In this document: piece by piece, positions 1 to 64,000 of the stretch | Position numbering within the stretch: the first letter of the stretch is position 1 | How the letters are laid out: the number at the start of each line of letters is the position of its first letter | Origin: Acetobacterium woodii DSM 1030 | GTDB taxonomy: Bacteria; Bacillota; Clostridia; Eubacteriales; Eubacteriaceae | Direction: 5' to 3' | NCBI RefSeq assembly: GCF_000247605.1 | Contig: NC_016894.1 | Location: 3,523,732 to 3,587,731 of the forward strand | Length of the DNA: 64,000 bases | Made by a program: the position numbers and the translations under genes | Notes under the pieces: model-generated | Database searches by the model: none | Told to the model about the DNA's origin: nothing | The model's input: only the letters and a program-made list of their open reading frames with translations

Positions 1-269
1 CTTTGAAGTACGTAACCAATTTCCTGACTTTGGGTTCTTAAATCAGCGTCTTCGAGTTTCTTTCCCTGGTACAAGATTTCCCCGGTGCGCTGACCATGCG
101 GTGTCAATACCGATTTAAAATGCCTCAGCAAGGTACTTTTGCCACAACCACTTTTACCACAAAGCACGACAAAATTGCCTTCTTCAATGGTTAAATCGAT
201 GTTTTTTAAAGCTGGTTTTTTTATTTCGGGATAATTGAAAGATAAGTTATTCACTTTTATTATTGTCAT
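1..269 (-). CDS. ECF/ABC transporter ATP-binding protein (EcfA-type), 3' part cut by window edge
   Basis: This is the N-terminal 89 residues of an ABC ATPase that should energise the adjacent EcfT and S component. The sequence shows a Walker A motif (GKSGCGKST, about residues 38-46) and ends at the Q-loop (GYVLQ). The Walker B and signature motifs lie outside the window. The start at 269 (MTIIKVNNLSFNYPE) gives the usual beginning for the family but has no Shine-Dalgarno close by. A strong AAGGAGG about 30 bases upstream instead serves a 16-codon ORF (297 to 247, minus strand) that overlaps the ATPase start in another frame, so translation may be coupled through it. It is the last visible gene of the operon that begins near 8771. 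The family assignment is firm; cobalamin specificity is inferred from neighbours. Confidence 0.9.
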   Translation of the reverse strand, partial: MTIIKVNNLSFNYPEIKKPALKNIDLTIEEGNFVVLCGKSGCGKSTLLRHFKSVLTPHGQRTGEILYQGKKLEDADLRTQSQEIGYVLQ

Positions 270-333
270 TTGATAGTTGATGATTAAAATAAACCATCAA
301 GGCCTCCTTCTTAAATAATCTTTCGAATCGATC

Positions 334-1284
334 TTATGACATTTCCACGCCAACACGTATTTCAGTATTTATTTTTTTTTCGGGAATCACTGCTTTTAGT
401 TTTTTCCATTTTAAAAATGACAAACCATCAACCCACACCGGGATTAAGCAGAAGACGAAAAAAATAAAATACGTCAAAAAGCTGGCTAAAGTTAAAGGAC
501 TAATTCCATTAATCACAATGATCGGGTTATACTGAACAAAAGTATTGCCCATGGATACTCCGGTTATAAACAGAATTAACAATAACGCCATAATTATTAA
601 CATCATTTTGTCCCGTTTATCAAAACGGTAAATCGAAAAGGCTGTTCGACCTCTTAAGCCATAACCTCTGGCCTTCATGCTATCGGCCGTTTCAATGGCA
701 TTTTCAAGGGCCCAGGTCACCATAATCGACAGGATTGTCACCCCATGGCGGGCCCGCATCAGAATATTCCCATTACTAATATCTCTGCCGATACATTTCT
801 GACCCTCGCTGATCACCTTCAGTTGCGCTTTAAACTTGGGCACAAACCGTAACACCATCGAAAATATCAGCGACAAGGCCGGAATAATTTTTCCAAACAG
901 ATAAATAAACTTGTCTGACGTCATAATAATGTTGTAACAGGAAAACCAGATTATTACCTGGATTAATATGACCGCCATCACCCATCCGTAGATAATTGAT
1001 TCAAAGGTAATGGGGTTGCCATTTTTTAAATAAAAAAGAATCGTCACCCCCGCATGATTAAACAATGGATTGATTAGTGCCACAATAATAAGCATCGGGA
1101 ACATAAATAATAAATTGAATTTCAGCACCTTCTTCCAGCCCTGAAGCACAAAAGCATAAACAATGGCTGAAATCAGTGATATCCCTAAAACCACCGGATG
1201 ATTAAAAAACATACTAATGATCAGAACAACCGCAAAATATAAAAAATTAATAATCGGATGATAAGTCGAAAAAGCATCCTCCAT
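334..1284 (-). CDS. ecfT: ECF transporter transmembrane component (EcfT/CbiQ family)
   Basis: This 316-residue integral membrane protein has four or five hydrophobic segments in its N-terminal half and one or two near residues 225-285. Between them is a cytoplasmic coupling region. The coupling motif SMKARGYGLRGR (about residues 203-214) is the Ala-Arg-Gly signature by which EcfT subunits dock on the ATPases. The start is supported by AAGGAGG a few bases upstream. It lies 64 bases upstream of the ATPase gene and downstream of the DUF4430 lipoprotein gene. It would join S component and ATPase to form one ECF importer. The family is clear; the transported substrate is inferred to be a corrinoid from the riboswitch and the transcobalamin-like neighbours. 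Confidence 0.88.
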   Translation of the reverse strand: MEDAFSTYHPIINFLYFAVVLIISMFFNHPVVLGISLISAIVYAFVLQGWKKVLKFNLLFMFPMLIIVALINPLFNHAGVTILFYLKNGNPITFESIIYGWVMAVILIQVIIWFSCYNIIMTSDKFIYLFGKIIPALSLIFSMVLRFVPKFKAQLKVISEGQKCIGRDISNGNILMRARHGVTILSIMVTWALENAIETADSMKARGYGLRGRTAFSIYRFDKRDKMMLIIMALLLILFITGVSMGNTFVQYNPIIVINGISPLTLASFLTYFIFFVFCLIPVWVDGLSFLKWKKLKAVIPEKKINTEIRVGVEMS

Positions 1285-1316
1285 TGGTATCCTCCTTAAT
1301 AGTTTAATTATTAGAC

Positions 1317-1477
1317 AATTGCGAAATTAAAAAACATCGAACAATGATTGCTTTGGGTGCAGTTTCCACAAACAATTTTGTAACGTGTAGGCGAACAGTT
1401 CATCGAACTGTCCGCCGTACAGTGTAGAAATTGTTTCGTGCGAAACCGGGCCCAAAGCTCACGGCACTTTCGCAATT
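1317..1477. repeat. Nested inverted-repeat element (long imperfect hairpin) inside the ECF operon
   Basis: The gap between the lipoprotein and EcfT genes folds on itself almost end to end. Pairing arms in order are 1317-1326 with 1468-1477 (AATTGCGAAA), 1350-1357 with 1451-1458 (GCTTTGGG), 1362-1366 with 1442-1446, 1371-1378 with 1428-1435 (AACAATTT), and 1390-1401 with 1405-1416 (GGCGaACAGTTC, one mismatch, three-base loop). No ORF occupies it and there is no U-tract, so it is not a simple terminator. It could be a miniature inverted-repeat insertion or an mRNA processing/stability element that sets EcfT-EcfA levels. Confidence 0.8.
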
Positions 1478-1498
1478 ACCTAATTTTAATTATTTAAT

Positions 1499-2593
1499 CT
1501 ACCACATGCTATTATCGCCAACATCTTTTCCGAGATCGCAAGTATAAACCCAGTTAATAACATCCCCATTTTTAACCGTATATTGACTACATCCATAATT
1601 CGGAAACCAGCCATTGACATTGTACATCCAGCCCGAAAGCTCGCCGCCATCTTTCTCATAAAGCTGATTAATGCCTTCGACATAAGCAGAATTATAAGCC
1701 GGAGTAAAGCTTGATTCCATATGAATATCATTCTCCCGACAGACTCGCTGTAAGACATCGTGAACGGTATCGCCTTCTTTAAAAGCAACCTCCGACGGAT
1801 ATAAAATCCAGCCATTGGCCGGAACAAATCCCGCTTTTCCCGATGGCAGCCGATCCATATGATCAAGTAACGTTGCGCAATTAATCGACACTGTACAGAC
1901 ATTACCGGTTGCACTGTTCCCGGTCGCTCCTTCTCCCGTTGTGGTACTGCCTCCGGTGGTGCCAGTGTCTCCAGCGCCGGCACTTTCCGATGCCATAGTT
2001 TTACCGGCCACCACATAATAGTCATCACCGGTTTCAATAACTTTAAATGATAATCGCGTTGTCTCTGACAGATTGTCAAAGGTGGCGTTACTCATTTTGG
2101 CAATGCTACCACCATCCACTTTACATAGTGCGGCGCTGTCGGCATCCCATTTTTCGGGAAGCGTTATTGTTAACGTTGGAACTGTTATTAAGCCGTTGGT
2201 TCCCGCGATTTTCATCGCAATCCCATAGGGCGCATTGCCAGCCCCGGCTTTAACCCCCTCGAGGGTATTGCCCTGCGTGGTAAAGACAATTTTTAGATTC
2301 TGGTCAGCCGGATTTTTAATATCTTTGCCATTATATGACCAGACATAGCTAATCCCGTTTTCATCCGTTCCCGAAAAGGTAACGGTTCGGTCCTGATCAG
2401 CAATCGACCTGAATTGCGCTGCCGTAATGATGCCGTCTTCCGGAATTTCTGTGTTATCTGCCAATTCCACCACCGCTGTCGAGTCATCGTCGGTCAATGC
2501 GGCACTAATCTTACTACAGCCCAATGTTGTCACGGCAATCAAAATCAGCATCATCAGCAAAAATAACTTCTTTTTTTCAAACCCTTCCTTCAT
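1499..2593 (-). CDS. Lipoprotein with C-terminal DUF4430 (transcobalamin-like) domain
   Basis: This 364-residue protein begins with a lipoprotein signal peptide whose lipobox ends TTLGC at about residue 26, so it should be anchored on the outer face of the membrane. Residues 40-200 form a beta-rich region I cannot name. A Gly/Thr/Ser linker (about 203-230) contains GNSATGN, a motif also found in the linker of the 1271-aa neighbour. Residues 230-355 match DUF4430: an EGDTVHDVLQ helix, the SGWMYNVNGWFPNYG core and a final NGDVINWVYT strand. The gene follows the S component and precedes EcfT, which suggests a membrane-tethered ligand-delivery subunit for the ECF importer. The domain match is solid; corrinoid binding is inference from the transcobalamin fold relationship. 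Confidence 0.82.
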   Translation of the reverse strand: MKEGFEKKKLFLLMMLILIAVTTLGCSKISAALTDDDSTAVVELADNTEIPEDGIITAAQFRSIADQDRTVTFSGTDENGISYVWSYNGKDIKNPADQNLKIVFTTQGNTLEGVKAGAGNAPYGIAMKIAGTNGLITVPTLTITLPEKWDADSAALCKVDGGSIAKMSNATFDNLSETTRLSFKVIETGDDYYVVAGKTMASESAGAGDTGTTGGSTTTGEGATGNSATGNVCTVSINCATLLDHMDRLPSGKAGFVPANGWILYPSEVAFKEGDTVHDVLQRVCRENDIHMESSFTPAYNSAYVEGINQLYEKDGGELSGWMYNVNGWFPNYGCSQYTVKNGDVINWVYTCDLGKDVGDNSMW

Positions 2594-2685
2594 TTTCTTC
2601 TCCTCAACTATTTTTCCTGACTTTATTTATAGTCATTTCTAAACGATCAAAAACATTGTTTTGATCCTTGTTACCTGAGCCGGTT

Positions 2686-3636
2686 TCATTGATAAAGGCC
2701 AAATTTAATTTTGACCCGCTCCAATTTTTCAACCATTACCGGTCCCAGCATCGCTCCAAAAAACGCCGTTCCCAAAGCATGAACAGCATCGTAAGGAACA
2801 CCGGAGATATAAAGTAGTTTCATCGAATTCCAATCCATCTCCATCCCCGAACCTGAAACCCCAACCGCCATTACCAATGCCGCAATGTTCATAATACCGC
2901 CATAAATAATGAAGGTTGTCAAAAATCCAAAAACACCGATTGTCAAACGATCGGCTGGTAAGCGCTGATGTTGCAGTAATAACCCAATTAGCAAACCGAG
3001 TGCCCCATATCCATAAAGCTGCCATCCGATAAACGGGCCTTGCCGATTTAAAAATAGATGAATCATAAAGCCAACGAAGATCGAAAATAAGACACAAACA
3101 ACCGGTCCGAAAACAATTTTAAAATTAATTTCTTTTTTAGTAAACGCCAGATCTTTGTTAAAACAGATTCCACCTAAAAACCCCAGCAATCCCCAGCAAA
3201 ACATTTGCCACGGCGTCCAGGGCCCCTGACCGGCAAAGATGTTCACAACCAACCTGGCCATCGCGCCGGTTAAAAAGCCTTGCTCCGGCCCCAAACAAAT
3301 ACCGGCAATAATAATTAACGCTCCTCCGGCCTGAAAAGGCGTGATCATAAAAAAAGTCAGATTACCGCAAGCAGCAATCGCTGCCATTGCCGCAATCAAC
3401 ACCAATTCTCGCGCTTCCGGTTTGCGATTTTCAAACGATAATGCAAACGGGATAAAACTATAAAAAATTATCAACAAACTGATCAATAAATATTTTCGAT
3501 CTCCCCAATAGCTAACGCCTACCCAGATCGTTAATGGAATCAGCACGACTATCAGCAATGAAGCAACCAAAGTTCGTTTTTTAGAAATTCGCAACAGCAT
3601 ATTTTTTTTATTTATCTTATGATCAACCGTGTTCAT
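2686..3636 (-). CDS. ECF transporter S component (predicted corrinoid-specific)
   Basis: This 316-residue protein is very hydrophobic, with about eight membrane segments. It contains the small-residue-rich AAMAAIAACGN segment (about residues 97-107) and a GQGPWTPWQMFCWG loop (about 152-165), typical of one group of S components next to DUF4430 genes. Its start codon overlaps the stop of the 1271-aa surface protein by four bases (ATGA), so the two are translationally coupled. It would bind the substrate in the membrane and pair with EcfT and the ATPases. CbrT-like B12 transport is the most likely role given the context, but the sequence alone does not fix the ligand. Confidence 0.75.
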   Translation of the reverse strand: MNTVDHKINKKNMLLRISKKRTLVASLLIVVLIPLTIWVGVSYWGDRKYLLISLLIIFYSFIPFALSFENRKPEARELVLIAAMAAIAACGNLTFFMITPFQAGGALIIIAGICLGPEQGFLTGAMARLVVNIFAGQGPWTPWQMFCWGLLGFLGGICFNKDLAFTKKEINFKIVFGPVVCVLFSIFVGFMIHLFLNRQGPFIGWQLYGYGALGLLIGLLLQHQRLPADRLTIGVFGFLTTFIIYGGIMNIAALVMAVGVSGSGMEMDWNSMKLLYISGVPYDAVHALGTAFFGAMLGPVMVEKLERVKIKFGLYQ

Positions 3637-6600
3637 GCGCTTTTTATTCTCTTTTTCTTAATAATATATAACGTTAATCCCGCTGCCCCGGTAATAAAAA
3701 TCACAACTCCGCCAAAAATGAGCGGCCCATTGTTCTGATCCATCAACAGATCATCAGAATTTTCCATCCCTTCAGTTTTTGATTTGGGCTGATAAGTTCC
3801 ATTAAAGGACCACGGCGTAAAACTATCTTTAGCGGCTCCACCCTTTGACGCCGCCGTTGCGGAAACACTTCCTCCCGACGAATTACCCGTGGCTGAATTT
3901 CCACCGGCCCCGTTTGCTGAAACATTTCCACCTGTTTTACTCGTACCAAAACGTTTTTCATATTCATTTTGAATATCATCGAGATTCGTTTCTTTATTAA
4001 TAACGGCCTTAAATCCATCCGTGATGCCAAAAATCCAGGGTTGTCCATTTTTCATGCGATTATAGGAAATCATCGCCTGCATCGCCTGATAAGAAGCCAT
4101 CCCGTTTAAGGTACCCGGTTCGCCGCCACCGTTTCCAGTGCCGCCGGTTTTAATATGCATAAAACCACCACCGTCAACATAATAAGTCATGAGGTCGGAA
4201 ATGACCCAATGATCATTTTTAATAAACCGGGCATCGGTTTCCGGATCAATCCCCAAAGCGGTTAAAGCTAAAATAACCTGGGCCGTACTTTCAGAGGTTT
4301 CCGGGGCGCCAAAGGTTCCGTAACTGCCGTTGTCATTCTGCAATCCCGCCAATACCTGCACCGCTCGATCAATCACGACCTTAACATCCTCACGATCCTG
4401 ATACTTGGCCAAAGCTTGCAATGTCATTGCCGTCACATCAGTATCCGGTTCGGCATCAGCACTATCCGCATATAACGAAAACCCACCGCGGACACCGCTG
4501 CTTGTCACAACTTCCCGATCAAGAATCGTTTGAATCAGCAGTTCCCGAGTTGTCTGGATACCAGTGGTTGTTAGCGGAATCTCGTAATTGTTTGAATCCA
4601 GCGCAATCAAAGCCCAAACATAAGCCATCATCCCGCCCCGTTTAATCTGTGTGTAGTTTGCCAATTTACTCAGCAAGTTATACCCGCCAACGTTTGTCGG
4701 ATCTTTGCCAATCGCGGTTAAGGCGATGATCGTTTTCGAATAATCGGTATTGGTTCGATCCCCCGAAATGGTCCCATTACCAGCTTCAAGTTCTTTAACG
4801 ACATTATTGTAAAAAAGTTCATAATAACCTTCCGGCACTGCATAACCGCCACGGGCAAAACACACGGTTTCCCAAAGGCCACTTTCAATCGTTGGATTCG
4901 CCGCTGCCACTAACATATAATCCGATGTTTTGGTGATTGCTGTTGTTATTTCCGGCTTGAGGGTATTAATCTGCTCGGTGCTAATTGATTGCGACGTTTT
5001 AAGCGCTGTGTTTTCGCCAATCAGCCCAACCAAAACTACATTTTTGGTTTTAAACTCAATTCGATTGTCAACAATCATATACTGATTTTGGTCAATCACC
5101 GTCATCATTCCACCTTTATCCTGGGTGACAATTTTTAATTGATTGTACTTTCGTTCATCTTTGCTTAAAGGCAAAGAAACCGTCATTAACTGATCCGCTG
5201 CAAACTTGTAGTCCGTATTATAGTTGCTCATATCTTTTAGTGACAAGGCGTATAATTTTATTAATTGCGCTTCCGCCGGATCGGTTTTTTCTTTTTTCAT
5301 GCGCTCAATAAACTTAGTATAGGTTATCTGCGTTGCGGTAATTTTTTTTGCTTGCAGACTCACATACCATGGTACCTCCACAATCAGATCGTTATCGCTC
5401 TGATTAAGCGATTTAACGGTTTCCTGAAGTTTTAAAATTTTATCGTTTACCACAGTATCAAGTTGCTTCTTTTCGCTTTCAGTTAAATAATCATAGGCTT
5501 TTCCCAGTCTTAAAAAATAGTCAAACGCCGGAGAGCCGACTTTTAACGACTGCGCATCAATCCTGGTTGCTAACTGTTTCATCAAATCATTTATTTGGAG
5601 TTCCAGATTATCTAAAATCACGTCATTTTCGACAAGTCCTTGTTGTATTGCAGTCAAACCTTCAAAATCTTTACGCGCGCTAGCTATCTGTTTAGCATCC
5701 TCTAAAGTCAACGTTGTAGCTTGGGGTAAATCGGCAATGGTCGCCATAACAATTTTTGCCGCCCGCTCATTTGATCGTTTTATCCTAATAATTTTTTTTT
5801 CACAAACTTTTAACTTAGCAAAAACTTCTTCCGGAACCAAGGCTCGTTGTTCCTCTGTCAACTCACTTTCATAAAAACTTCTTGCCGCTAAAACCGCGCC
5901 TTCATCTAAAAGACTAATCTGATCAGCATCGGGCAACAACCGAATCGCTTCAATCAACTGATCCGCCTGCGCTTGGTTATACTCCAATTCCGTCATTCGT
6001 TCAACCAATGCCGCTAATTTTTCAGTTACCGTAACATCAATCCGATTTTTGGCGTTTTGGGGCGATGCCTCATATTCATCTTTTACCTGTTCCAGCAAAA
6101 CCTTATCTGCTAAAGTAATCCATCTAATTTCCGGCAAGTTATTTATTTTCGCAGTGATATTATCTGCCAATTCCTGAGCTGTTGCCACTGTTACCTGGCA
6201 GGTAGCCTGAATATTATTAACCGTCTGGGCCGTAATCGTTGCCGTTCCTTTGGCAATCGCGGTCACTAAACCTGACGATGTCACTTCAACAACACTATTA
6301 TCTGAACTAGACCACAATAAATCTCTTGAATCGGTTGTATTATCCGGAAAAAAACAAACACTTAATAAATAGGTCCCCTGTTTTTCCAATGCCAGTTGGT
6401 CCAAATTTATTGTCATTCCAGTCATCGGAATGGCTTTTACCTTAACCTGACAACTTGCCCGCAGATCTCCGGTTACACTGACGGCGCTAATAACCGCTTC
6501 CCCTGGCCCGATCGCTGTGACCACACCATCTTCATCGACAACGGCTACCTCGGTATTTGAAGATTGCCACCCCATATCCCTGCCAATGGTTGCATTTTCC

Positions 6601-7448
6601 GGGTAGATACTGACACTCAGTCCGGCCGTTTGGGCAACGTTCATTTCCATAAATCCAATCGGCAGCGTAATCGACTCTGTTGGGATCGGCTGTTGCGTCT
6701 TAAGTTGTTCGACACTTCCATCAACCGCCTCCTGAGAGGCCTGGAGATCGGCTGCAATCGACATCGCCTGATTATAAATCGCTCCAAATGTCGAATCCGC
6801 TATTAGTTGATTAAAATACGGGCTCATTTCTAACTGCGCTAACGCTTCTAACAATTGATCCTTATTCGCAGTGTCGATAGGCGAGACATTCCCACTAAGG
6901 GGTTGTCCCAGATCAGCACCGTTTCCCCATAACGAAAATTGAACCCGAATAACGTCTCCAGCTTCGGGAATATATCCCGCCATTTCACTGCCAATCAGTT
7001 GATTATTAATTGAACACATCCAGGCTGACATCGTGCTATAGTCTTGTTCTCCCAGTTGCCCTGGCGAAATTAAGCCAATTTCGTTTAAGCTGGCCGACGT
7101 CGGAGCCAACTCTCCATTCGTGTTGGCGTCCATCGCGGTGATCGTCGCAGGCACACTATCACCGCGGTCTTGAGCACCAACAATCGCCGCAAGTCCTTCA
7201 CCTCGCCAGATCAATCCATTCCTTACGGTTCGAGTAAGAATACTTTCAAGATTTTCGCCGTCATTGATCGCGACCAGGGTTGGTTCCAAAATAAACCCAC
7301 CCTGCAGCGTCAATTTTTCTACCGAGATCGTCACACTTTTTTGCGGTAATTCAGTTTGTTTGGCAATCAATGTCGTCATATTCGCGGTTAACACTAATAC
7401 CACCAGCAAACCTAAATTGACGATCTTTTTAATTAACTTATGTTTCAT
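3633..7448 (-). CDS. Large surface protein: DUF4430, two Ig-like Big_2 domains, alpha/alpha toroid, C-terminal membrane anchor
   Basis: This 1271-residue secreted protein has a signal peptide (1-30). A DUF4430 domain follows (about 40-183) with the SAWMCSINNQLIG core, then two bacterial Ig-like Big_2 domains (about 256-420), and a long helical stretch (420-680). An alpha/alpha-toroid region (about 850-1140) carries repeats such as ALTAIGKDPTNVGGYNLL and ALTALGIDPET, the pattern shared by squalene-cyclase-like and transcobalamin-like barrels. A Gly/Ser/Asn linker and one membrane helix followed by KKKRIK end the chain. There is no LPXTG and there are no ChW repeats. Having both halves of a transcobalamin/intrinsic-factor architecture, it may capture corrinoid at the membrane and pass it to the S component encoded by the overlapping next gene. 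Domains are seen; ligand is inferred. Confidence 0.82.
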   Translation of the reverse strand: MKHKLIKKIVNLGLLVVLVLTANMTTLIAKQTELPQKSVTISVEKLTLQGGFILEPTLVAINDGENLESILTRTVRNGLIWRGEGLAAIVGAQDRGDSVPATITAMDANTNGELAPTSASLNEIGLISPGQLGEQDYSTMSAWMCSINNQLIGSEMAGYIPEAGDVIRVQFSLWGNGADLGQPLSGNVSPIDTANKDQLLEALAQLEMSPYFNQLIADSTFGAIYNQAMSIAADLQASQEAVDGSVEQLKTQQPIPTESITLPIGFMEMNVAQTAGLSVSIYPENATIGRDMGWQSSNTEVAVVDEDGVVTAIGPGEAVISAVSVTGDLRASCQVKVKAIPMTGMTINLDQLALEKQGTYLLSVCFFPDNTTDSRDLLWSSSDNSVVEVTSSGLVTAIAKGTATITAQTVNNIQATCQVTVATAQELADNITAKINNLPEIRWITLADKVLLEQVKDEYEASPQNAKNRIDVTVTEKLAALVERMTELEYNQAQADQLIEAIRLLPDADQISLLDEGAVLAARSFYESELTEEQRALVPEEVFAKLKVCEKKIIRIKRSNERAAKIVMATIADLPQATTLTLEDAKQIASARKDFEGLTAIQQGLVENDVILDNLELQINDLMKQLATRIDAQSLKVGSPAFDYFLRLGKAYDYLTESEKKQLDTVVNDKILKLQETVKSLNQSDNDLIVEVPWYVSLQAKKITATQITYTKFIERMKKEKTDPAEAQLIKLYALSLKDMSNYNTDYKFAADQLMTVSLPLSKDERKYNQLKIVTQDKGGMMTVIDQNQYMIVDNRIEFKTKNVVLVGLIGENTALKTSQSISTEQINTLKPEITTAITKTSDYMLVAAANPTIESGLWETVCFARGGYAVPEGYYELFYNNVVKELEAGNGTISGDRTNTDYSKTIIALTAIGKDPTNVGGYNLLSKLANYTQIKRGGMMAYVWALIALDSNNYEIPLTTTGIQTTRELLIQTILDREVVTSSGVRGGFSLYADSADAEPDTDVTAMTLQALAKYQDREDVKVVIDRAVQVLAGLQNDNGSYGTFGAPETSESTAQVILALTALGIDPETDARFIKNDHWVISDLMTYYVDGGGFMHIKTGGTGNGGGEPGTLNGMASYQAMQAMISYNRMKNGQPWIFGITDGFKAVINKETNLDDIQNEYEKRFGTSKTGGNVSANGAGGNSATGNSSGGSVSATAASKGGAAKDSFTPWSFNGTYQPKSKTEGMENSDDLLMDQNNGPLIFGGVVIFITGAAGLTLYIIKKKRIKSA

Positions 7449-7505
7449 TTTATCTCATCACCCTTATCTAAACTGTTTTACGGCTAAAAACTAATTAATC
7501 TTATT

Positions 7506-8771
7506 TCAGACTAAATTTTTATCAACAAACGGTCTTGCGGTTGGACCAGGTGCTGCTTCGCCCTTTGGTACCACCACCACCCGAATTCCTTCCAAGCGAT
7601 AACCAAAACCGGCAGTTCCCGCATTTGCTCCATTTTGGGCCCAATCCAACCAACCGAAATTCTGGGCATGAACCTGATAATACACATCAAATTGATTCGC
7701 ATCTGATCCGGTCAACGCGATTTCAATCCCTTCCAGCCGTAGTCCCTGTCCTTTTGTTCCACTCATATCGCCATTGCGTTTCCAATCCTTTTCCCAGCCA
7801 ATATTTTCGATATGGGTTTTATACTGAATCCCCAGATCATAATCCGCGGCACCATCTAATTTAACTTCAATGCCTTCCAATCTTAACGAACGTCCTGAAG
7901 TTCCACTCATCTCGCCATTGTTTTTCCAATCCTTTTCCCAACCAACATTTTGGATATGGGTGTGATAGGTGACACTAACAGGTTCACTTATCTCAGGAAT
8001 CGCCGCCTTTAACTGATCGTGCAGATCCCGAACCTGTTTAGTCGTCGCCTCCAGATTGGCCATCATCGCATCGGCTTGGTCGTACAAGGTCTTAAATGTT
8101 GCATCCTTCATGTATTCACTCTTATTACTGCTGCTGTTAATCTCCGCCAGCAATTTCGTCAATGCCGTTTTATCGGTTTGATTGATCGGTGTCATTCCGC
8201 CTTGAAAATCCTGTCCCAGATCAGCACCGTAACCCCACAAGGTAAATTGCAACCGAAAAACATCGCCATCGGCTGGTGTATAACCATCCAATCCATAACC
8301 GGGAAAAGCATTATTAACCGAATACATCCAGCCGGACATCGGGCTATAATCTTTTTCCGATAATCGATCTGGATAGGTTAACCCCTCGGCCAAGGCACTT
8401 TCAGTTGTTGGTGCATCGCCAAAATCGGCATGTGATTGCATTTTCGAAATACAATCCGGCACCTTAACTTCTCCCGTTTGGGCGCCATATAATCCCACCA
8501 GATAATTATTTTTCCAAACAATATTACTACTTCCTAAAAACCGATCAAGTACCGTTATTCCGGTATCGCCAGCATAAACAGGAATTTGTTGCGGTTCAAT
8601 AAAATAACCTTCTCCCAAGGTAAACTTTTCCACCGCTATTGTGATTGTCCCCGTTTGATTTTCATCCTGAACCAGTCTTTCGGTTTGAGCAAATACCGAT
8701 CCCGATAAAAACACCACCGCGATCATCATTCCTCCCCACAACATCATTGTTTTTCTTATCATTTTTGTCAT
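7506..8771 (-). CDS. Secreted DUF4430 protein with three ChW repeats
   Basis: This 421-residue protein has a signal peptide (cleavage near SVFAQ, residue 29). A DUF4430 domain spans about 37-190 (SGWMYSVNNAFPGYGLDGYT core) and a short helical spacer follows. Three ChW repeats at about 262-405 each have the form H(I/A)QN(V/F)GW...G...GT.G...RLEGI. ChW repeats are a cell-surface module of clostridia. Here they probably hold the protein on the envelope. It is the first gene behind the riboswitch at 8822-9092 and lies only 57 bases before the 1271-aa gene, so it heads the ECF operon. The start has GAAGGGTG just upstream. It has no toroid half, so it could be the beta-domain partner of a separate toroid protein such as the 717-aa one. 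Confidence 0.85.
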   Translation of the reverse strand: MTKMIRKTMMLWGGMMIAVVFLSGSVFAQTERLVQDENQTGTITIAVEKFTLGEGYFIEPQQIPVYAGDTGITVLDRFLGSSNIVWKNNYLVGLYGAQTGEVKVPDCISKMQSHADFGDAPTTESALAEGLTYPDRLSEKDYSPMSGWMYSVNNAFPGYGLDGYTPADGDVFRLQFTLWGYGADLGQDFQGGMTPINQTDKTALTKLLAEINSSSNKSEYMKDATFKTLYDQADAMMANLEATTKQVRDLHDQLKAAIPEISEPVSVTYHTHIQNVGWEKDWKNNGEMSGTSGRSLRLEGIEVKLDGAADYDLGIQYKTHIENIGWEKDWKRNGDMSGTKGQGLRLEGIEIALTGSDANQFDVYYQVHAQNFGWLDWAQNGANAGTAGFGYRLEGIRVVVVPKGEAAPGPTARPFVDKNLV

Positions 8772-8821
8772 TTTTTCACCCTTCCCTGTGTTAGAAACCT
8801 TTACTCCACTAAAATTAATTA

Positions 8822-9092
8822 CAAAAAAAGAACTTCCACCTCAGTCAAAAAATGACTGACGACAGAAGCTCCAGAATATGCTGTAGAACTTTGTTTGGCA
8901 TGCATCCCCAAGTGCGAAGGATTATGCCTGTTAATAAAGAATAGGTTCCCGGCTTATGCCCTCAGGCAATTACGGTAGCGCATCTGTTCAGGATTTTCAC
9001 CTGGATTCCCCAAAGGTAAACGATCGCTTTCAGCGAGTTTACCAAACCTAATAGAATTTAATGAGTTTAAACTCACAATTCCCGGCATTCTT
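8822..9092 (-). promoter_or_regulatory. Cobalamin-riboswitch-like leader with intrinsic terminator, copy 1
   Basis: On the minus strand the leader contains GGTGAAAATCC, then GCGCTACCGTAA, then CCGGGAACC. These correspond in order to the conserved GGUGAAAAUCC, CGC-AC-GUAA and B12-box-like segments of cobalamin riboswitches. It ends in a terminator hairpin (8822-8875: AACTTC/GAAGTT-type arms around TGACT/AGTCA) followed by seven T. It lies directly before the DUF4430-ChW gene and thus before the whole ECF operon. Expected behaviour is transcription termination when corrinoid is plentiful. The class call is by motif order, not by covariance search. Confidence 0.8.
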
Positions 9093-9200
9093 TATAACGA
9101 TGATTAAATTGTTAAAATCCATTATTTTGAAAACATCATTTAGTTATTCAAAACAGATTAATTTCCGTTAAATATTAACCAAATTTAATGGATATATAAA

Positions 9201-9229
9201 ATATTAACATCGGTGTTTTGAAATTGCAA
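9201..9229 (-). promoter_or_regulatory. Promoter of riboswitch leader 1
   Basis: The minus strand reads TTGCAA (9229-9224), a 17-base spacer, then TAATAT (9206-9201), a good sigma-A type promoter about 110 bases before the riboswitch core. The same TTGCAA-N17 layout precedes the other four leaders. Confidence 0.75.
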
Positions 9230-9246
9230 CCGTTTTTTCGTTTTTA

Positions 9247-9278
9247 TTACCCTTGAAATTAGTTTATTTCAAGGGTAA
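9247..9278. repeat. 13-bp inverted repeat downstream of the TIM-barrel gene
   Basis: TTACCCTTGAAAT (9247-9259) pairs perfectly with ATTTCAAGGGTAA (9266-9278) around a six-base loop. It sits between the 3' end of the 9356-10336 gene and the promoter of leader 1. The T-run (CTATTTTTT) is on the plus-strand side only, so it is a weak terminator candidate for the minus-strand gene. Confidence 0.5.
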
Positions 9279-9355
9279 CTATTTTTTCAACTTTAAAATT
9301 CTTTTCTGCCACCCTACTTATTCAACCTTATACCTCCAACTTTAAAAGCCAATCC

Positions 9356-10336
9356 CTATTTTGCGCCTCTTCCGATGGCCTTGTTCTGGATGTCAATATA
9401 GCCATCCAGTTGTTCCAAATTTTGTGCCAGCAACTCAAACACAACATATTCGGGTTCAATCAAATCAATAATATTTTTAACCAGCGGATGATCAAATGGC
9501 ACATGCCAATCAATTTTTTTAATATGTCCAACCGTTTTAAGGTATCGCTCAAATGGGTCTTCAGTCTTTAATAGTTCGGCATATTCAGCTCGATGATCCA
9601 TCTTTAAATAATCTCCCGGCAATGACAAATTGACATGAATTCCCCTGATCCATTCTTTAAAACTTCCCAGTTTTTCAATCATCTTAAGAATATATTCTGC
9701 CCCTTCCCGAGCCGTTTTCAGATTGGGGTTGGAGATCATCAAATGGCTTAAGTCCAGCATGATTCCTTTGTTTTTGTAGTTGATCCGGTCTAAAAAGCGT
9801 TGTGCTTTTTCCTTATCCAAAAGCGTTAATCCCGGCCACCATAAATTTTCAAACAGCAGCATCACATCACTATCATTATCAAATGCCTGATTAACCAGTT
9901 CCACAGTTGCATCTAACACATCATCATCGGTATAATCAAATGCTCTTGTAAAAGAGTGCTCAGTTGTCACATGGGAGACATGGTAAACCATATACTCCAC
10001 ACCAAATTCCTGAGCGCTCCGATATTCGTCGCGAAAGGCATCTATCAGAGTTTGCGGATGGATACCACCATAATATTGACGAACACCTTCAATTCCGCCA
10101 AACATCTCGCACACTTTTTGATGATCATTTTTATAGAACTCCAACCAGGTCGGAAAATATTTCAAGTGAAGACCTTTTAAAATATGTCGGGGCAGGGTAT
10201 CCAGATAATCTTCTTCATAACAAATCAATTCCACTCCATCCAGTTGATGTTTTTCTAAAAAGCGCTCAACATTTTTCCAATCTTTCTGAAATTTATCCAG
10301 ATCACCAGAATAATTAGAGATATTCATCAAATACAT
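9356..10336 (-). CDS. TIM-barrel protein, sugar-phosphate isomerase/epimerase-like
   Basis: This 326-residue soluble protein has an alternating beta/alpha pattern and acidic/histidine clusters typical of the xylose-isomerase-like TIM-barrel family (AP endonuclease 2 fold). Examples are VELICYEED, MVYHVSHV, LLFENLWW, GIMLDLSH and IRGIHVNLSL. The Glu, Asp and His residues at strand ends are candidate metal ligands. It lies 95 bases downstream of the 717-aa riboswitch-controlled gene with no terminator seen between, so it is probably in that transcript. The reaction and substrate cannot be read from the sequence. A corrinoid-related role (for example in nucleotide loop or sugar chemistry) would be pure inference from context. 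Confidence 0.7.
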   Translation of the reverse strand: MYLMNISNYSGDLDKFQKDWKNVERFLEKHQLDGVELICYEEDYLDTLPRHILKGLHLKYFPTWLEFYKNDHQKVCEMFGGIEGVRQYYGGIHPQTLIDAFRDEYRSAQEFGVEYMVYHVSHVTTEHSFTRAFDYTDDDVLDATVELVNQAFDNDSDVMLLFENLWWPGLTLLDKEKAQRFLDRINYKNKGIMLDLSHLMISNPNLKTAREGAEYILKMIEKLGSFKEWIRGIHVNLSLPGDYLKMDHRAEYAELLKTEDPFERYLKTVGHIKKIDWHVPFDHPLVKNIIDLIEPEYVVFELLAQNLEQLDGYIDIQNKAIGRGAK

Positions 10337-10431
10337 ATCCTTTTACCAACCCTTCATCGATAACCGCAACGTTTTAATACACTTTACCATTTACTTGTTA
10401 TCTAAATATTGTAGCCTAATTTATAATGAAA

Positions 10432-12585
10432 TCAGTTGTTGCTAATAAATGCCTGATCGTTAGTTCCGGCTTCAACCTCAGGAGGGGTTTCACCCTCTGG
10501 CACCACGACAATTTTAATGCCTTCCAGTCGGTTGCCAAAACCGGCGGTGCCAGCGCTGTCACCATCTTTGGCCCAGTTAAGCCAGCCAAAATTTTGCGCA
10601 TGAACCCGATAATAAACATCAAATTTGTCGGCATCCGCGCCGGTTAGTTCAATTTGAATCGCTTCCAGTCGTAACCCCTGTCCCTTGGTGCCACTCATCT
10701 CCCCATCAGCTTTCCAGTTTTTTTCCCAGCCGATATTTTCAATATGGGTTTTATAGTGAATACCCAGATCGCCCTCACTTTCCAGCTTAACCTCAATGCC
10801 TTCTAAGCGAAGCGAACGACCAGCGGTACCACTCATTTCCCCATTTGTTTTAAATTCTTTTTCCCAACCATCATTTTGAATATGGGTTCGATACAAACAA
10901 TCAACGGTCGGAAGCGTTGGTTCAACCGGATCAGTGGGATCTTCCGTCGCTTCAACTTTCGCCTTGACGGCATTGTATTGCGTCATATCGATACTGCTCA
11001 CTTGACTTGTTGTCAAATTAAGCGAACCAAGCATTGCATCCACTGCAGCTAATGCTTTCTGCGCAGACACCTTGTTAGCTGAAGTGATGGCTGACACCTC
11101 CGGCAATGCTAAAATAGCCGTATTAACCTTTACGGTCGAATTCGCCACGTCAGTACAATCAAACAATTGCTTTTCGTTACGGTATGATCGCACAATCGCC
11201 TCATAACCTCTGGCAATCTGACCTTCATCGGCAGAAAAAGATTTATTTATGTCCGTTAACATATCCAGCATGGTATAACCATTCTTAATGAAATCGGCTT
11301 GAAAAATATCAACATTTCCAGTGCCAAGCATCATCATGCTTTGAGCATTGGACCACGCATTATCGTATTCAATCCCACTGTAAAAAAGACCGGTATAACC
11401 TTGAATTCTGGCGAAGTAAGGAATAAACACGGTTTCCATTGCCTGTTTTACATCATAAAACTCATCGCCAGCCTTGGCGTTTGGATCATAAAATGGGGCA
11501 ATCGGTTGAAATTCCATGATATACATATCAATCAGCGGATCGCTATGCGAAACCGCCCCTGCCAAAGCATTAGCTGCCAACTCATGAATATAGGCATGGT
11601 CACGATCCGGCAAATAATTATAAGAATCAATCGCAAATTCGCTAACCTGTTTAACAAAATATCCATCCGATGGGTTTTTCCCATTGGTCAGCATTTCAAT
11701 CAGATTATAGCCGCCAACATTTCTGGCATCATAACCGATCGCAGTAATCGCCAAGGCATCCTTGGCTACTTCATTGGCATCAAATCCTTCATTTAGGGGC
11801 TTACCCTGAGGATCTTTTTTATTTGATTGCTGATATTTTTGGACATAGGCATCATAACATTCAGTATAAAAACCATTATGCGGTGTATAACCAGCCCGAG
11901 CGGATGTAAAGATTAGCCAGGAGCCATAAGCCTTGGCCGTTGTTCCAAATACCGCATCATGACCAGAAACACTTGCCGGCAAACGAGACGCTAAACTATC
12001 TTGAATCAGGTTTTCAGCGGCACTAATTAATGCTTCCTGTTTCGCACTACCGGGTACTGTCGTGTTACCATTGTAGCTAAACGATGGCATGTTGGCTTCA
12101 AAATCTTTACCGACTACTGGTGTTCGTTCTTCTTCATACCAATAGGTCAATTGATAATTACCAGCCAGCGCTTCGTCATATTCAATGATGTACTGATTCA
12201 GAAGTGACGGAATCGCCTCACCAAAATAATTAGCGTTTGCTTCCAGACCACTAAATTTAAGGGGATTCTGGATCTCACTTTCCGGATACATTGGTACCAG
12301 TTTGGCCCCACACTGATCGATAACCGCCTGGCTTTCTTTGCTTCCATCTGCAGCAACCAACTTGGTTGTGTAAGTGGCTTTAAGAAATTCATCGGCATTT
12401 TCATTAATTCCCTGTGCCGGAACAACTTTGTTGTCGATATTAAAAACTACTTTCACCGGAATATCGGTTTTGTTAGCAGCCGCTTTAACCGGTGTAATTC
12501 CAATTATTGTCATGGTCATCGCCATGATCAATAGGTAAGCCATTATTAGCCATGTTTTTTTTCCAATTTCTTTAACATTTTTCAT
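10432..12585 (-). CDS. Secreted alpha/alpha-toroid protein with three ChW repeats
   Basis: This 717-residue protein has a signal peptide (1-35, ending VKAAA). A beta-rich segment spans about 40-165. An alpha/alpha-toroid region spans about 182-478 (SWLIFTSARAGYTP, ALAITAIGYDARNVGGYNLI, NAWSNAQSMMMLGTGN). A short helical spacer follows, then three C-terminal ChW repeats (about 562-700). It resembles the alpha-domain half of transcobalamin without a recognisable DUF4430, so it is complementary to the 421-aa protein. A GGAGAAG ribosome site precedes the start. It is controlled by riboswitch copy 2 and probably co-transcribed with the TIM-barrel gene. The toroid fold call rests on repeat pattern; function as a corrinoid-binding surface protein is inferred. 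Confidence 0.8.
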   Translation of the reverse strand: MKNVKEIGKKTWLIMAYLLIMAMTMTIIGITPVKAAANKTDIPVKVVFNIDNKVVPAQGINENADEFLKATYTTKLVAADGSKESQAVIDQCGAKLVPMYPESEIQNPLKFSGLEANANYFGEAIPSLLNQYIIEYDEALAGNYQLTYWYEEERTPVVGKDFEANMPSFSYNGNTTVPGSAKQEALISAAENLIQDSLASRLPASVSGHDAVFGTTAKAYGSWLIFTSARAGYTPHNGFYTECYDAYVQKYQQSNKKDPQGKPLNEGFDANEVAKDALAITAIGYDARNVGGYNLIEMLTNGKNPSDGYFVKQVSEFAIDSYNYLPDRDHAYIHELAANALAGAVSHSDPLIDMYIMEFQPIAPFYDPNAKAGDEFYDVKQAMETVFIPYFARIQGYTGLFYSGIEYDNAWSNAQSMMMLGTGNVDIFQADFIKNGYTMLDMLTDINKSFSADEGQIARGYEAIVRSYRNEKQLFDCTDVANSTVKVNTAILALPEVSAITSANKVSAQKALAAVDAMLGSLNLTTSQVSSIDMTQYNAVKAKVEATEDPTDPVEPTLPTVDCLYRTHIQNDGWEKEFKTNGEMSGTAGRSLRLEGIEVKLESEGDLGIHYKTHIENIGWEKNWKADGEMSGTKGQGLRLEAIQIELTGADADKFDVYYRVHAQNFGWLNWAKDGDSAGTAGFGNRLEGIKIVVVPEGETPPEVEAGTNDQAFISNN

Positions 12586-12723
12586 TTTCTACTTCTCCTT
12601 TAAAATTAAATCTGTCCCTTTGTTTTCGTTCGTTTTTTTTGCTTTCGTCCTCCTTTTTTACGAACCAATACCAATCGTTCGTTTTTTCACTACAACAGAC
12701 TCAATCGCCTTAAAAAAAGCCAA

Positions 12724-12992
12724 CAAAAAAACTTCCATCAAAGTCAAAAGTGACTTATGATAGAAGTTCCAGAAGTTGCTGTAGAACTATTTGCTGCGTG
12801 TTGTCCTTAATTGCGAAGAACAATGGCTGTTTTTAAAGAATAGGTTCCCGACTTATGCTTTATAGCAATTACGGTAGCGCATCTGTTCGGGATTTTCACC
12901 CGGATTCCCCCAAAGCAATCAAAATAAAATACTATTTTTGCTAGACCTAATAGAATAATGTTATCGATTAACACTATTCCCGGCACTCTTTA
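12724..12992 (-). promoter_or_regulatory. Cobalamin-riboswitch-like leader with intrinsic terminator, copy 2
   Basis: The minus strand shows GGTGAAAATCCC, GCGCTACCGTAATTGC and TCGGGAACCTATTC in the same order and spacing as copy 1. A terminator hairpin (about 12724-12769, AACTTCTATCA...TGATGGAAGTT) with a T-tract ends it just before the 717-aa gene. The rest of the 12586-13305 gap holds the promoter and the terminator of the 2730-aa gene, and nothing else I can support. Confidence 0.8.
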
Positions 12993-13054
12993 CTACATTA
13001 TTCAATTAAACCCTACTGGTACTATAAAAGACAGCCCAGTAATTTATTAACCAA

Positions 13055-13083
13055 AGTTTATCATCTAAGCTATCAAATTGCAA
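13055..13083 (-). promoter_or_regulatory. Promoter of riboswitch leader 2
   Basis: The minus strand reads TTGCAA (13083-13078), 17 bases, then TAAACT (13060-13055). The layout is the same as for leader 1, with a weaker -10 box. Confidence 0.65.
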
Positions 13084-13224
13084 TAGTTTTTAGTTTATGA
13101 ATTTTCATTTTAAGCCCTTTTCCTTTAAATAACGATCGCCAACCACCTGGTTGTTAATCTTTCTGGTTACTAAACTAATTATCAATCAGCTGTTAAACGT
13201 TTTTTAATCAACTTCTTCAACACT

Positions 13225-13260
13225 AAAAAACAGCGGCACAAATGCTTTTCGGTGCCGCTG
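13225..13260 (-). terminator. Intrinsic terminator after the 2730-aa gene
   Basis: CAGCGGCAC and GTGCCGCTG form a 9-bp GC-rich stem around a 12-base loop. Six T follow on the minus strand. It lies about 45 bases beyond the stop at 13306. Confidence 0.85.
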
Positions 13261-13305
13261 CTTAATTATGTCCTTTCTTTATGTAAATTTTAAGGAGCTT
13301 TTGTC

Positions 13306-16300
13306 TTATCTCCTAATCAGAAAAGCGGTCTCAATGCTTCCGTCTTCAGGTGTTGGTGCAGCTTGACCCTTAGGTACAACCACAACACGGATCCCTTCCA
13401 GGCGATAACCAAAACCGGCGGTCCCAGCCTCTTTACCATTTTGGGCAAAACCCATCCAACCGATGTTCTGGGCATGAACCTGATAATAAACATCATAGTT
13501 TTTAGCATCAGCTCCGGTTAATTCAATCCGGATTGCTTCCAGCCTTAACGACCGGCCTTCAGTCCCGCTTGTATCGCCATCAGTTTTCCAATCATCTTCC
13601 CAGCCAATATTTTCAATATGCGTTTCGTAACGAATGCCCAGATCGACGTCGGCTTTATCGGTTCGTTTAATTTGTATCCCTTCTAATCGTAGCGATTTAC
13701 CCTCGGTTCCACTCATATCGCCGTTGTTTCTCCAGTCCTGCCAGCCGACGTTCTGAACGTGAGTACAGTAGCTAACATCAACTACCGGTATTTCGGTATC
13801 AGCAGATGTTTTTGTTCCAACTACGCCAAAATCTGAAAAGGCATTGACTTTAAAACTCAGTGATTTGCCATCTTCAGACAGGGTCGGGGTAATCCATTCG
13901 ACGGTGCCGTCAGTTTTCTTATGATAGATTTTGTAACTGTTATACCCCTGTTGACTACCACCTAACGGCAGCGTCAAAGTCACAAAACTGTCGGGATCGT
14001 TATTAAACTTGGCCAGATCGTCATCACTCATATCGGGCTTAATGGTATAAAGGGCGATAATTTTTGCATCCTTGATCCCTTCTTTTTTAGCTAATTTCAA
14101 CGCTTCCCCAGTCTTATCGGCATCAGCGCTTTCGTTCCCAACCTTAAGGGTTGTTCCTTTTGGCAATCCGATTGCTTCAATCCCTGTCTTTTCATCTTTT
14201 ACAATCGGGGTTTCTGCTTCCAGTTCAGCAATCCGTGCCTCTGCCAGAATTAGCGTATTGAGATTAGTCACTAATGCTTTCTGAGTTTCCGTCAATGCAT
14301 TATAAGCGATCCGAGCTGCGGTAACATCGGCTTTTTCTCCCAGCAGCAAGGCCGTTCCGCTGGGCAGTGCGGCAATTTTATCGGTAACCGCTTTAGCCGC
14401 AGCTTTGTTGGCTGCTTCAGTTGCTTCTTTTTCCAGTTCAGCAATTTTTGCTTCGGCAGCGGTCAAGGTGCTGAGATTCGTAACCAACGTTTTTTGTATC
14501 GCTGTTAATCCATCGTAGGCGGTGCGAGCGGCTGTTACGACGGCCTTGTCAGTTAAAGCCAACTTGCTAACAGCAGGCAAAGCGGCAATTTTATCCGTTA
14601 CGGTTTTTGCCGCAGTTTTATCCGTTCCTGATGAATCTGTAACTGCCTTGTTCAATGCTGTTGCGGCATCATTTGTCGCTTTTAAAGTTGCGGTCATATC
14701 TTGTGCGACTGTCATCGCGGTATCATAAGCGGTTTTAATGCCCGCATCACTCAAGTAGGTCGATTTATTAGCATTAACAGCAGCAATAGCTTTTAGCAAG
14801 CTATCTTTATTAGCGATGTTCACCAGTGTTTTGTTGGAGCCAAATTCTATTCCGGTTATATCACTGCCAGTTCCCCAATAAGTAAAGGCTAACCGCATCA
14901 CTTCACCATCTTTAAGGGTATAGGCGTTCATTCCCACATTGGGAGCTTTATTATTAACCAGATAATACCAACCGGAATATTTACTATAGTCAAATTCGCC
15001 TAATATATCGCCTCCATAACGGCTGCTATAAGCGTTAGCTACTGCACTGTTGGCGCCACCTATTTTTGAAACAATATAATCTGGAATGGTTGCTTTTCCC
15101 GTATCCGCCCCTTTAACAGCGCGAAGATAACCAACCTCGCCGATCAGATTTTCGGCTCCCAGCAGTTCTTCAATCGCCTGACGGGCGGTTTCGCCTTCTT
15201 TGATGGCCAGAGTCACCGGTTCCACATAAAAACCCTGGCCAATAGTGAAGCGTTCCACATCGATGGTAATACTACCCGTTGTCGGTTTAAGTTTTTCGAT
15301 GGCCGCTTCGGCTTTTGTTAAAATGTCGAGTGTATCGACTGTTACCATGAATTTTTGAGATTTTGTCAAACTGTTATAGGCACTTCGTGCTGCTTCCACA
15401 GCCGCTTTTTGATCAAAACTAGTAATCGTTCCAAGAGCATTTATCTGATTGGTGACACCTTGTGCTGCCACACGATCAATACCTTCAGATTTTTGAAGAT
15501 CGACAATTTTCGCTTCGCAGTCAGTCAGTTTTTTGTAATTGGTCACTGCTTTCTGATCATCTTTACTCAATGCGTTATAGGCACTACGGGCATCAACAAC
15601 TGCTTTCTGATTGTCCAGTGTGATGGCCGTAGTTTCAGGAAGAGCTGTAATCTGTGCGATGACGACTTTTGCCGCCTCACCGGGCTGACTGATCCCCACT
15701 GCTGTTTTAGCTGCCGTCAGTTTAGCAGTATTGGCAGTGTTGATAGTTGCCTTCTTGCTATCATTCAGTGCATCATAGAGATCCGCTGCCGACTCAACGA
15801 TAGCCTTATTGTCTGCAGTAATAGTTTCCGGCAATGCTGCGATAGCATTGTTCACCACTACCGTTGAATTAGTTACGTCACGCATATTGAAGAACTGGTT
15901 CTTTCCTTCCGCAGCGCGAATCAGGGCATTGATTCCCCGCGTAATCTGGGTTGGATCGTAGGAGTCGATATACGAATCGTAAGTTCCTTTTTCCAAATCA
16001 AAGGCAGTTAAAATCCCGTCTAATGGCGATTTTCCATTTTTAACAAAACGGGGATCAAAAGGACTGATGCCTGCCATTCCCAGCGAGAGATTGACCTGCG
16101 CGTTGGTCCAGTAATTAGCCAAATCAAAATCTTTTGATCCGGTATATTCTGAGCCGCCGAAACCACCCCAGAAGGTTCCTTTGTAACTCTGAGCATTTTC
16201 AAACATCTTCAGATAGTATTCAACGGCGACCTTGACATCGTACCATTCATCCCCCGGCTGGGCGTTGGGATTATAGTAGGCCATAATCGGTTGAATGCCC

Positions 16301-19300
16301 ATAACGGCCATATCCGATGCGGTATCGTTTTGAATCGCATTCCCCTGAACATCCGTTGTTTTTATTTGGGCCAGATCGTGGATATAGGCATTCACATCGT
16401 TATGCTCGCTGTCACTCGCAATCGTAAAATCCTGAGCTGTTATGGCAAAATTTTCATACTGACTGGCAAAGTATTTGCCATTAGTGGCCGTATCCTTACG
16501 GCTTAAGATATCGATGAGATCATAACCGCCAACACTGCGGGGATCATAACCAATCGACTCAATGAGTAGCGCATCCTTAGCAGTATCGCAGGCATCAAAA
16601 GTTTTACCTTCCACACCCGCTGTTTTCAGATCGGTGTATTTTTTACAGATTGTTTTAAAATATTCATCATAGAACCCATCCGGCACCGGATAGTTGTTTC
16701 TGGCAGCCGATATGATAATCCATGAGTCATAATTTTTAGTCGGCTCAGGATTTTCACCCAACCATTTTTTGATGATCAGATTACAAGCGGCCTTGGAATT
16801 GGCAATGATCTGTTTCTGCTGATCGGCGGTCGGATCAACGGCACTGTTTTCCAGAAATTGTCCTCTGGCAATGTTCCTCTGTCCACTGGTTAAAACTTCA
16901 GGGTCCAGTTCGTAATCCACTTCATTGTTGGCATCATAGGTCAGTTTGAGGGAGTTGAAAGTCACATATCCCCGGGCGTCATCGCCCATTGTCCCCACAT
17001 AAAAGGGATCGTCTTTGATAGAATAGTCCACTTTCAAATGATAGGGATTGGTTCCAATATCATTAACAATCTGAACCTCTTTAAGTTTTGTCATCCGACA
17101 GTTCTCAAAATCAGCGGTGTTGTTAAACGTACGCGGCTCCAGAACAAACTTCAGAGAGATCACCTGACGTTTATTCAGGGTATTTTTTTTACTAAAATCC
17201 AGTTTCGGATAACCGTCATTCGCGATTGAATCCACACTCCAGCTTTGGGTGAAATCCCAGCCGGCAGTTGTGTAGGTCGTTTCTTTCTTCATCATCCGGG
17301 TGACATTGGCAGTTCCTTTTGCGTCATTGAGTGATATACCCAGAATATTACTATCGTAAAAGCAATTGGTGATCGTTCCGCTACCAATGGGCTGTGACCC
17401 GCCACTAAGCGCTCCAGACCAGATTCCGGCATAATAGGAATCTTGAACGGTTCCGTTTTCACAAAAACCATAGTAATTTATCGCTTCTGTTGAGCTACTG
17501 GTTACAGCCGCACGGCTGTAGCAGTTTTTGATAGTCCCTTTAAGACTGATCATGTCTCCAACTGTCTTGGTTAAACTGGTATTCTGTTCGCCAACCAGCG
17601 ACCCAGCCGAATCCGCTCCGGTAAAAGCAATTGTTCCGGTGATCCCGCAACGGGTCACCTTACCACCATTGTAATCGGCAACAATCCCGGTTCCGTTGGT
17701 TCTATTCGAACTGTTAAACGCTTTGTAATCTATTCCAGTTGCTCCATCGTACGTCAGATTGACCTGAACAATGAAATTTCCCACGATTCCGTTTGATCCG
17801 ATAATACTGAAAAGTCCGGACTGGTCATCGGAATAATTTGAGAGCATATGACCTCGTCCATCGAAGGTACCATCGAAAATGTAGTACTGCGTCAACGGTG
17901 TCTGATAAGCTTTAAGCCCAGTCGCATCAATGTCTCCGGTCATGATCACAGTCTCGCCAGTGTAGGTGTAACCGTTTTGAAGATCGGATCGCAGCGCATT
18001 CAGATCCGCCACGGTGCTAACAACATACTGTCCGGCTTCATTCTTGTTCAGAGTCGGCGGTGTATTCACATTCACCTTGACCAGAGCATCAATAGCCGAT
18101 TTCAGGTCTGCGGTTTTTGCATCCACCGTGGTCTGATCCTGTTTGGTCAGTTTGCTGTTATCATAGCATGTCTGTGCGTCCGCTCTGGCCGTTGTCATCA
18201 CAGCATAGCTCTCCGGCGTATAATTGCTCTCGATCAGTGTCCCGGCCCGATCCAACTGAGCTTTCAAGGCCGTTTTATCCGCCGTCAACGCGCCATTGGC
18301 TAGCGTTGTTGTAATCGCACTGGCCAGGTTTGTTTTGGCCGTATCCACTTCCGTTTGGGTTGCATCCGTTTTGGCAAGAACCGCTTTGGCGGTACTCAAA
18401 CAGTCACTGTATATCTTCCAGGCCTCACTGGAATAATTTGCTTCAAGATAACCGGCAGCATCTGCATCGGTAACTACTTTCTGCAGAGCGCTTTTATCCA
18501 CACCCTGATTGACCTTGACCAATTCGGCAATGGCGTCGTTGATACCTTTCACTGCCGCGTTTATCACATCACTGGTGACCGTTTTATTATACTTATCCAG
18601 CGCTTGGGTCGAAACCGTCTCGGCCGCAGTTACCGCCGCTGTCAATGTAGCAAAACTATCGGTGGTATAATCGACCGCTTGATAAGCATCTGAATTTGTT
18701 AATGCGGTATTCAGATCTACCACTGAGACCAACGCATCGATTTTTTCTTGAATTCTTGCAGCGCTAGCATCCACACTCGTCTGGCTGGCTTCAGCATTAA
18801 TCATCAGCGAGTTTGCTGAATTAATCGCACTGGTCAGATACTTGAAGCTGTAGGCGGTATAATTGGATGAATTGTAAATGCCGGCTTTGTCAATCATCGC
18901 TTGCAGGCCGTTCTTATCAGGTATCACAATCGCATTTTTGATGGCCGTCTGTAGATTCTTACCAGCATTTTGGAGCGTAATCATCGATGCCTCTGCCGGA
19001 TTCACTGCTTTTGCCGCCGTCAACGCCGTCTGCATGGCGGCAATGCTGGCCGGTGTATAATAAGTGGTCTTCGCAGCTTCGGTCTCGCCGGTTGCAACAG
19101 TTTGATTAAACAGATCGATATCGGCCTGCGTAACCGCACTAAACACCTTCAGTTCCGGATAACTGCCTTCTACCAATTTCCAGGTGTAATTACCATCCCA
19201 GTTGGTAAAGGTCGCTATTTGTTTCAGCTCGCTGTCCGTTTTGCCGGTTCCCTTGCTGTTATCAGAGAGAGTTCCCGCAATTCCCGAGGTATTGTAAAAA

Positions 19301-21498
19301 CTGTCTGTCACATTGCCAGCTCCACTGATTGGTAAAACCGTCGCTCCGGTCAAAATTCCCTGACTCAAACAATTAGTGAAATTCCCATTTCCTGAATCGG
19401 AAGCAATTCCGCAGGCGGTGCCGTTGCCAGCGTTAATATCAATCGCACTAATACAATTACTAATCGAACAAGAACTCATACTCATGTAGTTGATAAAACC
19501 GCTGGTAGTCGTTCCTACTGCTGCATCAGTTCGAGTGATACTACCACTGACCTTGCAATTTTCGATTACCGCACCCAAATTCTGGCCAACTGCATAATAA
19601 TCCTGATCTGGAGCAATTACATGGTCTGGAATGCTGACATTAAGCTCCAAATTTTTGATGCCGTTTTTATTATCCCAGTTACTGATGGTGTAAACCAACC
19701 CTCCAGAAATATCATTGAATCCGTTTATTTTATGTCCCTGACCATCCAAAACACCTTCGAACTCCGGTTTGTTCGTTGCAGTTTTAATCGGCGTTAACGC
19801 AATATTTTCGATGGCAATATCGTTGGCAAGAGTGATCGTCTTTCCACCAAATTTTTCGCCTTCCGCTATCGCCTTCCGAAACGCATCCAGATCCGCTACC
19901 GTAGAAATTACATAGATTCCTTTTGATGGCTCCCAAGTATTGGTGGGTTCTGTCTGACTGATCTTGACTAATCCAGTGATGGCATTATTGATACCTTTTA
20001 CAACCACTGCCACTTGATCTTTGGTGACCTCGGTATTTACATCCGCTGCTTTTGTCAAAATTTCTTCCGCTGTTGTTACAGCTGTTTCCAATATTCCAAT
20101 GCTATCGGATGTATATTCGCTTTTCTTAGCAGTGAACCCATCTGATTGAGTTAGGGCTTTGTTCAATTCATCAATCGATACCAGCGCATCAATCTTATCC
20201 TGAATGGTCTCAATGTAGTAATCCACTGTATCCTTATCCGTCTCTGGATTATCCAAAGCCGTAGTTTTTGCATCGTTAACATAGAAATTCAAATCGTCGA
20301 TACTGTAGGCCGTATAATTTGTCACATTATTGATATAGGTACCAGCCTGGTCGATAATTGCCTGTAAGCCACTTTTGTCGGCTATCACAATAGCATTGGT
20401 TATCGCCGTCTGTAAATTTTTACCGGCACTTTGAAGATCCGTCATTGATGCAGTTTCTGTCTTCACTGCTTTTGCAGCACTCAAAGCCGTTTGAATAGCC
20501 GTAATACTGGCCGGTGTATAGTAAGTGGTTTTGGCTACTTCGATCTCGCCGGTCGCAATGGTCTGATTAAACAACTCGATATCCGCTTGCGTAACCGCAC
20601 TGAATACTTTCAGTTCCGGATAACTGCCTTCTACCAATTTCCAGATATAGTTACCATCCCAGTTGGTAAAGGTGGTTCCCTGTTTCAGCTCACTGTCCGT
20701 TTTGCCGGTGCCCTTGTTGTTATCAGAAAGGGTTCCCGCAATTCCCTCCATATTGTAAAAACTGTCCGTCGTATTGCTCGAACCTGTAATAGGCACCACC
20801 GTTGCGCCAGTCAGATTTCCCCGGCTCAGACAATTGGCAAAACTTCCACTGTCCGTATCGGTGGCAACCCCACAGGCCGTACCGTTTCCGGCGTTAATAT
20901 CAATCGCACTGATACAATTGCTGATCGAGCAGGAACTCGTATTCAGATATCTGGTAAACCCACTGGTGACCGTTCCCGCCGCTGCATCCGATCGGATGAT
21001 GCTACCGCTGACTTTGCAGTTCTCAATAACAGCCCCCACATTCTTGGCCACCGCATAATAATCCTGATCAGCGGCAATTACATTGTCTGAAATACTGACA
21101 TTCAATTCCAGATTTTTGATGCCGTTTTTACCATTCCAATTTCCAATCGTATAAACCAGACCCCCGGAAGCATCATTGAAGCCAATTATTTTATGACCCT
21201 GTCCGTCTAATACACCATTAAATTCAGGTTTATTGGTGTCTGTTTTTATTGGTGACAATATCGCGTTTCCAACATTGATATCATTGGCCAGAGTAATTGT
21301 TTTTCCGCCAAAATCATAACCACCCGCAATCGCACTTCGAAACGCATCCAGATCCGCAACCGTGCTGATCACATAACTTTCACTATCAAGATTCCAACTT
21401 GATGGTTGCTCTGCTGCACTAACAAGACTGACTGGCGGCATCAGCTCCAGCAGCATCACCAGTATCAAGATAAAACTCTGTAATTTCTTTTTCATCAA
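13306..21498 (-). CDS. Giant modular surface protein (2730 aa): GLUG, FIVAR-like, alpha/alpha toroid, DUF4430, three ChW repeats
   Basis: The modules in order, with rough residues, are as follows. A signal peptide (1-29) is followed by three GLUG-type beta-helix regions (30-300, 530-780, 1150-1415; for example IENCKVSGSI) separated by FIVAR-like helical repeats (YYTPASI-type, 300-530 and 780-1150). An alpha/alpha toroid spans about 1540-1870 (SWIIISAARNNYPVP, ALLIESIGYDPRSVGGYDLI). Helical linkers lead to a DUF4430 domain (about 2073-2220, SGWYYLVNNKAPNVGMNAY). More helical repeats follow, then a beta domain ending FSDFGV (about 2436-2566) and three ChW repeats (about 2570-2715). It has both transcobalamin-like halves plus long stalk modules, consistent with reaching across the cell wall. 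The first two GLUG/FIVAR units are internal duplicates. It is controlled by riboswitch copy 3 and ends in its own terminator. Confidence 0.85.
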   Translation of the reverse strand: MMKKKLQSFILILVMLLELMPPVSLVSAAEQPSSWNLDSESYVISTVADLDAFRSAIAGGYDFGGKTITLANDINVGNAILSPIKTDTNKPEFNGVLDGQGHKIIGFNDASGGLVYTIGNWNGKNGIKNLELNVSISDNVIAADQDYYAVAKNVGAVIENCKVSGSIIRSDAAAGTVTSGFTRYLNTSSCSISNCISAIDINAGNGTACGVATDTDSGSFANCLSRGNLTGATVVPITGSSNTTDSFYNMEGIAGTLSDNNKGTGKTDSELKQGTTFTNWDGNYIWKLVEGSYPELKVFSAVTQADIELFNQTIATGEIEVAKTTYYTPASITAIQTALSAAKAVKTETASMTDLQSAGKNLQTAITNAIVIADKSGLQAIIDQAGTYINNVTNYTAYSIDDLNFYVNDAKTTALDNPETDKDTVDYYIETIQDKIDALVSIDELNKALTQSDGFTAKKSEYTSDSIGILETAVTTAEEILTKAADVNTEVTKDQVAVVVKGINNAITGLVKISQTEPTNTWEPSKGIYVISTVADLDAFRKAIAEGEKFGGKTITLANDIAIENIALTPIKTATNKPEFEGVLDGQGHKINGFNDISGGLVYTISNWDNKNGIKNLELNVSIPDHVIAPDQDYYAVGQNLGAVIENCKVSGSITRTDAAVGTTTSGFINYMSMSSCSISNCISAIDINAGNGTACGIASDSGNGNFTNCLSQGILTGATVLPISGAGNVTDSFYNTSGIAGTLSDNSKGTGKTDSELKQIATFTNWDGNYTWKLVEGSYPELKVFSAVTQADIDLFNQTVATGETEAAKTTYYTPASIAAMQTALTAAKAVNPAEASMITLQNAGKNLQTAIKNAIVIPDKNGLQAMIDKAGIYNSSNYTAYSFKYLTSAINSANSLMINAEASQTSVDASAARIQEKIDALVSVVDLNTALTNSDAYQAVDYTTDSFATLTAAVTAAETVSTQALDKYNKTVTSDVINAAVKGINDAIAELVKVNQGVDKSALQKVVTDADAAGYLEANYSSEAWKIYSDCLSTAKAVLAKTDATQTEVDTAKTNLASAITTTLANGALTADKTALKAQLDRAGTLIESNYTPESYAVMTTARADAQTCYDNSKLTKQDQTTVDAKTADLKSAIDALVKVNVNTPPTLNKNEAGQYVVSTVADLNALRSDLQNGYTYTGETVIMTGDIDATGLKAYQTPLTQYYIFDGTFDGRGHMLSNYSDDQSGLFSIIGSNGIVGNFIVQVNLTYDGATGIDYKAFNSSNRTNGTGIVADYNGGKVTRCGITGTIAFTGADSAGSLVGEQNTSLTKTVGDMISLKGTIKNCYSRAAVTSSSTEAINYYGFCENGTVQDSYYAGIWSGALSGGSQPIGSGTITNCFYDSNILGISLNDAKGTANVTRMMKKETTYTTAGWDFTQSWSVDSIANDGYPKLDFSKKNTLNKRQVISLKFVLEPRTFNNTADFENCRMTKLKEVQIVNDIGTNPYHLKVDYSIKDDPFYVGTMGDDARGYVTFNSLKLTYDANNEVDYELDPEVLTSGQRNIARGQFLENSAVDPTADQQKQIIANSKAACNLIIKKWLGENPEPTKNYDSWIIISAARNNYPVPDGFYDEYFKTICKKYTDLKTAGVEGKTFDACDTAKDALLIESIGYDPRSVGGYDLIDILSRKDTATNGKYFASQYENFAITAQDFTIASDSEHNDVNAYIHDLAQIKTTDVQGNAIQNDTASDMAVMGIQPIMAYYNPNAQPGDEWYDVKVAVEYYLKMFENAQSYKGTFWGGFGGSEYTGSKDFDLANYWTNAQVNLSLGMAGISPFDPRFVKNGKSPLDGILTAFDLEKGTYDSYIDSYDPTQITRGINALIRAAEGKNQFFNMRDVTNSTVVVNNAIAALPETITADNKAIVESAADLYDALNDSKKATINTANTAKLTAAKTAVGISQPGEAAKVVIAQITALPETTAITLDNQKAVVDARSAYNALSKDDQKAVTNYKKLTDCEAKIVDLQKSEGIDRVAAQGVTNQINALGTITSFDQKAAVEAARSAYNSLTKSQKFMVTVDTLDILTKAEAAIEKLKPTTGSITIDVERFTIGQGFYVEPVTLAIKEGETARQAIEELLGAENLIGEVGYLRAVKGADTGKATIPDYIVSKIGGANSAVANAYSSRYGGDILGEFDYSKYSGWYYLVNNKAPNVGMNAYTLKDGEVMRLAFTYWGTGSDITGIEFGSNKTLVNIANKDSLLKAIAAVNANKSTYLSDAGIKTAYDTAMTVAQDMTATLKATNDAATALNKAVTDSSGTDKTAAKTVTDKIAALPAVSKLALTDKAVVTAARTAYDGLTAIQKTLVTNLSTLTAAEAKIAELEKEATEAANKAAAKAVTDKIAALPSGTALLLGEKADVTAARIAYNALTETQKALVTNLNTLILAEARIAELEAETPIVKDEKTGIEAIGLPKGTTLKVGNESADADKTGEALKLAKKEGIKDAKIIALYTIKPDMSDDDLAKFNNDPDSFVTLTLPLGGSQQGYNSYKIYHKKTDGTVEWITPTLSEDGKSLSFKVNAFSDFGVVGTKTSADTEIPVVDVSYCTHVQNVGWQDWRNNGDMSGTEGKSLRLEGIQIKRTDKADVDLGIRYETHIENIGWEDDWKTDGDTSGTEGRSLRLEAIRIELTGADAKNYDVYYQVHAQNIGWMGFAQNGKEAGTAGFGYRLEGIRVVVVPKGQAAPTPEDGSIETAFLIRR

Positions 21499-21795
21499 TT
21501 CATTCTCCTATCATCGAATATAATTTTCCCTTTTTCAGCTTTTTTTAATTTCTTTTCAAGATCAAAGCGACATAATAGAAGAGTCATAATGCTTCACAAC
21601 AATTTATGACCCGGGATAATACAAATTGCCGTTTGTATTATCCTTTTTTCACGCTTTATCTTCCATAAATAACCCGATCTCTTAAAATCACACCCTTTCT
21701 TTATTAATCATCAAACTAGAAACCCACGACGCTATATATTTCATCTTTAATCTTTTCAATCTATGCAGATGATCAATTTATAGCTATCTTTGCAC

Positions 21796-22042
21796 AAAAA
21801 AAAGAACTCCTATTCTCAAGTTGTAAAAACTTGCTATAGAAGTTCCAGAAGTTGCTGTAGAACTATTTACTGACCCTGTTTGCGTTGAGCCACTATTACT
21901 GATAAAAGAATAAGTTCCCGACTCCAGCTTTTCAGCTATCACGGTAGCGCATCTGTTCGGGGTTTTCACCCGTATTCCTCTGAGATAAACTAAACTTTAT
22001 TGTCATGTTTACCAAGCCTATTGTAATTTACGGCATTCTTTT
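21796..22042 (-). promoter_or_regulatory. Cobalamin-riboswitch-like leader with intrinsic terminator, copy 3
   Basis: The minus strand carries GGGTGAAAACCCC, GCGCTACCGTGATAGC and TCGGGAACTTATTC, matching the conserved segments of copies 1 and 2 with a few changes (GTGA for GTAA, AAAACC for AAAATCC). A hairpin (AACTTCTATAGCAAG/CTTGAGAATAGGAGTTC arms) plus T-tract ends near 21796. About 300 bases of A/T-rich leader separate it from the 2730-aa start, with no other gene seen in 21499-22398. Confidence 0.78.
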
Positions 22043-22165
22043 ATCTTTCGGTTAAGTTGTCACTATCCTAATTATTTTCAGAAAACGTAAACTCGTCCCC
22101 TGATAAAATGTCTTAGTTATCTTTCCATGTCATAATTCATATTTAAAACGCATTCAACGTTTGAT

Positions 22166-22194
22166 ATATTAACATTTATTCTAATGAAATGCAA
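22166..22194 (-). promoter_or_regulatory. Promoter of riboswitch leader 3
   Basis: The minus strand reads TTGCAT (22194-22189), 17 bases, then TAATAT (22171-22166). The layout is the same as for leaders 1 and 2. Confidence 0.7.
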
Positions 22195-22320
22195 GCATTT
22201 TGGATCTTTTTCATGCAATTCATCAGATAGAAAAAAACTTTTTAGCACTTCATATCCACGGCTAAAAACACATCAAAATCCGCTTTCACACCTTCTTATG
22301 GTTTTTTGCTCGTTTATTTT

Positions 22321-22359
22321 ATCTTACCGGATGGAGGCTAAGTCTCCATCCGGTAAGAT
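22321..22359. terminator. Perfect 16-bp hairpin after the 1969-aa gene
   Basis: ATCTTACCGGATGGAG (22321-22336) pairs perfectly with its complement at 22344-22359 across a seven-base loop. It lies 40 bases past the stop of the 1969-aa gene, where a terminator is expected. The minus strand after it is AAAATAAA rather than a T-run; a short T-run (CTGTTTT) is on the plus side. Confidence 0.6.
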
Positions 22360-22398
22360 CTGTTTTAACATATTACTTTTACCATTTATAAAATTATT

Positions 22399-25300
22399 TT
22401 ATCTCCTAATCAGAAAAGCGGTCTCAATGCTTCCGTCTTCAGGTGTTGGTGCAGCTTGACCCTTAGGTACAACCACAACACGGATCCCTTCCAATCGATA
22501 ACCAAACCCGGCGGTTCCAGCCTCTTTACCATTTTGGGCAAAACCCATCCAACCGATGTTCTGGGCATGAACCTGATAATAAATATCATAGTTTTTAGCA
22601 TCAGCTCCGGTTAATTCAATCCGGATTGCTTCCAGCCTTAACGACCGACCTTCAGTCCCGCTTGTATCGCCATCAGCTTTCCAATCATCTTCCCAGCCAA
22701 TATTTTCAATATGTGTTTCGTAACGAATGCCCAGGTCCACGTCGGCTTTATCGGTTCGTTTAATTTGTATTCCTTCCAATCGTAGCGATTTACCCTGGGT
22801 TCCACTCATATCACCGTTGTTTCTCCAATCCTGCCAGCCGACGTTCTGAACGTGAGTACAGTAGCTAACATCAACTACCGGTATTTCGGTATCGGTGGTT
22901 GTTTTTGTTCCAACTAAGCCAAAATCTGAAAAGGCATTGACTTTAAAAATCAGTGATTTACCATCTTCAGACAAAGTCGGGGTAATCCATTCCACCGTGC
23001 CGTCAGTTTTTTTATGATAAATCTGATAACGATCATACCCCTGCTGTTCAGTGTTGAGTGGAATAGTCAAGGTGACATAACTGGTAGCATCATTGTTAAA
23101 TTTGGCCAGATCGGCATCGCTCATATCCGGTTTAATGGTATAAAGGGCGATAATTTTCGCGTCCTTGATCCCTTCTTTTTTAGCAGATTTCAATGCTTCA
23201 TCGGTCTTATCGGCATCAGCACTTTCGTTCCCAACCTTAAGGGTTGTTCCTTTTGGCAATCCGATTGCTTCAATCCCAGTCTTTTTGTCTTTTACAACCG
23301 GAGTTTCTGCTTCCAGTTCAGCAATCCGGGTTTCTGCTAAAATTAGTGTATTGAGATTAGTCACTAATGCTTTCTGAGTTTCCGTCAATGCATTATAAGC
23401 AATCCGAGCAGTGACAACATCGGCTTTTTCTCCCAATAACAAAGCCGTTCCGCTGGGCAGTGCGGCAATTTTATCGACAACCGCTTTAGCTGCAGCTTTG
23501 TTGGCTGCTTCAGTTGCTTCTTTTTCCAGTTCAGCAATTTTTGCTTCGGCAGCGGTCAAGGTGTTGAGGTTCGTGACCAACGTTTTTTGCGTCGCTGTTA
23601 ATCCATCGTAAGCGGTGCGAGCGGCTGTTATGGCGGCCTTATCAGTTAAAGCCAACTTGCTAACAGCAGGCAAAGCGGCAATTTTATCCGTTACGGTTTT
23701 TGCTGCGGTTTTATCGATTCCGGCCGAATCCGCAACAGCTTCGTTCAATGCTGTTGCGGCATCATTTGTCGCTTTTAAGGTTGCGGTCATATCTTGTGCG
23801 ACTGTCATCGCGGTATCGTAGGCAGTTTTAATGTCCGCATCACTTAAGTAAGTCGATTTATTAGCATTAACAGCGGCAATAGCTTTTAGCAGGCTATCTT
23901 TATTGGCAATGTTCACCAGTGTTTTGTTGGAGCCAAATTCTATTCCGGTTATATCGCTGCCTGTTCCCCAATAGGTAAATGCTAACCGCATCACATCACC
24001 ATTTTTAAGTTTATATTCATTCATCCCGACATTGGGAGCCGAATTATTAACCAGATAATACCAGCCGGAATATTTACTATAGTCAAATTCGCCCAGAGTT
24101 GTCCCACTATATTTCTGTGGATAGGCATTAGCTGTGGCACTATTGGCGCCACCTATTTTTGAAACAATATAATCTGGAATGGTTGCTTTTCCCGTATCCG
24201 CCCCTTTAACGGCCCGAAGATAGCCCGGATCGCCAACCAGGTTATCGGCTCCCAGAAGTTCTTCTAAGGCCTGACGAGCAGTTTCACCTTCTTTGATGGA
24301 AACACTGACTGGTTCCACATAGAATCCCTGTCCAATAGTAAAGCGTTCCACGTCAATGGTGATGCTGCCATTATTTGGCTTTAATTTTTCGATAGCTGTT
24401 TCGGCATTTGTTAAAATTTTTAACGTATCACTACTCACTAGCGCTTTTTGATCAGACGTTAATTTATTATATTCCGTTCGCGCGGATTCAATACTCGCCT
24501 TTTGTTCCCATTTCGTGATGGTTCCCAAGGCATTAATCTGATCGGTCACTTTCTTTGCTGCCGCCTTATCGGTTTCGTTTTTTTCCAGTTCGGCAATTTT
24601 TTCTTCGGCGGCTGTTAATGTCGCTAGATTGGTTACCAACCCTTTTTGTATTTCAGTTAAAGCGTTATACGCTGATCGTGCTGCCGTTACTTTGATTTTA
24701 TCTGTCAGTACCAGACTATTCGCTGCTGGCAGCGCAGTGATCTGATCGACTACTGTTTTAGCAGCGGCCTTATCAACTTCAGAACTTGCCGCCGTTTCCA
24801 GTTCGGCAATTTTTGCTTCGGCGGTTGTTAATGTCGCTAGATTGGTTACCAACCCTTTTTGTATTTCAGTTAAGGCGGTATACGCTGATCGTGCTGCTGT
24901 TACTTCTGTTTTATTGGTTAATTCCAAATCTTCCACTGCTGGTAAAGCTGCAATTTGATCGACCACTGTTTTAGCGGCCTTTTCGTCTTCAGTTTCGCCT
25001 GTTGCCTCCGTTTTAGCCATGACTCCAAAGTCTGAAAAAGAGCTTACCTTAAAAATCAGACTGCTGCCATCCTCTGAAAGCGTAGGATCGATCCATTCAA
25101 TATCGCCATTTGTTTTCTTGTGATAAATGCGATAACTCTCTGCTCCCCGTTTGTCTTCCGGAATCACTAACGTCATAGTCACATAACTGTCAGCATCATT
25201 ATTAAAGTTTTCCAGCTCAGTCTCTGTCATGTCCGGTTTGATGCCGTATAGTATAACGACCTCAACTTCAGCTATTTTCGCTTCCTCTGCTGCTTTTTTA

Positions 25301-28300
25301 GCCGCTGCTGTTACATCTGGATCATCCTTCTTATCTTCTACCTTAAGTTCTTTAACCTTTTCCGGCAATCCGACTACTTCAATTTTGCCAGTCTCCGATT
25401 TAACTGGTCCAACTTTTTTTTCCAGTTCCGCTATTTTAGCTTCAGCATCGATTAGTTTTTGCTGAGCTTCTTCACTAACCAACGCTTTCTGGATATCGGT
25501 TAAGGCCTTAAAGGCTTTTCGACTCTTCATTACCTCGGCTTTATCACCAGCTTTAAGCTGATCGGCTACTTTGATCTCAGCAATAAGATCACTGACCTTT
25601 TGGGCTGCTGCTTTATCCGCTTCAGTACCTGCCGCTGCTTTCAATTCAGCAATCTTTGCTTCGGCATCCGTCAAAATCTTGAGTGATTCGGCCGTGACCA
25701 ACGCTTTCTGAGCTGTGGTTAATTTATCGTATGCGGCTTTCGTATCAATGACATCTTTCTCTTTTTCCAGCGTAATGATACCGAGGGCGGCAATTTGATC
25801 GGTGACCGTTTTAGCCGCTGCTTGATCATCGTTAGAAACAATTATCTTAGCAAGATTTTCTTTTTTTAAAGAAGCTTTCTTGACTTCGCTCAACTTTTCA
25901 TATGCGGCTTTGGCTGCTGCAATATCTGCCTCATTACTTTCATTCGTTAGTGCTATTAGCAAATCATTTACCGGTTTGGTAGCTCCGACAATATCACTGG
26001 TATCAAAGATCTGGTTACGACCTTCGTACTGGCGAATAACCGCGGTAAATCCCCGGGTAAGCTGCGTGATTTCATAGGTTCCCTGATAGGTTCGATTATC
26101 AAAATCGATAAAATTAAATTGCGAATCCAGAACCGTGTTGCCATTTTGAATGAAACGGTTATCAAACACGTTCATATTAAAACACCCCAAAGCAATCATC
26201 GTCTGGGCATTATTATAGGCATTCAACGGCTGACCAGTAGTGGTAAAAGAACCATCGCCATTTTGAAGAATCGGGTTGTCACCGCCGACTCGATTGTACA
26301 TATAATTGTCTGTCGCTGCTTTTACAACCGGATCATCTAAAAAGAATCCAAGCTGCTGAAAAAACATGGCGTTATCACCATTGCTGACTGCAGTATCCGG
26401 ATAAGTATTTAAAGATGCCGCACCTGATGTTCCAATTGTTGAAATGTCCGCTACTAAAGGGTCTTTAGCCGTCATCTCATAACCGCCGCCTAAAAGGGCC
26501 AGATAGGCCGTCTGTTCTTGCAGAACTTTATTATTATCCAGCATGTTTTTATCGGAGATTATATCAATCAAATCGTAGTCTTCAATATCCCGGGCATCAT
26601 AACCAGCGGCGGTTATCGCCATTACCAGTTTAGTCCATTCGGTTACCTTCATATCTTCCGGTTTCAAGCCGCCTTCCTTAAGGGTATGAAGGCTGGTTTT
26701 GACATTGGCAAACCATTTGTCATAGAATGCGCTATCCTCACCGGGGACATAATCGCCCCGGGCCGCAGAGAAAATCGCCCAAAGATCCTGTAGAAATATT
26801 TTATCACCAGGTAAATCCCCAACCACGGTCAAAGGTGTCAAGTAAGTACTGCCATCACCAATATATTTCTCAAAGATAATGGTGTTGGCTTCTTTGGCTT
26901 TGGCGATTTGTGCCTTCTGTTCATTTTCATCTGGGCCAGGTGTTTTATTATCAACAATTCTAGCTTGTCCGGTAACGACTTTACTCAGTTCAAATCGATA
27001 TCCATCTTCAGTCGCCTGGTCTAACTCCCCAACTGTAATTGTCGGTTGATTCTTATACACTACGGTGACATCCCGCCAGCCCATATTCTGCATACTTTTA
27101 AAAGCAGCACTAGTAACATCCGTCTTTGGATCAAAATTAATTGTTACCTTGTAAGTTTCTAATAGTGTCTTCTCTGCTTCACTTAGTCCCGAAAATTCCA
27201 TTCCGGTCACTTCTGCCGACAAATCGCTCCCATCGCTCCCATCATTCCATGTTTTTTCTTCAAACACCGGTTTAACTTGAAGTCGCTTCTCAGTAATCCG
27301 TATGTTCAAATATGGTAGGTTGTCATTTGTTCCATCAATTGTCCAAATATACTTAAAATCCCAACCTTCATAAGTTTCTTGGTTTTGTAACTCTGTCATG
27401 GTTTTACCAATGACTTTTTCTGGTGTATCTTTATATGCCACCTCACTTCCAAATACAACTGCCGGTGTCAAGTTTTCGCTATTATAGTACGATACCCCTT
27501 GTCCAGTTCCTGATGAATACACCGCTAAGCCAATTGCAACCTTCCCACCTGTTGCCGTTGTTTTGGCAAAGTCTGAATTTGTTACTTTGCCCAGTGAATA
27601 ACATTTATTTAAATCACCATTACCGCTTGCATAGAATTGGTAAAGCAAAACCCCTTGCTTTCTCCCTTGATATGCTTCAATTTCTTCAGGTGTTCCATCT
27701 AATGTATAATCGATACTGCTGATGGTATTTTCTATTATACTAATATCCTTAGTAGCGTTTGAACCGGCAATACCAGCTACTGTTATTGCCTTTTCATTGG
27801 CGGCCGATATTTTTATATTTCCTTCTACCTTAACATACTCAATTCTTCCATAATTGGCATCACATAGAGGTGAACGCGCTGCCGTCGATTCTGTTTTTGT
27901 TGTCCCATCATTAACAAGCACGGTAAGATTTTTTATGATCCCGTAGTTTCTTGGAATTATAGACCGTTTCTGAATGATTTCCTGATTGTTTAAGGTGATT
28001 TTATGTCCTTGTCCATCAAAGGTCCCGTAGAAGTTTTGATCAATGTCCGTAAAATTTTTTTCCTCGCCAATTTCGATGTCTGCTGTTAACACCACCGTTT
28101 CATCACGATATCCAGTTGAACCAGCAGCTGCCAGATCCGTCCGAAAACTCTCTAAATCAGCTAATGTGCCAATCTCATATACCCCATCAGTATTTTGAGT
28201 AAGACTCGGTGTGTAGTCAGCTGCCAAAACCGACAAAGGGGTAATCACTCCAATGATTAATAATAACCCCAACAAAATACCCAGTTGTTTAAAACTTATT

Positions 28301-28308
28301 CTTTTCAT
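22399..28308 (-). CDS. Large modular surface protein (1969 aa): GLUG-like, alpha/alpha toroid, DUF4430, three ChW repeats
   Basis: The signal peptide covers 1-29 (ending VLAAD). A GLUG-like beta region spans about 40-340. An alpha/alpha toroid spans about 480-775 (LWAIFSAARGDYVPG, MAITAAGYDARDIEDYDLI, AYNNAQTMIALGCFN). Helical repeats containing ALTEIQKGLVTNL-type motifs follow, and beta domains ending FSDFGV occur at about 980-1096 and 1676-1803. The DUF4430 domain lies at about 1316-1462 and the three ChW repeats at about 1810-1955. From DUF4430 to the end it is nearly identical to the 2730-aa protein, including the terminal FLIRR. No riboswitch leader precedes it. Only 85 bases, including a terminator, separate it from the upstream DUF4430-like gene, so expression may depend on read-through or a promoter I cannot pick out. 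Confidence 0.85.
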   Translation of the reverse strand: MKRISFKQLGILLGLLLIIGVITPLSVLAADYTPSLTQNTDGVYEIGTLADLESFRTDLAAAGSTGYRDETVVLTADIEIGEEKNFTDIDQNFYGTFDGQGHKITLNNQEIIQKRSIIPRNYGIIKNLTVLVNDGTTKTESTAARSPLCDANYGRIEYVKVEGNIKISAANEKAITVAGIAGSNATKDISIIENTISSIDYTLDGTPEEIEAYQGRKQGVLLYQFYASGNGDLNKCYSLGKVTNSDFAKTTATGGKVAIGLAVYSSGTGQGVSYYNSENLTPAVVFGSEVAYKDTPEKVIGKTMTELQNQETYEGWDFKYIWTIDGTNDNLPYLNIRITEKRLQVKPVFEEKTWNDGSDGSDLSAEVTGMEFSGLSEAEKTLLETYKVTINFDPKTDVTSAAFKSMQNMGWRDVTVVYKNQPTITVGELDQATEDGYRFELSKVVTGQARIVDNKTPGPDENEQKAQIAKAKEANTIIFEKYIGDGSTYLTPLTVVGDLPGDKIFLQDLWAIFSAARGDYVPGEDSAFYDKWFANVKTSLHTLKEGGLKPEDMKVTEWTKLVMAITAAGYDARDIEDYDLIDIISDKNMLDNNKVLQEQTAYLALLGGGYEMTAKDPLVADISTIGTSGAASLNTYPDTAVSNGDNAMFFQQLGFFLDDPVVKAATDNYMYNRVGGDNPILQNGDGSFTTTGQPLNAYNNAQTMIALGCFNMNVFDNRFIQNGNTVLDSQFNFIDFDNRTYQGTYEITQLTRGFTAVIRQYEGRNQIFDTSDIVGATKPVNDLLIALTNESNEADIAAAKAAYEKLSEVKKASLKKENLAKIIVSNDDQAAAKTVTDQIAALGIITLEKEKDVIDTKAAYDKLTTAQKALVTAESLKILTDAEAKIAELKAAAGTEADKAAAQKVSDLIAEIKVADQLKAGDKAEVMKSRKAFKALTDIQKALVSEEAQQKLIDAEAKIAELEKKVGPVKSETGKIEVVGLPEKVKELKVEDKKDDPDVTAAAKKAAEEAKIAEVEVVILYGIKPDMTETELENFNNDADSYVTMTLVIPEDKRGAESYRIYHKKTNGDIEWIDPTLSEDGSSLIFKVSSFSDFGVMAKTEATGETEDEKAAKTVVDQIAALPAVEDLELTNKTEVTAARSAYTALTEIQKGLVTNLATLTTAEAKIAELETAASSEVDKAAAKTVVDQITALPAANSLVLTDKIKVTAARSAYNALTEIQKGLVTNLATLTAAEEKIAELEKNETDKAAAKKVTDQINALGTITKWEQKASIESARTEYNKLTSDQKALVSSDTLKILTNAETAIEKLKPNNGSITIDVERFTIGQGFYVEPVSVSIKEGETARQALEELLGADNLVGDPGYLRAVKGADTGKATIPDYIVSKIGGANSATANAYPQKYSGTTLGEFDYSKYSGWYYLVNNSAPNVGMNEYKLKNGDVMRLAFTYWGTGSDITGIEFGSNKTLVNIANKDSLLKAIAAVNANKSTYLSDADIKTAYDTAMTVAQDMTATLKATNDAATALNEAVADSAGIDKTAAKTVTDKIAALPAVSKLALTDKAAITAARTAYDGLTATQKTLVTNLNTLTAAEAKIAELEKEATEAANKAAAKAVVDKIAALPSGTALLLGEKADVVTARIAYNALTETQKALVTNLNTLILAETRIAELEAETPVVKDKKTGIEAIGLPKGTTLKVGNESADADKTDEALKSAKKEGIKDAKIIALYTIKPDMSDADLAKFNNDATSYVTLTIPLNTEQQGYDRYQIYHKKTDGTVEWITPTLSEDGKSLIFKVNAFSDFGLVGTKTTTDTEIPVVDVSYCTHVQNVGWQDWRNNGDMSGTQGKSLRLEGIQIKRTDKADVDLGIRYETHIENIGWEDDWKADGDTSGTEGRSLRLEAIRIELTGADAKNYDIYYQVHAQNIGWMGFAQNGKEAGTAGFGYRLEGIRVVVVPKGQAAPTPEDGSIETAFLIRR

Positions 28309-28345
28309 TCGCTTTTCTCCTATTTCTTTGCTTTAAAAGTATGAT

Positions 28346-28375
28346 CGCAAAAAGCCCCGGATTAATCCCGGGGCT
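28346..28375 (-). terminator. Intrinsic terminator after the 232-aa secreted protein gene
   Basis: AGCCCCGG (28353-28360) pairs with CCGGGGCT (28368-28375) and a T-run (TTTTT) follows on the minus strand. It separates the small DUF4430-like gene from the 1969-aa gene. Confidence 0.85.
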
Positions 28376-28393
28376 AAGTTGATTAAAGTTATA

Positions 28394-29092
28394 TTAGAAT
28401 GGGCTTACTGCTACCCATGGGCCTGATGAAGGAGAAGTTGCTGTATCAGCTAAAACGTAAGCCGTTCCACCCAGATCAGCGCCGCCAAACATGGTAAAGT
28501 CAAGCTCAATATTGTCGCCTTCATTTAATGTCGTATCAATACCCCAATTAGCATAATTGTCGTTATTTAATTCAACCATCCAACCAGAATTATAATTATA
28601 ATCTTTTTCGGTTAAATAATTAGTAGTTGCAACGGTGTTAGTCCAGAAATGATTGCCAATAAATGCGGGTGCCGTAATATCATCAACTTGGCTTTTAAAG
28701 GCATAGTCTGCATTATCTGGCGAAATCGCATCATAACTAGCAGTTCCATTATCATCAAAGAACTTATTAGTAGAAGAATGTCCATCGACTTCTACCGCTT
28801 TTACATAATAGCCATATTGTGTTTGTGCAATATCCACATCAACGCCGGTGGCAACTTCTGCCGCTTCAATGGCATCTTTTAAAGTCGGATTGTCTTTGTT
28901 AACAGTAACCGCTTGGGCATTAACTAATGTTCCCCCGTCCATGACTGCCGTCTTAATTGTAACGGTGGCATTCACGGGCGTAGCGGCTTTAACGACACCC
29001 ATTCCTGGCAATGCCAGCATTGCTGCCGTCAAAATTGCGGCTGAACCTACCATCACTGCCTTGTTTCTCATCCAACTAATACTTTTGCTCAT
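28394..29092 (-). CDS. Small secreted DUF4430-like protein
   Basis: With the start at 29092 the protein has 232 residues. This start has GGAGG seven bases upstream and gives a clean signal peptide (MSKSISWMRNKAVMVGSAA, cleavage near VVKAA). The upstream in-frame ATG at 29149 lacks such a site. After the signal the chain looks like a divergent DUF4430 domain: NPTLKDAIEAAEVATGVDVD, then NSGWMVELNNDNYANWGID, then EGDNIELDFTMFGGADLGG. It has no ChW repeats and no anchor, so it may be released or loosely held. It has a strong GC-rich terminator and a long structured RNA leader, which suggest separate and perhaps high expression. Its ligand is unknown; corrinoid binding is inferred only from its family and location. 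Confidence 0.75.
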   Translation of the reverse strand: MSKSISWMRNKAVMVGSAAILTAAMLALPGMGVVKAATPVNATVTIKTAVMDGGTLVNAQAVTVNKDNPTLKDAIEAAEVATGVDVDIAQTQYGYYVKAVEVDGHSSTNKFFDDNGTASYDAISPDNADYAFKSQVDDITAPAFIGNHFWTNTVATTNYLTEKDYNYNSGWMVELNNDNYANWGIDTTLNEGDNIELDFTMFGGADLGGTAYVLADTATSPSSGPWVAVSPF

Positions 29093-29194
29093 TTTAATCC
29101 TCCATAAATTTTGCTTAAACAGCAATTTGAATCTTGACATCACCGTCAATAGAGGGTAAACTAAATTATAATTTTCTAATGTGACTTGTTGTCA

Positions 29195-29450
29195 CCGACC
29201 TTGGGAATCTGCCAATTCCTGAGGTTTTTTATTTGCCCTCGTTGCCAAAAACCATCGTTGAACCGGTGCTCCTGCAGTCAATTGGCCGGTTCCTCCAATC
29301 GGATAAGACTGCAGCGCTGCTCTTCCTGCTTTTTCACACGTGCCCCCCTTTCTGTTTGTTAACCAAACCATGAAGCCCAATGCTTCACATTTATTCTCAA
29401 GGTGTAACCACCTGAAGAGCCTTTTTTTAAGAACGTTCGACTTTTTAGTT
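29195..29450 (-). ncRNA. Structured RNA with H-type pseudoknot upstream of the small DUF4430-like gene
   Basis: On the minus strand an 8-bp stem CTGCAGTC/GACTGCAG (29314-29307 with 29279-29272) encloses a GATTGG/CCAATT stem (29300-29295 with 29285-29280). The loop segment GAACCGG (29292-29286) is fully complementary to CCGGTTC downstream (29266-29260), giving a pseudoknot. A further GGAAT/ATTCC hairpin lies near 29210. The 90-codon ORF here (29192-29464) has no signal, motif or convincing ribosome site and looks like chance. From memory the sequence resembles the widespread Firmicutes raiA-type RNA, but I cannot verify that. It could be an independent RNA or a leader of the 28394-29092 gene. 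Confidence 0.55.
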
Positions 29451-29512
29451 TTCAATGATCGCATTTCAATTTTTATTCTAATACACTGTTCGATATCATA
29501 CTTTTAGTTAGT

Positions 29513-30205
29513 TCAGGCAATCAGCACTTTGTCAATCCCGGCGGCCCAACCTTCATCGATCTGATACAAGCCTTCCGCTTCTTCAAACTGGTGGCGAAGG
29601 GGGCTTTTTTTAAGCAAGTATTCATAATCCCGGGTCGGTGTGGTCACAAAGATCGGTTTGGGTGAAGTACTCAGCAAACCAAAATTAATTTGCCCTTCTT
29701 TCCCTCTAAGCGAATCAAACAAAGCTTTGTTTACCTGGATCGGCGGTTTGGCCGTTTTCATCTTTAAAGTCACATCATCTTTAATTTTATAACCCAGATA
29801 GGTAATGATCTTGTCATTAAGACCGGCACTAAAAATATGAATCTTCTCAATCAGATCCATCATGTCATGAACCACCCGAATGCGATAAGTGGGAAACAAT
29901 GCCTGTGTTTCTTTAATTTGATTTTCAATTAACTCTTCTTCACTGATCATTTCGTCACAATTATCGGTAGCATCATCGAGATCCAAAAAGATAATATATT
30001 CTTTTTCCATTTCTTTGTAAGCCGTCGAATAAGGACTGCGAAAACGATGACCGCACACCGGACAAGTAAAGTCAAAAATACGGCCAAAGATCACTTCCTC
30101 CCGAATGGCCTGATCCAGTGTAGCATTAACCATCTCATAAGCTTCAACGTTAAAGTACGCTCCGCATTCCGGACAGGTTCGCATTATTGTTTTTTTTGTT
30201 GCCAT
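29513..30205 (-). CDS. CpXC domain (zinc-ribbon) protein
   Basis: This 230-residue soluble protein starts with a CPECG...CPVCG pair of cysteine knuckles (about residues 15-18 and 50-53), the hallmark of the CpXC family, expected to bind zinc. Acidic and helical regions follow, including an EELIENQIKETQALFPTY segment. The biochemical role of CpXC proteins is not known. The start is supported by AAGGAGAG upstream. It directly follows riboswitch copy 4, so its expression is predicted to fall when corrinoid is available. That makes it an unexpected non-transport member of the regulon. Confidence 0.78.
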   Translation of the reverse strand: MATKKTIMRTCPECGAYFNVEAYEMVNATLDQAIREEVIFGRIFDFTCPVCGHRFRSPYSTAYKEMEKEYIIFLDLDDATDNCDEMISEEELIENQIKETQALFPTYRIRVVHDMMDLIEKIHIFSAGLNDKIITYLGYKIKDDVTLKMKTAKPPIQVNKALFDSLRGKEGQINFGLLSTSPKPIFVTTPTRDYEYLLKKSPLRHQFEEAEGLYQIDEGWAAGIDKVLIA

Positions 30206-30224
30206 TTTTCTCTCCTTTTTAAAA

Positions 30225-30472
30225 CAAAAAAAGAACTCCCATCAAGGCATAAAAATACCTTTGACAGAAGTCCTAGAATTTGCTGTAGAACTGTCGTGAT
30301 CTGATCCACTCTGCGTTGGATCGTCTCTGTCGATAAAGAATGAGTTCCCGACTTAAACCTTCCGGCAATTACGGTAGCGCATCTGCTTGGGATTTTCACC
30401 CATATTCCTCTGTGGTAAAAAGCAATTTAATTTTGCTTTTACCAAACCTACTAAAATTTCGGCAAACTTTAT
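30225..30472 (-). promoter_or_regulatory. Cobalamin-riboswitch-like leader with intrinsic terminator, copy 4
   Basis: Minus-strand conserved segments are GGGTGAAAATCCC, GCGCTACCGTAATTGCC and GTCGGGAACTCATTC. The terminator (GACTTCTGTCAAAGG/CCTTGATGGGAGTTC arms, then seven T) ends 20 bases before the CpXC start codon. It is almost base-for-base identical to copy 5 about 1.08 kb away. Confidence 0.8.
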
Positions 30473-30526
30473 CATCTAATTGATATTCAATTTTTCATAT
30501 CTTAATCTCATTTAAGTTACAATCAG

Positions 30527-30555
30527 ATTTTAACACCAACAATCTAAAATTGCAA
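30527..30555 (-). promoter_or_regulatory. Promoter of riboswitch leader 4
   Basis: The minus strand reads TTGCAA (30555-30550), 17 bases, then TAAAAT (30532-30527). Confidence 0.75.
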
Positions 30556-30564
30556 CCGTTTTTT

Positions 30565-30672
30565 TTATCGATTATCCTTTGATTTTTTAGTAACCAACAA
30601 AACAATGAAAATACTAATTGAAAGTGACACAAGTAAATAAGGTAAGATTTCGCTACAAAAATACTGAAGCAT
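30565..30672 (-). CDS. Small single-span membrane peptide (35 aa)
   Basis: This short ORF starts at an ATG overlapping the last codons of the 130-aa membrane protein gene. It has GAGGGA seven bases upstream. The product is MLQYFCSEILPY, then a hydrophobic span of about 17 residues (LLVSLSISIFIVLLVT), then a charged tail KKSKDNR. The hydrophobic span with a basic tail and the good ribosome site argue for a real gene, translationally coupled to its neighbour. Function unknown. Confidence 0.55.
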   Translation of the reverse strand: MLQYFCSEILPYLLVSLSISIFIVLLVTKKSKDNR

Positions 30673-31045
30673 TTTTCTGTCCCTCTTTATACTGGATTGG
30701 ATCTTCTATCGAGGTTTGGATGAGTTTAGGATCTTCATTCATTAATTTGTTCAAAACCATATGAGTATTCACGACACTAAAAAAGATAAAGACAAATCCG
30801 ATGATTGTAAAAATTAGAATACTATTCGCCAATATCCTGCTTTGCACCTTTTCCCGACTCAGCCAGTTGATGAAATATAGAATAAAAATCAAGAAAAAAG
30901 ATATCCATAGATAATAACTGAAATTCCAGTTTTTGGGTGTAGCATACTCATCAAATACAATGCCACCACGATATAAATAAAACCCAACAAAAATGAAAAG
31001 CATCAAAAGTATAGCATTTATTATTTGTGATTTTTTTTTCATCAT
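30653..31045 (-). CDS. Small membrane protein, unknown function, behind riboswitch copy 5
   Basis: From the ATG at 31045 (GAGAGGATT just upstream; MMKKKSQIINA) the product is 130 residues. It has three membrane segments at about 9-25, 43-60 and 75-98, with a short polar C-tail (NEDPKLIQTSIEDP). An earlier in-frame ATG at 31105 would add a polar, unlikely N-terminus. I do not recognise a family. The gene is followed by an overlapping 35-aa membrane peptide. Both lie downstream of riboswitch copy 5, separated from it by a gene remnant, so they may belong to the corrinoid regulon. Confidence 0.6.
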   Translation of the reverse strand: MMKKKSQIINAILLMLFIFVGFYLYRGGIVFDEYATPKNWNFSYYLWISFFLIFILYFINWLSREKVQSRILANSILIFTIIGFVFIFFSVVNTHMVLNKLMNEDPKLIQTSIEDPIQYKEGQKNASVFL

Positions 31046-31105
31046 AATCCTCTCTTGCTGCCTTCTACCTTGAAGACTTGCAGAAAACAGCAAATTCATA
31101 ATCAC

Positions 31106-31300
31106 CTATGGATTACACCAACTTGCAATAGTCTGCGCTAATCCAACATTTGGTCTTTTAGGCTCAAGATTCCATGTTTTAAAATGTCCTACCGTCGACC
31201 AATGGCAAAACCACTGGTTGTATATACTTTGTTCATTATTCCAAAGCAAAGGTCCTCTAGGAATACCCTGAAAGATAGCTCTATCATTTCTTTCACCTTT
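31106..31300 (-). pseudogene. 5'-truncated gene remnant, DUF2599-like C-terminus
   Basis: In one minus-strand frame this stretch encodes about 63 residues ending in TAG with no start codon. It reads ERNDRAIFQGIPRG, then QWFCHWSTVGHFKTWNLEP, then KRPNVGLAQTIASWCNP. The CHW...WNLEP.RPNVG...CNP pattern resembles, from memory, the C-terminus of secreted DUF2599 proteins. The frame stays open only into the terminator of riboswitch copy 5, where it meets TGA. The simplest reading is that the 5' part of an older gene was lost when the leader was copied here. The 31189-31479 ORF in another frame runs through the riboswitch and is not a gene. Confidence 0.5.
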
Positions 31301-31304
31301 AAAA

Positions 31305-31552
31305 CAAAAAAAGAACTCCCATCAAGGCATAAAAACACCTTTGACAGAAGTCCTAGAATTTGCTGTAGAACTGTCGTGATCTGATCCACTCTGCGTTGGA
31401 TCGTCTCTGTCGATAAAGAATGAGTTCCCGACTTAAACCTTCCGGCAATTACGGTAGCGCATCTGCTTGGGATTTTCACCCATATTCCTCTGTGGTAAAA
31501 AGCACTTTAATTTCGTTTTTACCAAACCTACTAAAATTTCGGCAGACTTTAT
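31305..31552 (-). promoter_or_regulatory. Cobalamin-riboswitch-like leader with intrinsic terminator, copy 5
   Basis: It is identical to copy 4 through the core and terminator apart from a few bases (for example near 31336 and 31504-31516). It carries the same GGGTGAAAATCCC, GCGCTACCGTAA and TCGGGAACTC segments. It abuts the truncated DUF2599-like remnant, and then the 130-aa membrane protein gene. Confidence 0.8.
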
Positions 31553-31607
31553 TATCTAATTGATATTCCATTCGTTTGTACCTTAATCTCATTTAAGTTA
31601 CAATCAG

Positions 31608-31636
31608 ATTATAACATTGTTGTTTTTAAATCACAA
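31608..31636 (-). promoter_or_regulatory. Promoter of riboswitch leader 5
   Basis: The minus strand reads TTGTGA (31636-31631), 17 bases, then a consensus TATAAT (31613-31608). This is the best -10 box of the five leaders. Confidence 0.75.
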
Positions 31637-31666
31637 CCGTTTTTTATATATTTTTATTCGCTATTC

Positions 31667-32539
31667 TTATTCAATATTTTCCACCATAAAGCCATTTTCC
31701 CGGCAATAAGCATCGATCCGGGAACCTTTTTTACACACTACTGTTGTATTCAGGCGGTTAAAAATTCCACTCCCCAATATTTCCGGATCACCTTCAAAAA
31801 CCGCCCGGTGCAGATTATCACAGCCATGAAAGGCCCACTTGTCAATCTGTTTAACACTTTTAGGGATGGTGATCTCCTGTAATCCCAGACAACGCAGAAA
31901 AGCACTTTCTTCAAGCACCTCCAGTTGATCGTTGAGTTTAAGCGAGGTTAAGCCGCTGCGATAAAAGGCTTCTTTTCCAATTCGCTGCAGTTGTTTGGGA
32001 AAACCAACAGTTTTGAGGCCGTTGCAATAACAAAAGCTGCGAAAGGGGATCTCACGGCATTGTTCCGGAATTCTGATTTCCTGCAGGCTCTCACATTCTA
32101 TAAAAGCACTGTCGCCAATTGACTCAATCTGATCATGAAGGTTAATGGCTTTCATCCCGCGACATTGCTTAAAAGTTTTGCTTTCAATGCGTTTAACCTT
32201 CGGTGGGATGGTTATCGTTTGGAGGCGGCAACAATTATAAAAAGCCCCTTTACCCAATCGTCTCAATTTTTCTGGCAAAGTGATGGTATTTAACATCGTG
32301 CAGCCCCGAAACGCTTCATCACCAATATACTCAATATTTTCGGATAAAACAATCCGTTTAACCTTGGTAATGTTTTTAAATGCACCATAACCGATTTTGG
32401 TATACGTATCATTTACCTCTATTTCTTTTCCTTTAAGTTTTTTTGCATCCTGCTCACTAAAGGTCTGGCGTTTCTCTTCATCATGATCGGCCCGCCATAC
32501 CTGGGTTTGTGGCGGACAAGCTACCTGTCTTTGTTCCAA
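31667..32539 (-). CDS. BspA-type leucine-rich repeat (LRR_5) protein
   Basis: This 290-residue protein is built of about nine repeats of 23 residues in the pattern I..xAFxxCxxLxxIxLPxxLxxIG (for example IGDEAFRGCTMLNTITLPE and IDKWAFHGCDNLHRAVFEG), the BspA/LRR_5 class. No signal peptide or membrane segment is visible. The N-terminus (MEQRQVACPPQTQVWRADHD) is polar, so unlike many BspA proteins it is probably intracellular or exported by another route. It has its own strong promoter at 32624-32653. A protein-binding role is general for the fold; no partner can be named. Confidence 0.8.
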   Translation of the reverse strand: MEQRQVACPPQTQVWRADHDEEKRQTFSEQDAKKLKGKEIEVNDTYTKIGYGAFKNITKVKRIVLSENIEYIGDEAFRGCTMLNTITLPEKLRRLGKGAFYNCCRLQTITIPPKVKRIESKTFKQCRGMKAINLHDQIESIGDSAFIECESLQEIRIPEQCREIPFRSFCYCNGLKTVGFPKQLQRIGKEAFYRSGLTSLKLNDQLEVLEESAFLRCLGLQEITIPKSVKQIDKWAFHGCDNLHRAVFEGDPEILGSGIFNRLNTTVVCKKGSRIDAYCRENGFMVENIE

Positions 32540-32623
32540 CTAATCACTCCTTCCAACTTATTTCCTGGCTAATTATAGTATTCCTATTATACTTGATCTG
32601 CGATTTCTTTCTCTTAATTCGAT

Positions 32624-32653
32624 ATTATAATATGTAAATTTAAATAAAGTCAA
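32624..32653 (-). promoter_or_regulatory. Promoter of the LRR protein gene
   Basis: The minus strand reads TTGACT (32653-32648), an 18-base AT-rich spacer, then TATAAT (32629-32624), about 85 bases before the LRR start. The rest of the 32540-32948 gap shows only the terminator at 32894-32935. Confidence 0.7.
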
Positions 32654-32893
32654 TCATCATATTTTTATTTAAACTTCTTTTCACTGCCATTCCACCAATT
32701 GCAATCTGTTGCATAAATAAACCGGACTCCCTAGAAACAGGAAAAGGAAGCCTTTTTGTTCTATGACAGCTTTAAGCTTTCAATCGCGTCTGCCATCACT
32801 GGCGAGGTATTTCTAATCCGATGATGATGGCGATAAAATCACAGCTGGCACTGATTTTTCGTCAGTAAGTAGTGGTTTTATTCCAACCATCCA

Positions 32894-32935
32894 TAAAAAA
32901 ATCACAATCCGAAGCTTTTGATTCGGATTGTGATT
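32894..32935 (-). terminator. Intrinsic terminator after the 260-aa TIM-barrel gene
   Basis: AATCACAATCCGAA (32900-32913) pairs with TTCGGATTGTGATT (32922-32935). The minus strand continues with a run of T, just past the stop at 32949. Confidence 0.88.
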
Positions 32936-32948
32936 GAACTATTATTTT

Positions 32949-33731
32949 CTAATTATATTTTTCCGCCAGGCTCTTGCGCACCGCCACGGCAAATTCCAAC
33001 GGGTCTTTTTCCCGCCATTGCTCATTGGCGAGCACCTCGTAAGACAAGGTTTTAATCGTTGGTACACTCAAAATTTCGGCCATCACCTGATCCAGCGGAA
33101 TACGACCTTCGCCGGGAATCCAATGCCGATCGGCTTCAAAATCATTATCCGACAAATGCAGGGCTTTGATCCGATGCTTGTATTTTTTTAAAATCCGGCC
33201 GCAATTTTGTTCTTCCAAAAAATCATGAGAGCTATCGTAACACATCCCAAACCGGGGCGTATCAATCTGTTCCAGCAGATACACCAGAAGATGCTGACGT
33301 GAGACATTTTCCACCGCCAGATCAACACCATATTTCTCGGCAGCGTCGGCCAGCTCCGAGAAAAACGCTAAACCTTTATCCAGATCCGGTTGAAATTCAT
33401 CGAGATCATTGGTATGCATCACCATCGCCGGGATCGCAAAGGTTTGGCAATCTCTCAGATAATCCTTAAACATCTGCAGCTTAGGCTGAATCTCAATGCG
33501 CGAAGCCGTCCAGATATCACTATACCCAATAAAAGGGGCATGAATATTGGTAATTCCAAGATTATTCTTGTGAACAATCTCCGGGAACAACTCTTTTTTA
33601 ATTGCCCAGGGCGCTTCTTCATCCTCCCAGGAAATCATCGCTTCATCAAAACCGGCATCAGCAATAATCTTGATGCGATCCTCAAAATTCATAAAATAAC
33701 CAAACCAGGAAAACATACTATAGTTCATCAT
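32949..33731 (-). CDS. Sugar phosphate isomerase/epimerase family TIM-barrel protein
   Basis: This 260-residue protein has strand-end motifs of the xylose-isomerase-like TIM barrel: GFDEAMISWEDEE, ITNIHAPFIG, PAMVMHTNDLDE, DLAVENVSR (catalytic/metal Glu), FGMCYDSSHD, IKALHLSDND and LSYEVLAN. Family members bind a divalent metal through Glu, Asp and His residues and isomerise or epimerise sugars or inositols. The exact substrate is not evident. It is flanked by its own terminator and a divergently transcribed membrane protein, so it appears monocistronic. It is only distantly like the TIM-barrel gene at 9356. Confidence 0.8.
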   Translation of the reverse strand: MMNYSMFSWFGYFMNFEDRIKIIADAGFDEAMISWEDEEAPWAIKKELFPEIVHKNNLGITNIHAPFIGYSDIWTASRIEIQPKLQMFKDYLRDCQTFAIPAMVMHTNDLDEFQPDLDKGLAFFSELADAAEKYGVDLAVENVSRQHLLVYLLEQIDTPRFGMCYDSSHDFLEEQNCGRILKKYKHRIKALHLSDNDFEADRHWIPGEGRIPLDQVMAEILSVPTIKTLSYEVLANEQWREKDPLEFAVAVRKSLAEKYN

Positions 33732-33889
33732 GATCCTACTTTCTCATTAATTTTTTAAGACTGATTGACAACCCGCCGAGCCCTTTAATTGATCTATATT
33801 TTTTGCTTTACTTTTTAATCGCCGACTAGTCATCTTTTTCAAATTGCGTTATAATAAAAAGTATCAAATTTAATAATTGGAGACCTTCT

Positions 33890-34630
33890 ATGAAAAAACA
33901 TTACAAAGGCATTCTGTTGGCTTTAAGTTTTATTGCGATCTCGGCAATACTTTATTTTATCCATTTTTTAATTTTCGGAGATGCTCATCATATCTTTATT
34001 TATCTGTTGGGAGACATCGCTTTTTTACCCATTGAGGTTTTATTGGTCTCCGTGATTTTTCATAAAATTATTGAAGATAAAGATAAAAAAGAACGTTTCA
34101 AGAAAATTAACATGGTTCTGGGCGTCTACTTTACCGAAGCCGGGGTCGAATTAATGCAATTTTTTTCCAAAGCTGATAATCATCTCCAAGACTTTCGGGA
34201 TTCACTGTTAATTAAGCCCCAATGGACTAGCAAAGATTATAAAAAAGCCATTAAATACATTCAGGGACTGAAACATCATTTACAGTTCAACGGGCCTTGC
34301 TTAATCTCGCTTTCCGAATTCCTCACCTCAAAACGCGATCTTTTTTTGAAACTCCTGGAAAATCCGATTCTCGTCGAACACGAAACCTTTACCGACCTCA
34401 TTATGGCCTTAACCCATGCCGAGCAGGAACTCTCCAGCCGCAAAGATCTGAGCGCTCTTCAGGACAATGATTACCAACATTTGATGAACGACATTGAGCG
34501 CGCCTATCATCTACTATTACTGGAATGGCTGATCTATATGATGCATCTGCAAAAGGCCTATCCATTTCTATATTCCTTTTATCTGCGCACCAATCCCTAC
34601 GATCCCCACGCTGCGGTGGAAATTCAATAA
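33890..34630 (+). CDS. Membrane protein with two N-terminal spans and a cytoplasmic helical domain, unknown function
   Basis: The 246-residue product starts MKKHYKGILLALSFIAISA. Two membrane helices lie at about 8-28 and 40-62, followed by a charged helical region (KIIEDKDKKERFKK) and an alpha-helical domain to the end. The start has TTGGAGACC upstream, and a TATAAT lies at 33850-33855 with a weak -35. I do not recognise a named family. It is the only plus-strand gene in the first 42 kb and converges on the glycan operon, with a shared long hairpin between. Confidence 0.7.
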   Translation: MKKHYKGILLALSFIAISAILYFIHFLIFGDAHHIFIYLLGDIAFLPIEVLLVSVIFHKIIEDKDKKERFKKINMVLGVYFTEAGVELMQFFSKADNHLQDFRDSLLIKPQWTSKDYKKAIKYIQGLKHHLQFNGPCLISLSEFLTSKRDLFLKLLENPILVEHETFTDLIMALTHAEQELSSRKDLSALQDNDYQHLMNDIERAYHLLLLEWLIYMMHLQKAYPFLYSFYLRTNPYDPHAAVEIQ

Positions 34631-34638
34631 AATAACGC

Positions 34639-34717
34639 CGTACCGATAATTATTAATCAGCTTGTTTGCATCGAGGCGAACAGGTGATTAATAATTGGTT
34701 GGTACGGGGTTGCCTTT
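34639..34717. terminator. Long hairpin between convergent genes, probable bidirectional terminator
   Basis: CGTACCGATAATTATTAATCA (34639-34659) pairs imperfectly with the complement at 34684-34705. An inner imperfect stem lies between, and a T-run follows on the plus strand (34714-34718). It sits between the stops of the 34630 and 34720 genes. Confidence 0.75.
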
Positions 34718-34719
34718 TT

Positions 34720-35688
34720 CTACTCGCTGAGGGTTTCGACTGACTCGATGGTGTATTTCTGTTTACTGAAAACCAGTTCCATCAGCATCGATAAATATTT
34801 AATAATCACCGCCAGAATTACAAAAACTCCAAAAAAGCCAAAGACGATCACCAACATCATCGAGGTATAACCGGAAACCACATCTTCAAAAACATAACTG
34901 AATAACGTATAAATGCCAATCCCAAAGGTGGCAATCATCATAAAAACGGCGGCCAGAATCGTCATCTTGTAAGCCACGTTAGTAAATAAAATCAAAGAAT
35001 CCGCCGCCATTTCTTTACGTTGATAGCGAGTTTCTTTGCCATAAGCCTTCAAGCAGGATAAATCATTATTATAAACAATGGTTGCAATCTTTAAACCACA
35101 GTTGGCATAAACAGCCTTTCGGTATGGAATCGTCCGGCTGACCGAGTGCACCCGGTTAATGGCTCGCCTTGATAAAATCCGAAAATTTTCGGTCCGCAAC
35201 GGATGAGGATTGTGTGAATAACGGTTAAAAACACGATAAAACAGGCGCGAGCTTTTATGTCCGCATTTTTTCGGGGCCGCATTAACAATATCAAAACCGG
35301 ACAAACAGCGATTATAGACCTCCATCATCAGATCGGCTCCATAATCCATCACCAGATTATCAAATTCAAACACAAAATCGCCGATTGATAAATCAATGCC
35401 GGCATTCATCGACAATTCCACGCCCTGATAAAAGCTCATATTAACGACGTTAATCACCGTTCCGGTAATCGTTTTTCCAATTTCCCGAATCACGGCTAAG
35501 CTATTGTCTTCAGAAGCATCATTGACACAAATAATCTGATAGTTTTCGAAATTTGTTCGTAACACTGTATTAATTTTCTGTAGAAATTCGCCAATCCGTT
35601 CTTCATCATTATAAACGTAAATCACCGCTGAAACAAAATTCTTTTCTTTGTCAAACGCGATCGATTGATTCGTTCGTTTTTCAGTCAT
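34720..35688 (-). CDS. Family 2 glycosyltransferase with C-terminal membrane helices (GtrB/DPM1-like)
   Basis: This 322-residue protein opens with a GT-A fold (SAVIYVYNDEERIGEFLQKI; ICVNDASEDNSL, the nucleotide-binding Asp; and VFEFDNL at the DxD position). Two membrane spans lie at about 235-258 and 272-300. This is the layout of polyprenyl-phosphate sugar transferases such as GtrB. The Asp-x-Asp site reads EFDN, so metal binding may be altered. Its start overlaps the end of the FAD enzyme gene by eight bases. It is the last gene of the mtnP-to-glycan operon and probably loads a sugar onto a lipid carrier for surface glycan or glycoprotein modification. Confidence 0.8.
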   Translation of the reverse strand: MTEKRTNQSIAFDKEKNFVSAVIYVYNDEERIGEFLQKINTVLRTNFENYQIICVNDASEDNSLAVIREIGKTITGTVINVVNMSFYQGVELSMNAGIDLSIGDFVFEFDNLVMDYGADLMMEVYNRCLSGFDIVNAAPKKCGHKSSRLFYRVFNRYSHNPHPLRTENFRILSRRAINRVHSVSRTIPYRKAVYANCGLKIATIVYNNDLSCLKAYGKETRYQRKEMAADSLILFTNVAYKMTILAAVFMMIATFGIGIYTLFSYVFEDVVSGYTSMMLVIVFGFFGVFVILAVIIKYLSMLMELVFSKQKYTIESVETLSE

Positions 35689-36805
35689 TTTTCAACACCT
35701 CATCCAAATCATAAACCGTATTGATTTTCCCCGATAAAACCGAAACAAAAGTCGGATTTTCGCTGGCCTTGCGAACCACAGTCGGCCGTGAATCGTCAAC
35801 CTCCGACGCCTTTAAAATCGGCTTCATCGAAAACAGCGACCCGGCATAGGAAAAACTGTAATCGGCTTTTAAATATTTCTCTGCCATTGTCGACATATAA
35901 GGCCAGGCCGATTGCGGTCTAACCTGACAGTCGTTACAATTTCCCAATTGCCGGGGACTGCAATAGCCCTCGCTTTTTTCCTGGCACTTAAATTGCGGCA
36001 GGCTGTCAAATGAAGACATATGGGGCGTAAAAGCGACCGCAGTCAACGAATGATAGCCGGTCTTGCCAAAGGGCATGACCGAAAAAAAAGGGCCGTCCAT
36101 CACTGTAATGCCGACATCCAGCAACTGCTGTTGCGGTTTGCAAAGAATGATTTCACACAGCTCATATTTTATTTTAAAGGGTTCAATTCCCGCTAAATCA
36201 AGAATCTGATTGGTTGAACCATAGGTCGCATTCAACAGAAAACCCGTTTCAAACGTTTCACCATTTTCCAGAATCACGGCAAAATGTTTGCCTTGCTTTT
36301 CAATCGCCTGAATCCGAACCCCGTATTTCATTTCCACATTTATTTTTCTTTTGAGTTCATCAACAAAATAATGACCCAAAATACCGGCGTCATAGGTATA
36401 TTCACGGGTTCGATAAGCCCCGTCGCACAGGCCTTTATTAAAATATTTTTCCGGGACAAGTTCTTCACAGGGAATATCCGCAGCTTTGCAAAATTTCGTA
36501 AACTGTTCCCGATTCGTCCAGCTAAAACTGTCACTGGTGGCATAAATCTGATCAAACTCCTGATGAATACAAAAATCATAATCCTTCACAAAGCGATTAA
36601 AGTAATGGGCCGACTTTATTGCTGTGGCATAGGACCTTGGGTAGTGGTAACCCATATGGACACGGGCCTGATTGATATAGGTCGCCCGTTGAAAAGGCGA
36701 TTCTTCCCATTCCAGAACCAGCACCCGTTCGCCTCGATCCCCGCAGGTTTTGGCAGCGTAAAGGCCATACAGACCAGCGCCAATAATAATTTTGTCCCAG
36801 ATCAT
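35681..36805 (-). CDS. FAD-dependent oxidoreductase (DAO family)
   Basis: The best start is the ATG at 36805 (MIWDKIIIGAGLYGLYAA). It places the GxGxxG dinucleotide-binding motif at residues 9-14 and lies one base past the aminotransferase stop. The track's earlier ATG would overlap that gene. The 374-residue product fits the DAO/GlcD-like class, with ATYINQARVHMGYHYPRS near the flavin and FLLNATYG in the middle. A cysteine cluster (YCSPRQLGNCNDCQ) is unusual for the family and could bind a metal. It is encoded between a DegT aminotransferase and a GT2, so it probably oxidises a nucleotide- or lipid-linked sugar or related substrate. The reaction is not known. Confidence 0.75.
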   Translation of the reverse strand: MIWDKIIIGAGLYGLYAAKTCGDRGERVLVLEWEESPFQRATYINQARVHMGYHYPRSYATAIKSAHYFNRFVKDYDFCIHQEFDQIYATSDSFSWTNREQFTKFCKAADIPCEELVPEKYFNKGLCDGAYRTREYTYDAGILGHYFVDELKRKINVEMKYGVRIQAIEKQGKHFAVILENGETFETGFLLNATYGSTNQILDLAGIEPFKIKYELCEIILCKPQQQLLDVGITVMDGPFFSVMPFGKTGYHSLTAVAFTPHMSSFDSLPQFKCQEKSEGYCSPRQLGNCNDCQVRPQSAWPYMSTMAEKYLKADYSFSYAGSLFSMKPILKASEVDDSRPTVVRKASENPTFVSVLSGKINTVYDLDEVLKND

Positions 36806-36806
36806 C

Positions 36807-37919
36807 TTAACGCTCCATAACCTTTGGCACAAAGGCATTAATGGCCGCCACTACAAAATCGATTTCGGCTTCGGTCATCCCGTAAAACAAAGGCAGCGAA
36901 AGCACTTCATCGGCCAGTTTTTCGGTAATCGCCAAACTGCCTTTTTTCAGATTAAGATATGCATAAGCTTCGGACAAATGCGGCGGAATCGGATAGTGAA
37001 TAATACTGCCGATCCCTTGCGCTTCCAGATAGTCTTTTAATTCATCCCGATCAGGTGTGGTAATCACGAACTGATGCCAAACGGGAGTTGATTCGGCCCG
37101 GACCTTGGGCAACTGAATGACGGGATTATCAATTTTTTTTAGATACTGCTGACAGACCCGATTGCGATCGGCATTTAACTGATCGAGATAGTTCAGTTTA
37201 ACATTAAGCAACCCGGCCTGAAGTTCATCCAGCCGGGAATTGGTTCCCACTACCTGATTATAATAACGTTTTTCACTGCCATAAAAGCGATACATCCGAA
37301 AAGCTTTGTCGAGTTCGGCACTGTTTGTCGTCACCGCCCCGCCATCGCCGAAGGCCCCCAGATTTTTAGACGGATAAAAACTGAAACAACCAATATCGCC
37401 AAAAGAACCGGTAACCTGACCCTGATAGGTTGCCCCGTGGCTTTGAGCACAATCTTCGACCAGATAGAGCTGGTGTTTCTTGGCAATGGCTACGATTTTA
37501 TCCATTTCGCAGCTTTGCCCGTATAAATGAACCACCAGGATTGCCTTGGTTTTCGCGGTAATCTTTGCTTCAATTTTATCGGCATCAATGCTATGGTATT
37601 GATCCGGTTCGACAAAAACCGGCGTCGCATCATTTATCGTAATCCCCATAACACTGGCGATATAGGTGTTGGCCTGAACAATGACCTCGTCCCCGGCCCC
37701 AATCCCTAACACCCGAAAAGAAAGCCAGAGCGCATCTAAACAGTTCCCCAGACCGACACAATAATTTGTGCCGATATAGTTGGCGAAATCCCGTTCAAAG
37801 GTTTCCACCTCATTTCCCAGAATGTAACTGCCACTTCTTAGAATTTCCAATGCTTTCGTTTCATATTCTTGCTGGTGTTCCTGATAATGTCGTAATAAAT
37901 TATTTGCTGGTACCTTCAT
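36807..37919 (-). CDS. DegT/DnrJ/EryC1/StrS-family aminotransferase
   Basis: This 370-residue PLP enzyme has the sugar-aminotransferase pattern: ILGNEVETFERDFA near the N-terminus, GAGDEVIVQANTY, LVEDCAQSHGA (the Asp that contacts PLP), and CFSFYPSKNLGAFGDGGAV with the catalytic lysine at about residue 185. Family members aminate nucleotide-linked keto sugars such as dTDP-4-keto or 3-keto-6-deoxyhexoses. It lies between two glycosyltransferases and an FAD enzyme, so it should make an amino sugar for a cell-surface glycan. No nucleotidyl transferase or dehydratase is in the window to supply the substrate. The start has AGGAGGCAAG upstream. Confidence 0.88.
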   Translation of the reverse strand: MKVPANNLLRHYQEHQQEYETKALEILRSGSYILGNEVETFERDFANYIGTNYCVGLGNCLDALWLSFRVLGIGAGDEVIVQANTYIASVMGITINDATPVFVEPDQYHSIDADKIEAKITAKTKAILVVHLYGQSCEMDKIVAIAKKHQLYLVEDCAQSHGATYQGQVTGSFGDIGCFSFYPSKNLGAFGDGGAVTTNSAELDKAFRMYRFYGSEKRYYNQVVGTNSRLDELQAGLLNVKLNYLDQLNADRNRVCQQYLKKIDNPVIQLPKVRAESTPVWHQFVITTPDRDELKDYLEAQGIGSIIHYPIPPHLSEAYAYLNLKKGSLAITEKLADEVLSLPLFYGMTEAEIDFVVAAINAFVPKVMER

Positions 37920-37987
37920 CTTGCCTCCTGTTAAGCCGGACTTCGTTCGATTTAGAGGACTCGCCCCCGCAGCTAAAACTTATGATC

Positions 37988-38725
37988 CTAATCGTTTCTT
38001 GCCGCCCGATCTTCTTTTACAAATTCCGACTTTAATAATTTTATTCGTTTAAGATAGGATACCACAGTTTTCACCACTTTTACCTTAGTATCATAATCAT
38101 CTTTCCAAATAACCGGCAGATCATAAACTTTTATCCCTTTACGTTCCGCCCGCAGCAATAGCTCAACGCAATAAAACCAGCCATTATCCTGGCTGGAAGC
38201 GCTGATTAATTGATCAAAGGTTTCTTTTCGGTAAAAATCAAAACCGCAGAGAGCATCGCTGAAGTGATTTTTAAACACCACATGTAACAAGCCATTAAGC
38301 CCCCGCGAAGTAAATTCTCTTGACGGTTTGCGGCCCACCACCCGCGAATTTTTCATCAACCGTGAGCCTTTAATTATTTGGACTTCCGGCTGATTTTCAA
38401 AAATCGCTTTAACATCACGCAAATGATCAATTTTTGTCGATAAGTCAATATCCATATAACCGATGATTTCACAACTATTGTCCGCCGCACCGGTTCGCAG
38501 CGCTACACCAACCCCACGTTCTGGGGTTTTTAGATAATGTACCGCCTGATGTTTTTCACATAAACGCCGGCTGATCGCTTCGGTTGCGTCGGTGGAACCA
38601 TTATCGATGATGGTTAACTGATAATCAAAGAGGTTATTTTTTTTAAGAAAAATCAGCGTTTTTAAAATGCCTTTTTCCAGTCGCCGTTCTTCATCGAGAA
38701 CGGGAAATAATATATTTACTTTCAT
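37988..38725 (-). CDS. Family 2 glycosyltransferase (dolichyl-phosphate-mannose-synthase-like)
   Basis: This 245-residue protein is a soluble GT-A enzyme: MKVNILFPVLDEERRLEKGI, LTIIDNGSTDATEAI, GVGVALRTGA, and IGYMDIDLSTKIDHL with the DxD (MDID). It has no C-terminal membrane helices. Its start overlaps the mtnA stop by four bases (ATGA), showing operon coupling. Similar enzymes transfer a sugar from a nucleotide donor to a polyprenyl phosphate. Donor and acceptor cannot be named here. Confidence 0.85.
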   Translation of the reverse strand: MKVNILFPVLDEERRLEKGILKTLIFLKKNNLFDYQLTIIDNGSTDATEAISRRLCEKHQAVHYLKTPERGVGVALRTGAADNSCEIIGYMDIDLSTKIDHLRDVKAIFENQPEVQIIKGSRLMKNSRVVGRKPSREFTSRGLNGLLHVVFKNHFSDALCGFDFYRKETFDQLISASSQDNGWFYCVELLLRAERKGIKVYDLPVIWKDDYDTKVKVVKTVVSYLKRIKLLKSEFVKEDRAARND

Positions 38726-39759
38726 ATTTCGTCCTTTAATTTGGGAATATTGATATCGTAAGGCGGATAAACCACCCCTTTTTCGGTAATGATCGCCGTG
38801 ATGTTCTGATGCGGAGTTACATCAAAAGCCGGGTTTTCCATCGCGACCCCATCGGGAGCAATTTGAATTCCGCCAATATGACTGATTTCGCGACAGTCCC
38901 GTTCTTCAATCACAATCTCGTCGCCGGATTTCATCGCAAAATCAATCGTTGAGGTTGGAGCTGCCACATACATGGGAATCCCGTGGGCTTTAGCCAGAAC
39001 GGCAACCGAATACGTCCCGATTTTATTGGCCACATCACCATTGGAAGCAATCCGGTCGGCACCAACCACCACCCCATCAATTTTCCCCTGTTTCATCATC
39101 CAACCAGCCATATTATCGGTAATTAAAGTTACCGGGATACCATCGGCCTGGAGTTCATAGGCGGTCAATCGCGCCCCTTGTAAAAAAGGCCGGGTTTCAT
39201 CGGCATAAACGGAAATATTTTTACCCGCTTCGTGCGCTGCCCGAATTACTCCCAGAGCCGTCCCATAATCGGCTGTTGCCAAAGCCCCGGCATTACAATG
39301 GGTTAAAATCGTATCCCCGTAATGGATTAATTCGGCGCCGTGTTTTCCCATGTCCCGGCACATCTGAATATCTTCACTACAGATGGCATTGGCTTCGTCT
39401 TTGAGTATTTCCACAAGCCTTGTCGGATCTTTGTCCTTATTGGCTTCGATCACAGCTTCCATACGCTTAATCGCCCAGAATAAATTAACCGCCGTCGGCC
39501 TGGTTGATGCTAATAAAGCACAAACTTCTTTCATTTTATCATAAAAAATATCTTTCGGTTCATCTTTATACTCTAATGCCCCAAAATAAACACCGTAACC
39601 AGCTGTTACGCCGATCGCCGGTGCGCCTCGAACAATCATATCGGTAATGGCAGTCGCAATTTCCCGATAATCGGTATACGAATGGATTATAAACGTGGTT
39701 GGGAGCTTCGTCTGATCAATCAGCTTCAGCTCCCCATTTTCATAATAAACTGGTTTCAA
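38722..39759 (-). CDS. mtnA: S-methyl-5-thioribose-1-phosphate isomerase
   Basis: This 345-residue enzyme converts methylthioribose-1-phosphate to methylthioribulose-1-phosphate. It shows RGAPAIGVTAGYG near residue 45, the catalytic cysteine in THCNAGALAT (about residue 158) and the catalytic Asp in VVGADRIASNGDVANKIGTY (about 238), all as in bacterial MtnA. It starts two bases after mtnP. Later methionine-salvage genes are absent nearby. In anaerobes that lack the O2-dependent dioxygenase, the product is usually handled by an aldolase-type shunt, which would have to be encoded elsewhere. Confidence 0.95.
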   Translation of the reverse strand: MKPVYYENGELKLIDQTKLPTTFIIHSYTDYREIATAITDMIVRGAPAIGVTAGYGVYFGALEYKDEPKDIFYDKMKEVCALLASTRPTAVNLFWAIKRMEAVIEANKDKDPTRLVEILKDEANAICSEDIQMCRDMGKHGAELIHYGDTILTHCNAGALATADYGTALGVIRAAHEAGKNISVYADETRPFLQGARLTAYELQADGIPVTLITDNMAGWMMKQGKIDGVVVGADRIASNGDVANKIGTYSVAVLAKAHGIPMYVAAPTSTIDFAMKSGDEIVIEERDCREISHIGGIQIAPDGVAMENPAFDVTPHQNITAIITEKGVVYPPYDINIPKLKDEI

Positions 39760-39761
39760 CC

Positions 39762-40517
39762 TTATACCTCCAGCTTATCAATCAGCTTAAAGATCAGGGC
39801 TTTAACTTTTGTTTCGTTTTCTTTTAAAACCCGCAAAACATCTTCATTAGTAACCGGCTTAATATCCGGGTGATCTTCAAGTCCGGCGTCATAATCGGTG
39901 GTCAAGGCGATGTTAACCACCGGAATTTCCTGTTCCAGACACAGATAACCTTCAGGATATTGGGTCATGTTCACGACATCGGCACCCATCATCGCAAACA
40001 TTCGGCTTTCGGCCACGGTTGAAAAACGAGGCCCGTTAATAACTACCACGGTTCCGCCAAAATGAGCGGTGATTCCACATTCTTTAGCCGATTCCATTGC
40101 CAGCACCCGCAGTTTTTGATCGTAGGGATGGGCTGAACTAATATGATTGACTTTCGGTTTTTCAAAGAAAGTATCTTTTCGACCTGAGGTCATATTGATA
40201 AACTGATCGGTTACGACAAAATCGCCGGGTTTAATATCAAACCGCAAACTACCAACACAACAAGGCGAAATAATCGCTTTCACCCCGAGGCTTTTTAAGG
40301 CATAAATATTTGCCCGATAATTAATTTCCGAAGGATTAATCGTATGTTCCCGGCCATGTCGGGGTAAAAAAGCGACTGTTTTGGCACCGACTTTAACCAG
40401 ACTGATATCATCCGAAGGTTTCCCATAAGGGGTATCGACTTCTATTTTTTTGACATCTTCACTTAATTCATAGAGACCTGAACCACCAATAACGCCAATA
40501 TCTGCTGAATAATACAT
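39762..40517 (-). CDS. mtnP: S-methyl-5'-thioadenosine phosphorylase
   Basis: This 251-residue protein belongs to the PNP/MTAP family 2. It has IGVIGGSGLYEL at the N-terminus, the phosphate-binding FLPRHGREHTINPSEINYRA, GTVVVINGPRFSTVAESRMF and MTQYPEGYLCLEQEIPVVNI. It phosphorolyses methylthioadenosine to adenine and methylthioribose-1-phosphate, the substrate of the adjacent mtnA product. A related purine specificity cannot be excluded from sequence alone, but the mtnA neighbour favours MTA. An AGAAGGAGAAAAA site precedes the start. It is the first gene of the six-gene operon ending at 34720. Confidence 0.9.
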   Translation of the reverse strand: MYYSADIGVIGGSGLYELSEDVKKIEVDTPYGKPSDDISLVKVGAKTVAFLPRHGREHTINPSEINYRANIYALKSLGVKAIISPCCVGSLRFDIKPGDFVVTDQFINMTSGRKDTFFEKPKVNHISSAHPYDQKLRVLAMESAKECGITAHFGGTVVVINGPRFSTVAESRMFAMMGADVVNMTQYPEGYLCLEQEIPVVNIALTTDYDAGLEDHPDIKPVTNEDVLRVLKENETKVKALIFKLIDKLEV

Positions 40518-40648
40518 GATTTTTTCTCCTTCTCATTGTTAATTTTGATTCTTTTGCCGCCGGCGAATGTCCGGCTATAAGACAAATTAGATCGGGTCTG
40601 AAACTTAAACTTTCCATCTCAAACACAATCTAGCTTGCTGGTATTATT

Positions 40649-42073
40649 TTATTCGGGAATCGTAAGCGTCGATAGGGTCGACTTTGTGACTAACGGTTCG
40701 TCGTCATCATCAAGCGACGCCTTAAAACCCAACCATTGATATTTAGAATCATCCTCTTCTTCAACCACTTCGGTTGGTGTATCCGCGGCGACCTCCGGGT
40801 TTTCTTCCGGTTCAGCCAAACTTTCTTTTGCCACCGGCTGTTCTTCAAGCGATTCTTGAACCCCTATTTCGGTTGCTGCTAACTGCTGTTCCGCTTCGGG
40901 TATTTCCGGGGTTTCCCAAACGGCTTCAACCGTCACTTCTTCTTCCCCATCCAAAATCAGTTCTGTCATTTTGGGAATTGGTCGTCTGACAATCTCATCG
41001 TCGTCAAGCGCGGCTTTAAACCCTAACCATTGATATTTGGAATCATCCTCTTCTTCAACCACTTCCGCCACTTCTTCACCGATTTGCGCTTCTGGCTCCG
41101 CTACAACTTTTTCTGAAACCCCGTCCATCGCTGTTGTTTCCGCTTTTACTTCCGGTGCTGCCTCTTCGTCGTAAATTTTTTCAGCTTCGACTTCTTCGGT
41201 AGTTTTTTCGGGAATCAATTCTTCTTCGCCTTGAATGGTGACGGTGTATCCTTTTTTCATTCCCTCTTCATCAGGATTTTTTTCGGCTTTATAACCAACC
41301 CAACTTTTCTGGGGCCGATACGGCGGAATTTCATCATCGATTATTTTCGCCCTGGCCTGAACCGCAGCACTGCTGCCGTGAATGGTTTCTTCCGGTTTAA
41401 TGGTTTCCGAGGTATGAAATGCCGTCTCCGGATTGCGTTGATCCTTTTTTTCCCAGCTTTTCTTTTTATCAGGAAAGTATTTTTTTAATACTTCCTTGGG
41501 AATTTCTTCGTTGCATAAAATCGCTGACACCGAAGTAAGCACCTCCGGCAAACGATAGGTATCACCCCATTTGATGGTCATCCCGACTTCGTATTTTAGC
41601 AGATCCGTGACATTAAAACCTAACGATTCCAACGAATAACGCATCAGACTGGGGTTTCGACAAGGTTGATTTGTTTTTCGGGCACATTCCATCCCGGTTG
41701 TTTCACAAATCGGGCAATTCCCCGGAATCAGTCCAATCACGCCCTCAACTTCGTTTTCAATTTCCAACAGAGTTTTCCAGGTCATTACTTTGATCGCCTG
41801 AAGTTTATCGGTACAATACGTTTCAACCGCCTTGGGATCACGAATATTCCGTAAATCTTCGCGGGATACTTCAAACTGTCTTCCAATTATATGCATATAT
41901 TTAAACTGTTTTAAAAAGATTGCTTCATCAAACACGTAAGGAGGACACGACCAATATTTGGCAAAATTGGGACATGCCTTGCAATAGCCCAGCGTTTTTT
42001 GGCGATTAAAATACTCTTCCATTAAATAGTCGACGCTTTTTGCTCCCAGGCTAAGTTTGTTTTTTAATTCCAT
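40649..42073 (-). CDS. DUF2284-type metal-binding protein with acidic repeat tail
   Basis: This is a 474-residue protein. Residues 1-180 hold the cysteine pattern of DUF2284 (CKACPNFAKYWSCPPY, then CPICETTGMECARKTNQPC), which suggests an iron-sulfur or other metal site. From about 210 on it is acidic, Glu/Pro-rich and probably disordered. The tail contains three copies of a short motif: SWVGYKAEKNPDEEG, KYQWLGFKAALDDDE and KYQWLGFKASLDDDD, the last two preceded by VEEEDDS. Ordinary DUF2284 proteins are around 200 residues, so the tail more than doubles the length. Function is unknown. It is transcribed divergently from the NifU-like gene across 279 bases. Confidence 0.75.
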   Translation of the reverse strand: MELKNKLSLGAKSVDYLMEEYFNRQKTLGYCKACPNFAKYWSCPPYVFDEAIFLKQFKYMHIIGRQFEVSREDLRNIRDPKAVETYCTDKLQAIKVMTWKTLLEIENEVEGVIGLIPGNCPICETTGMECARKTNQPCRNPSLMRYSLESLGFNVTDLLKYEVGMTIKWGDTYRLPEVLTSVSAILCNEEIPKEVLKKYFPDKKKSWEKKDQRNPETAFHTSETIKPEETIHGSSAAVQARAKIIDDEIPPYRPQKSWVGYKAEKNPDEEGMKKGYTVTIQGEEELIPEKTTEEVEAEKIYDEEAAPEVKAETTAMDGVSEKVVAEPEAQIGEEVAEVVEEEDDSKYQWLGFKAALDDDEIVRRPIPKMTELILDGEEEVTVEAVWETPEIPEAEQQLAATEIGVQESLEEQPVAKESLAEPEENPEVAADTPTEVVEEEDDSKYQWLGFKASLDDDDEPLVTKSTLSTLTIPE

Positions 42074-42352
42074 TCGTTTACATCCCTTCTCAGTTAATCC
42101 GGTGATTAGCTGACCGCTTCGATATTATATCGTTTAATTAATACTTAAGATAAGTTCCTGCCTTGAAGATAAAATCCACCTATTTTAGATTCTAGCCCTA
42201 TTCTACATCGTTTTATTGATATCTTCAATTAAACTTTTTGTCCAATTCGGGTATTTTTCTTTGATTTTATGAAATAACAAAATATTATCTGTTTTTTTTG
42301 ATTTATTATGTTTATAATATTACAGAGTAATTTTTTGAAGGGAGATTAATGA

Positions 42353-43045
42353 ATGGAATATTCTCACGAAATTAAAAGTATGTGTATCGTTGGCAACAAC
42401 GCAAACCACGGTTGTGCCCCCATCCCAGAGGAGGGAAAATGGGTTCAGGCAAAGGATGTCACCGACATTTCCGGACTAACTCACGGAGTTGGCTGGTGTG
42501 CCCCTCAACAAGGTGCCTGCAAACTGACCCTTAACGTTAAAAATGGCATCATCGAGGAATGTTTAGTTGAAACCATCGGTTGTTCGGGAATGACTCATTC
42601 AGCTTCGATGGCATCTGAAATTTTGCCAGGAAAAACTATTTTAGAAGCACTTAACACGGATTTAGTTTGTGATGCGATCAACACCGCCATGCGGGAATTG
42701 TTTTTGCAAATCGTATATGGCCGTACCCAAACGGCATTCTCTGAAGGCGGACTCCCCATCGGAGCCGGTCTTGAAGATTTAGGCAAAGGCTTACGAAGCC
42801 AGGTCGGTACCACCTATGGAACCCTTGCCAAAGGCCCTCGCTACCTGGAAATTGCCGAAGGTTATATCCAGAAATTAGCACTTAATAAAAATGACGAAAT
42901 TATTGGTTACTCCTTCGTCCATCTTGGTAAAATGATGGAAAGCATCAATAACGGCGTTGAACCAGCAGTTGCTTTGGAAAAAGCATCCGGTAAATACGGA
43001 CAATTCGACGATGCTGTCAAATACATCGATCCAAGAAAAGAATAG
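42353..43045 (+). CDS. Iron-sulfur cluster assembly scaffold-like (NifU N-terminal family) protein
   Basis: This 230-residue protein has conserved cysteines in GWCAPQQGACKLTLNV and LVETIGCSGMTHSASMASE, a layout like NifU/IscU scaffolds that hold transient iron-sulfur clusters. Its C-terminal part extends beyond the usual 130-150 residues. It has GAAGGGAG before the start and a TATAAT at 42313-42318. The stop is 11 bases before the GGGtGRT gene, so the two form an operon. The pairing of a scaffold-like gene with a GGGtGRT gene recurs in anaerobic Firmicutes (from memory). The real client is unknown. Confidence 0.8.
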   Translation: MEYSHEIKSMCIVGNNANHGCAPIPEEGKWVQAKDVTDISGLTHGVGWCAPQQGACKLTLNVKNGIIEECLVETIGCSGMTHSASMASEILPGKTILEALNTDLVCDAINTAMRELFLQIVYGRTQTAFSEGGLPIGAGLEDLGKGLRSQVGTTYGTLAKGPRYLEIAEGYIQKLALNKNDEIIGYSFVHLGKMMESINNGVEPAVALEKASGKYGQFDDAVKYIDPRKE

Positions 43046-43056
43046 GAGGAAATCAC

Positions 43057-44055
43057 ATGGCATTATTTGAAAGTTATGAAAGAAGAATTGCTAAAATTGA
43101 AGAAGTCTTAGCCGCTAATGGCATTGCCTCTTTAGAAGAAGCAAAAGCAATTTGCGACGATAAAGGTATTGATGTGGCTGCTATTGTCAGAAACATTCAA
43201 CCGATCTGTTTTGATAACGCCTGCTGGGCTTACACCCTGGGTGCCGCGCTGGCGATTAAACGTGGCATTACCAACGCAGCTGATGCATCCGAAGTCATCG
43301 GCGAAGGCTTACAGGCTTTCTGTATCCCCGGTTCGGTGGCTGAACAACGTAAGGTTGGTTTAGGTCATGGTAACTTGGGCGCGATGCTATTAAGAGAAGA
43401 CACCGATTGTTTTGCTTTTGTCGCCGGACACGAATCCTTTGCCGCTGCTGAAGGCGCCATCGGGATCGCCCGCTCAGCCAATAAAGTTCGGGTTAAACCA
43501 CTCCGGGTTATTTTAAACGGTTTAGGAAAAGACGCGGCGCTGATTATTTCTCGCGTCAACGGTTTTACCTATGTTAAAACCGACTATGACTTTGCCACCG
43601 GCAAACTCAACATCGTTTCCAAAACACCGTATTCTGACGGCGAACGCGCTGCCGTTAATTGTTATGGCTGTAATGATGTTCAAGAAGGCGTTGCCGTCAT
43701 GCATCATGAAGGCGTTCATGTTTCAATCACTGGAAACTCCACCAATCCGACTCGTTTCCAACATCCTGTTGCCGGCACCTATAAAAAGGAAGCCCTGGAA
43801 CAGGGCAAGAAATATTTCTCCGTTGCTTCCGGCGGCGGTACTGGCCGAACTCTGCACCCCGACAACATGGCCGCTGGTCCTGCTTCCTACGGGATGACTG
43901 ACACCATGGGCCGAATGCACTCCGATGCCCAATTTGCCGGTTCTTCATCGGTTCCTGCTCATGTTGAAATGATGGGACTGATCGGAATGGGTAATAACCC
44001 TATGGTTGGCGCGACGGTTTCAGTGGCGGTGGCGATTGAGGAAGCAAATAAGTAG
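43057..44055 (+). CDS. GGGtGRT family protein
   Basis: This 332-residue soluble protein contains the name-giving SVASGGGTGRTLHPDN (about residues 258-273), together with conserved stretches GHGNLGAMLL and GHESFAAAEGAIGIARSANK. The biochemical function of the family is not established. Its tight coupling to the NifU-like gene (AGGAGG, 11-base gap) suggests a partner in metal-cluster or cofactor handling. It is followed by a terminator at 44182-44209 and then by prophage genes, so it marks the edge of host DNA. Confidence 0.88.
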   Translation: MALFESYERRIAKIEEVLAANGIASLEEAKAICDDKGIDVAAIVRNIQPICFDNACWAYTLGAALAIKRGITNAADASEVIGEGLQAFCIPGSVAEQRKVGLGHGNLGAMLLREDTDCFAFVAGHESFAAAEGAIGIARSANKVRVKPLRVILNGLGKDAALIISRVNGFTYVKTDYDFATGKLNIVSKTPYSDGERAAVNCYGCNDVQEGVAVMHHEGVHVSITGNSTNPTRFQHPVAGTYKKEALEQGKKYFSVASGGGTGRTLHPDNMAAGPASYGMTDTMGRMHSDAQFAGSSSVPAHVEMMGLIGMGNNPMVGATVSVAVAIEEANK

Positions 44056-44121
44056 GGTATAGCCCCATTTGTTACGGTATCATGCGATTTCAGACGAGTT
44101 CATTTGAGATAAATTTCAGTC

Positions 44122-44166
44122 GTATGACACAAGTATGACACAGGTATGACACAACGGTATGACACA
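44122..44166 (+). repeat. Four phased direct repeats of GTATGACACA at the host/prophage edge
   Basis: GTATGACACA occurs at 44122, 44133, 44144 and 44157, with periods of 11, 11 and 13 bases, so the first three copies lie on about the same helical face. They sit 66 bases after the GGGtGRT stop and before the first phage-like gene. Such arrays resemble integrase arm-type sites or regulator operators. No integrase is in the window. Apart from the terminator, the rest of 44056-44488 is AT-rich with nothing I can support. Confidence 0.75.
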
Positions 44167-44181
44167 AATTTATTATAAGAA

Positions 44182-44209
44182 AACCCAGGTTTTTAGGCCT
44201 GGGTTTTTT
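44182..44209 (+). terminator. Intrinsic terminator after the GGGtGRT gene
   Basis: AACCCAGG and CCTGGGTT form an 8-bp stem around an eight-base loop and are followed by TTTT on the plus strand. It lies about 130 bases beyond the stop and beyond the direct repeats. Confidence 0.85.
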
Positions 44210-44488
44210 GATTCCTATTTTTCTCTGGACACCCTGATTAAGAGTCAGGTGAAAATTGCAGTATAATAATGATATGAAATTATGTCGCCATTTTATCGCC
44301 ACTTATTTTAAATAAAATGGTGATCCCGATTGCTAATAAATTGAACACTTTAGCCGGATCATAAATATTTACACAAGTTTTCTCATTAAATAACGCATAA
44401 TAATTTAGAACATCCGAAATTTCAATACCTCAAAAATTATTTTTAATTATTTTTCGTTGAAAATTTCTTGCAATTTTTATTAGCAATA

Positions 44489-45199
44489 CTACTTGTTTTT
44501 TATAATATTAATTAGTTGTATTAATGTCATAACTGATGCAATAATTAAAACACTAGCTGCTAAGATGAATATAAAAGGCACATTTAATATGCTATTAACA
44601 ATCACATCTTGTGAATAAAGTATAGAAAACACTGTTGAAAAAGTCGCTATAACAGCAGCAATCATTGCCATAAACTCGTTTATTGTCTTGTTTTTTTCTT
44701 CTATTCTAGCAACATTCTCGCTTATTCTCTTTTGAATTAACTCCTGAATATGATCTAATTCTGGCACTTCTGACTCCGAAGTAGTCTCCTCAGATATTGT
44801 AAATATTAAATCATAATATAAAACTTTTCTATCATGTGAGATAAATGTTGTCTCCATAACTTTCAATAATATCAATTGGCAAAACTCATTAACATTGTAG
44901 ATATCTTTTAAAAGAACATTTTGTTTTAACGCTACTGAGTTAATAATTGTTTGGATTAATTTTTTATTTAAACCTTTATTTATATCTTCATCTTTGTTAC
45001 AATATGAAAGCTCCTCAGCAAATAATCTCAATATATAATCATTTGCATATTTTACTTTTTCTCTATATTCATTATCTACTTTACGTTCACTCGCTTTTTT
45101 TGTGAAAAATGCAATAATTCTACTTATTCCCCACCCCACCAACATTGTAATCAGACCAGTACAAATGCCTATAAACCAATCATTATTAAAAATACCCAT
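44489..45199 (-). CDS. Membrane protein of unknown function at the prophage end
   Basis: The start at 45199 (MGIFNNDWFIGICTG) has GGAGG seven bases upstream. The longer frame from 45316 adds a poor N-terminus. The 236-residue product has one N-terminal membrane span (about 8-28), a charged helical middle (about 35-175), and two C-terminal spans (about 177-195 and 203-227). No family is recognised. It lies next to the methylase and the presumed attachment region, the place where phages often carry non-essential cargo genes. It is notably AT-rich compared with its neighbours. A host-protection role is conceivable but unsupported. Confidence 0.6.
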   Translation of the reverse strand: MGIFNNDWFIGICTGLITMLVGWGISRIIAFFTKKASERKVDNEYREKVKYANDYILRLFAEELSYCNKDEDINKGLNKKLIQTIINSVALKQNVLLKDIYNVNEFCQLILLKVMETTFISHDRKVLYYDLIFTISEETTSESEVPELDHIQELIQKRISENVARIEEKNKTINEFMAMIAAVIATFSTVFSILYSQDVIVNSILNVPFIFILAASVLIIASVMTLIQLINIIKNK

Positions 45200-45345
45200 A
45201 AGTAATCCTCCAGAAAAACATATGAATATCTTAGCATAAAAAAATGATACTTCAAAGAGTAAAAATACACTCCCAAAAGAGTCGCCAACATTATCCCCAT
45301 ATTTAAAAGCCCACACCGCTAGGCCCTTTAATATAAGGTAATCTC

Positions 45346-46101
45346 TTAATAATTCGTGATTATTACTTCTTTGTATTCTTTATCTTTGTCACTATATCTC
45401 TCAAGCAGCGAATTTCTCCGGCTGATTTCAATCAGGTTGAAGTCCTGGTACAATTCCCGAACAAAATCATCATTGTTATAACTCAGTATAAACTTTCCTC
45501 TGATTTCTTTCAAGCAATCTCTCAATCTTATATGATCCGTATCTCCGAAGCCAATTTGATAATATTTTTCTGTCCCATGATAAGGTGGATCGAGATAAAA
45601 AAGCGCACCGGGCCGATCATGAACTTTAATGATCCGCTCAAAGTCTCTGTTTTCGATCACCACACCATTTAGCCGATCACTGATCTCACTCAGATAGTCT
45701 GTGCTTTTATTGAGGTTCTTCTTTGTCCCTCCATAGGTCTTTCTATCGGCCCCATATGATGTTTTGATGATCATAAAATACCGTCCTGCACGTTGAATAT
45801 CGGTTAATCCACGCATATCCAATTGAGCTTTGAAGTCGTCGAAAAACTCCCGGGAATTGAGGACACAGGATATTTCCTTCTTAACTTCATCCGGGTGAAA
45901 CTTCACGCATCGGAATAAATTGGCCAGTTGTCCATCATAATCATTATAAATTTCCAGATTTGCATGCTTATCTTTTGCAAAAAGCACCCATCCGGCCCCG
46001 CCAAAGACTTCAATGTATCGATCAAAGTCATTTGGAAACATTTCAATTATTGTTTTTCTTAACAGGCGTTTCCCGCCAATCCATGGTATAAAACTATTCA
46101 T
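45346..46101 (-). CDS. DNA adenine N6-methyltransferase (D12/Dam class)
   Basis: This 251-residue enzyme has the D12-class motifs: IPWIGGKRLLRK at the N-terminus, the AdoMet-binding YIEVFGGAGWVLFAK, and the catalytic FYLDPPYHGTEKYY (DPPY, about residue 176). FILSYNNDDF follows. It should methylate adenine in a short duplex target; GATC is common in this class but cannot be read from the sequence. No partner restriction endonuclease is adjacent, so it looks like an orphan phage methylase used against host restriction or for regulation. It lies after the lysis genes. Confidence 0.9.
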   Translation of the reverse strand: MNSFIPWIGGKRLLRKTIIEMFPNDFDRYIEVFGGAGWVLFAKDKHANLEIYNDYDGQLANLFRCVKFHPDEVKKEISCVLNSREFFDDFKAQLDMRGLTDIQRAGRYFMIIKTSYGADRKTYGGTKKNLNKSTDYLSEISDRLNGVVIENRDFERIIKVHDRPGALFYLDPPYHGTEKYYQIGFGDTDHIRLRDCLKEIRGKFILSYNNDDFVRELYQDFNLIEISRRNSLLERYSDKDKEYKEVIITNY

Positions 46102-46124
46102 TTTTCCTCCTAAATACTAAATAT

Positions 46125-46142
46125 GGCCACCCGAAGGTGGCC
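46125..46142. repeat. GGCCACC hairpin between endolysin and methylase genes
   Basis: GGCCACC and GGTGGCC flank a four-base loop (CGAA on plus, TTCG on minus), giving a very stable small hairpin. No T-run follows, so it is a pause or processing structure rather than a clear terminator. Confidence 0.55.
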
Positions 46143-46237
46143 GTGAAACTTACTTGACAAATTTTCGGTCAAGATCATTGTATTTTCGATATCAAAACGT
46201 CAAGACTTGCAGATATCTTAAAACCAATCGTCAATTC

Positions 46238-47155
46238 TTAGGCAGCTTGCTGACAATAAACGCCGCATCCTGGTGGTTCAAGATGGGTGAATTGATCAAT
46301 CTCATAATACCTTGCGCCGCATCCCGTCAAGTTATTGGCAACGACAGCCACCTCATAAGCACTGTGACCAGGAACAACAATGTCAACTGCTTGCCATGTT
46401 GTGTGATAAGATCCCGGAATCCCACCCCAATGATCATTACAATCCTGACAACGGATCATCGAAGTAACAATAACCTGGCTACCAAAATACTCTCTAACCT
46501 TATCTAAAATATCGATTAGATACGGCGCATTTTGGTTTTTTAGATCTTGTTCCGGATACCCATCGCACCAACCGAATCCGTATTTCCAAGGAGGGCAATC
46601 ACACGACAACTCTTTCCATGAAAAATATTTTCCCGCCATATTTTTATTAACGACCGGATCGGCTGCAGGAGGCGCGACATATTCGACGAAACCAACAACA
46701 CCATCCGTTTTTAGACTGACACCTTTCGCAAAAACCATGATCCGGATCGCTTCAGCCTGAAGATCAAATCCAACCGTTCCGGCCAGTTCGCCACCACTCA
46801 TCCAATTCATCCAGCCTCGGTTTTGAACATGAACCTGAATCCAGATTTCATACTTGTCTGAATCAGCGCCGGATAATTGTAACTGAATCGCCTGCAGAGA
46901 TAAACCCTCGCCTACGGTTCCGCAAATTTCGCCATCATAGACCGGATCGAGCCAGCCTTTATTTTTTACATGTGCCCGGCACATAACATGGAGATCCACG
47001 CCTTCGGGTAGTTCCAGTTTGCAGGTAAAAGCTTCTAATCGTTTATTTTGGCCAGTCGTGCCAGCATCCACACCATTTCTTACTTCGGGTCCCCAGCCAT
47101 CATTCTGGACATGGGGCGCGTAAATGGTATTAACATCAAATAGTTTGTTACTCAT
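46238..47155 (-). CDS. Phage endolysin: ChW-type repeats plus M15-like peptidase domain
   Basis: The start at 47155 (MSNKLFDVNTIYAPHV) has GGTGG upstream; the longer form from 47170 is less likely. The 305-residue product carries three ChW-type repeats in residues 10-145, for example NDGWGPEVRNGVDAGTTGQ and NRGWMNWMSGGELAGTVG. A linker leads to a C-terminal peptidase domain (about 172-300). This contains VIVTSMIRCQDCNDHWGG, SYHTTWQAVDIVV and FTHLEPPGCG, a His/Asp arrangement like peptidase M15 DD-carboxypeptidases. It should cut peptidoglycan peptides at lysis, with the ChW repeats directing it to the wall. It overlaps the holin gene by eight bases. Confidence 0.85.
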   Translation of the reverse strand: MSNKLFDVNTIYAPHVQNDGWGPEVRNGVDAGTTGQNKRLEAFTCKLELPEGVDLHVMCRAHVKNKGWLDPVYDGEICGTVGEGLSLQAIQLQLSGADSDKYEIWIQVHVQNRGWMNWMSGGELAGTVGFDLQAEAIRIMVFAKGVSLKTDGVVGFVEYVAPPAADPVVNKNMAGKYFSWKELSCDCPPWKYGFGWCDGYPEQDLKNQNAPYLIDILDKVREYFGSQVIVTSMIRCQDCNDHWGGIPGSYHTTWQAVDIVVPGHSAYEVAVVANNLTGCGARYYEIDQFTHLEPPGCGVYCQQAA

Positions 47156-47582
47156 TTTTTCCACCTTCACTTTCTGTTTCTGTCTTATCCCCGATTTGCT
47201 TCAATGCTTTTTTCAATATGTCAGGAATAGGAACCCCTAAATTTCCGGCGTTTTCTAATAAACTTAATCCTTCATTTGCAATAAAAAGCAAGCACACAAT
47301 ATTTTTAAAATACGCCCCTCCTTGACCGGTTGCCATATCGATCTGAACCGCTGTCATGACAACGAACAACTCAGCAATCTTCTTAAACAGGCCTTTGAGC
47401 CCGATCGCAGATGAAAGTGTTTTTGTTACGTAAGCAACCATCAGACCGGTAATATAATCAATCGCCATTAAAGTCACTAATACGCACATCAAAACGTCCC
47501 ATCCTCCAAATAACCATGTTAGAAAGCCAACTACTGCCGTGAAAATCCCCGATAAAATCGGGCTGTCAACTAAATATCTCAT
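47148..47582 (-). CDS. Phage holin (toxin secretion/phage lysis holin family)
   Basis: From the ATG at 47582 (MRYLVDSPILSG; AAAGGATGAAGT upstream) the product has 144 residues. It has hydrophobic spans at about 8-25, 28-47 and 60-80, plus LLFIANEGLSLLENAGNLGVPIPDIL, a conserved segment of the phage_holin_4 family. The tail is charged (ETESEGGKNE). It makes membrane lesions that release the endolysin. It lies directly upstream of and overlaps the endolysin gene, the standard lysis cassette order. The longer ORF from 47612 remains possible. Confidence 0.85.
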   Translation of the reverse strand: MRYLVDSPILSGIFTAVVGFLTWLFGGWDVLMCVLVTLMAIDYITGLMVAYVTKTLSSAIGLKGLFKKIAELFVVMTAVQIDMATGQGGAYFKNIVCLLFIANEGLSLLENAGNLGVPIPDILKKALKQIGDKTETESEGGKNE

Positions 47583-47681
47583 TACTTCATCCTTTCTTTT
47601 TCTCTTGTTCAATTGTCACCAAGACCCCTACCGCCGCCCAATCTATAGTCACAAACCGTCCCTGAGCAATAAAAAAACAGC

Positions 47682-47834
47682 CTAAGCTGCTGCGTTGAGT
47701 AAATCAACCAGTTCCGTGTATTCTTCCTGGGTTATTCGGTTATTCAACAGGAACACGTCAAGTTTTACCATCATCGCTTCTTTTGTTCCGTATCGCCCAT
47801 TATTAATTACTGTTTTACAGTATGTGCAAGTCAT
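47682..47834 (-). CDS. Small phage protein, XkdX-like (50 aa)
   Basis: This short ORF begins MTCTYCKTVINNGRYGT and ends with the helix NNRITQEEYTELVDLL. The helix-turn ITQEEYxEL near the C-terminus is typical of XkdX-type small proteins, coded between tail-fibre and holin genes in Gram-positive prophages. AGGAGGTGAGAG sits just before the start, a near-perfect ribosome site. A CxxC pair near the N-terminus may bind metal. Function is not established. Confidence 0.65.
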   Translation of the reverse strand: MTCTYCKTVINNGRYGTKEAMMVKLDVFLLNNRITQEEYTELVDLLNAAA

Positions 47835-47850
47835 TTCTCTCACCTCCTTT

Positions 47851-48183
47851 CTATAATCCTAGTTCGATATTGGATAATCTAAAATCTAAATCAACCATAT
47901 ATTCTGCTGTTGAGTCCTCAATGATTTCAATTTTTTTCTCAATCGGAATATATGGCTTATATCCTCCATCTTTTACAAAACCATCTGATGGGGTGTATTT
48001 ATAATATCCTGGTTTTACATACTCTGGTACAACCCCAACGTCATGCAACAAAAAACTCCCATTATTTGGAATAATGCACTCTGACCCGCCAACTTCTTTT
48101 ACCAATGTCCCATTTGATACTTCAATTGCTTCTGAGCATATCGATACAATTGCGTTTGTCTCTGAACTTGTTACTATAATCAT
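47851..48183 (-). CDS. Hypothetical phage protein after tail-fibre gene (110 aa)
   Basis: This is a small soluble protein with a beta-rich first half (SSETNAIVSICSEAIEVSNG), a PGYYKYTPSDGF segment and a helical end. It lies four bases after the presumed fibre gene and before the XkdX-like gene, a position usually held by fibre-associated or chaperone proteins. No family recognised. Confidence 0.65.
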   Translation of the reverse strand: MIIVTSSETNAIVSICSEAIEVSNGTLVKEVGGSECIIPNNGSFLLHDVGVVPEYVKPGYYKYTPSDGFVKDGGYKPYIPIEKKIEIIEDSTAEYMVDLDFRLSNIELGL

Positions 48184-48186
48184 TAT

Positions 48187-49479
48187 TTATAACCCTCCTG
48201 TCAATTTTATTACTTTTATGTTTTGCAATGAAGAACCACCGCTTTTTGCTACCGCATTACATTTTTCAATCATGCTACTTGTTCGTCCATACTCTTCAAT
48301 TTTAGCAACTTTTGAATATAGGTAATAATAGTTACTATCCATAAGAAACAAATCTGCAATTTTAGTCGTTCTTCTTAGAAGTTTACTCATTCCGACGGTG
48401 GCAATATTTAATAAATATGTGCTAAACTCTTGTTGAAAAAAACCATACGCTATGTTAATCAAAGCCATCGATGGATAATTATTGGATTGTTTTGCATAGG
48501 TCATTAGTATTTTTGTATCAGACAGCGCTACGCATGAAAGACGACTTGCATAAGCGTCAGTAGCAAATGAATCGGTCGAAATATAAGTAGCAGTCGAAGC
48601 GCCATCATTAATCGTTATTTTAAAAACCGACATTTTCCCAGTTTCTACTGTAAAAAAAGCATATACCAAACTGTCTGACATAAACACTGGCGACCATTGT
48701 GATGAGGTAGCAGATACTAATAACGTAACGGTTGTGCTGGTTAACGTAGCTCCTATCAATGTTAAAAAACAATATGCCACATAACCTGCTCTATTACCCA
48801 ATAACAATATTTTACCGGATTGCATTTTTCTTAAACGTATATTTGTCATGGGATAACTTGAGTCAATATTTACCGTACCACCTCGGGCTAAAACGTTATT
48901 TCCTGATATAGTCAAAACTACTCCGAAAAATGCTGAACCAGAATAAAAAAATACAATAACGTGGGTTGAATCATAAACAGAAATTCCTTGAATATAGTCT
49001 GAAGAACTTGCTGTAAATGAATAATGAGAACCTACTGTTATTGCTGTTCCGTTAAAACTCATTAACACAACATATTTTTGTTGCGAAGTTAACGAGTAAC
49101 AAAAGACCACCTGTGTATCTGAAACTTTTTCTAAAAAAATTGTTTGATCTGCAACATTTGAACTTGCTTTAATTGGTGTTGGTGTTATATTGGAAAGCGT
49201 ACCATCGCTATTTATTTGAACTACAATCGCATAATGATAAAAATCAGTGCGATTAGTGTAAACAACAAAAATCTTGTTATCTGTTAATTTAACTGCTTCA
49301 ATAGCCTGTATTGTTATGCCAGTTCCCAAAGGATTAGAAGACGACGTCGCAACAGCGCTTCTAACAAATTCCACAAAATCACCTTTGGCAATAGTTTGCT
49401 CGGACATAATAATGCAATCAGCTTCAACCCCATTTATTTTCAATCCTCCACTCTGCCCGTTTAATCTCGCTCTACCCAT
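48187..49479 (-). CDS. Phage tail-fibre/adhesin-like beta-repeat protein
   Basis: The 430-residue product starts with a GQSGGLKINGVEADCIIMSEQTI segment like fibre attachment regions. It then has repeated beta blades of about 50 residues (KIFVVYTNRT, QVVFCYSLTS, HVIVFFYSGS, KILLLGNRAG, LVYAFFTVE, KILMTYAKQS), consistent with a beta-propeller or beta-prism. That suggests receptor binding. The gene is notably T/A-rich and unlike its tail neighbours in base use, as expected for a host-range module swapped by recombination. Exact function is inferred from position and pattern. Confidence 0.65.
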   Translation of the reverse strand: MGRARLNGQSGGLKINGVEADCIIMSEQTIAKGDFVEFVRSAVATSSSNPLGTGITIQAIEAVKLTDNKIFVVYTNRTDFYHYAIVVQINSDGTLSNITPTPIKASSNVADQTIFLEKVSDTQVVFCYSLTSQQKYVVLMSFNGTAITVGSHYSFTASSSDYIQGISVYDSTHVIVFFYSGSAFFGVVLTISGNNVLARGGTVNIDSSYPMTNIRLRKMQSGKILLLGNRAGYVAYCFLTLIGATLTSTTVTLLVSATSSQWSPVFMSDSLVYAFFTVETGKMSVFKITINDGASTATYISTDSFATDAYASRLSCVALSDTKILMTYAKQSNNYPSMALINIAYGFFQQEFSTYLLNIATVGMSKLLRRTTKIADLFLMDSNYYYLYSKVAKIEEYGRTSSMIEKCNAVAKSGGSSLQNIKVIKLTGGL

Positions 49480-49480
49480 A

Positions 49481-50509
49481 CTAACCCCCTATCAATTCTA
49501 CATTAATTGCCGTTGTCGGTATTTCTTCTAAACAGGTGACTGTCATCGTATCCGTCGTACAATCAATGTAAGATATCGTGTTCCATGCTTCTTTTTCCAG
49601 TAAAGCAGTTGCTACTGTTGCTGAATAAATCGGGTTGACGTCGGGTCTCGAATCAGTCAGCCCAGAAACTGTAACGGAGACCGAATAAGGTGCGGTACTA
49701 CTCCATCCTGTTGTAGGTATGATTGACGTTAATAGCCTTTCCTGAAGATCAAGTCGTGTGTCAAGCGACGCAATATCAGCCGTATGATTGCTGATCGATG
49801 TTTCAGCTATTGTCATCCGATCAATCAAATCATTTATTTTATTTAATAAATTCGCGGCTGTGTTCTCATCTAATGTATCCTGTAAATCTGCAAACCAGGT
49901 ATTGAAACTACTTTGAAATGCTGATAACATTACCGCAATATCTGTTGTTGCATCGTCAACCGTTTCCAAATACCACGCCTGATACTGATTAAATAACGTC
50001 GTCGTATCAACCTGATCAAACAAACCATGCACAATCCCACAATATGCCGTATTTAACCTCAAATCTGTTATATTAGCTTGTGAGATACTCACCGCACCAT
50101 TTACAATGTAAATATCCGCCAACCCTAACTCATAGGCATCCGCATCCCGCTGCAATGCCGGAGCTGCTGGTGAACTGGCAAATGATCCTTTTATTACTTT
50201 ACTGTAGGTGTCACGCTCTAAAGTTATATCACTTACAACAATGCGGTCAATTCTTTTTAAAACGCCATCTGCTATATCAAGCGTAATGACCTTATCCGCC
50301 GTATTTTCATAAAACACGCCATTGACCCACGCTTTTCCGGCCTTAACCGTCACCGTCATGTCGCCATTAGCAATTACCTGCAAATTAGTACTCGGATTCG
50401 GATAGACACCATTGCCGATAAAGCTCCCTAAAAATCGTGACCAAAAATCAGCCTTGTATCGCCGGTCCCCATTCGCTGAATTATGAAACCCACTAATTTC
50501 TCCCATCAA
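49481..50509 (-). CDS. Phage baseplate/tail-fibre protein
   Basis: This 342-residue protein begins MMGEISGFHNSANGDRRYKA. A domain containing VIANGDMTVTVKAGKAWVNGVFYEN and RIDRIVVSDITLERDTY follows, a pattern common at the base of siphoviral fibres. A helical coiled stretch (about 195-250) is followed by a C-terminal beta domain (TGWSSTAPYSVSVTVSGL). It probably joins the fibre to the baseplate. It lies between the Gp37-like tail protein gene and the adhesin-like gene, with a one-base gap to the latter. Confidence 0.75.
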   Translation of the reverse strand: MMGEISGFHNSANGDRRYKADFWSRFLGSFIGNGVYPNPSTNLQVIANGDMTVTVKAGKAWVNGVFYENTADKVITLDIADGVLKRIDRIVVSDITLERDTYSKVIKGSFASSPAAPALQRDADAYELGLADIYIVNGAVSISQANITDLRLNTAYCGIVHGLFDQVDTTTLFNQYQAWYLETVDDATTDIAVMLSAFQSSFNTWFADLQDTLDENTAANLLNKINDLIDRMTIAETSISNHTADIASLDTRLDLQERLLTSIIPTTGWSSTAPYSVSVTVSGLTDSRPDVNPIYSATVATALLEKEAWNTISYIDCTTDTMTVTCLEEIPTTAINVELIGG

Positions 50510-50519
50510 ACCACCCCTT

Positions 50520-51608
50520 TCATAATAGTTTTATTTTCTGTGCAATTGTCCGGGGCATCTCTTTCCCGAAGACAATATTTACTTCCATACCTTTTTCTTC
50601 ATACACTTCTTCAATTTCATTGATCCGGCTATCAATAGCAATCCCCCATTTTCTTGACAAACACGTCACAATATCACCAAGATCAAAATCCATTTTGTAT
50701 CGTAAATTCGAATTCAGGTTTATGCCATTCTCAAAGGTCTGCACCTTTTTGGTATCGGTGAGCGTTTCATTTCCTTTACTGGCTAATAAAGCGTTGTACT
50801 CAGCCTCTGTCATAGCCACATTATTAACCATATTCGATAGGCCCTTCTGATCATTGAACACTTCAAAGCGATCCATACCGGTACCACTGCCAACAGTCAC
50901 AAGACGCCGATCAGCGTCTTCACCGATTCCTCCAACTAATACGACATTCTTGAAATCCATGATGCTGTCGGTATATTCCTGATCCAGAATATTGTCAAAT
51001 TCTTTGCTGAAAATGCACTGAGGATTAACCGTCTGGCTTGATGTCCGATCCAACCCTTGAAAGATTTCAAACTTTAATTTCTTTAATGACTTGTCAAATC
51101 GGACTCTATTTCCAAGTTCTGCTTCCATACATAATGCCTCAATTGTTTTAAGTAAGTTCTGGTAGGAAACCTGAAAATTGACATTACCAGCAAAATTGCC
51201 AAGATCACCAAGTATCAGCGTTTCAATAATGCGGTCTGAATCCGTAGGATTGATACAGTTTTTATCAACCAACGCCCGCATCGCCAGCTCATAAGTGGTA
51301 TTGAGAATTTCAGTTCCCCAAATGATGCGCCGATTCAGATAACCTTCTCCCAATTTCCCTTTGACAATCAGGTTTTCTTTTCCTTCTTCATCCTTTTTGA
51401 TATTTCGGTATTCGATGTAACCAACTTCATCGCTGTCATTCTTTCTGATGACATTGTCCTGGGCCAACAATAGGATATTTTCGACCGTAAATGGACAATG
51501 TAATTCAAATTCGCCACACTCAGAATAACGCCTTACCCAACGAAGGGAACCATAAGTATCCATAACATTCTGCAAAGCCAGCGCTTTATTGTAAATATAC
51601 AGCTCCAT
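50520..51608 (-). CDS. Siphovirus tail spike/Gp37-like protein
   Basis: The 362-residue protein starts MELYIYNKALALQNVMDTYGSLRWVRRYSECGEFELHCPF in outline, the beginning typical of ReqiPepy6 Gp37-like tail proteins of Gram-positive siphophages. It continues with DEVGYIEYRNIKKDEEGKE and KVGNERAD-like central beta structure. It ends with a domain carrying YKMDFDLGDIVTCLSRKWG. It forms part of the tail tip that contacts the cell. It lies one base after the distal tail protein gene. Confidence 0.8.
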   Translation of the reverse strand: MELYIYNKALALQNVMDTYGSLRWVRRYSECGEFELHCPFTVENILLLAQDNVIRKNDSDEVGYIEYRNIKKDEEGKENLIVKGKLGEGYLNRRIIWGTEILNTTYELAMRALVDKNCINPTDSDRIIETLILGDLGNFAGNVNFQVSYQNLLKTIEALCMEAELGNRVRFDKSLKKLKFEIFQGLDRTSSQTVNPQCIFSKEFDNILDQEYTDSIMDFKNVVLVGGIGEDADRRLVTVGSGTGMDRFEVFNDQKGLSNMVNNVAMTEAEYNALLASKGNETLTDTKKVQTFENGINLNSNLRYKMDFDLGDIVTCLSRKWGIAIDSRINEIEEVYEEKGMEVNIVFGKEMPRTIAQKIKLL

Positions 51609-51609
51609 C

Positions 51610-52473
51610 CTACACCCCCAGATAATTGTTGTAATGGTAGATGGTCACTTCCAGATTATCCAGTCCGGAATCGGCATCATAACGAAACAAGTTATCGCCT
51701 TTATCCAGCTGCAGGAAGGTTGAATCCTCATCGATGCTATAAAACGCATTGGTTTCCACGCCATTCAGCTTGCTAATAATCCGCTTATCCCCAAAATAGG
51801 TAGATATCGAAATCACTTCCCCGGCTGCCATGGTTTTCTTGATCTTAATAAATTCCCTGGTGTTGACATTAAAAAGCGACGGGTTAGTGAGCGTAGCCAA
51901 TGCCTTAAATTCAATGCGGATACCCGTTTCGACATCGCCATCATTCAAACAGTTCACAATCAGACTCGGTTCCCGGTGCCCGATCTCAATGCCGGTGTCC
52001 TCCGGGATCTCCAAATCAAATTCAAAGTCTCCTACCCACAAGGCAATTTCATCCCGGCTTTCCTGTAGATCCTTCCAGAATGGCTCATAGGCCGTTAGGT
52101 TAATCAGACCGGTACCGGACTTAATCGCATCTTTTAAGAATGGTATCTTTTCCGGAATGCATTTTATTTTTCGCTCTTTAAGATAATCGTTATAGACCAG
52201 GTAGCCCTGACCAAGCTTCGGGTTAAAAACCCGGTAGAGCTTTTCTTTGTACTGATTATATAAGCCAGATGTACTTGCGATAATCACAACCGTAAGATTT
52301 ACGTCTTTGGGATCTAGGGTGTTACCAAGATAGGTTTCCCCGTCCTGGCCAACACCTTTGAAATTATAATTATTGACACCCTGACTTTCTTCAAATTTCT
52401 GCAAAATAAAAGGGGCTGAATTACCAAAAAGCAACTCTTCCCCTAAGGAATTGATGTATTTTATTTTCCGCAT
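51610..52473 (-). CDS. Distal tail protein (siphovirus phage-tail family)
   Basis: The 287-residue protein has the Dit-like N-terminus MRKIKYINSLGEELLFGNSA and the conserved LNLTVVI-type strand (KDVNLTVVIIASTSG). YLVYNDYLKERKIKCIPE lies in the N-terminal ring domain. The C-terminal half has a galectin-like beta pattern. It should form the hub linking tail tube and tip. It sits between tape-measure and tail-spike genes, the standard order. Confidence 0.8.
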   Translation of the reverse strand: MRKIKYINSLGEELLFGNSAPFILQKFEESQGVNNYNFKGVGQDGETYLGNTLDPKDVNLTVVIIASTSGLYNQYKEKLYRVFNPKLGQGYLVYNDYLKERKIKCIPEKIPFLKDAIKSGTGLINLTAYEPFWKDLQESRDEIALWVGDFEFDLEIPEDTGIEIGHREPSLIVNCLNDGDVETGIRIEFKALATLTNPSLFNVNTREFIKIKKTMAAGEVISISTYFGDKRIISKLNGVETNAFYSIDEDSTFLQLDKGDNLFRYDADSGLDNLEVTIYHYNNYLGV

Positions 52474-52482
52474 TCCAGCCTC

Positions 52483-55400
52483 CTAAGTCATTAATAATTC
52501 TTGCACTGACCGCTTTAGTAATTTGGCCGTTTTGGCTGGTGATAAAGCCGTTGGGCTGTTAATGGTGACCTCCATGGTCACATTACCTCTGGCAAGTAGC
52601 TCGCTTGTTTCAGCATCGTAAACCCTTTCGCCACCTTTAAAATTAACCAACTCTCGACCATTTTCTCCCACCCAGTGAAGGCCAGCCGTTGCATAATTGG
52701 TTCCTGAAGCGTAACCAAAAATACTGGCCGGATCTACCTGCTCACCATCTTTAATAACGGAGAAATGCAAATGGGGGCCAGTGCTATTTCCGGTATTTCC
52801 GGAAAGACCAATCGTCTGCAGCTGGGCGACTAAGTCACCAACATTTACAAGCACCTCGGAGAGATGCCCATAAAGTGTTTCAAGACCATTACCGTGGTCT
52901 ATGGTTATTGAATTTCCATAACCTCCATTCCAACCGGCTTGAATTACTGTCCCAGCTCCGGCGGAGCCAACAGGTGTTCCTTCTGGCACGCCGATATCAA
53001 TCCCTTCATGATATTTTGAACCGACATCTCCAACATCATCACGATTGCCGAACCATGAAGTGATACTTCCGTTCACTGGAGCTACCAAGCTACCAAAATC
53101 AGAACCACCAATACCAATGCTCTTGAAGAATTCTGCAGCACCGCTACCAACGAAGTCAATAGCAGCTTTTAAATTGAAATTTCCATTGGCAAATGCTGCT
53201 TTAATCTCTTCGACCATGCTGTTGACAAATGCTATAAGGTTATCCCCATTCAAACCATTTATCAATCCCTGAATCATGTATTTACCAATTTCAAACAGTT
53301 TTTTCGCTGGGGATGCAATCCCGAATCCTTCTCTGAATTTTGTTAAAACCGTCTGAACTAATCCACCAACGGCATCAGTTAGATTGGTAACGCTCGTATT
53401 ATCATTGATTCCTTTTACCAATTCAGACAGCATATCTTTCGCAAGACTAAATAATTTGCCAGGTAATGCCCCAACAAGGCTTAATATTTTAGGTACTATG
53501 CCATTAGGTTCTTTACCCCAAGCATCACTAGCGGCTTCTTTGATCGAATCCCATTTTTTAGGAAGTTCCGTAACAATTTCATGAATTTTTGTAGTTACGT
53601 TTGTGAAAATTTCACCAGCTTTTGTCCCCAAATCATCGCGAATATTCGCCCACTTCGTTTGAGAATCATCTTTGCTGGTTTGCCATTTGGATGCCACATC
53701 ATCAGCGGTTTCTTTTATTTTACTGGTAACCTTTGAATAAATTTCACCAACCTTACTGGCCAGATCATCCCGGATGTTCGCCCATTTCGTCTGAGTATCA
53801 CTTTTTGTTTCTTCCCATTTAGCAGCAACACCCTTTGCCATTTCGGTAATCTTCCCAATCGTGTTGTCATAGATCGTTTTCCAAGCATTCTCAAGGAAGG
53901 TTACAACCCCATTCCAGGTATCGGTTGTATGCTGTACAATGCCATCCCAAATACCTTTTATAAAATCCAAGATACTTTGAAATATCAGGCTCACCCAATT
54001 GTAAAGCCCTTGAAAAACATTAGCTAGAAAATCAACCGCATTCTGTCCCATAGCCTTGGCAAATTCCCAGGCTGCTGCCCAATCTCCATTTAGCAGGGCA
54101 AAGACCAAACCAACAAAATTACTGATGAAACTGAGCAGATTACCGATAGCTTCAATAAATGGCGCAATTGCTACAATAATGTTCGCAAAGCCGTCGATAA
54201 AACCATTAATAAAATCTTTAACGATTGGTATTATCTGATTCCCTATGAAATCACCGATCTGTCCAAGCACCGGGCCGATCCCATCAATAAAACCCTGGAA
54301 CGCCTCTTTAGCCGGAGCTAACGCCTCGGCAATGCGACTAAACGCTTCAAATGCATGGACGCTTACGGAGTTAAAGGCCATTTCTGCCGATTTTCTAAAC
54401 GTCTCTGAATTCTGCCAGGCGCCGACCAGTATCGCAATAAAACCAGCAATAGCCGCTACAACAATAGCCACCGGACCCGTTAACGCCGCCAAAGAAGAAC
54501 CCATTCCCACAGCACCCTCGGCACCAGTGGCAAGGGATGCTGATGCTGTTCCCAAGGCTCCGTTAAGTATACCCCCGGTGGCAAATAGTCCGGCAACGTT
54601 GGACACAGCCCCAGCTAAACCGCCTAAAATTAATAAAACCGGGCCAATAGCTGCTGCTACCATCCCGATTTTTACAATAAACTCCTGTTGTCCCTCATCT
54701 AAGCTGTCAAACCAATCCGCCACACCTTGTATTTTTTCCGCTGCTGTCTCCATCATCGGAGCCAGCACATTCATAATGGTTTCGCCAAGCCCAGCCAAGG
54801 ATTCCTGAATGTTTTGCATCGACATTTCAAATTTTGCGCCACCATCCAGTAATTCATCATAAGTTCCGTCTAAGGTTCCATCAGAATTTTCAACGACTGC
54901 TAAAAACTCCTCATAAGAGAACCGACCGCCTTTGATTGCATCGGCTAAATCAGGTCCCGCCTTTTGACCAAATGTCTCAATAGCCATCGTCGTTGCGCTG
55001 GCAATATCCGGCGTTTCTTCAATGGCTTTTAGAGTCTTTTTAAATTCTTCCCGGGGATCTTTACCCGCTGCTGCCCAGTTAGAAATGGCTTTTTTCATCC
55101 CACTAAATGCAATTTCAGTGTTAACCCCGGCTTTTTCCCATCCGGCAAAGATAGCGATGCTTTCCTGGGTATCAAATCCAAGGGCTCGCATTGGCGCACC
55201 ATATTTGGTCAGATTCTCAGTCAGTGATTCAACCGAAATTCCAGATGCTTGACTGGCAGCTGATAATTGATCAAGGATTGTTTTATAATCGGCTGTATCA
55301 ATCCCTGCGTCGCTCATTGCCCGGGAAACAAGCTGGACTCCTTGGGTGGCATCCACTCCGGTAATCTCAGCAAATTTTAGAAAGTCTTTACTCATACTTT

Positions 55401-55812
55401 CCAGGCCATCGCCAGTGGTTCCAAAGCGGGTATTAACCTCCCCAATCGCTCCACCGACATCGTCAAAACTACCGATGACTGACCCCGAAACATTTTTGAA
55501 TACTTTTTCTAAATCGCCGGCAGCATCGCCGGTGGCTCCGGTAGCCTTAATCATAACGTCCATGCCATCATCAACCGCATTAAAGGCCACCACACTGGCA
55601 GCCCCTAAAGCAACAATCGGAGCGGTCACATATTTTGAAAACCCTTCTCCCGCTGAATTTAATCCATTCCGGATACTGTCAGCCTTATCAGCCACGGCAC
55701 CGAACTTTTTACCTAAGATCTCGGCATTATTTCCGGCCAGATCCATTTCATTATTGGCTTCGCTCGTATCAACAAAAATCGAACCAAACAGTTTAAAGAT
55801 CTCAAACGCCAT
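52483..55812 (-). CDS. Phage tail tape measure protein with M23 peptidase domain
   Basis: The 1109-residue protein has an N-terminal helical region containing FDDVGGAIGEVNTRFG and the TP901-type tape-measure core. Hydrophobic segments follow at about 390-480 and 520-620, and WxxI/DDLxxKVGEIY-type helical repeats at about 670-760. Near the C-terminus (about 940-1040) is an M23 metallopeptidase with HEGIDIG and GPHLHFS, the His/Asp and HxH zinc ligands. It sets tail length and, through the peptidase, may cut peptidoglycan during DNA entry. The start overlaps the end of the chaperone frame by 11 bases. Confidence 0.92.
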   Translation of the reverse strand: MAFEIFKLFGSIFVDTSEANNEMDLAGNNAEILGKKFGAVADKADSIRNGLNSAGEGFSKYVTAPIVALGAASVVAFNAVDDGMDVMIKATGATGDAAGDLEKVFKNVSGSVIGSFDDVGGAIGEVNTRFGTTGDGLESMSKDFLKFAEITGVDATQGVQLVSRAMSDAGIDTADYKTILDQLSAASQASGISVESLTENLTKYGAPMRALGFDTQESIAIFAGWEKAGVNTEIAFSGMKKAISNWAAAGKDPREEFKKTLKAIEETPDIASATTMAIETFGQKAGPDLADAIKGGRFSYEEFLAVVENSDGTLDGTYDELLDGGAKFEMSMQNIQESLAGLGETIMNVLAPMMETAAEKIQGVADWFDSLDEGQQEFIVKIGMVAAAIGPVLLILGGLAGAVSNVAGLFATGGILNGALGTASASLATGAEGAVGMGSSLAALTGPVAIVVAAIAGFIAILVGAWQNSETFRKSAEMAFNSVSVHAFEAFSRIAEALAPAKEAFQGFIDGIGPVLGQIGDFIGNQIIPIVKDFINGFIDGFANIIVAIAPFIEAIGNLLSFISNFVGLVFALLNGDWAAAWEFAKAMGQNAVDFLANVFQGLYNWVSLIFQSILDFIKGIWDGIVQHTTDTWNGVVTFLENAWKTIYDNTIGKITEMAKGVAAKWEETKSDTQTKWANIRDDLASKVGEIYSKVTSKIKETADDVASKWQTSKDDSQTKWANIRDDLGTKAGEIFTNVTTKIHEIVTELPKKWDSIKEAASDAWGKEPNGIVPKILSLVGALPGKLFSLAKDMLSELVKGINDNTSVTNLTDAVGGLVQTVLTKFREGFGIASPAKKLFEIGKYMIQGLINGLNGDNLIAFVNSMVEEIKAAFANGNFNLKAAIDFVGSGAAEFFKSIGIGGSDFGSLVAPVNGSITSWFGNRDDVGDVGSKYHEGIDIGVPEGTPVGSAGAGTVIQAGWNGGYGNSITIDHGNGLETLYGHLSEVLVNVGDLVAQLQTIGLSGNTGNSTGPHLHFSVIKDGEQVDPASIFGYASGTNYATAGLHWVGENGRELVNFKGGERVYDAETSELLARGNVTMEVTINSPTALSPAKTAKLLKRSVQELLMT

Positions 55813-56167
55813 TAGCTACACCCCCTTTCAGGGTAAGGTTGATGATCTTTTCAACTTTTTCATTAATTTCGCTGATCGTCTCTGCTTTCGTTTTTGGTGC
55901 CGCTCTCGGCTGGGCGCTTTCGATTTTGGCAAGTTCTTTATAAGCTTCAAAGGTGATAAAGTTCTCTACCCCCATATGCCGGTAATCAACTAAATAACGG
56001 TCCCACAATTTCGCATCCTCTTCTTTTTCAAAGGCTTTGCGAATAAATGCGAGACCGCTATCAATATCCATATTTAAAATATAGTCGATGTTGTTATATC
56101 GTCTTAGGAGCAACTCCTCGATGTCAGTAACATCTACTGAGTTGCTGACTTGAAAAAAGATGCCCAC
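55802..56167 (-). CDS. Tail assembly chaperone, downstream frame (reached by -1 frameshift)
   Basis: This 121-codon frame opens with GTG at 56167 but lies in the -1 frame relative to the upstream chaperone gene and overlaps its end. The frame is best read as the T part of a G/GT pair: ribosomes slipping at 56158-56152 would continue into FFQVSNSVDVTDIEELL. The segment contains RAFEKEEDAKLWDRYLVDYRHM and ends before the tape-measure start. The fused protein would hold the tape measure during tail assembly. There is no good ribosome site for separate expression. Confidence 0.8.
   Translation of the reverse strand: MGIFFQVSNSVDVTDIEELLLRRYNNIDYILNMDIDSGLAFIRKAFEKEEDAKLWDRYLVDYRHMGVENFITFEAYKELAKIESAQPRAAPKTKAETISEINEKVEKIINLTLKGGVANGV
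56109..56158 (-). promoter_or_regulatory. Programmed -1 ribosomal frameshift signal in tail chaperone gene
   Basis: In the zero frame of the upstream gene the minus strand reads T TTT TTC (56158-56152), a canonical X XXY YYZ slippery heptamer. Five bases later AGCAACTC (56146-56139) pairs with GAGTTGCT (56116-56109). An inner GATGT/ACATC stem (56134-56130 with 56124-56120) stacks within. The downstream ORF is exactly in the -1 frame. This is the usual arrangement in siphoviral tail chaperones. Confidence 0.85.
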
Positions 56168-56538
56168 TTCTGAGCATCGGCCACATCTTTCAGTTTTTCA
56201 ATAGTATCCATCAAATCATTCTCGGCCACTTCTTCCGGTTTGCATTGGAAAGGCCGGGCAATAAAAGCATAGATTTCATCTTCGGCTTTCTTGTTTGCAA
56301 AGATTTCCATCACCGAAAAAGCAAGATCAATTCCCACCTCTGCCTGGGATGGTTTTTCCTGAACGACTTCTGTCTTTTCCCCTTCTTCATTTTCCACCAA
56401 CGCCAGTTTAGGCTGTTTTTCTTTTTTGGGGATATTCTTAGCAATCTTCTTAAGCTCATCTTTAACCCCGGTTCTTTTGACCATCCGCATAAATTCAAAT
56501 AAGTCCGCCGTATTTAGTTTTCGTACATTTTCAATCAT
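56134..56538 (-). CDS. Tail assembly chaperone, upstream frame (G protein)
   Basis: The 134-residue product starts MIENVRKLNTADLFEFMRMVKRTG. It has a Lys-rich middle (KKIAKNIPKKEKQPK) and a helical C-terminus ending KWASFFKSATQ. It sits between the major tail protein and tape-measure genes, where G/GT chaperones are coded. Most ribosomes should stop at 56134 and a minority slip at the T6 run just before. The sequence itself is not diagnostic; position and frameshift signal make the call. Confidence 0.82.
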   Translation of the reverse strand: MIENVRKLNTADLFEFMRMVKRTGVKDELKKIAKNIPKKEKQPKLALVENEEGEKTEVVQEKPSQAEVGIDLAFSVMEIFANKKAEDEIYAFIARPFQCKPEEVAENDLMDTIEKLKDVADAQKWASFFKSATQ

Positions 56539-56542
56539 TTAA

Positions 56543-57385
56543 TTATTCTCCAATTCTGTAAGTTTCGGTCATGGTCGCACTGTCGGCCATTCCGGATTTC
56601 ATTGCTTTTGCTTTTAAGATCGTATCGGTTGCCACCGTAATTTCAGTGGAGTAAGCCGTATCATCTGCCGTTGGCTCAAAACCGTTGGTTGTGTAATAAA
56701 TCGTTGCGCCCACTGTTGCACATGTTAAGCTGACAGTTTGGCTGGTTGCATAGGTTCCACCCTTCACGCTGGCAACCGGAGTAGCAACATTAGATCCTTT
56801 TGGATAATAGATCCGATAAGGCGGGGCATCCAGAGTGCCTTCACCGGTATCTTCATAATGTCCATAGACGGTAACGGGGATGACCCCTTCTTTTTTATCC
56901 TCAACCTTGATATTTAACCCATCGGTTGACAGTGCGTTGAAGACCTGAATAATAATGGGCTCCTCACTGCCGGTAATGGTTCCAATATAGGTGATGTTAT
57001 CCACATAATCCCCATCCTCAAAGGCATTTCGTCCGGTGATAATGTCATAGGTGCCATTGGTGGTCGTATCAACATCAGCAGCACCAAGAGCCATGGCTAA
57101 AATTGCCGGGGTAGTTTCAATAAAGTTCATGGTCATGGATACATCAATATAATCAATGATCTCAGTCCCTTTGCCTTTTCCGGGCAGTCCATCAATCTCA
57201 ATGTTTCGAATCTCAGCAGCCGCCTTAAACTCACCACCGCCCTGAGTAGCTCCAATGAGTTTTCCACCAAGTCGGGCAGATTCATAGGTGTCCGTACCGA
57301 CAATAAAATTTTTAAAAAACGCACCGGCACCAGTATGGAGATTCTCCATGGTTTTCGGATTGTAACCTGTTCGTACTTTTCCCAT
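56543..57385 (-). CDS. Phage major tail protein with C-terminal chitobiase-like domain
   Basis: This 280-residue protein's first 195 residues look like a siphoviral tube protein: NLHTGAGAFFKNFIVG, GEFKAAAEIRNIEIDGLPGKGKG and MTMNFIETTPAILAMALG. The last 75 (ATPVASVKGGTYATSQTVSL through GATIYYTTNGFEPT) match the chitobiase/hexosaminidase C-terminal beta domain (CHB_HEX_C), an Ig-like decoration often added to tail tubes. The decoration could bind cell-wall sugars. The start, two bases after the frameshifted tail-terminator frame, has GGAAGGAAG upstream. Confidence 0.85.
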   Translation of the reverse strand: MGKVRTGYNPKTMENLHTGAGAFFKNFIVGTDTYESARLGGKLIGATQGGGEFKAAAEIRNIEIDGLPGKGKGTEIIDYIDVSMTMNFIETTPAILAMALGAADVDTTTNGTYDIITGRNAFEDGDYVDNITYIGTITGSEEPIIIQVFNALSTDGLNIKVEDKKEGVIPVTVYGHYEDTGEGTLDAPPYRIYYPKGSNVATPVASVKGGTYATSQTVSLTCATVGATIYYTTNGFEPTADDTAYSTEITVATDTILKAKAMKSGMADSATMTETYRIGE

Positions 57386-57387
57386 TT

Positions 57388-57748
57388 TTATTCTTCCTTT
57401 CCGTAATAGCGGACCAAGAAAGATTCATTAATCCGCTTAATAATTGTTTCATCCAACCGTTGCCGGTCATCATTTTTATAGATTGTAATGCTGTGATTTT
57501 CATTTGTTAAGCGTATATTTATTCAAATAATCGCCCACATTATCCGCTAATGTTTCCAGTTCGATGGAGTCCGGTTTGTCCGCCCAGTAGTCCAGTTCCA
57601 GTTTTTTACTGGCCCCGATATCGCTTATCTGAAAGGTGATATAAGGGTAAGGAGTAGTTTTGGTCGCCTTCATATAAAAAACGCCCATATGGACGTTTCG
57701 AATGATTTTTTTGATTTCTTCAATTAACAGCACCGTTTTACTCGCCAT
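57388..57748 (-). pseudogene. Tail terminator-like protein gene with a one-base frameshift near its 3' end
   Basis: From the ATG at 57748 (MASKTVLLIEEIKKII; GGTGG five bases upstream) the frame stops at 57500 after YTLNK. Dropping one A near 57503-57505 (AACAAATGAAA to AACAATGAAA) continues the frame as NENHSITIYKNDDRQRLDET, then IIKRINESFLVRYYGKEE, ending TAA at 57388-57390, two bases before the major tail start. The natural sequence and ideal spacing show this is the original C-terminus. It would cap the tail or join it to the head. The present allele may be inactive, or the extra base is a sequencing error. Confidence 0.7.
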
Positions 57749-58196
57749 CTGAGCCACCTTCATATTCCTCTTCATTGATTTTAGCCAATGCAGCCGCTTC
57801 GGATTCCAATGAGCTTAAATATTGAGATTCAATCTCAACGATTTTGGCAATATTGTCCTGGGTAACTTTGGTCAGTAAACCAAGCGCCGGAGTCTTTGAT
57901 GATCCCTTTTCCTGGAAGCCACCATAAAAGGCGTTAGGTTTCAAACCCACCTGCAGATCACAATCTTTTTTTCGCACCCAATACTGGGTAAACTTGCCAA
58001 CCTTGCCCCGGCGTTTTTTAAAATGTCCATAATAAGCCAGACGAAATTCTTTTGTCAGATACTTACCAACATCCCGGAGGGCTGCCCGGGTTAATTCAGA
58101 CAGGGTATATTTAACCCGATCCACATTTGATGTATATTGAATCGTGGTTTTCCCCTTCTTAACCAATACTTTCGTCACTGATGGAGGCATCCCCAT
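57738..58196 (-). CDS. HK97 gp10-like head-tail/neck protein
   Basis: The start at 58196 (MGMPPSVTKVLVKKGK) has GGGGGA six bases upstream. The 152-residue basic protein has a helical region, FRLAYYGHFKKRRGKVGKFT, and the conserved GFQEKGSSKTPALGLL, typical of the HK97 gp10/putative tail-component family. The acidic tail (NEEEYEGGSDGE) overlaps the next start. It lies in the neck gene cluster between head closure and tail terminator. Confidence 0.8.
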   Translation of the reverse strand: MGMPPSVTKVLVKKGKTTIQYTSNVDRVKYTLSELTRAALRDVGKYLTKEFRLAYYGHFKKRRGKVGKFTQYWVRKKDCDLQVGLKPNAFYGGFQEKGSSKTPALGLLTKVTQDNIAKIVEIESQYLSSLESEAAALAKINEEEYEGGSDGE

Positions 58197-58494
58197 GTTT
58201 AATCCCCCTTTCAAGAACTACTTCGATATCCTCACTGTCAACCGCATAGGTCCGGATCATGGTATAAACCTCATCCTCAAACTTAATATAGCGCTGGCCT
58301 GCATAATCAGCCTGTTTTAAAGTCAGGGTGATGGATGGCTTATAATCAGTGGTCGCTGCCTGATAAAACTCCGACATCCGGATTGATTTCTGATCACAGA
58401 AAACATAATCTTCAAAGGTAACAGCCTCATACTTTTCACCGATGGCGTTTTCTGCTTCAGCTTCGATCCCCAAATAACAGATACTTATCCACAT
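58159..58494 (-). CDS. Phage head closure protein (head-tail adaptor-like)
   Basis: This 111-residue protein has beta-rich segments (GEKYEAVTFEDYVFCDQKSI, PSITLTLKQADYAGQRYIKF, YTMIRTYAVDSEDIEVVLER), the pattern of small SPP1 gp16-like closure proteins. It starts immediately after the connector gene and overlaps the gp10-like gene by 38 bases. The assignment depends mainly on position. Confidence 0.7.
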   Translation of the reverse strand: MWISICYLGIEAEAENAIGEKYEAVTFEDYVFCDQKSIRMSEFYQAATTDYKPSITLTLKQADYAGQRYIKFEDEVYTMIRTYAVDSEDIEVVLERGIKHGDASISDESIG

Positions 58495-58797
58495 TTACAC
58501 ACCCTCTTCCGGTAAAACAATCACTTCGATAGGTTCCACATTATAGTCACCACACAAAGCCAGATGCCGTTTAATGGCTTCGTAGCTTTCCATATATTTT
58601 TCACCGTCTTTGTTATCAAGGCCGAAATTGGCTTTTACGTAGGTCTTAACCGCCTGCTTAATCAACGGGTCGGTATCGTCGATGATTTTCACCCCGGATA
58701 TGGAAAGATCCAGCTTACAGGCTTCAATTAGATCGGTTATTTCTTCATCGAAAACAATATTTTTAATCCGTAAGGCATTTCTGATTGATTCAATCAT
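58495..58797 (-). CDS. Head-tail connector protein (gp6-like)
   Basis: This 100-residue helical protein has IRNALRIKNIVFDEEITDLIEACK in its first helices and a later VKTYVKANFGLDN segment, the signature of HK97 gp6/phage_gp6 connector proteins. They form the ring under the portal. It lies 41 bases downstream of the capsid gene. Confidence 0.85.
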   Translation of the reverse strand: MIESIRNALRIKNIVFDEEITDLIEACKLDLSISGVKIIDDTDPLIKQAVKTYVKANFGLDNKDGEKYMESYEAIKRHLALCGDYNVEPIEVIVLPEEGV

Positions 58798-58838
58798 TTA
58801 ATTCACCCATTAAAAGGGGGCATTGCCCCCTAACCCTT

Positions 58839-60074
58839 CTATACCTTTTTGATAAGCGCAAATGCCTTATTTGTCACCACATCACCATCAATAATTGAAT
58901 AGCTCATGTAGGTGGTTGTTCTGGCCTTAATATGATCTTCCTGATATAAGGTAATATCCTGATTAACGTTCATGGCATAACCTCGGCCATAATTACCAAT
59001 GAGAATATTTCCTTCGGCCGCCGCTTCTTCTTTTACCGGCAAGCCAAACATACGACCAACACCGGCACCAGTAGGATCGGGAACAAAATAAGGATTTCCC
59101 ATTTCATTTAAAACATTGGCCAGCTCATTCCAGATTGTGGCATTATCGGCGTAAATGGCTGCCCCACTTCCCAGATACCCACTTTTAATTTTTGCCAAAG
59201 CCGATGTAATCTTTTTATAGGTCAGGGGATCAGCCGTCGCAAAGGTAATAACCTGTGGCGTTCCTGCTTCTGCATTCAAAGCTGTTACCACACCTTTAGG
59301 CTGAGCTTTAAAGGTATCGCTTTCGCCTGGTTTTCCTTTTCCGGTAAAAACAGATTTAGCAATGGCATTCCCCATTTTTTCAGCAATTTTTCTGGCAATA
59401 TAATTTAAGAAATCACCCATGGCCATTTTCTTAATCTTCCATGATACATCAACGGCTTTCGGAAGTTCGCAACCCGTTAACTCAACCGTTCCAAAACCAA
59501 CATCATCTCCCTCTGCCGAGGTTGCTTCATCAATCCATTCAGCATCGGTAATGCTATCATCGTCTTTAATCAGCGTAAGATCGCCGGGGACAAAGGTTTT
59601 AAAAATATCCTGCAATACAGGGTGAGCATCGGCAATTTCCTGCCAGATTTTAGCGGTTACGGTTTCGGGAATCACCACCTGATGATCGGTGGCAGTTTGA
59701 ACGGCATTTCGATAATCGGTATTGATCCGGTCGAATACCGCTTTTTCCTCCTGTGTTGAAGGTTTGTTTACCAGAAAATTATAAAAGGCTCGTTCATGCA
59801 ACTCTGTTTCGGTCGTTGTTTCACCAAAACTTGCAAGTACTTGTCCAAATTCAATCCCTTGATTAACAACTGACTGTGTTTCGATATTTACCACCGGCGC
59901 CCCTCGCAAGGCTGCAGCATTCGCCTGGGCCGTTCGCTCGGCTTCAAACTGGTTATCCAGAGCCGTAACCTCGGCCATTTTCGCATTGGCATTTTCCACA
60001 TCGCCACTATTAATCAATCCATCGACCTCTGCCAACAATTCGTTTCTCATTTTCAAATACTGTTCTTTAGTCAT
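58839..60074 (-). CDS. Major capsid protein (HK97 fold)
   Basis: The 411-residue protein has an N-terminal helical scaffold-like segment (about 1-100: EQYLKMRNELLAEVDGLI). The HK97 capsid domain follows, with AKIWQEIADAHPVLQDIFKTF, LPKAVDVSWKIKKMAMG and ILIGNYGRGYAMNVNQDITL. The N-terminal part is probably removed by the ClpP-like protease encoded just upstream, whose gene overlaps by eight bases. A short GC-rich palindrome follows the stop. Confidence 0.92.
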   Translation of the reverse strand: MTKEQYLKMRNELLAEVDGLINSGDVENANAKMAEVTALDNQFEAERTAQANAAALRGAPVVNIETQSVVNQGIEFGQVLASFGETTTETELHERAFYNFLVNKPSTQEEKAVFDRINTDYRNAVQTATDHQVVIPETVTAKIWQEIADAHPVLQDIFKTFVPGDLTLIKDDDSITDAEWIDEATSAEGDDVGFGTVELTGCELPKAVDVSWKIKKMAMGDFLNYIARKIAEKMGNAIAKSVFTGKGKPGESDTFKAQPKGVVTALNAEAGTPQVITFATADPLTYKKITSALAKIKSGYLGSGAAIYADNATIWNELANVLNEMGNPYFVPDPTGAGVGRMFGLPVKEEAAAEGNILIGNYGRGYAMNVNQDITLYQEDHIKARTTTYMSYSIIDGDVVTNKAFALIKKV

Positions 60075-60840
60075 TTTTTACATCACCTTTCAGTTTTAAA
60101 TAATTTAAATAAGCCTTTGCTGATTCAAGATTCTGATCAACAAGGGCTTTTAGTTTGTTTTCTTGATTTTCATTTTTCTCCGGAGCGTTTCCCCGGGATT
60201 CCCGCATTTTGGCAATCACACTAGGGCTTAACCGGGGGATCGCTGCGTACATGGCTTTGGCGTTTTCTTTCAAAACACTATTAAATAATTGATTCTGATA
60301 GAATCCCTCTTCATCATCAACATTAAACAGCACCTTATCCACAAGCCCCAGCGCCCGGGCATCATGGGCAGTCATCCATGTGGTCTCATCCATCAGCTTT
60401 AACGCTGCCTCCATGCTCATGCCAGATTTAACACAATAGGCATTGGCAATGGAACGATTGGCTTTCTTTAAGCTGTCCGATGCGGAATCCATATCCCGGT
60501 AATCCCCACTCTGACGCGTCCACACATTATGGACCATCATCTGGGCGGTCGGACTCATTTCACAATAACCGGCCATCGCAATCACGCTGGCAGCACTGGC
60601 CGCCAAACCCGTCACCTTGATTTTCACGTTGTTGTAATCCTTAAGGGCCGTATAAATTTCCGATGCAACAAAAATATCACCACCGGGACTATTCACCGAA
60701 ACTTCCAGTACATCACCATTAGCCGACCGAATCTTATTACGGATATCTGCTGCCGTAGTGCAGGGCTGTTCAAAGTAATCATAGATCCACTTATCACCAT
60801 CCGGGACAATCGTCCCTCTTACTTCAATTTCAACAGGCAT
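60067..60840 (-). CDS. Head maturation protease, ClpP-related
   Basis: The 257-residue protein shows the ClpP fold. It has VSVNSPGGDIFVASEIYTAL, the nucleophile region VTGLAASAASVIAMAG (catalytic Ser about residue 87) and the histidine in QMMVHNVWTRQSGD (about 105-107). Phage versions cut scaffold segments from the capsid protein inside the prohead. The C-terminal Glu/Asn-rich tail is probably the scaffold-contact region. It lies between portal and capsid genes, the canonical order. Confidence 0.92.
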   Translation of the reverse strand: MPVEIEVRGTIVPDGDKWIYDYFEQPCTTAADIRNKIRSANGDVLEVSVNSPGGDIFVASEIYTALKDYNNVKIKVTGLAASAASVIAMAGYCEMSPTAQMMVHNVWTRQSGDYRDMDSASDSLKKANRSIANAYCVKSGMSMEAALKLMDETTWMTAHDARALGLVDKVLFNVDDEEGFYQNQLFNSVLKENAKAMYAAIPRLSPSVIAKMRESRGNAPEKNENQENKLKALVDQNLESAKAYLNYLKLKGDVKND

Positions 60841-60842
60841 TC

Positions 60843-62017
60843 TTATTCACCTCCGTTCTCAACTTTTGTGTATTCTTTCACCGGCTGTGTGTCAAGTCGC
60901 CGGATGGCTTCATCCCCACCGGTTAATGGGGTCAAGTTTCCTAAAATTTTACGCCACTCGTTAGGTGTCATTGATCCCCGATCAACCGCTTGGTACAATG
61001 CCAGTTTAGTGCTCATGCTGGCATACTGCAGATTGGAGGATTCAAACATAATCGAATTACCAAAACCCCGCTGTTTCCGGCTAAATAATTTTCTGGTGTA
61101 TTCTCCGGATGCCTGCAAAGCCCATGGCTCAATCTCAGCTTCATAATAAGCATTCCATTCATCCTCGTTATACCGGCTCTGAATGATCTTCTCATTGGTA
61201 CCAAAAAAAGAAAAATACGCTGCGTGGTTTTATCCATCTGTAGCGCATTGGGAACATAATCATGGGGGGTGACCTGAATAGCATCCATCTTGGCATCGGT
61301 TGATGCCGCTCCCCCAGAGTTTTCGATACTTAAAAAGGTATTTGTAAATTGATCAGTCTCTTTCTTGAGATCCTCCGGTCTCAGGGTCGTATTAAATTTA
61401 AGCAACCATTTTACGATCGCACTATTTTTAATCGCCTTGATGATCCCCTGATCAGTGGTATTAACAATTTCCATCAATGGAGCCAACGCCTGCTGGGGGC
61501 TTTCCCCAAAAATATCATTGGTGTTAAAATCCTGTCTCAGGTGAATCACATCCACATAGGGGAAGGTGACCAGTTTGCCATTAAGCAAAAAGCAGCGCAA
61601 AAACAAATCCCCGGCTTTATTATAAACCGCTTCCACGGTTGTTGCCGGAATTGGATAAATCGCCACCGGCATTTCACTGGCATCCCTGACAATATAAGCA
61701 AAAGCATTATTATTAAGCTGCAATTGCGTGGCCAGCTTTTCCTGCAGCATCTGCCCGGTCATGTAAGGATTTGGTTCCTCCAGTAAAAAACGCATGTAAA
61801 CCTCCGGATTCACCTGAAAATCCTTTCCGGTTTGCCGGACATGTTTAGCGGTCAGCTTACCAATGGCTTTTACCTTTGGCCGGATGCACGACCTCACCAG
61901 GTCAGAATGATAAAGATTCCCATTCCATGCAAAGAACCCATTCCCCTGTTCGGTAATCATTTCCATTCTGGAAACAGTTGGACTCTTATTAAAAAATTGT
62001 TTTACTTTTTCAAACAA
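60843..62017 (-). pseudogene. Phage portal protein (HK97 family), interrupted by a frameshift in a T7 run
   Basis: The first frame (from 62017, MFEKVKQFFNKSPTVS) gives a normal portal N-terminus: GNLYHSDLVRSCIRPKVKAI, LLEEPNPYMTGQMLQEKLA and VIHLRQDFNTNDIFGESPQQ. After MDKTTQRIF the reading breaks at a run of seven T (minus strand, 61209-61203). The portal sequence resumes in the -1 frame as FGTNEKIIQSRYNEDEWNAY and runs on to KEYTKVENGGE at 60843. The out-of-frame tail to 61013 has no portal features. Either the prophage is defective, the homopolymer is a sequencing error, or ribosomes slip at T TTT TTG. Confidence 0.82.
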
Positions 62018-62027
62018 GGCACACCTC

Positions 62028-63683
62028 CTAAATCATATTTAAATATTCGGCCATTTTATCCCGAAGGATGACCTTAACAATAATCATGGCCACAGCCCCA
62101 TCAATTTTCTGTGTTTGCGACACACCCTTAACTGGTTGAATATTCCCATTGATATCCACCTTCACTTCCAGATTCTTAAGACACCACTTATCAATCGGAT
62201 GGTCATTATAAACTGACTGCTTGGCGATCAGCTCAGCCTTAAGCTCCTTCATCGGCATGGATAAGGTATAAGACCCCTGCCGAACTGAGATCATTGCATT
62301 TTTACCAAAGTGATTTTGAAAAGCCATCAATAAACTGGCATCCACATGCCAGGGATCGTAACCAATCCAGGGAATATAAATGTCATACACATCTTGGACT
62401 TCAATAAACCATTCTAAAATCGCATAGGGGTTAATCCGGTTCCCCGGGCAAACTCTCAGCAATCCCTGCTTTTCCCATAACAGGTATGGCACCTGATCCA
62501 ATAATTCTTTATTATTCAAATTTTCTTCCGGCAGCCAGTACATCGACAGATAATAGTCTTTATCATCATCCCTTCTTTTGCAGACAACTTTTGCTGCTGC
62601 AAGGTCTGTTGTTTCAGCTAAATCAAAACTACCAATGCCATACCGAAAGCCCATTTCTTTCGCTTCGAATTTTTCCGGGTTATACAGTTCTTCCCAGCGG
62701 AGCCATGCGGTAGCAGCGTTTTCTGTCGCGCAAAAATCTTTAACCATGACTGTGGCTTTAAACGCCGGATCTTCTTTAGCCTTATTCACAAAACCCCGAA
62801 GAACTTCGATTTTCTTGATAACACCAAGCCCCGGGTTTGCTTTAATCCAGCATTCTTCTTTATCCCATTCGTCCCGGTCATCCAGCTCATAGATAAATGG
62901 CAAAAATGTATCATCAACTACCTTGCCATCCAGCACCTTACAGGCATACTCATACTGACTGTCAAAAATGCACTCACGCACAAAACCATTGGTCGAGATA
63001 CAGGTTAAAAGCGGCTGATCCCGGGAAGACGTTGATTGGATCATCAGATCATAGAGATCACGGTTCTTAATGGCTGCCAACTCATCGATAATAACGCAGT
63101 GCGAATTCAAGCCATCCAATCCATTTACATTACTGGCCAAAGCTTTAATAAAAGAGAAGTTGGCATCAAAGAATAAGTCGGATTTTCGTTTTCTGATATG
63201 TCTGGACAATGACTGATCTTGCTTAATCATGTTCCAGGCTTCATTAAACCCCTTCGATGATTGTTCCTGCTTGGTCGCAATGAAATAATTCTCAGCGCCG
63301 CTTTCACCATCAGCCACCGTCATTTCGATGCTTGTTGCTGCAAGCTCGGTTGTCTTGCCGTTTTTCCGGCCCCGGATATCCAATACTTCCCGGTATTTTC
63401 TAAAGCGGGTATTTTTATCAACAAATCCATAAATTGCCTGGTATTTAGCTTTTTGAAAAAGCATCAACTTTAATGGCTCACCCAATACACCCTGGGACTG
63501 CTTACAGAAAGTCTCAATAAATTCAATCGGGCGGTTAGCCAGATCTTCATCAAAAACGAATAGCCCTTGGTGTTTGAGATCATACATCAGCTTTTCATAA
63601 ACCTGTTTGATCCGATAGCAGGCAACAATATCGCCGGACATGATGGCATCGTAATATTCCTCAATAAATTCTGCTCGGCTCAT
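62028..63683 (-). CDS. Terminase large subunit
   Basis: The 551-residue protein has the ATPase half with Walker A-like DIRGRKNGKTTELAATS (about 103-119) and Walker B HCVIIDELAAI (about 190-200), and a STSSRDQPLLTCISTNG coupling motif. The nuclease half has GIGSFDLAETTDLAAAKVV and PWIGYDPWHVDASLLMAF, with acidic residues for metal binding. It packages DNA into proheads. The start overlaps the small-subunit stop by four bases. Confidence 0.93.
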   Translation of the reverse strand: MSRAEFIEEYYDAIMSGDIVACYRIKQVYEKLMYDLKHQGLFVFDEDLANRPIEFIETFCKQSQGVLGEPLKLMLFQKAKYQAIYGFVDKNTRFRKYREVLDIRGRKNGKTTELAATSIEMTVADGESGAENYFIATKQEQSSKGFNEAWNMIKQDQSLSRHIRKRKSDLFFDANFSFIKALASNVNGLDGLNSHCVIIDELAAIKNRDLYDLMIQSTSSRDQPLLTCISTNGFVRECIFDSQYEYACKVLDGKVVDDTFLPFIYELDDRDEWDKEECWIKANPGLGVIKKIEVLRGFVNKAKEDPAFKATVMVKDFCATENAATAWLRWEELYNPEKFEAKEMGFRYGIGSFDLAETTDLAAAKVVCKRRDDDKDYYLSMYWLPEENLNNKELLDQVPYLLWEKQGLLRVCPGNRINPYAILEWFIEVQDVYDIYIPWIGYDPWHVDASLLMAFQNHFGKNAMISVRQGSYTLSMPMKELKAELIAKQSVYNDHPIDKWCLKNLEVKVDINGNIQPVKGVSQTQKIDGAVAMIIVKVILRDKMAEYLNMI

Positions 63684-64000
63684 TTTTTAACCGCTTCCTT
63701 TCCGGACTGGAAAAACTGCAGGAGCTGATCCTGCTCTTCTTTCTGCTCCTTCGCAGGCATCAAGTCGATTAACTGCTTCATGATATTATCATACTGCTTT
63801 CCATAATCCCGAAATGCTTTTGCTTCGGGTCTCTCTCGATCAAAAACCTGAGAACCATTTTTAAACTTTTCCATCAACCCTTCTTTGATCAGCTTCTGCT
63901 TGAGTTCCTCAATTGACACCCTCATAAAAGCAGCATCAGAAATAAGACCTTCCAAAACTTTGATAATGTCTTTATCCATCTGCATATTTTTATAAATCTT
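63680..64000 (-). CDS. Terminase small subunit (P27-like), possibly cut by window edge
   Basis: The visible frame encodes at least 101 residues from the ATG at 63985 (MQMDKDIIKVLEGLISDAA). It has FERPEAKAFRDYG-like and YDNIMKQLIDLMPAKEQKEE segments typical of P27-family small terminases. The frame is open to the window edge (five more codons) and no ribosome site is visible, so the true start may lie outside. It recognises packaging DNA and feeds it to the large subunit. Confidence 0.78.
   Translation of the reverse strand, partial: KIYKNMQMDKDIIKVLEGLISDAAFMRVSIEELKQKLIKEGLMEKFKNGSQVFDRERPEAKAFRDYGKQYDNIMKQLIDLMPAKEQKEEQDQLLQFFQSGKEAVKK

Follow-up and report, generated by a model that had tools for sequence, protein, structure and literature searches.

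A structured RNA was found on the minus strand between two genes of an operon headed by a cobalamin-type riboswitch. It is tentatively interpreted, with slightly less than even confidence, as a cis-regulatory leader that is limited to one genus and in which ribosomes on a short reading frame would change the fold of the mRNA and tune the downstream proteins. Comparison of its copies at the sequence level shows that its position, stems and pseudoknot are conserved, the changes in the latter two being consistent with the strand, and that a short frame with a Shine-Dalgarno sequence runs over the 5′ arm of stem H3. The kind of arrangement, a short frame coupled to RNA structure beside a B12 riboswitch, is known from Mycobacterium tuberculosis (PMC11260477), and the element itself is matched by no Rfam 15 family.

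Genomic Context of the Element

The operon lies on the minus strand of the window, i.e., the whole stretch of 64,000 nucleotides analyzed here (G000:C1:3523732-3587731, on a contig of 4,044,777 bp). On this strand, the riboswitch region is followed by a gene encoding a CpXC-domain protein, a gap of 420 nt containing the element, a gene for a small protein with a signal peptide and a giant ChW/DUF4430 gene (Table 1). The element is presumably co-transcribed with this operon, from the riboswitch through the CpXC gene to the surface-protein genes. The initial annotation had placed a structured RNA before a secreted protein beside a B12-regulated locus, which is supported by the conserved position, the covariation and the sub-threshold cobalamin riboswitch upstream.

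The window holds two near-identical cobalamin-type riboswitches about 1.1 kb apart, at 31376-31503 and 30296-30426 (both minus strand). With 31.6 and 32 bits, both fall short of the Rfam gathering score of 50. They carry the same terminator, and similar regions were also found in G009 and G011. Two further GG[GT]TGAAAATCC motifs resembling the riboswitch core are located at 16759 and 12901 of the window (minus strand).

For the small signal-peptide protein, Pfam gave no match up to E 0.1. Its relative in G011 (92% identical) gave a weak DUF4430 match below the cut-off (E 0.012), and the region 177-228 of the small protein is similar to the DUF4430 regions of the giant proteins. A PDB search with three small secreted proteins returned two matches, both to engineered repeat proteins and not meaningful.

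Table 1. Features of the element and of its operon, in positions of the window.
Feature	Position	Strand	Remarks
Cobalamin-type (AdoCbl, RF01482) riboswitch aptamer	30296-30426	-	32 bits against Rfam gathering score of 50
Terminator-like sequence GAACTTC...GGGAGTTCTTTTTT	3′ of the aptamer 30296-30426	-	recurs in all 8 aligned riboswitch regions; second arm shorter in one
CpXC-domain protein gene (PF14353)	29513-30205	-	Pfam match
Core structured RNA (H1, H2, H2b, H3, H3in, pseudoknot)	29258-29417	-	comparison of copies
Hairpin H1	29396-29417	-	compensatory C-G/U-A and G-C/A-U changes
Hairpin H2 (GUGAAGC/GCUUCAU)	29370-29388	-	outer G-U pair kept in 6 of 6; inner pairs partly lost in two divergent copies
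Hairpin H2b (GUUUG/CAAAC)	29354-29368	-	weakly kept
Shine-Dalgarno sequence of the short frame	29343-29352	-	GAAAGGGGGG; GAAAGGAGG in divergent copies
Short frame GTG...TGA, MKKQEEQRCSLIRLEEPAN	29278-29337	-	19 codons in four copies, 12 in two divergent full copies
Stem H3 (8 bp)	5′ arm 29307-29314, 3′ arm 29272-29279	-	CTGCAGTC/GACTGCAG
Inner stem H3in	5′ arm 29295-29300, 3′ arm 29280-29285	-	29295-29299/29281-29285 form 5 Watson-Crick pairs
Pseudoknot (7 bp)	5′ arm 29286-29292, 3′ arm 29260-29266	-	GAACCGG in the H3in loop; CCGGTTC
Second module D3	29134-29240		closing pairing 29232-29240/29152-29160; hairpins 29199-29224, 29181-29195, 29134-29149
Promoter-like TTGACA-17-TAAACT	29134-29162	+	8 or more of 12 matches at the aligned position in all six full copies
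Terminator-like hairpin with T run	29197-29230	+	z -3.99
Signal-peptide gene downstream of the element, weakly DUF4430-like	28394-29092	-	ATG at 29092; Shine-Dalgarno sequence 29099-29103
Giant surface protein gene, ChW repeats and DUF4430 (1969 aa)	22399-28308	-	Pfam

Structure and Strand of the Core

The initial annotation had described an 8-bp stem, an inner 6-bp stem and a perfect 7-bp complement between a loop and a downstream sequence, all of which are present as H3, H3in and the pseudoknot (Table 1). The sixth, outer pair of H3in (29300/29280) is a G-U pair on the minus strand, with A opposite C on the plus strand. The GC-rich character ascribed to the region was also found, the GC content being 0.56 at 29250-29349, compared to 0.32-0.38 for 100-base intervals on either side (29050-29249 and 29350-29549). 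The open reading frame of 90 codons at 29192-29464, dismissed there as meaningless, is intact in the window copy alone among the six full copies and matches no Pfam family at E up to 0.1. A coding function of this 90-aa frame was rejected, as frame shifts or stops occur in the other five full copies.

The alignment A5 consists of the six full copies, four of which are close to each other, a kinship that the shuffle statistics ignore. The deletion copy (G000:C1:3881695-3881859) was omitted from the alignments A5 and A6 and hence from the covariation, strand, promoter, and short-frame tests. Over the six full copies, 93.3% of the 239 cells of the core can pair, a value that falls to 31-43% if the pairing partners are slid by 1-3 columns. 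Six core pairs are changed on both sides compared to 2.6 in shuffles (reached in 1 of 500), and the covariation score is 0.188 compared to 0.128 (reached in none of 500); the count of further pair types is unexceptional (80 of 500 shuffles). The comparative alignment called for in the initial annotation thus yields compensatory changes in the six full copies. In the pseudoknot of G017, all seven positions pair if an extra G is moved to a different position of the 3′ arm; in this manual reading one position is swapped from G-C to C-G and one is U-G. The covariation count used the MAFFT placement of this G, by which one pseudoknot position is scored as unpaired.

The initial annotation gave no strand for the structure. 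Cells of the core that can pair by G-U only on the minus strand number 19, at 10 positions, against five at four positions for the plus strand. This evidence puts the core on the minus strand, which is the strand of the secreted-protein gene. The plus strand was rejected by the same counts, although its z-scores are better for both the core and the surrounding 331-nt stretch. The folding energy of the core is ordinary (z -0.85 on the minus and -1.92 on the plus strand). For the 331-nt stretch, z amounts to -2.41 and -4.28, respectively, the latter probably owing to the adjoining terminator-like hairpin. A structure beyond chance is therefore supported by the comparison of the copies and not by the folding energy of the core.

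The distance between H3 and the 3′ arm of the pseudoknot is only five bases. When 63 nt were folded, the minimum-energy structure contained the pseudoknot helix as a plain hairpin, whereas the centroid structure contained H3. The narrow spacing and the difference between these two predictions suggest that H3 and the pseudoknot helix may compete.

A Short Reading Frame Inside the Core

Inside the core, a Shine-Dalgarno sequence followed by a short frame was identified (Table 1), which is absent from the initial annotation. GAAAGG[AG]GG is present in every full copy, with GTG or ATG 5-6 nt past the tested motif; the two copies with the 12-codon frame are G017 and that on A. bakii contig C9 (G009:C9). 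The aligned combination of Shine-Dalgarno sequence, start codon, and short frame occurs in all six full copies and in 2 of 2000 column shuffles, or in 7 of 2000 if the Shine-Dalgarno sequence is retained, in a test that was devised after the frame had been noticed. All three parts are found in the deletion copy, too. The 5′ arm of H3 overlaps codons 8-11 of the frame in the close copies and codons 9-11 in the two divergent ones, and the frame ends about 185 nt upstream of the start of the downstream gene.

The four close copies show no synonymous bias in the short frame, both variable codons alter the amino acid, and the peptides differ between the core types. This suggests that the act of translation and not the peptide would matter. 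The peptides of the divergent copies start with MAEPK (L053:6364-6402), MEEPK (L054:6387-6425) and MEESK (L050:5775-5804), with acidic residues that are followed by proline in two. Early acidic residues in mgtQ, an intergenic frame of 8 codons in the Salmonella mgtCBRU operon, act by destabilizing ribosomes, as stated in passages on mgtQ (PMC8092293).

A passive intercistronic structure, which serves mRNA processing or stability and determines the relative amounts of CpXC and surface-protein mRNA without any sensing or role of a peptide, is an unlikely explanation. It agrees with the several hairpins and with the location between cistrons in those copies that retain the CpXC gene, but leaves the conserved Shine-Dalgarno sequence and start codon as well as the changes in the pseudoknot unexplained.

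It is very unlikely that the element is a ligand-binding riboswitch, e.g., for a corrinoid, in tandem with the cobalamin riboswitch upstream. H1 and the Shine-Dalgarno stretch are kept across the core types, while the identity of the mid-core drops to 0.43-0.57 (window compared to G017), a strong difference between types that is unlike most aptamers. Furthermore, no Rfam riboswitch matches the element at E up to 5, and it was found with confidence in one genus only; the pseudoknotted fold and the B12-linked operon are the features that would suit such a riboswitch. Due to the Shine-Dalgarno sequence and the short frame in the middle of the structure, a ribosome-driven leader is the better first guess than a ligand aptamer.

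Comparison With Known RNAs

The initial annotation had considered a raiA-type RNA and recommended an Rfam scan for it, in which raiA did not match the element even with E values up to 5 allowed. The candidate raiA (RF03072) was rejected, since the genuine raiA of this genome is located outside the window (G000:C1:3277070-3277272, L106; 181 bits). One raiA RNA per genome was found in four of four genomes, each away from the element. At the gathering score, Rfam 15 has no match in the window, and no family was found at the element in the other copies (L050-L054). The raiA RNA (ModT) is likewise described, in passages on it, as a pseudoknotted RNA of Bacillota (PMC11706538) and has a family model of 209 positions, but it differs in that this model has no match at the element. 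A report on the element was not found in the titles and abstract openings among the matches listed.

The mgtQ frame shares with the element a long intergenic gap in an operon, a strong Shine-Dalgarno sequence, a very short frame, and alternative stem-loops overlapping this frame (PMC8092293). It differs in its length of 8 codons, and the passages on mgtQ do not describe a pseudoknot. Furthermore, mgtQ opens a masked ribosome site of mgtB according to the same passages, whereas such masking is not consistently predicted for the element. The metE and ppe2 uORFs of Mycobacterium tuberculosis likewise combine a B12 riboswitch with a short translated frame before the regulated gene, as given in passages on them (PMC11260477). 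There, the metE frame is part of the aptamer and the ppe2 frame extends into the gene (termination-reinitiation), whereas the frame described here belongs to a separate element and ends well before the gene start.

Proposed Mechanism

In the proposed leader, H3 and the pseudoknot helix would represent the competing folds. A ribosome on the short frame would open H3 around codons 8-11, so that the RNA shifts between the two folds, and the fold would decide on the translation of the downstream secreted-protein gene or on the stability of its mRNA. If corrinoid is scarce, the riboswitch would permit transcription and the leader would then determine how much surface protein is made relative to CpXC protein.

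The simplest form of this mechanism, in which a masked ribosome site downstream is released as described for mgtQ (PMC8092293), was analyzed in six copies. Partition functions were calculated with a pseudoknot-free model, leaving the short frame free or keeping it open. With the frame free and open, respectively, the mean unpaired probability of the downstream Shine-Dalgarno sequence is 0.08 and 0.19 in the window, 0.36 and 0.25 as well as 0.20 and 0.20 in the two copies of G011, 0.34 and 0.32 in G009:C68, 0.27 and 0.26 in G017, and 0.72 and 0.70 in G009:C9. Holding the frame open in silico had no consistent effect on access in the six copies under this model, and a masked downstream ribosome site is not consistently predicted. 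Thus, mRNA stability or reinitiation are equally open as outputs of the leader.

Secreted DUF4430-type proteins beside B12 riboswitches may be candidates for corrinoid capture by acetogens. A second layer of control behind the riboswitch, if true, would be a further instance of a logic combining riboswitch and short frame that, to our knowledge, has so far been known from mycobacteria. The leader can be tested directly, as primary-transcript data have been published for one of the carrier species, A. bakii.

The Second Module and the Opposite Strand

The second module D3 adjoins the core (Table 1). Regarded as a minus-strand structure, it shows little covariation, with two pairs changed on both sides, which was reached in 219 of 500 shuffles, and a covariation score reached in 28 of 500. 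Its closing pairs read GAGGG/CCCTC on the minus strand, and its mismatches suit the plus strand.

The second module may yield a plus-strand RNA of about 60 nt. As a countertranscript running from TTGACA-17-TAAACT to the T run near 29230, this RNA would pair with the minus-strand leader and control it, with or without the core, a reading that is doubtful but carries some weight. Over six copies, the promoter-like sites match at 9.5 of 12 positions on average, a value reached in none of 300 column shuffles of the module and in 2 of 300 of core and module, while the best minus-strand site, with 8.5, is less unusual (18 and 36 of 300). Each of the seven copies has a T run of 6-8 behind the hairpin, whose stability is clearly greater on the plus strand in four of them, and the predicted RNA length is 59-65 nt in six copies with the T run correctly placed. 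For A. bakii, 45 antisense and 69 intergenic TSS and a promoter spacing of about 17 bp are given in passages of the published report (PMC6239172), which was also counted in favor of a countertranscript. On the other hand, the same bases form the minus-strand hairpin 29134-29149 with changes suiting the minus strand, the -35 region reads TTTACT in two copies, and the invariant GAGGG in the promoter spacer is not needed by a promoter. Moreover, the terminator hairpin is weaker on the plus strand in G009:C9 and about equal on both strands in the deletion copy and in G017, where it was folded separately in a stretch ending a few bases short of the hairpin end.

In plasmid ColIb-P9, the repZ leader with Inc RNA likewise brings together a frame within the leader, a pseudoknot and a small antisense RNA. 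The element differs from it by its chromosomal location, by the genes concerned and by its putative antisense RNA downstream of the pseudoknot. In a speculative reading of low probability, the element would be a chromosomal counterpart of such plasmid copy-control leaders. The surface-protein output of the riboswitch-gated operon would then be set by three parts sharing about 280 bases, namely the leader frame, the pseudoknot and the countertranscript RNA (about 60 nt), and the core types would be exchangeable.

Distribution and Mosaic Structure of the Copies

DNA and model searches identified seven copies of the element, six full ones and one with a deletion, in four of the 19 genomes of the genus. 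Besides the window copy, G011 contains two, located 8 kb apart, A. bakii (G009) contains two, and G017 one; the deletion copy is in the same genome as the window. The sequence-only model R1, built from five copies, recovers all seven at E 1.9e-8 or better. Model R2, built from six copies, scores the seven at 45.7 to 189.6 bits, and its search of the genus covered 18 of the 19 genomes.

The copies have a gene order in common, on one strand, of riboswitch region, CpXC gene, element, and signal-peptide gene. A cobalamin-type riboswitch is located upstream in six of the seven, and in G017 the contig ends too soon. The CpXC gene is absent or cut short at three copies; on A. bakii contig C68, the element begins about 35 nt past its stop codon. 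The signal-peptide gene lies downstream of every copy and is broken in the deletion copy. Among 15 genomes examined, the CpXC gene was found only in the four that bear the element. No element was detected in the searched 1.5-kb flanks of two further CpXC loci of A. bakii, one of which runs directly into a giant ChW gene. At L104:1044-6242, a CpXC gene is directly followed by a gene for a ChW/aBig surface protein of 1408 aa, with a sub-threshold cobalamin-type riboswitch and without the element.

Outside the genus, R2 matched only G302 (33.3 bits) and G124 (26.8 bits) among 391 genomes of the class. Both were rejected, since the usual neighbors are missing and the matches lie in coding frames, read as an rpsP-rimM-trmD region and as prophage genes. 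In 39 genomes of the family, R2 gave one weak match in G066 (E 0.096). In a search of 67 genomes of the order, R1 gave weak matches outside the genus, the best being in G030 (L061, E 4.7e-4) and G061 (L062, E 0.002); G030 was not reported by the R2 search of the 39 family genomes. A pattern scan of genome contigs returned only copies of A. paludosum and A. bakii, and neither viral contigs (pattern) nor plasmids and phages (blastn) had a match to the element.

The core of the window and that of A. bakii contig C68 are 0.90-0.97 identical in steps of 60 bases and 0.82 at the last step. Between the window and G009, the identity is 95.0% for the core, 69% for the second module, 78% for the CpXC DNA, and 30% for the small proteins. 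Between G009 and G017, it is 67% for the core, 86% for the second module and 89% for the small proteins. The core is a sharply bounded block, which was counted in favor of the leader, and appears to be exchanged independently; the relationships of the second module match those of the downstream gene. A block without RNA function that gene conversion or exchange had carried from locus to locus, or a decaying gene, would also agree with these mosaic identities, in which core and second module have different relationships, and with the one copy in deletion form. This is quite improbable, as compensatory changes between types together with broken protein frames are at odds with neutral drift of a gene.

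In the deletion copy (L050:5696-5860), whose downstream frame is broken, two A-run repeats (AAAAAAcCT-like) seem to delimit the lost stretch. On A. bakii contig C9, a group II intron identified by Rfam (L054:3983-5798), with frames read as reverse transcriptase-like, precedes the riboswitch region and the element by a few hundred bases.
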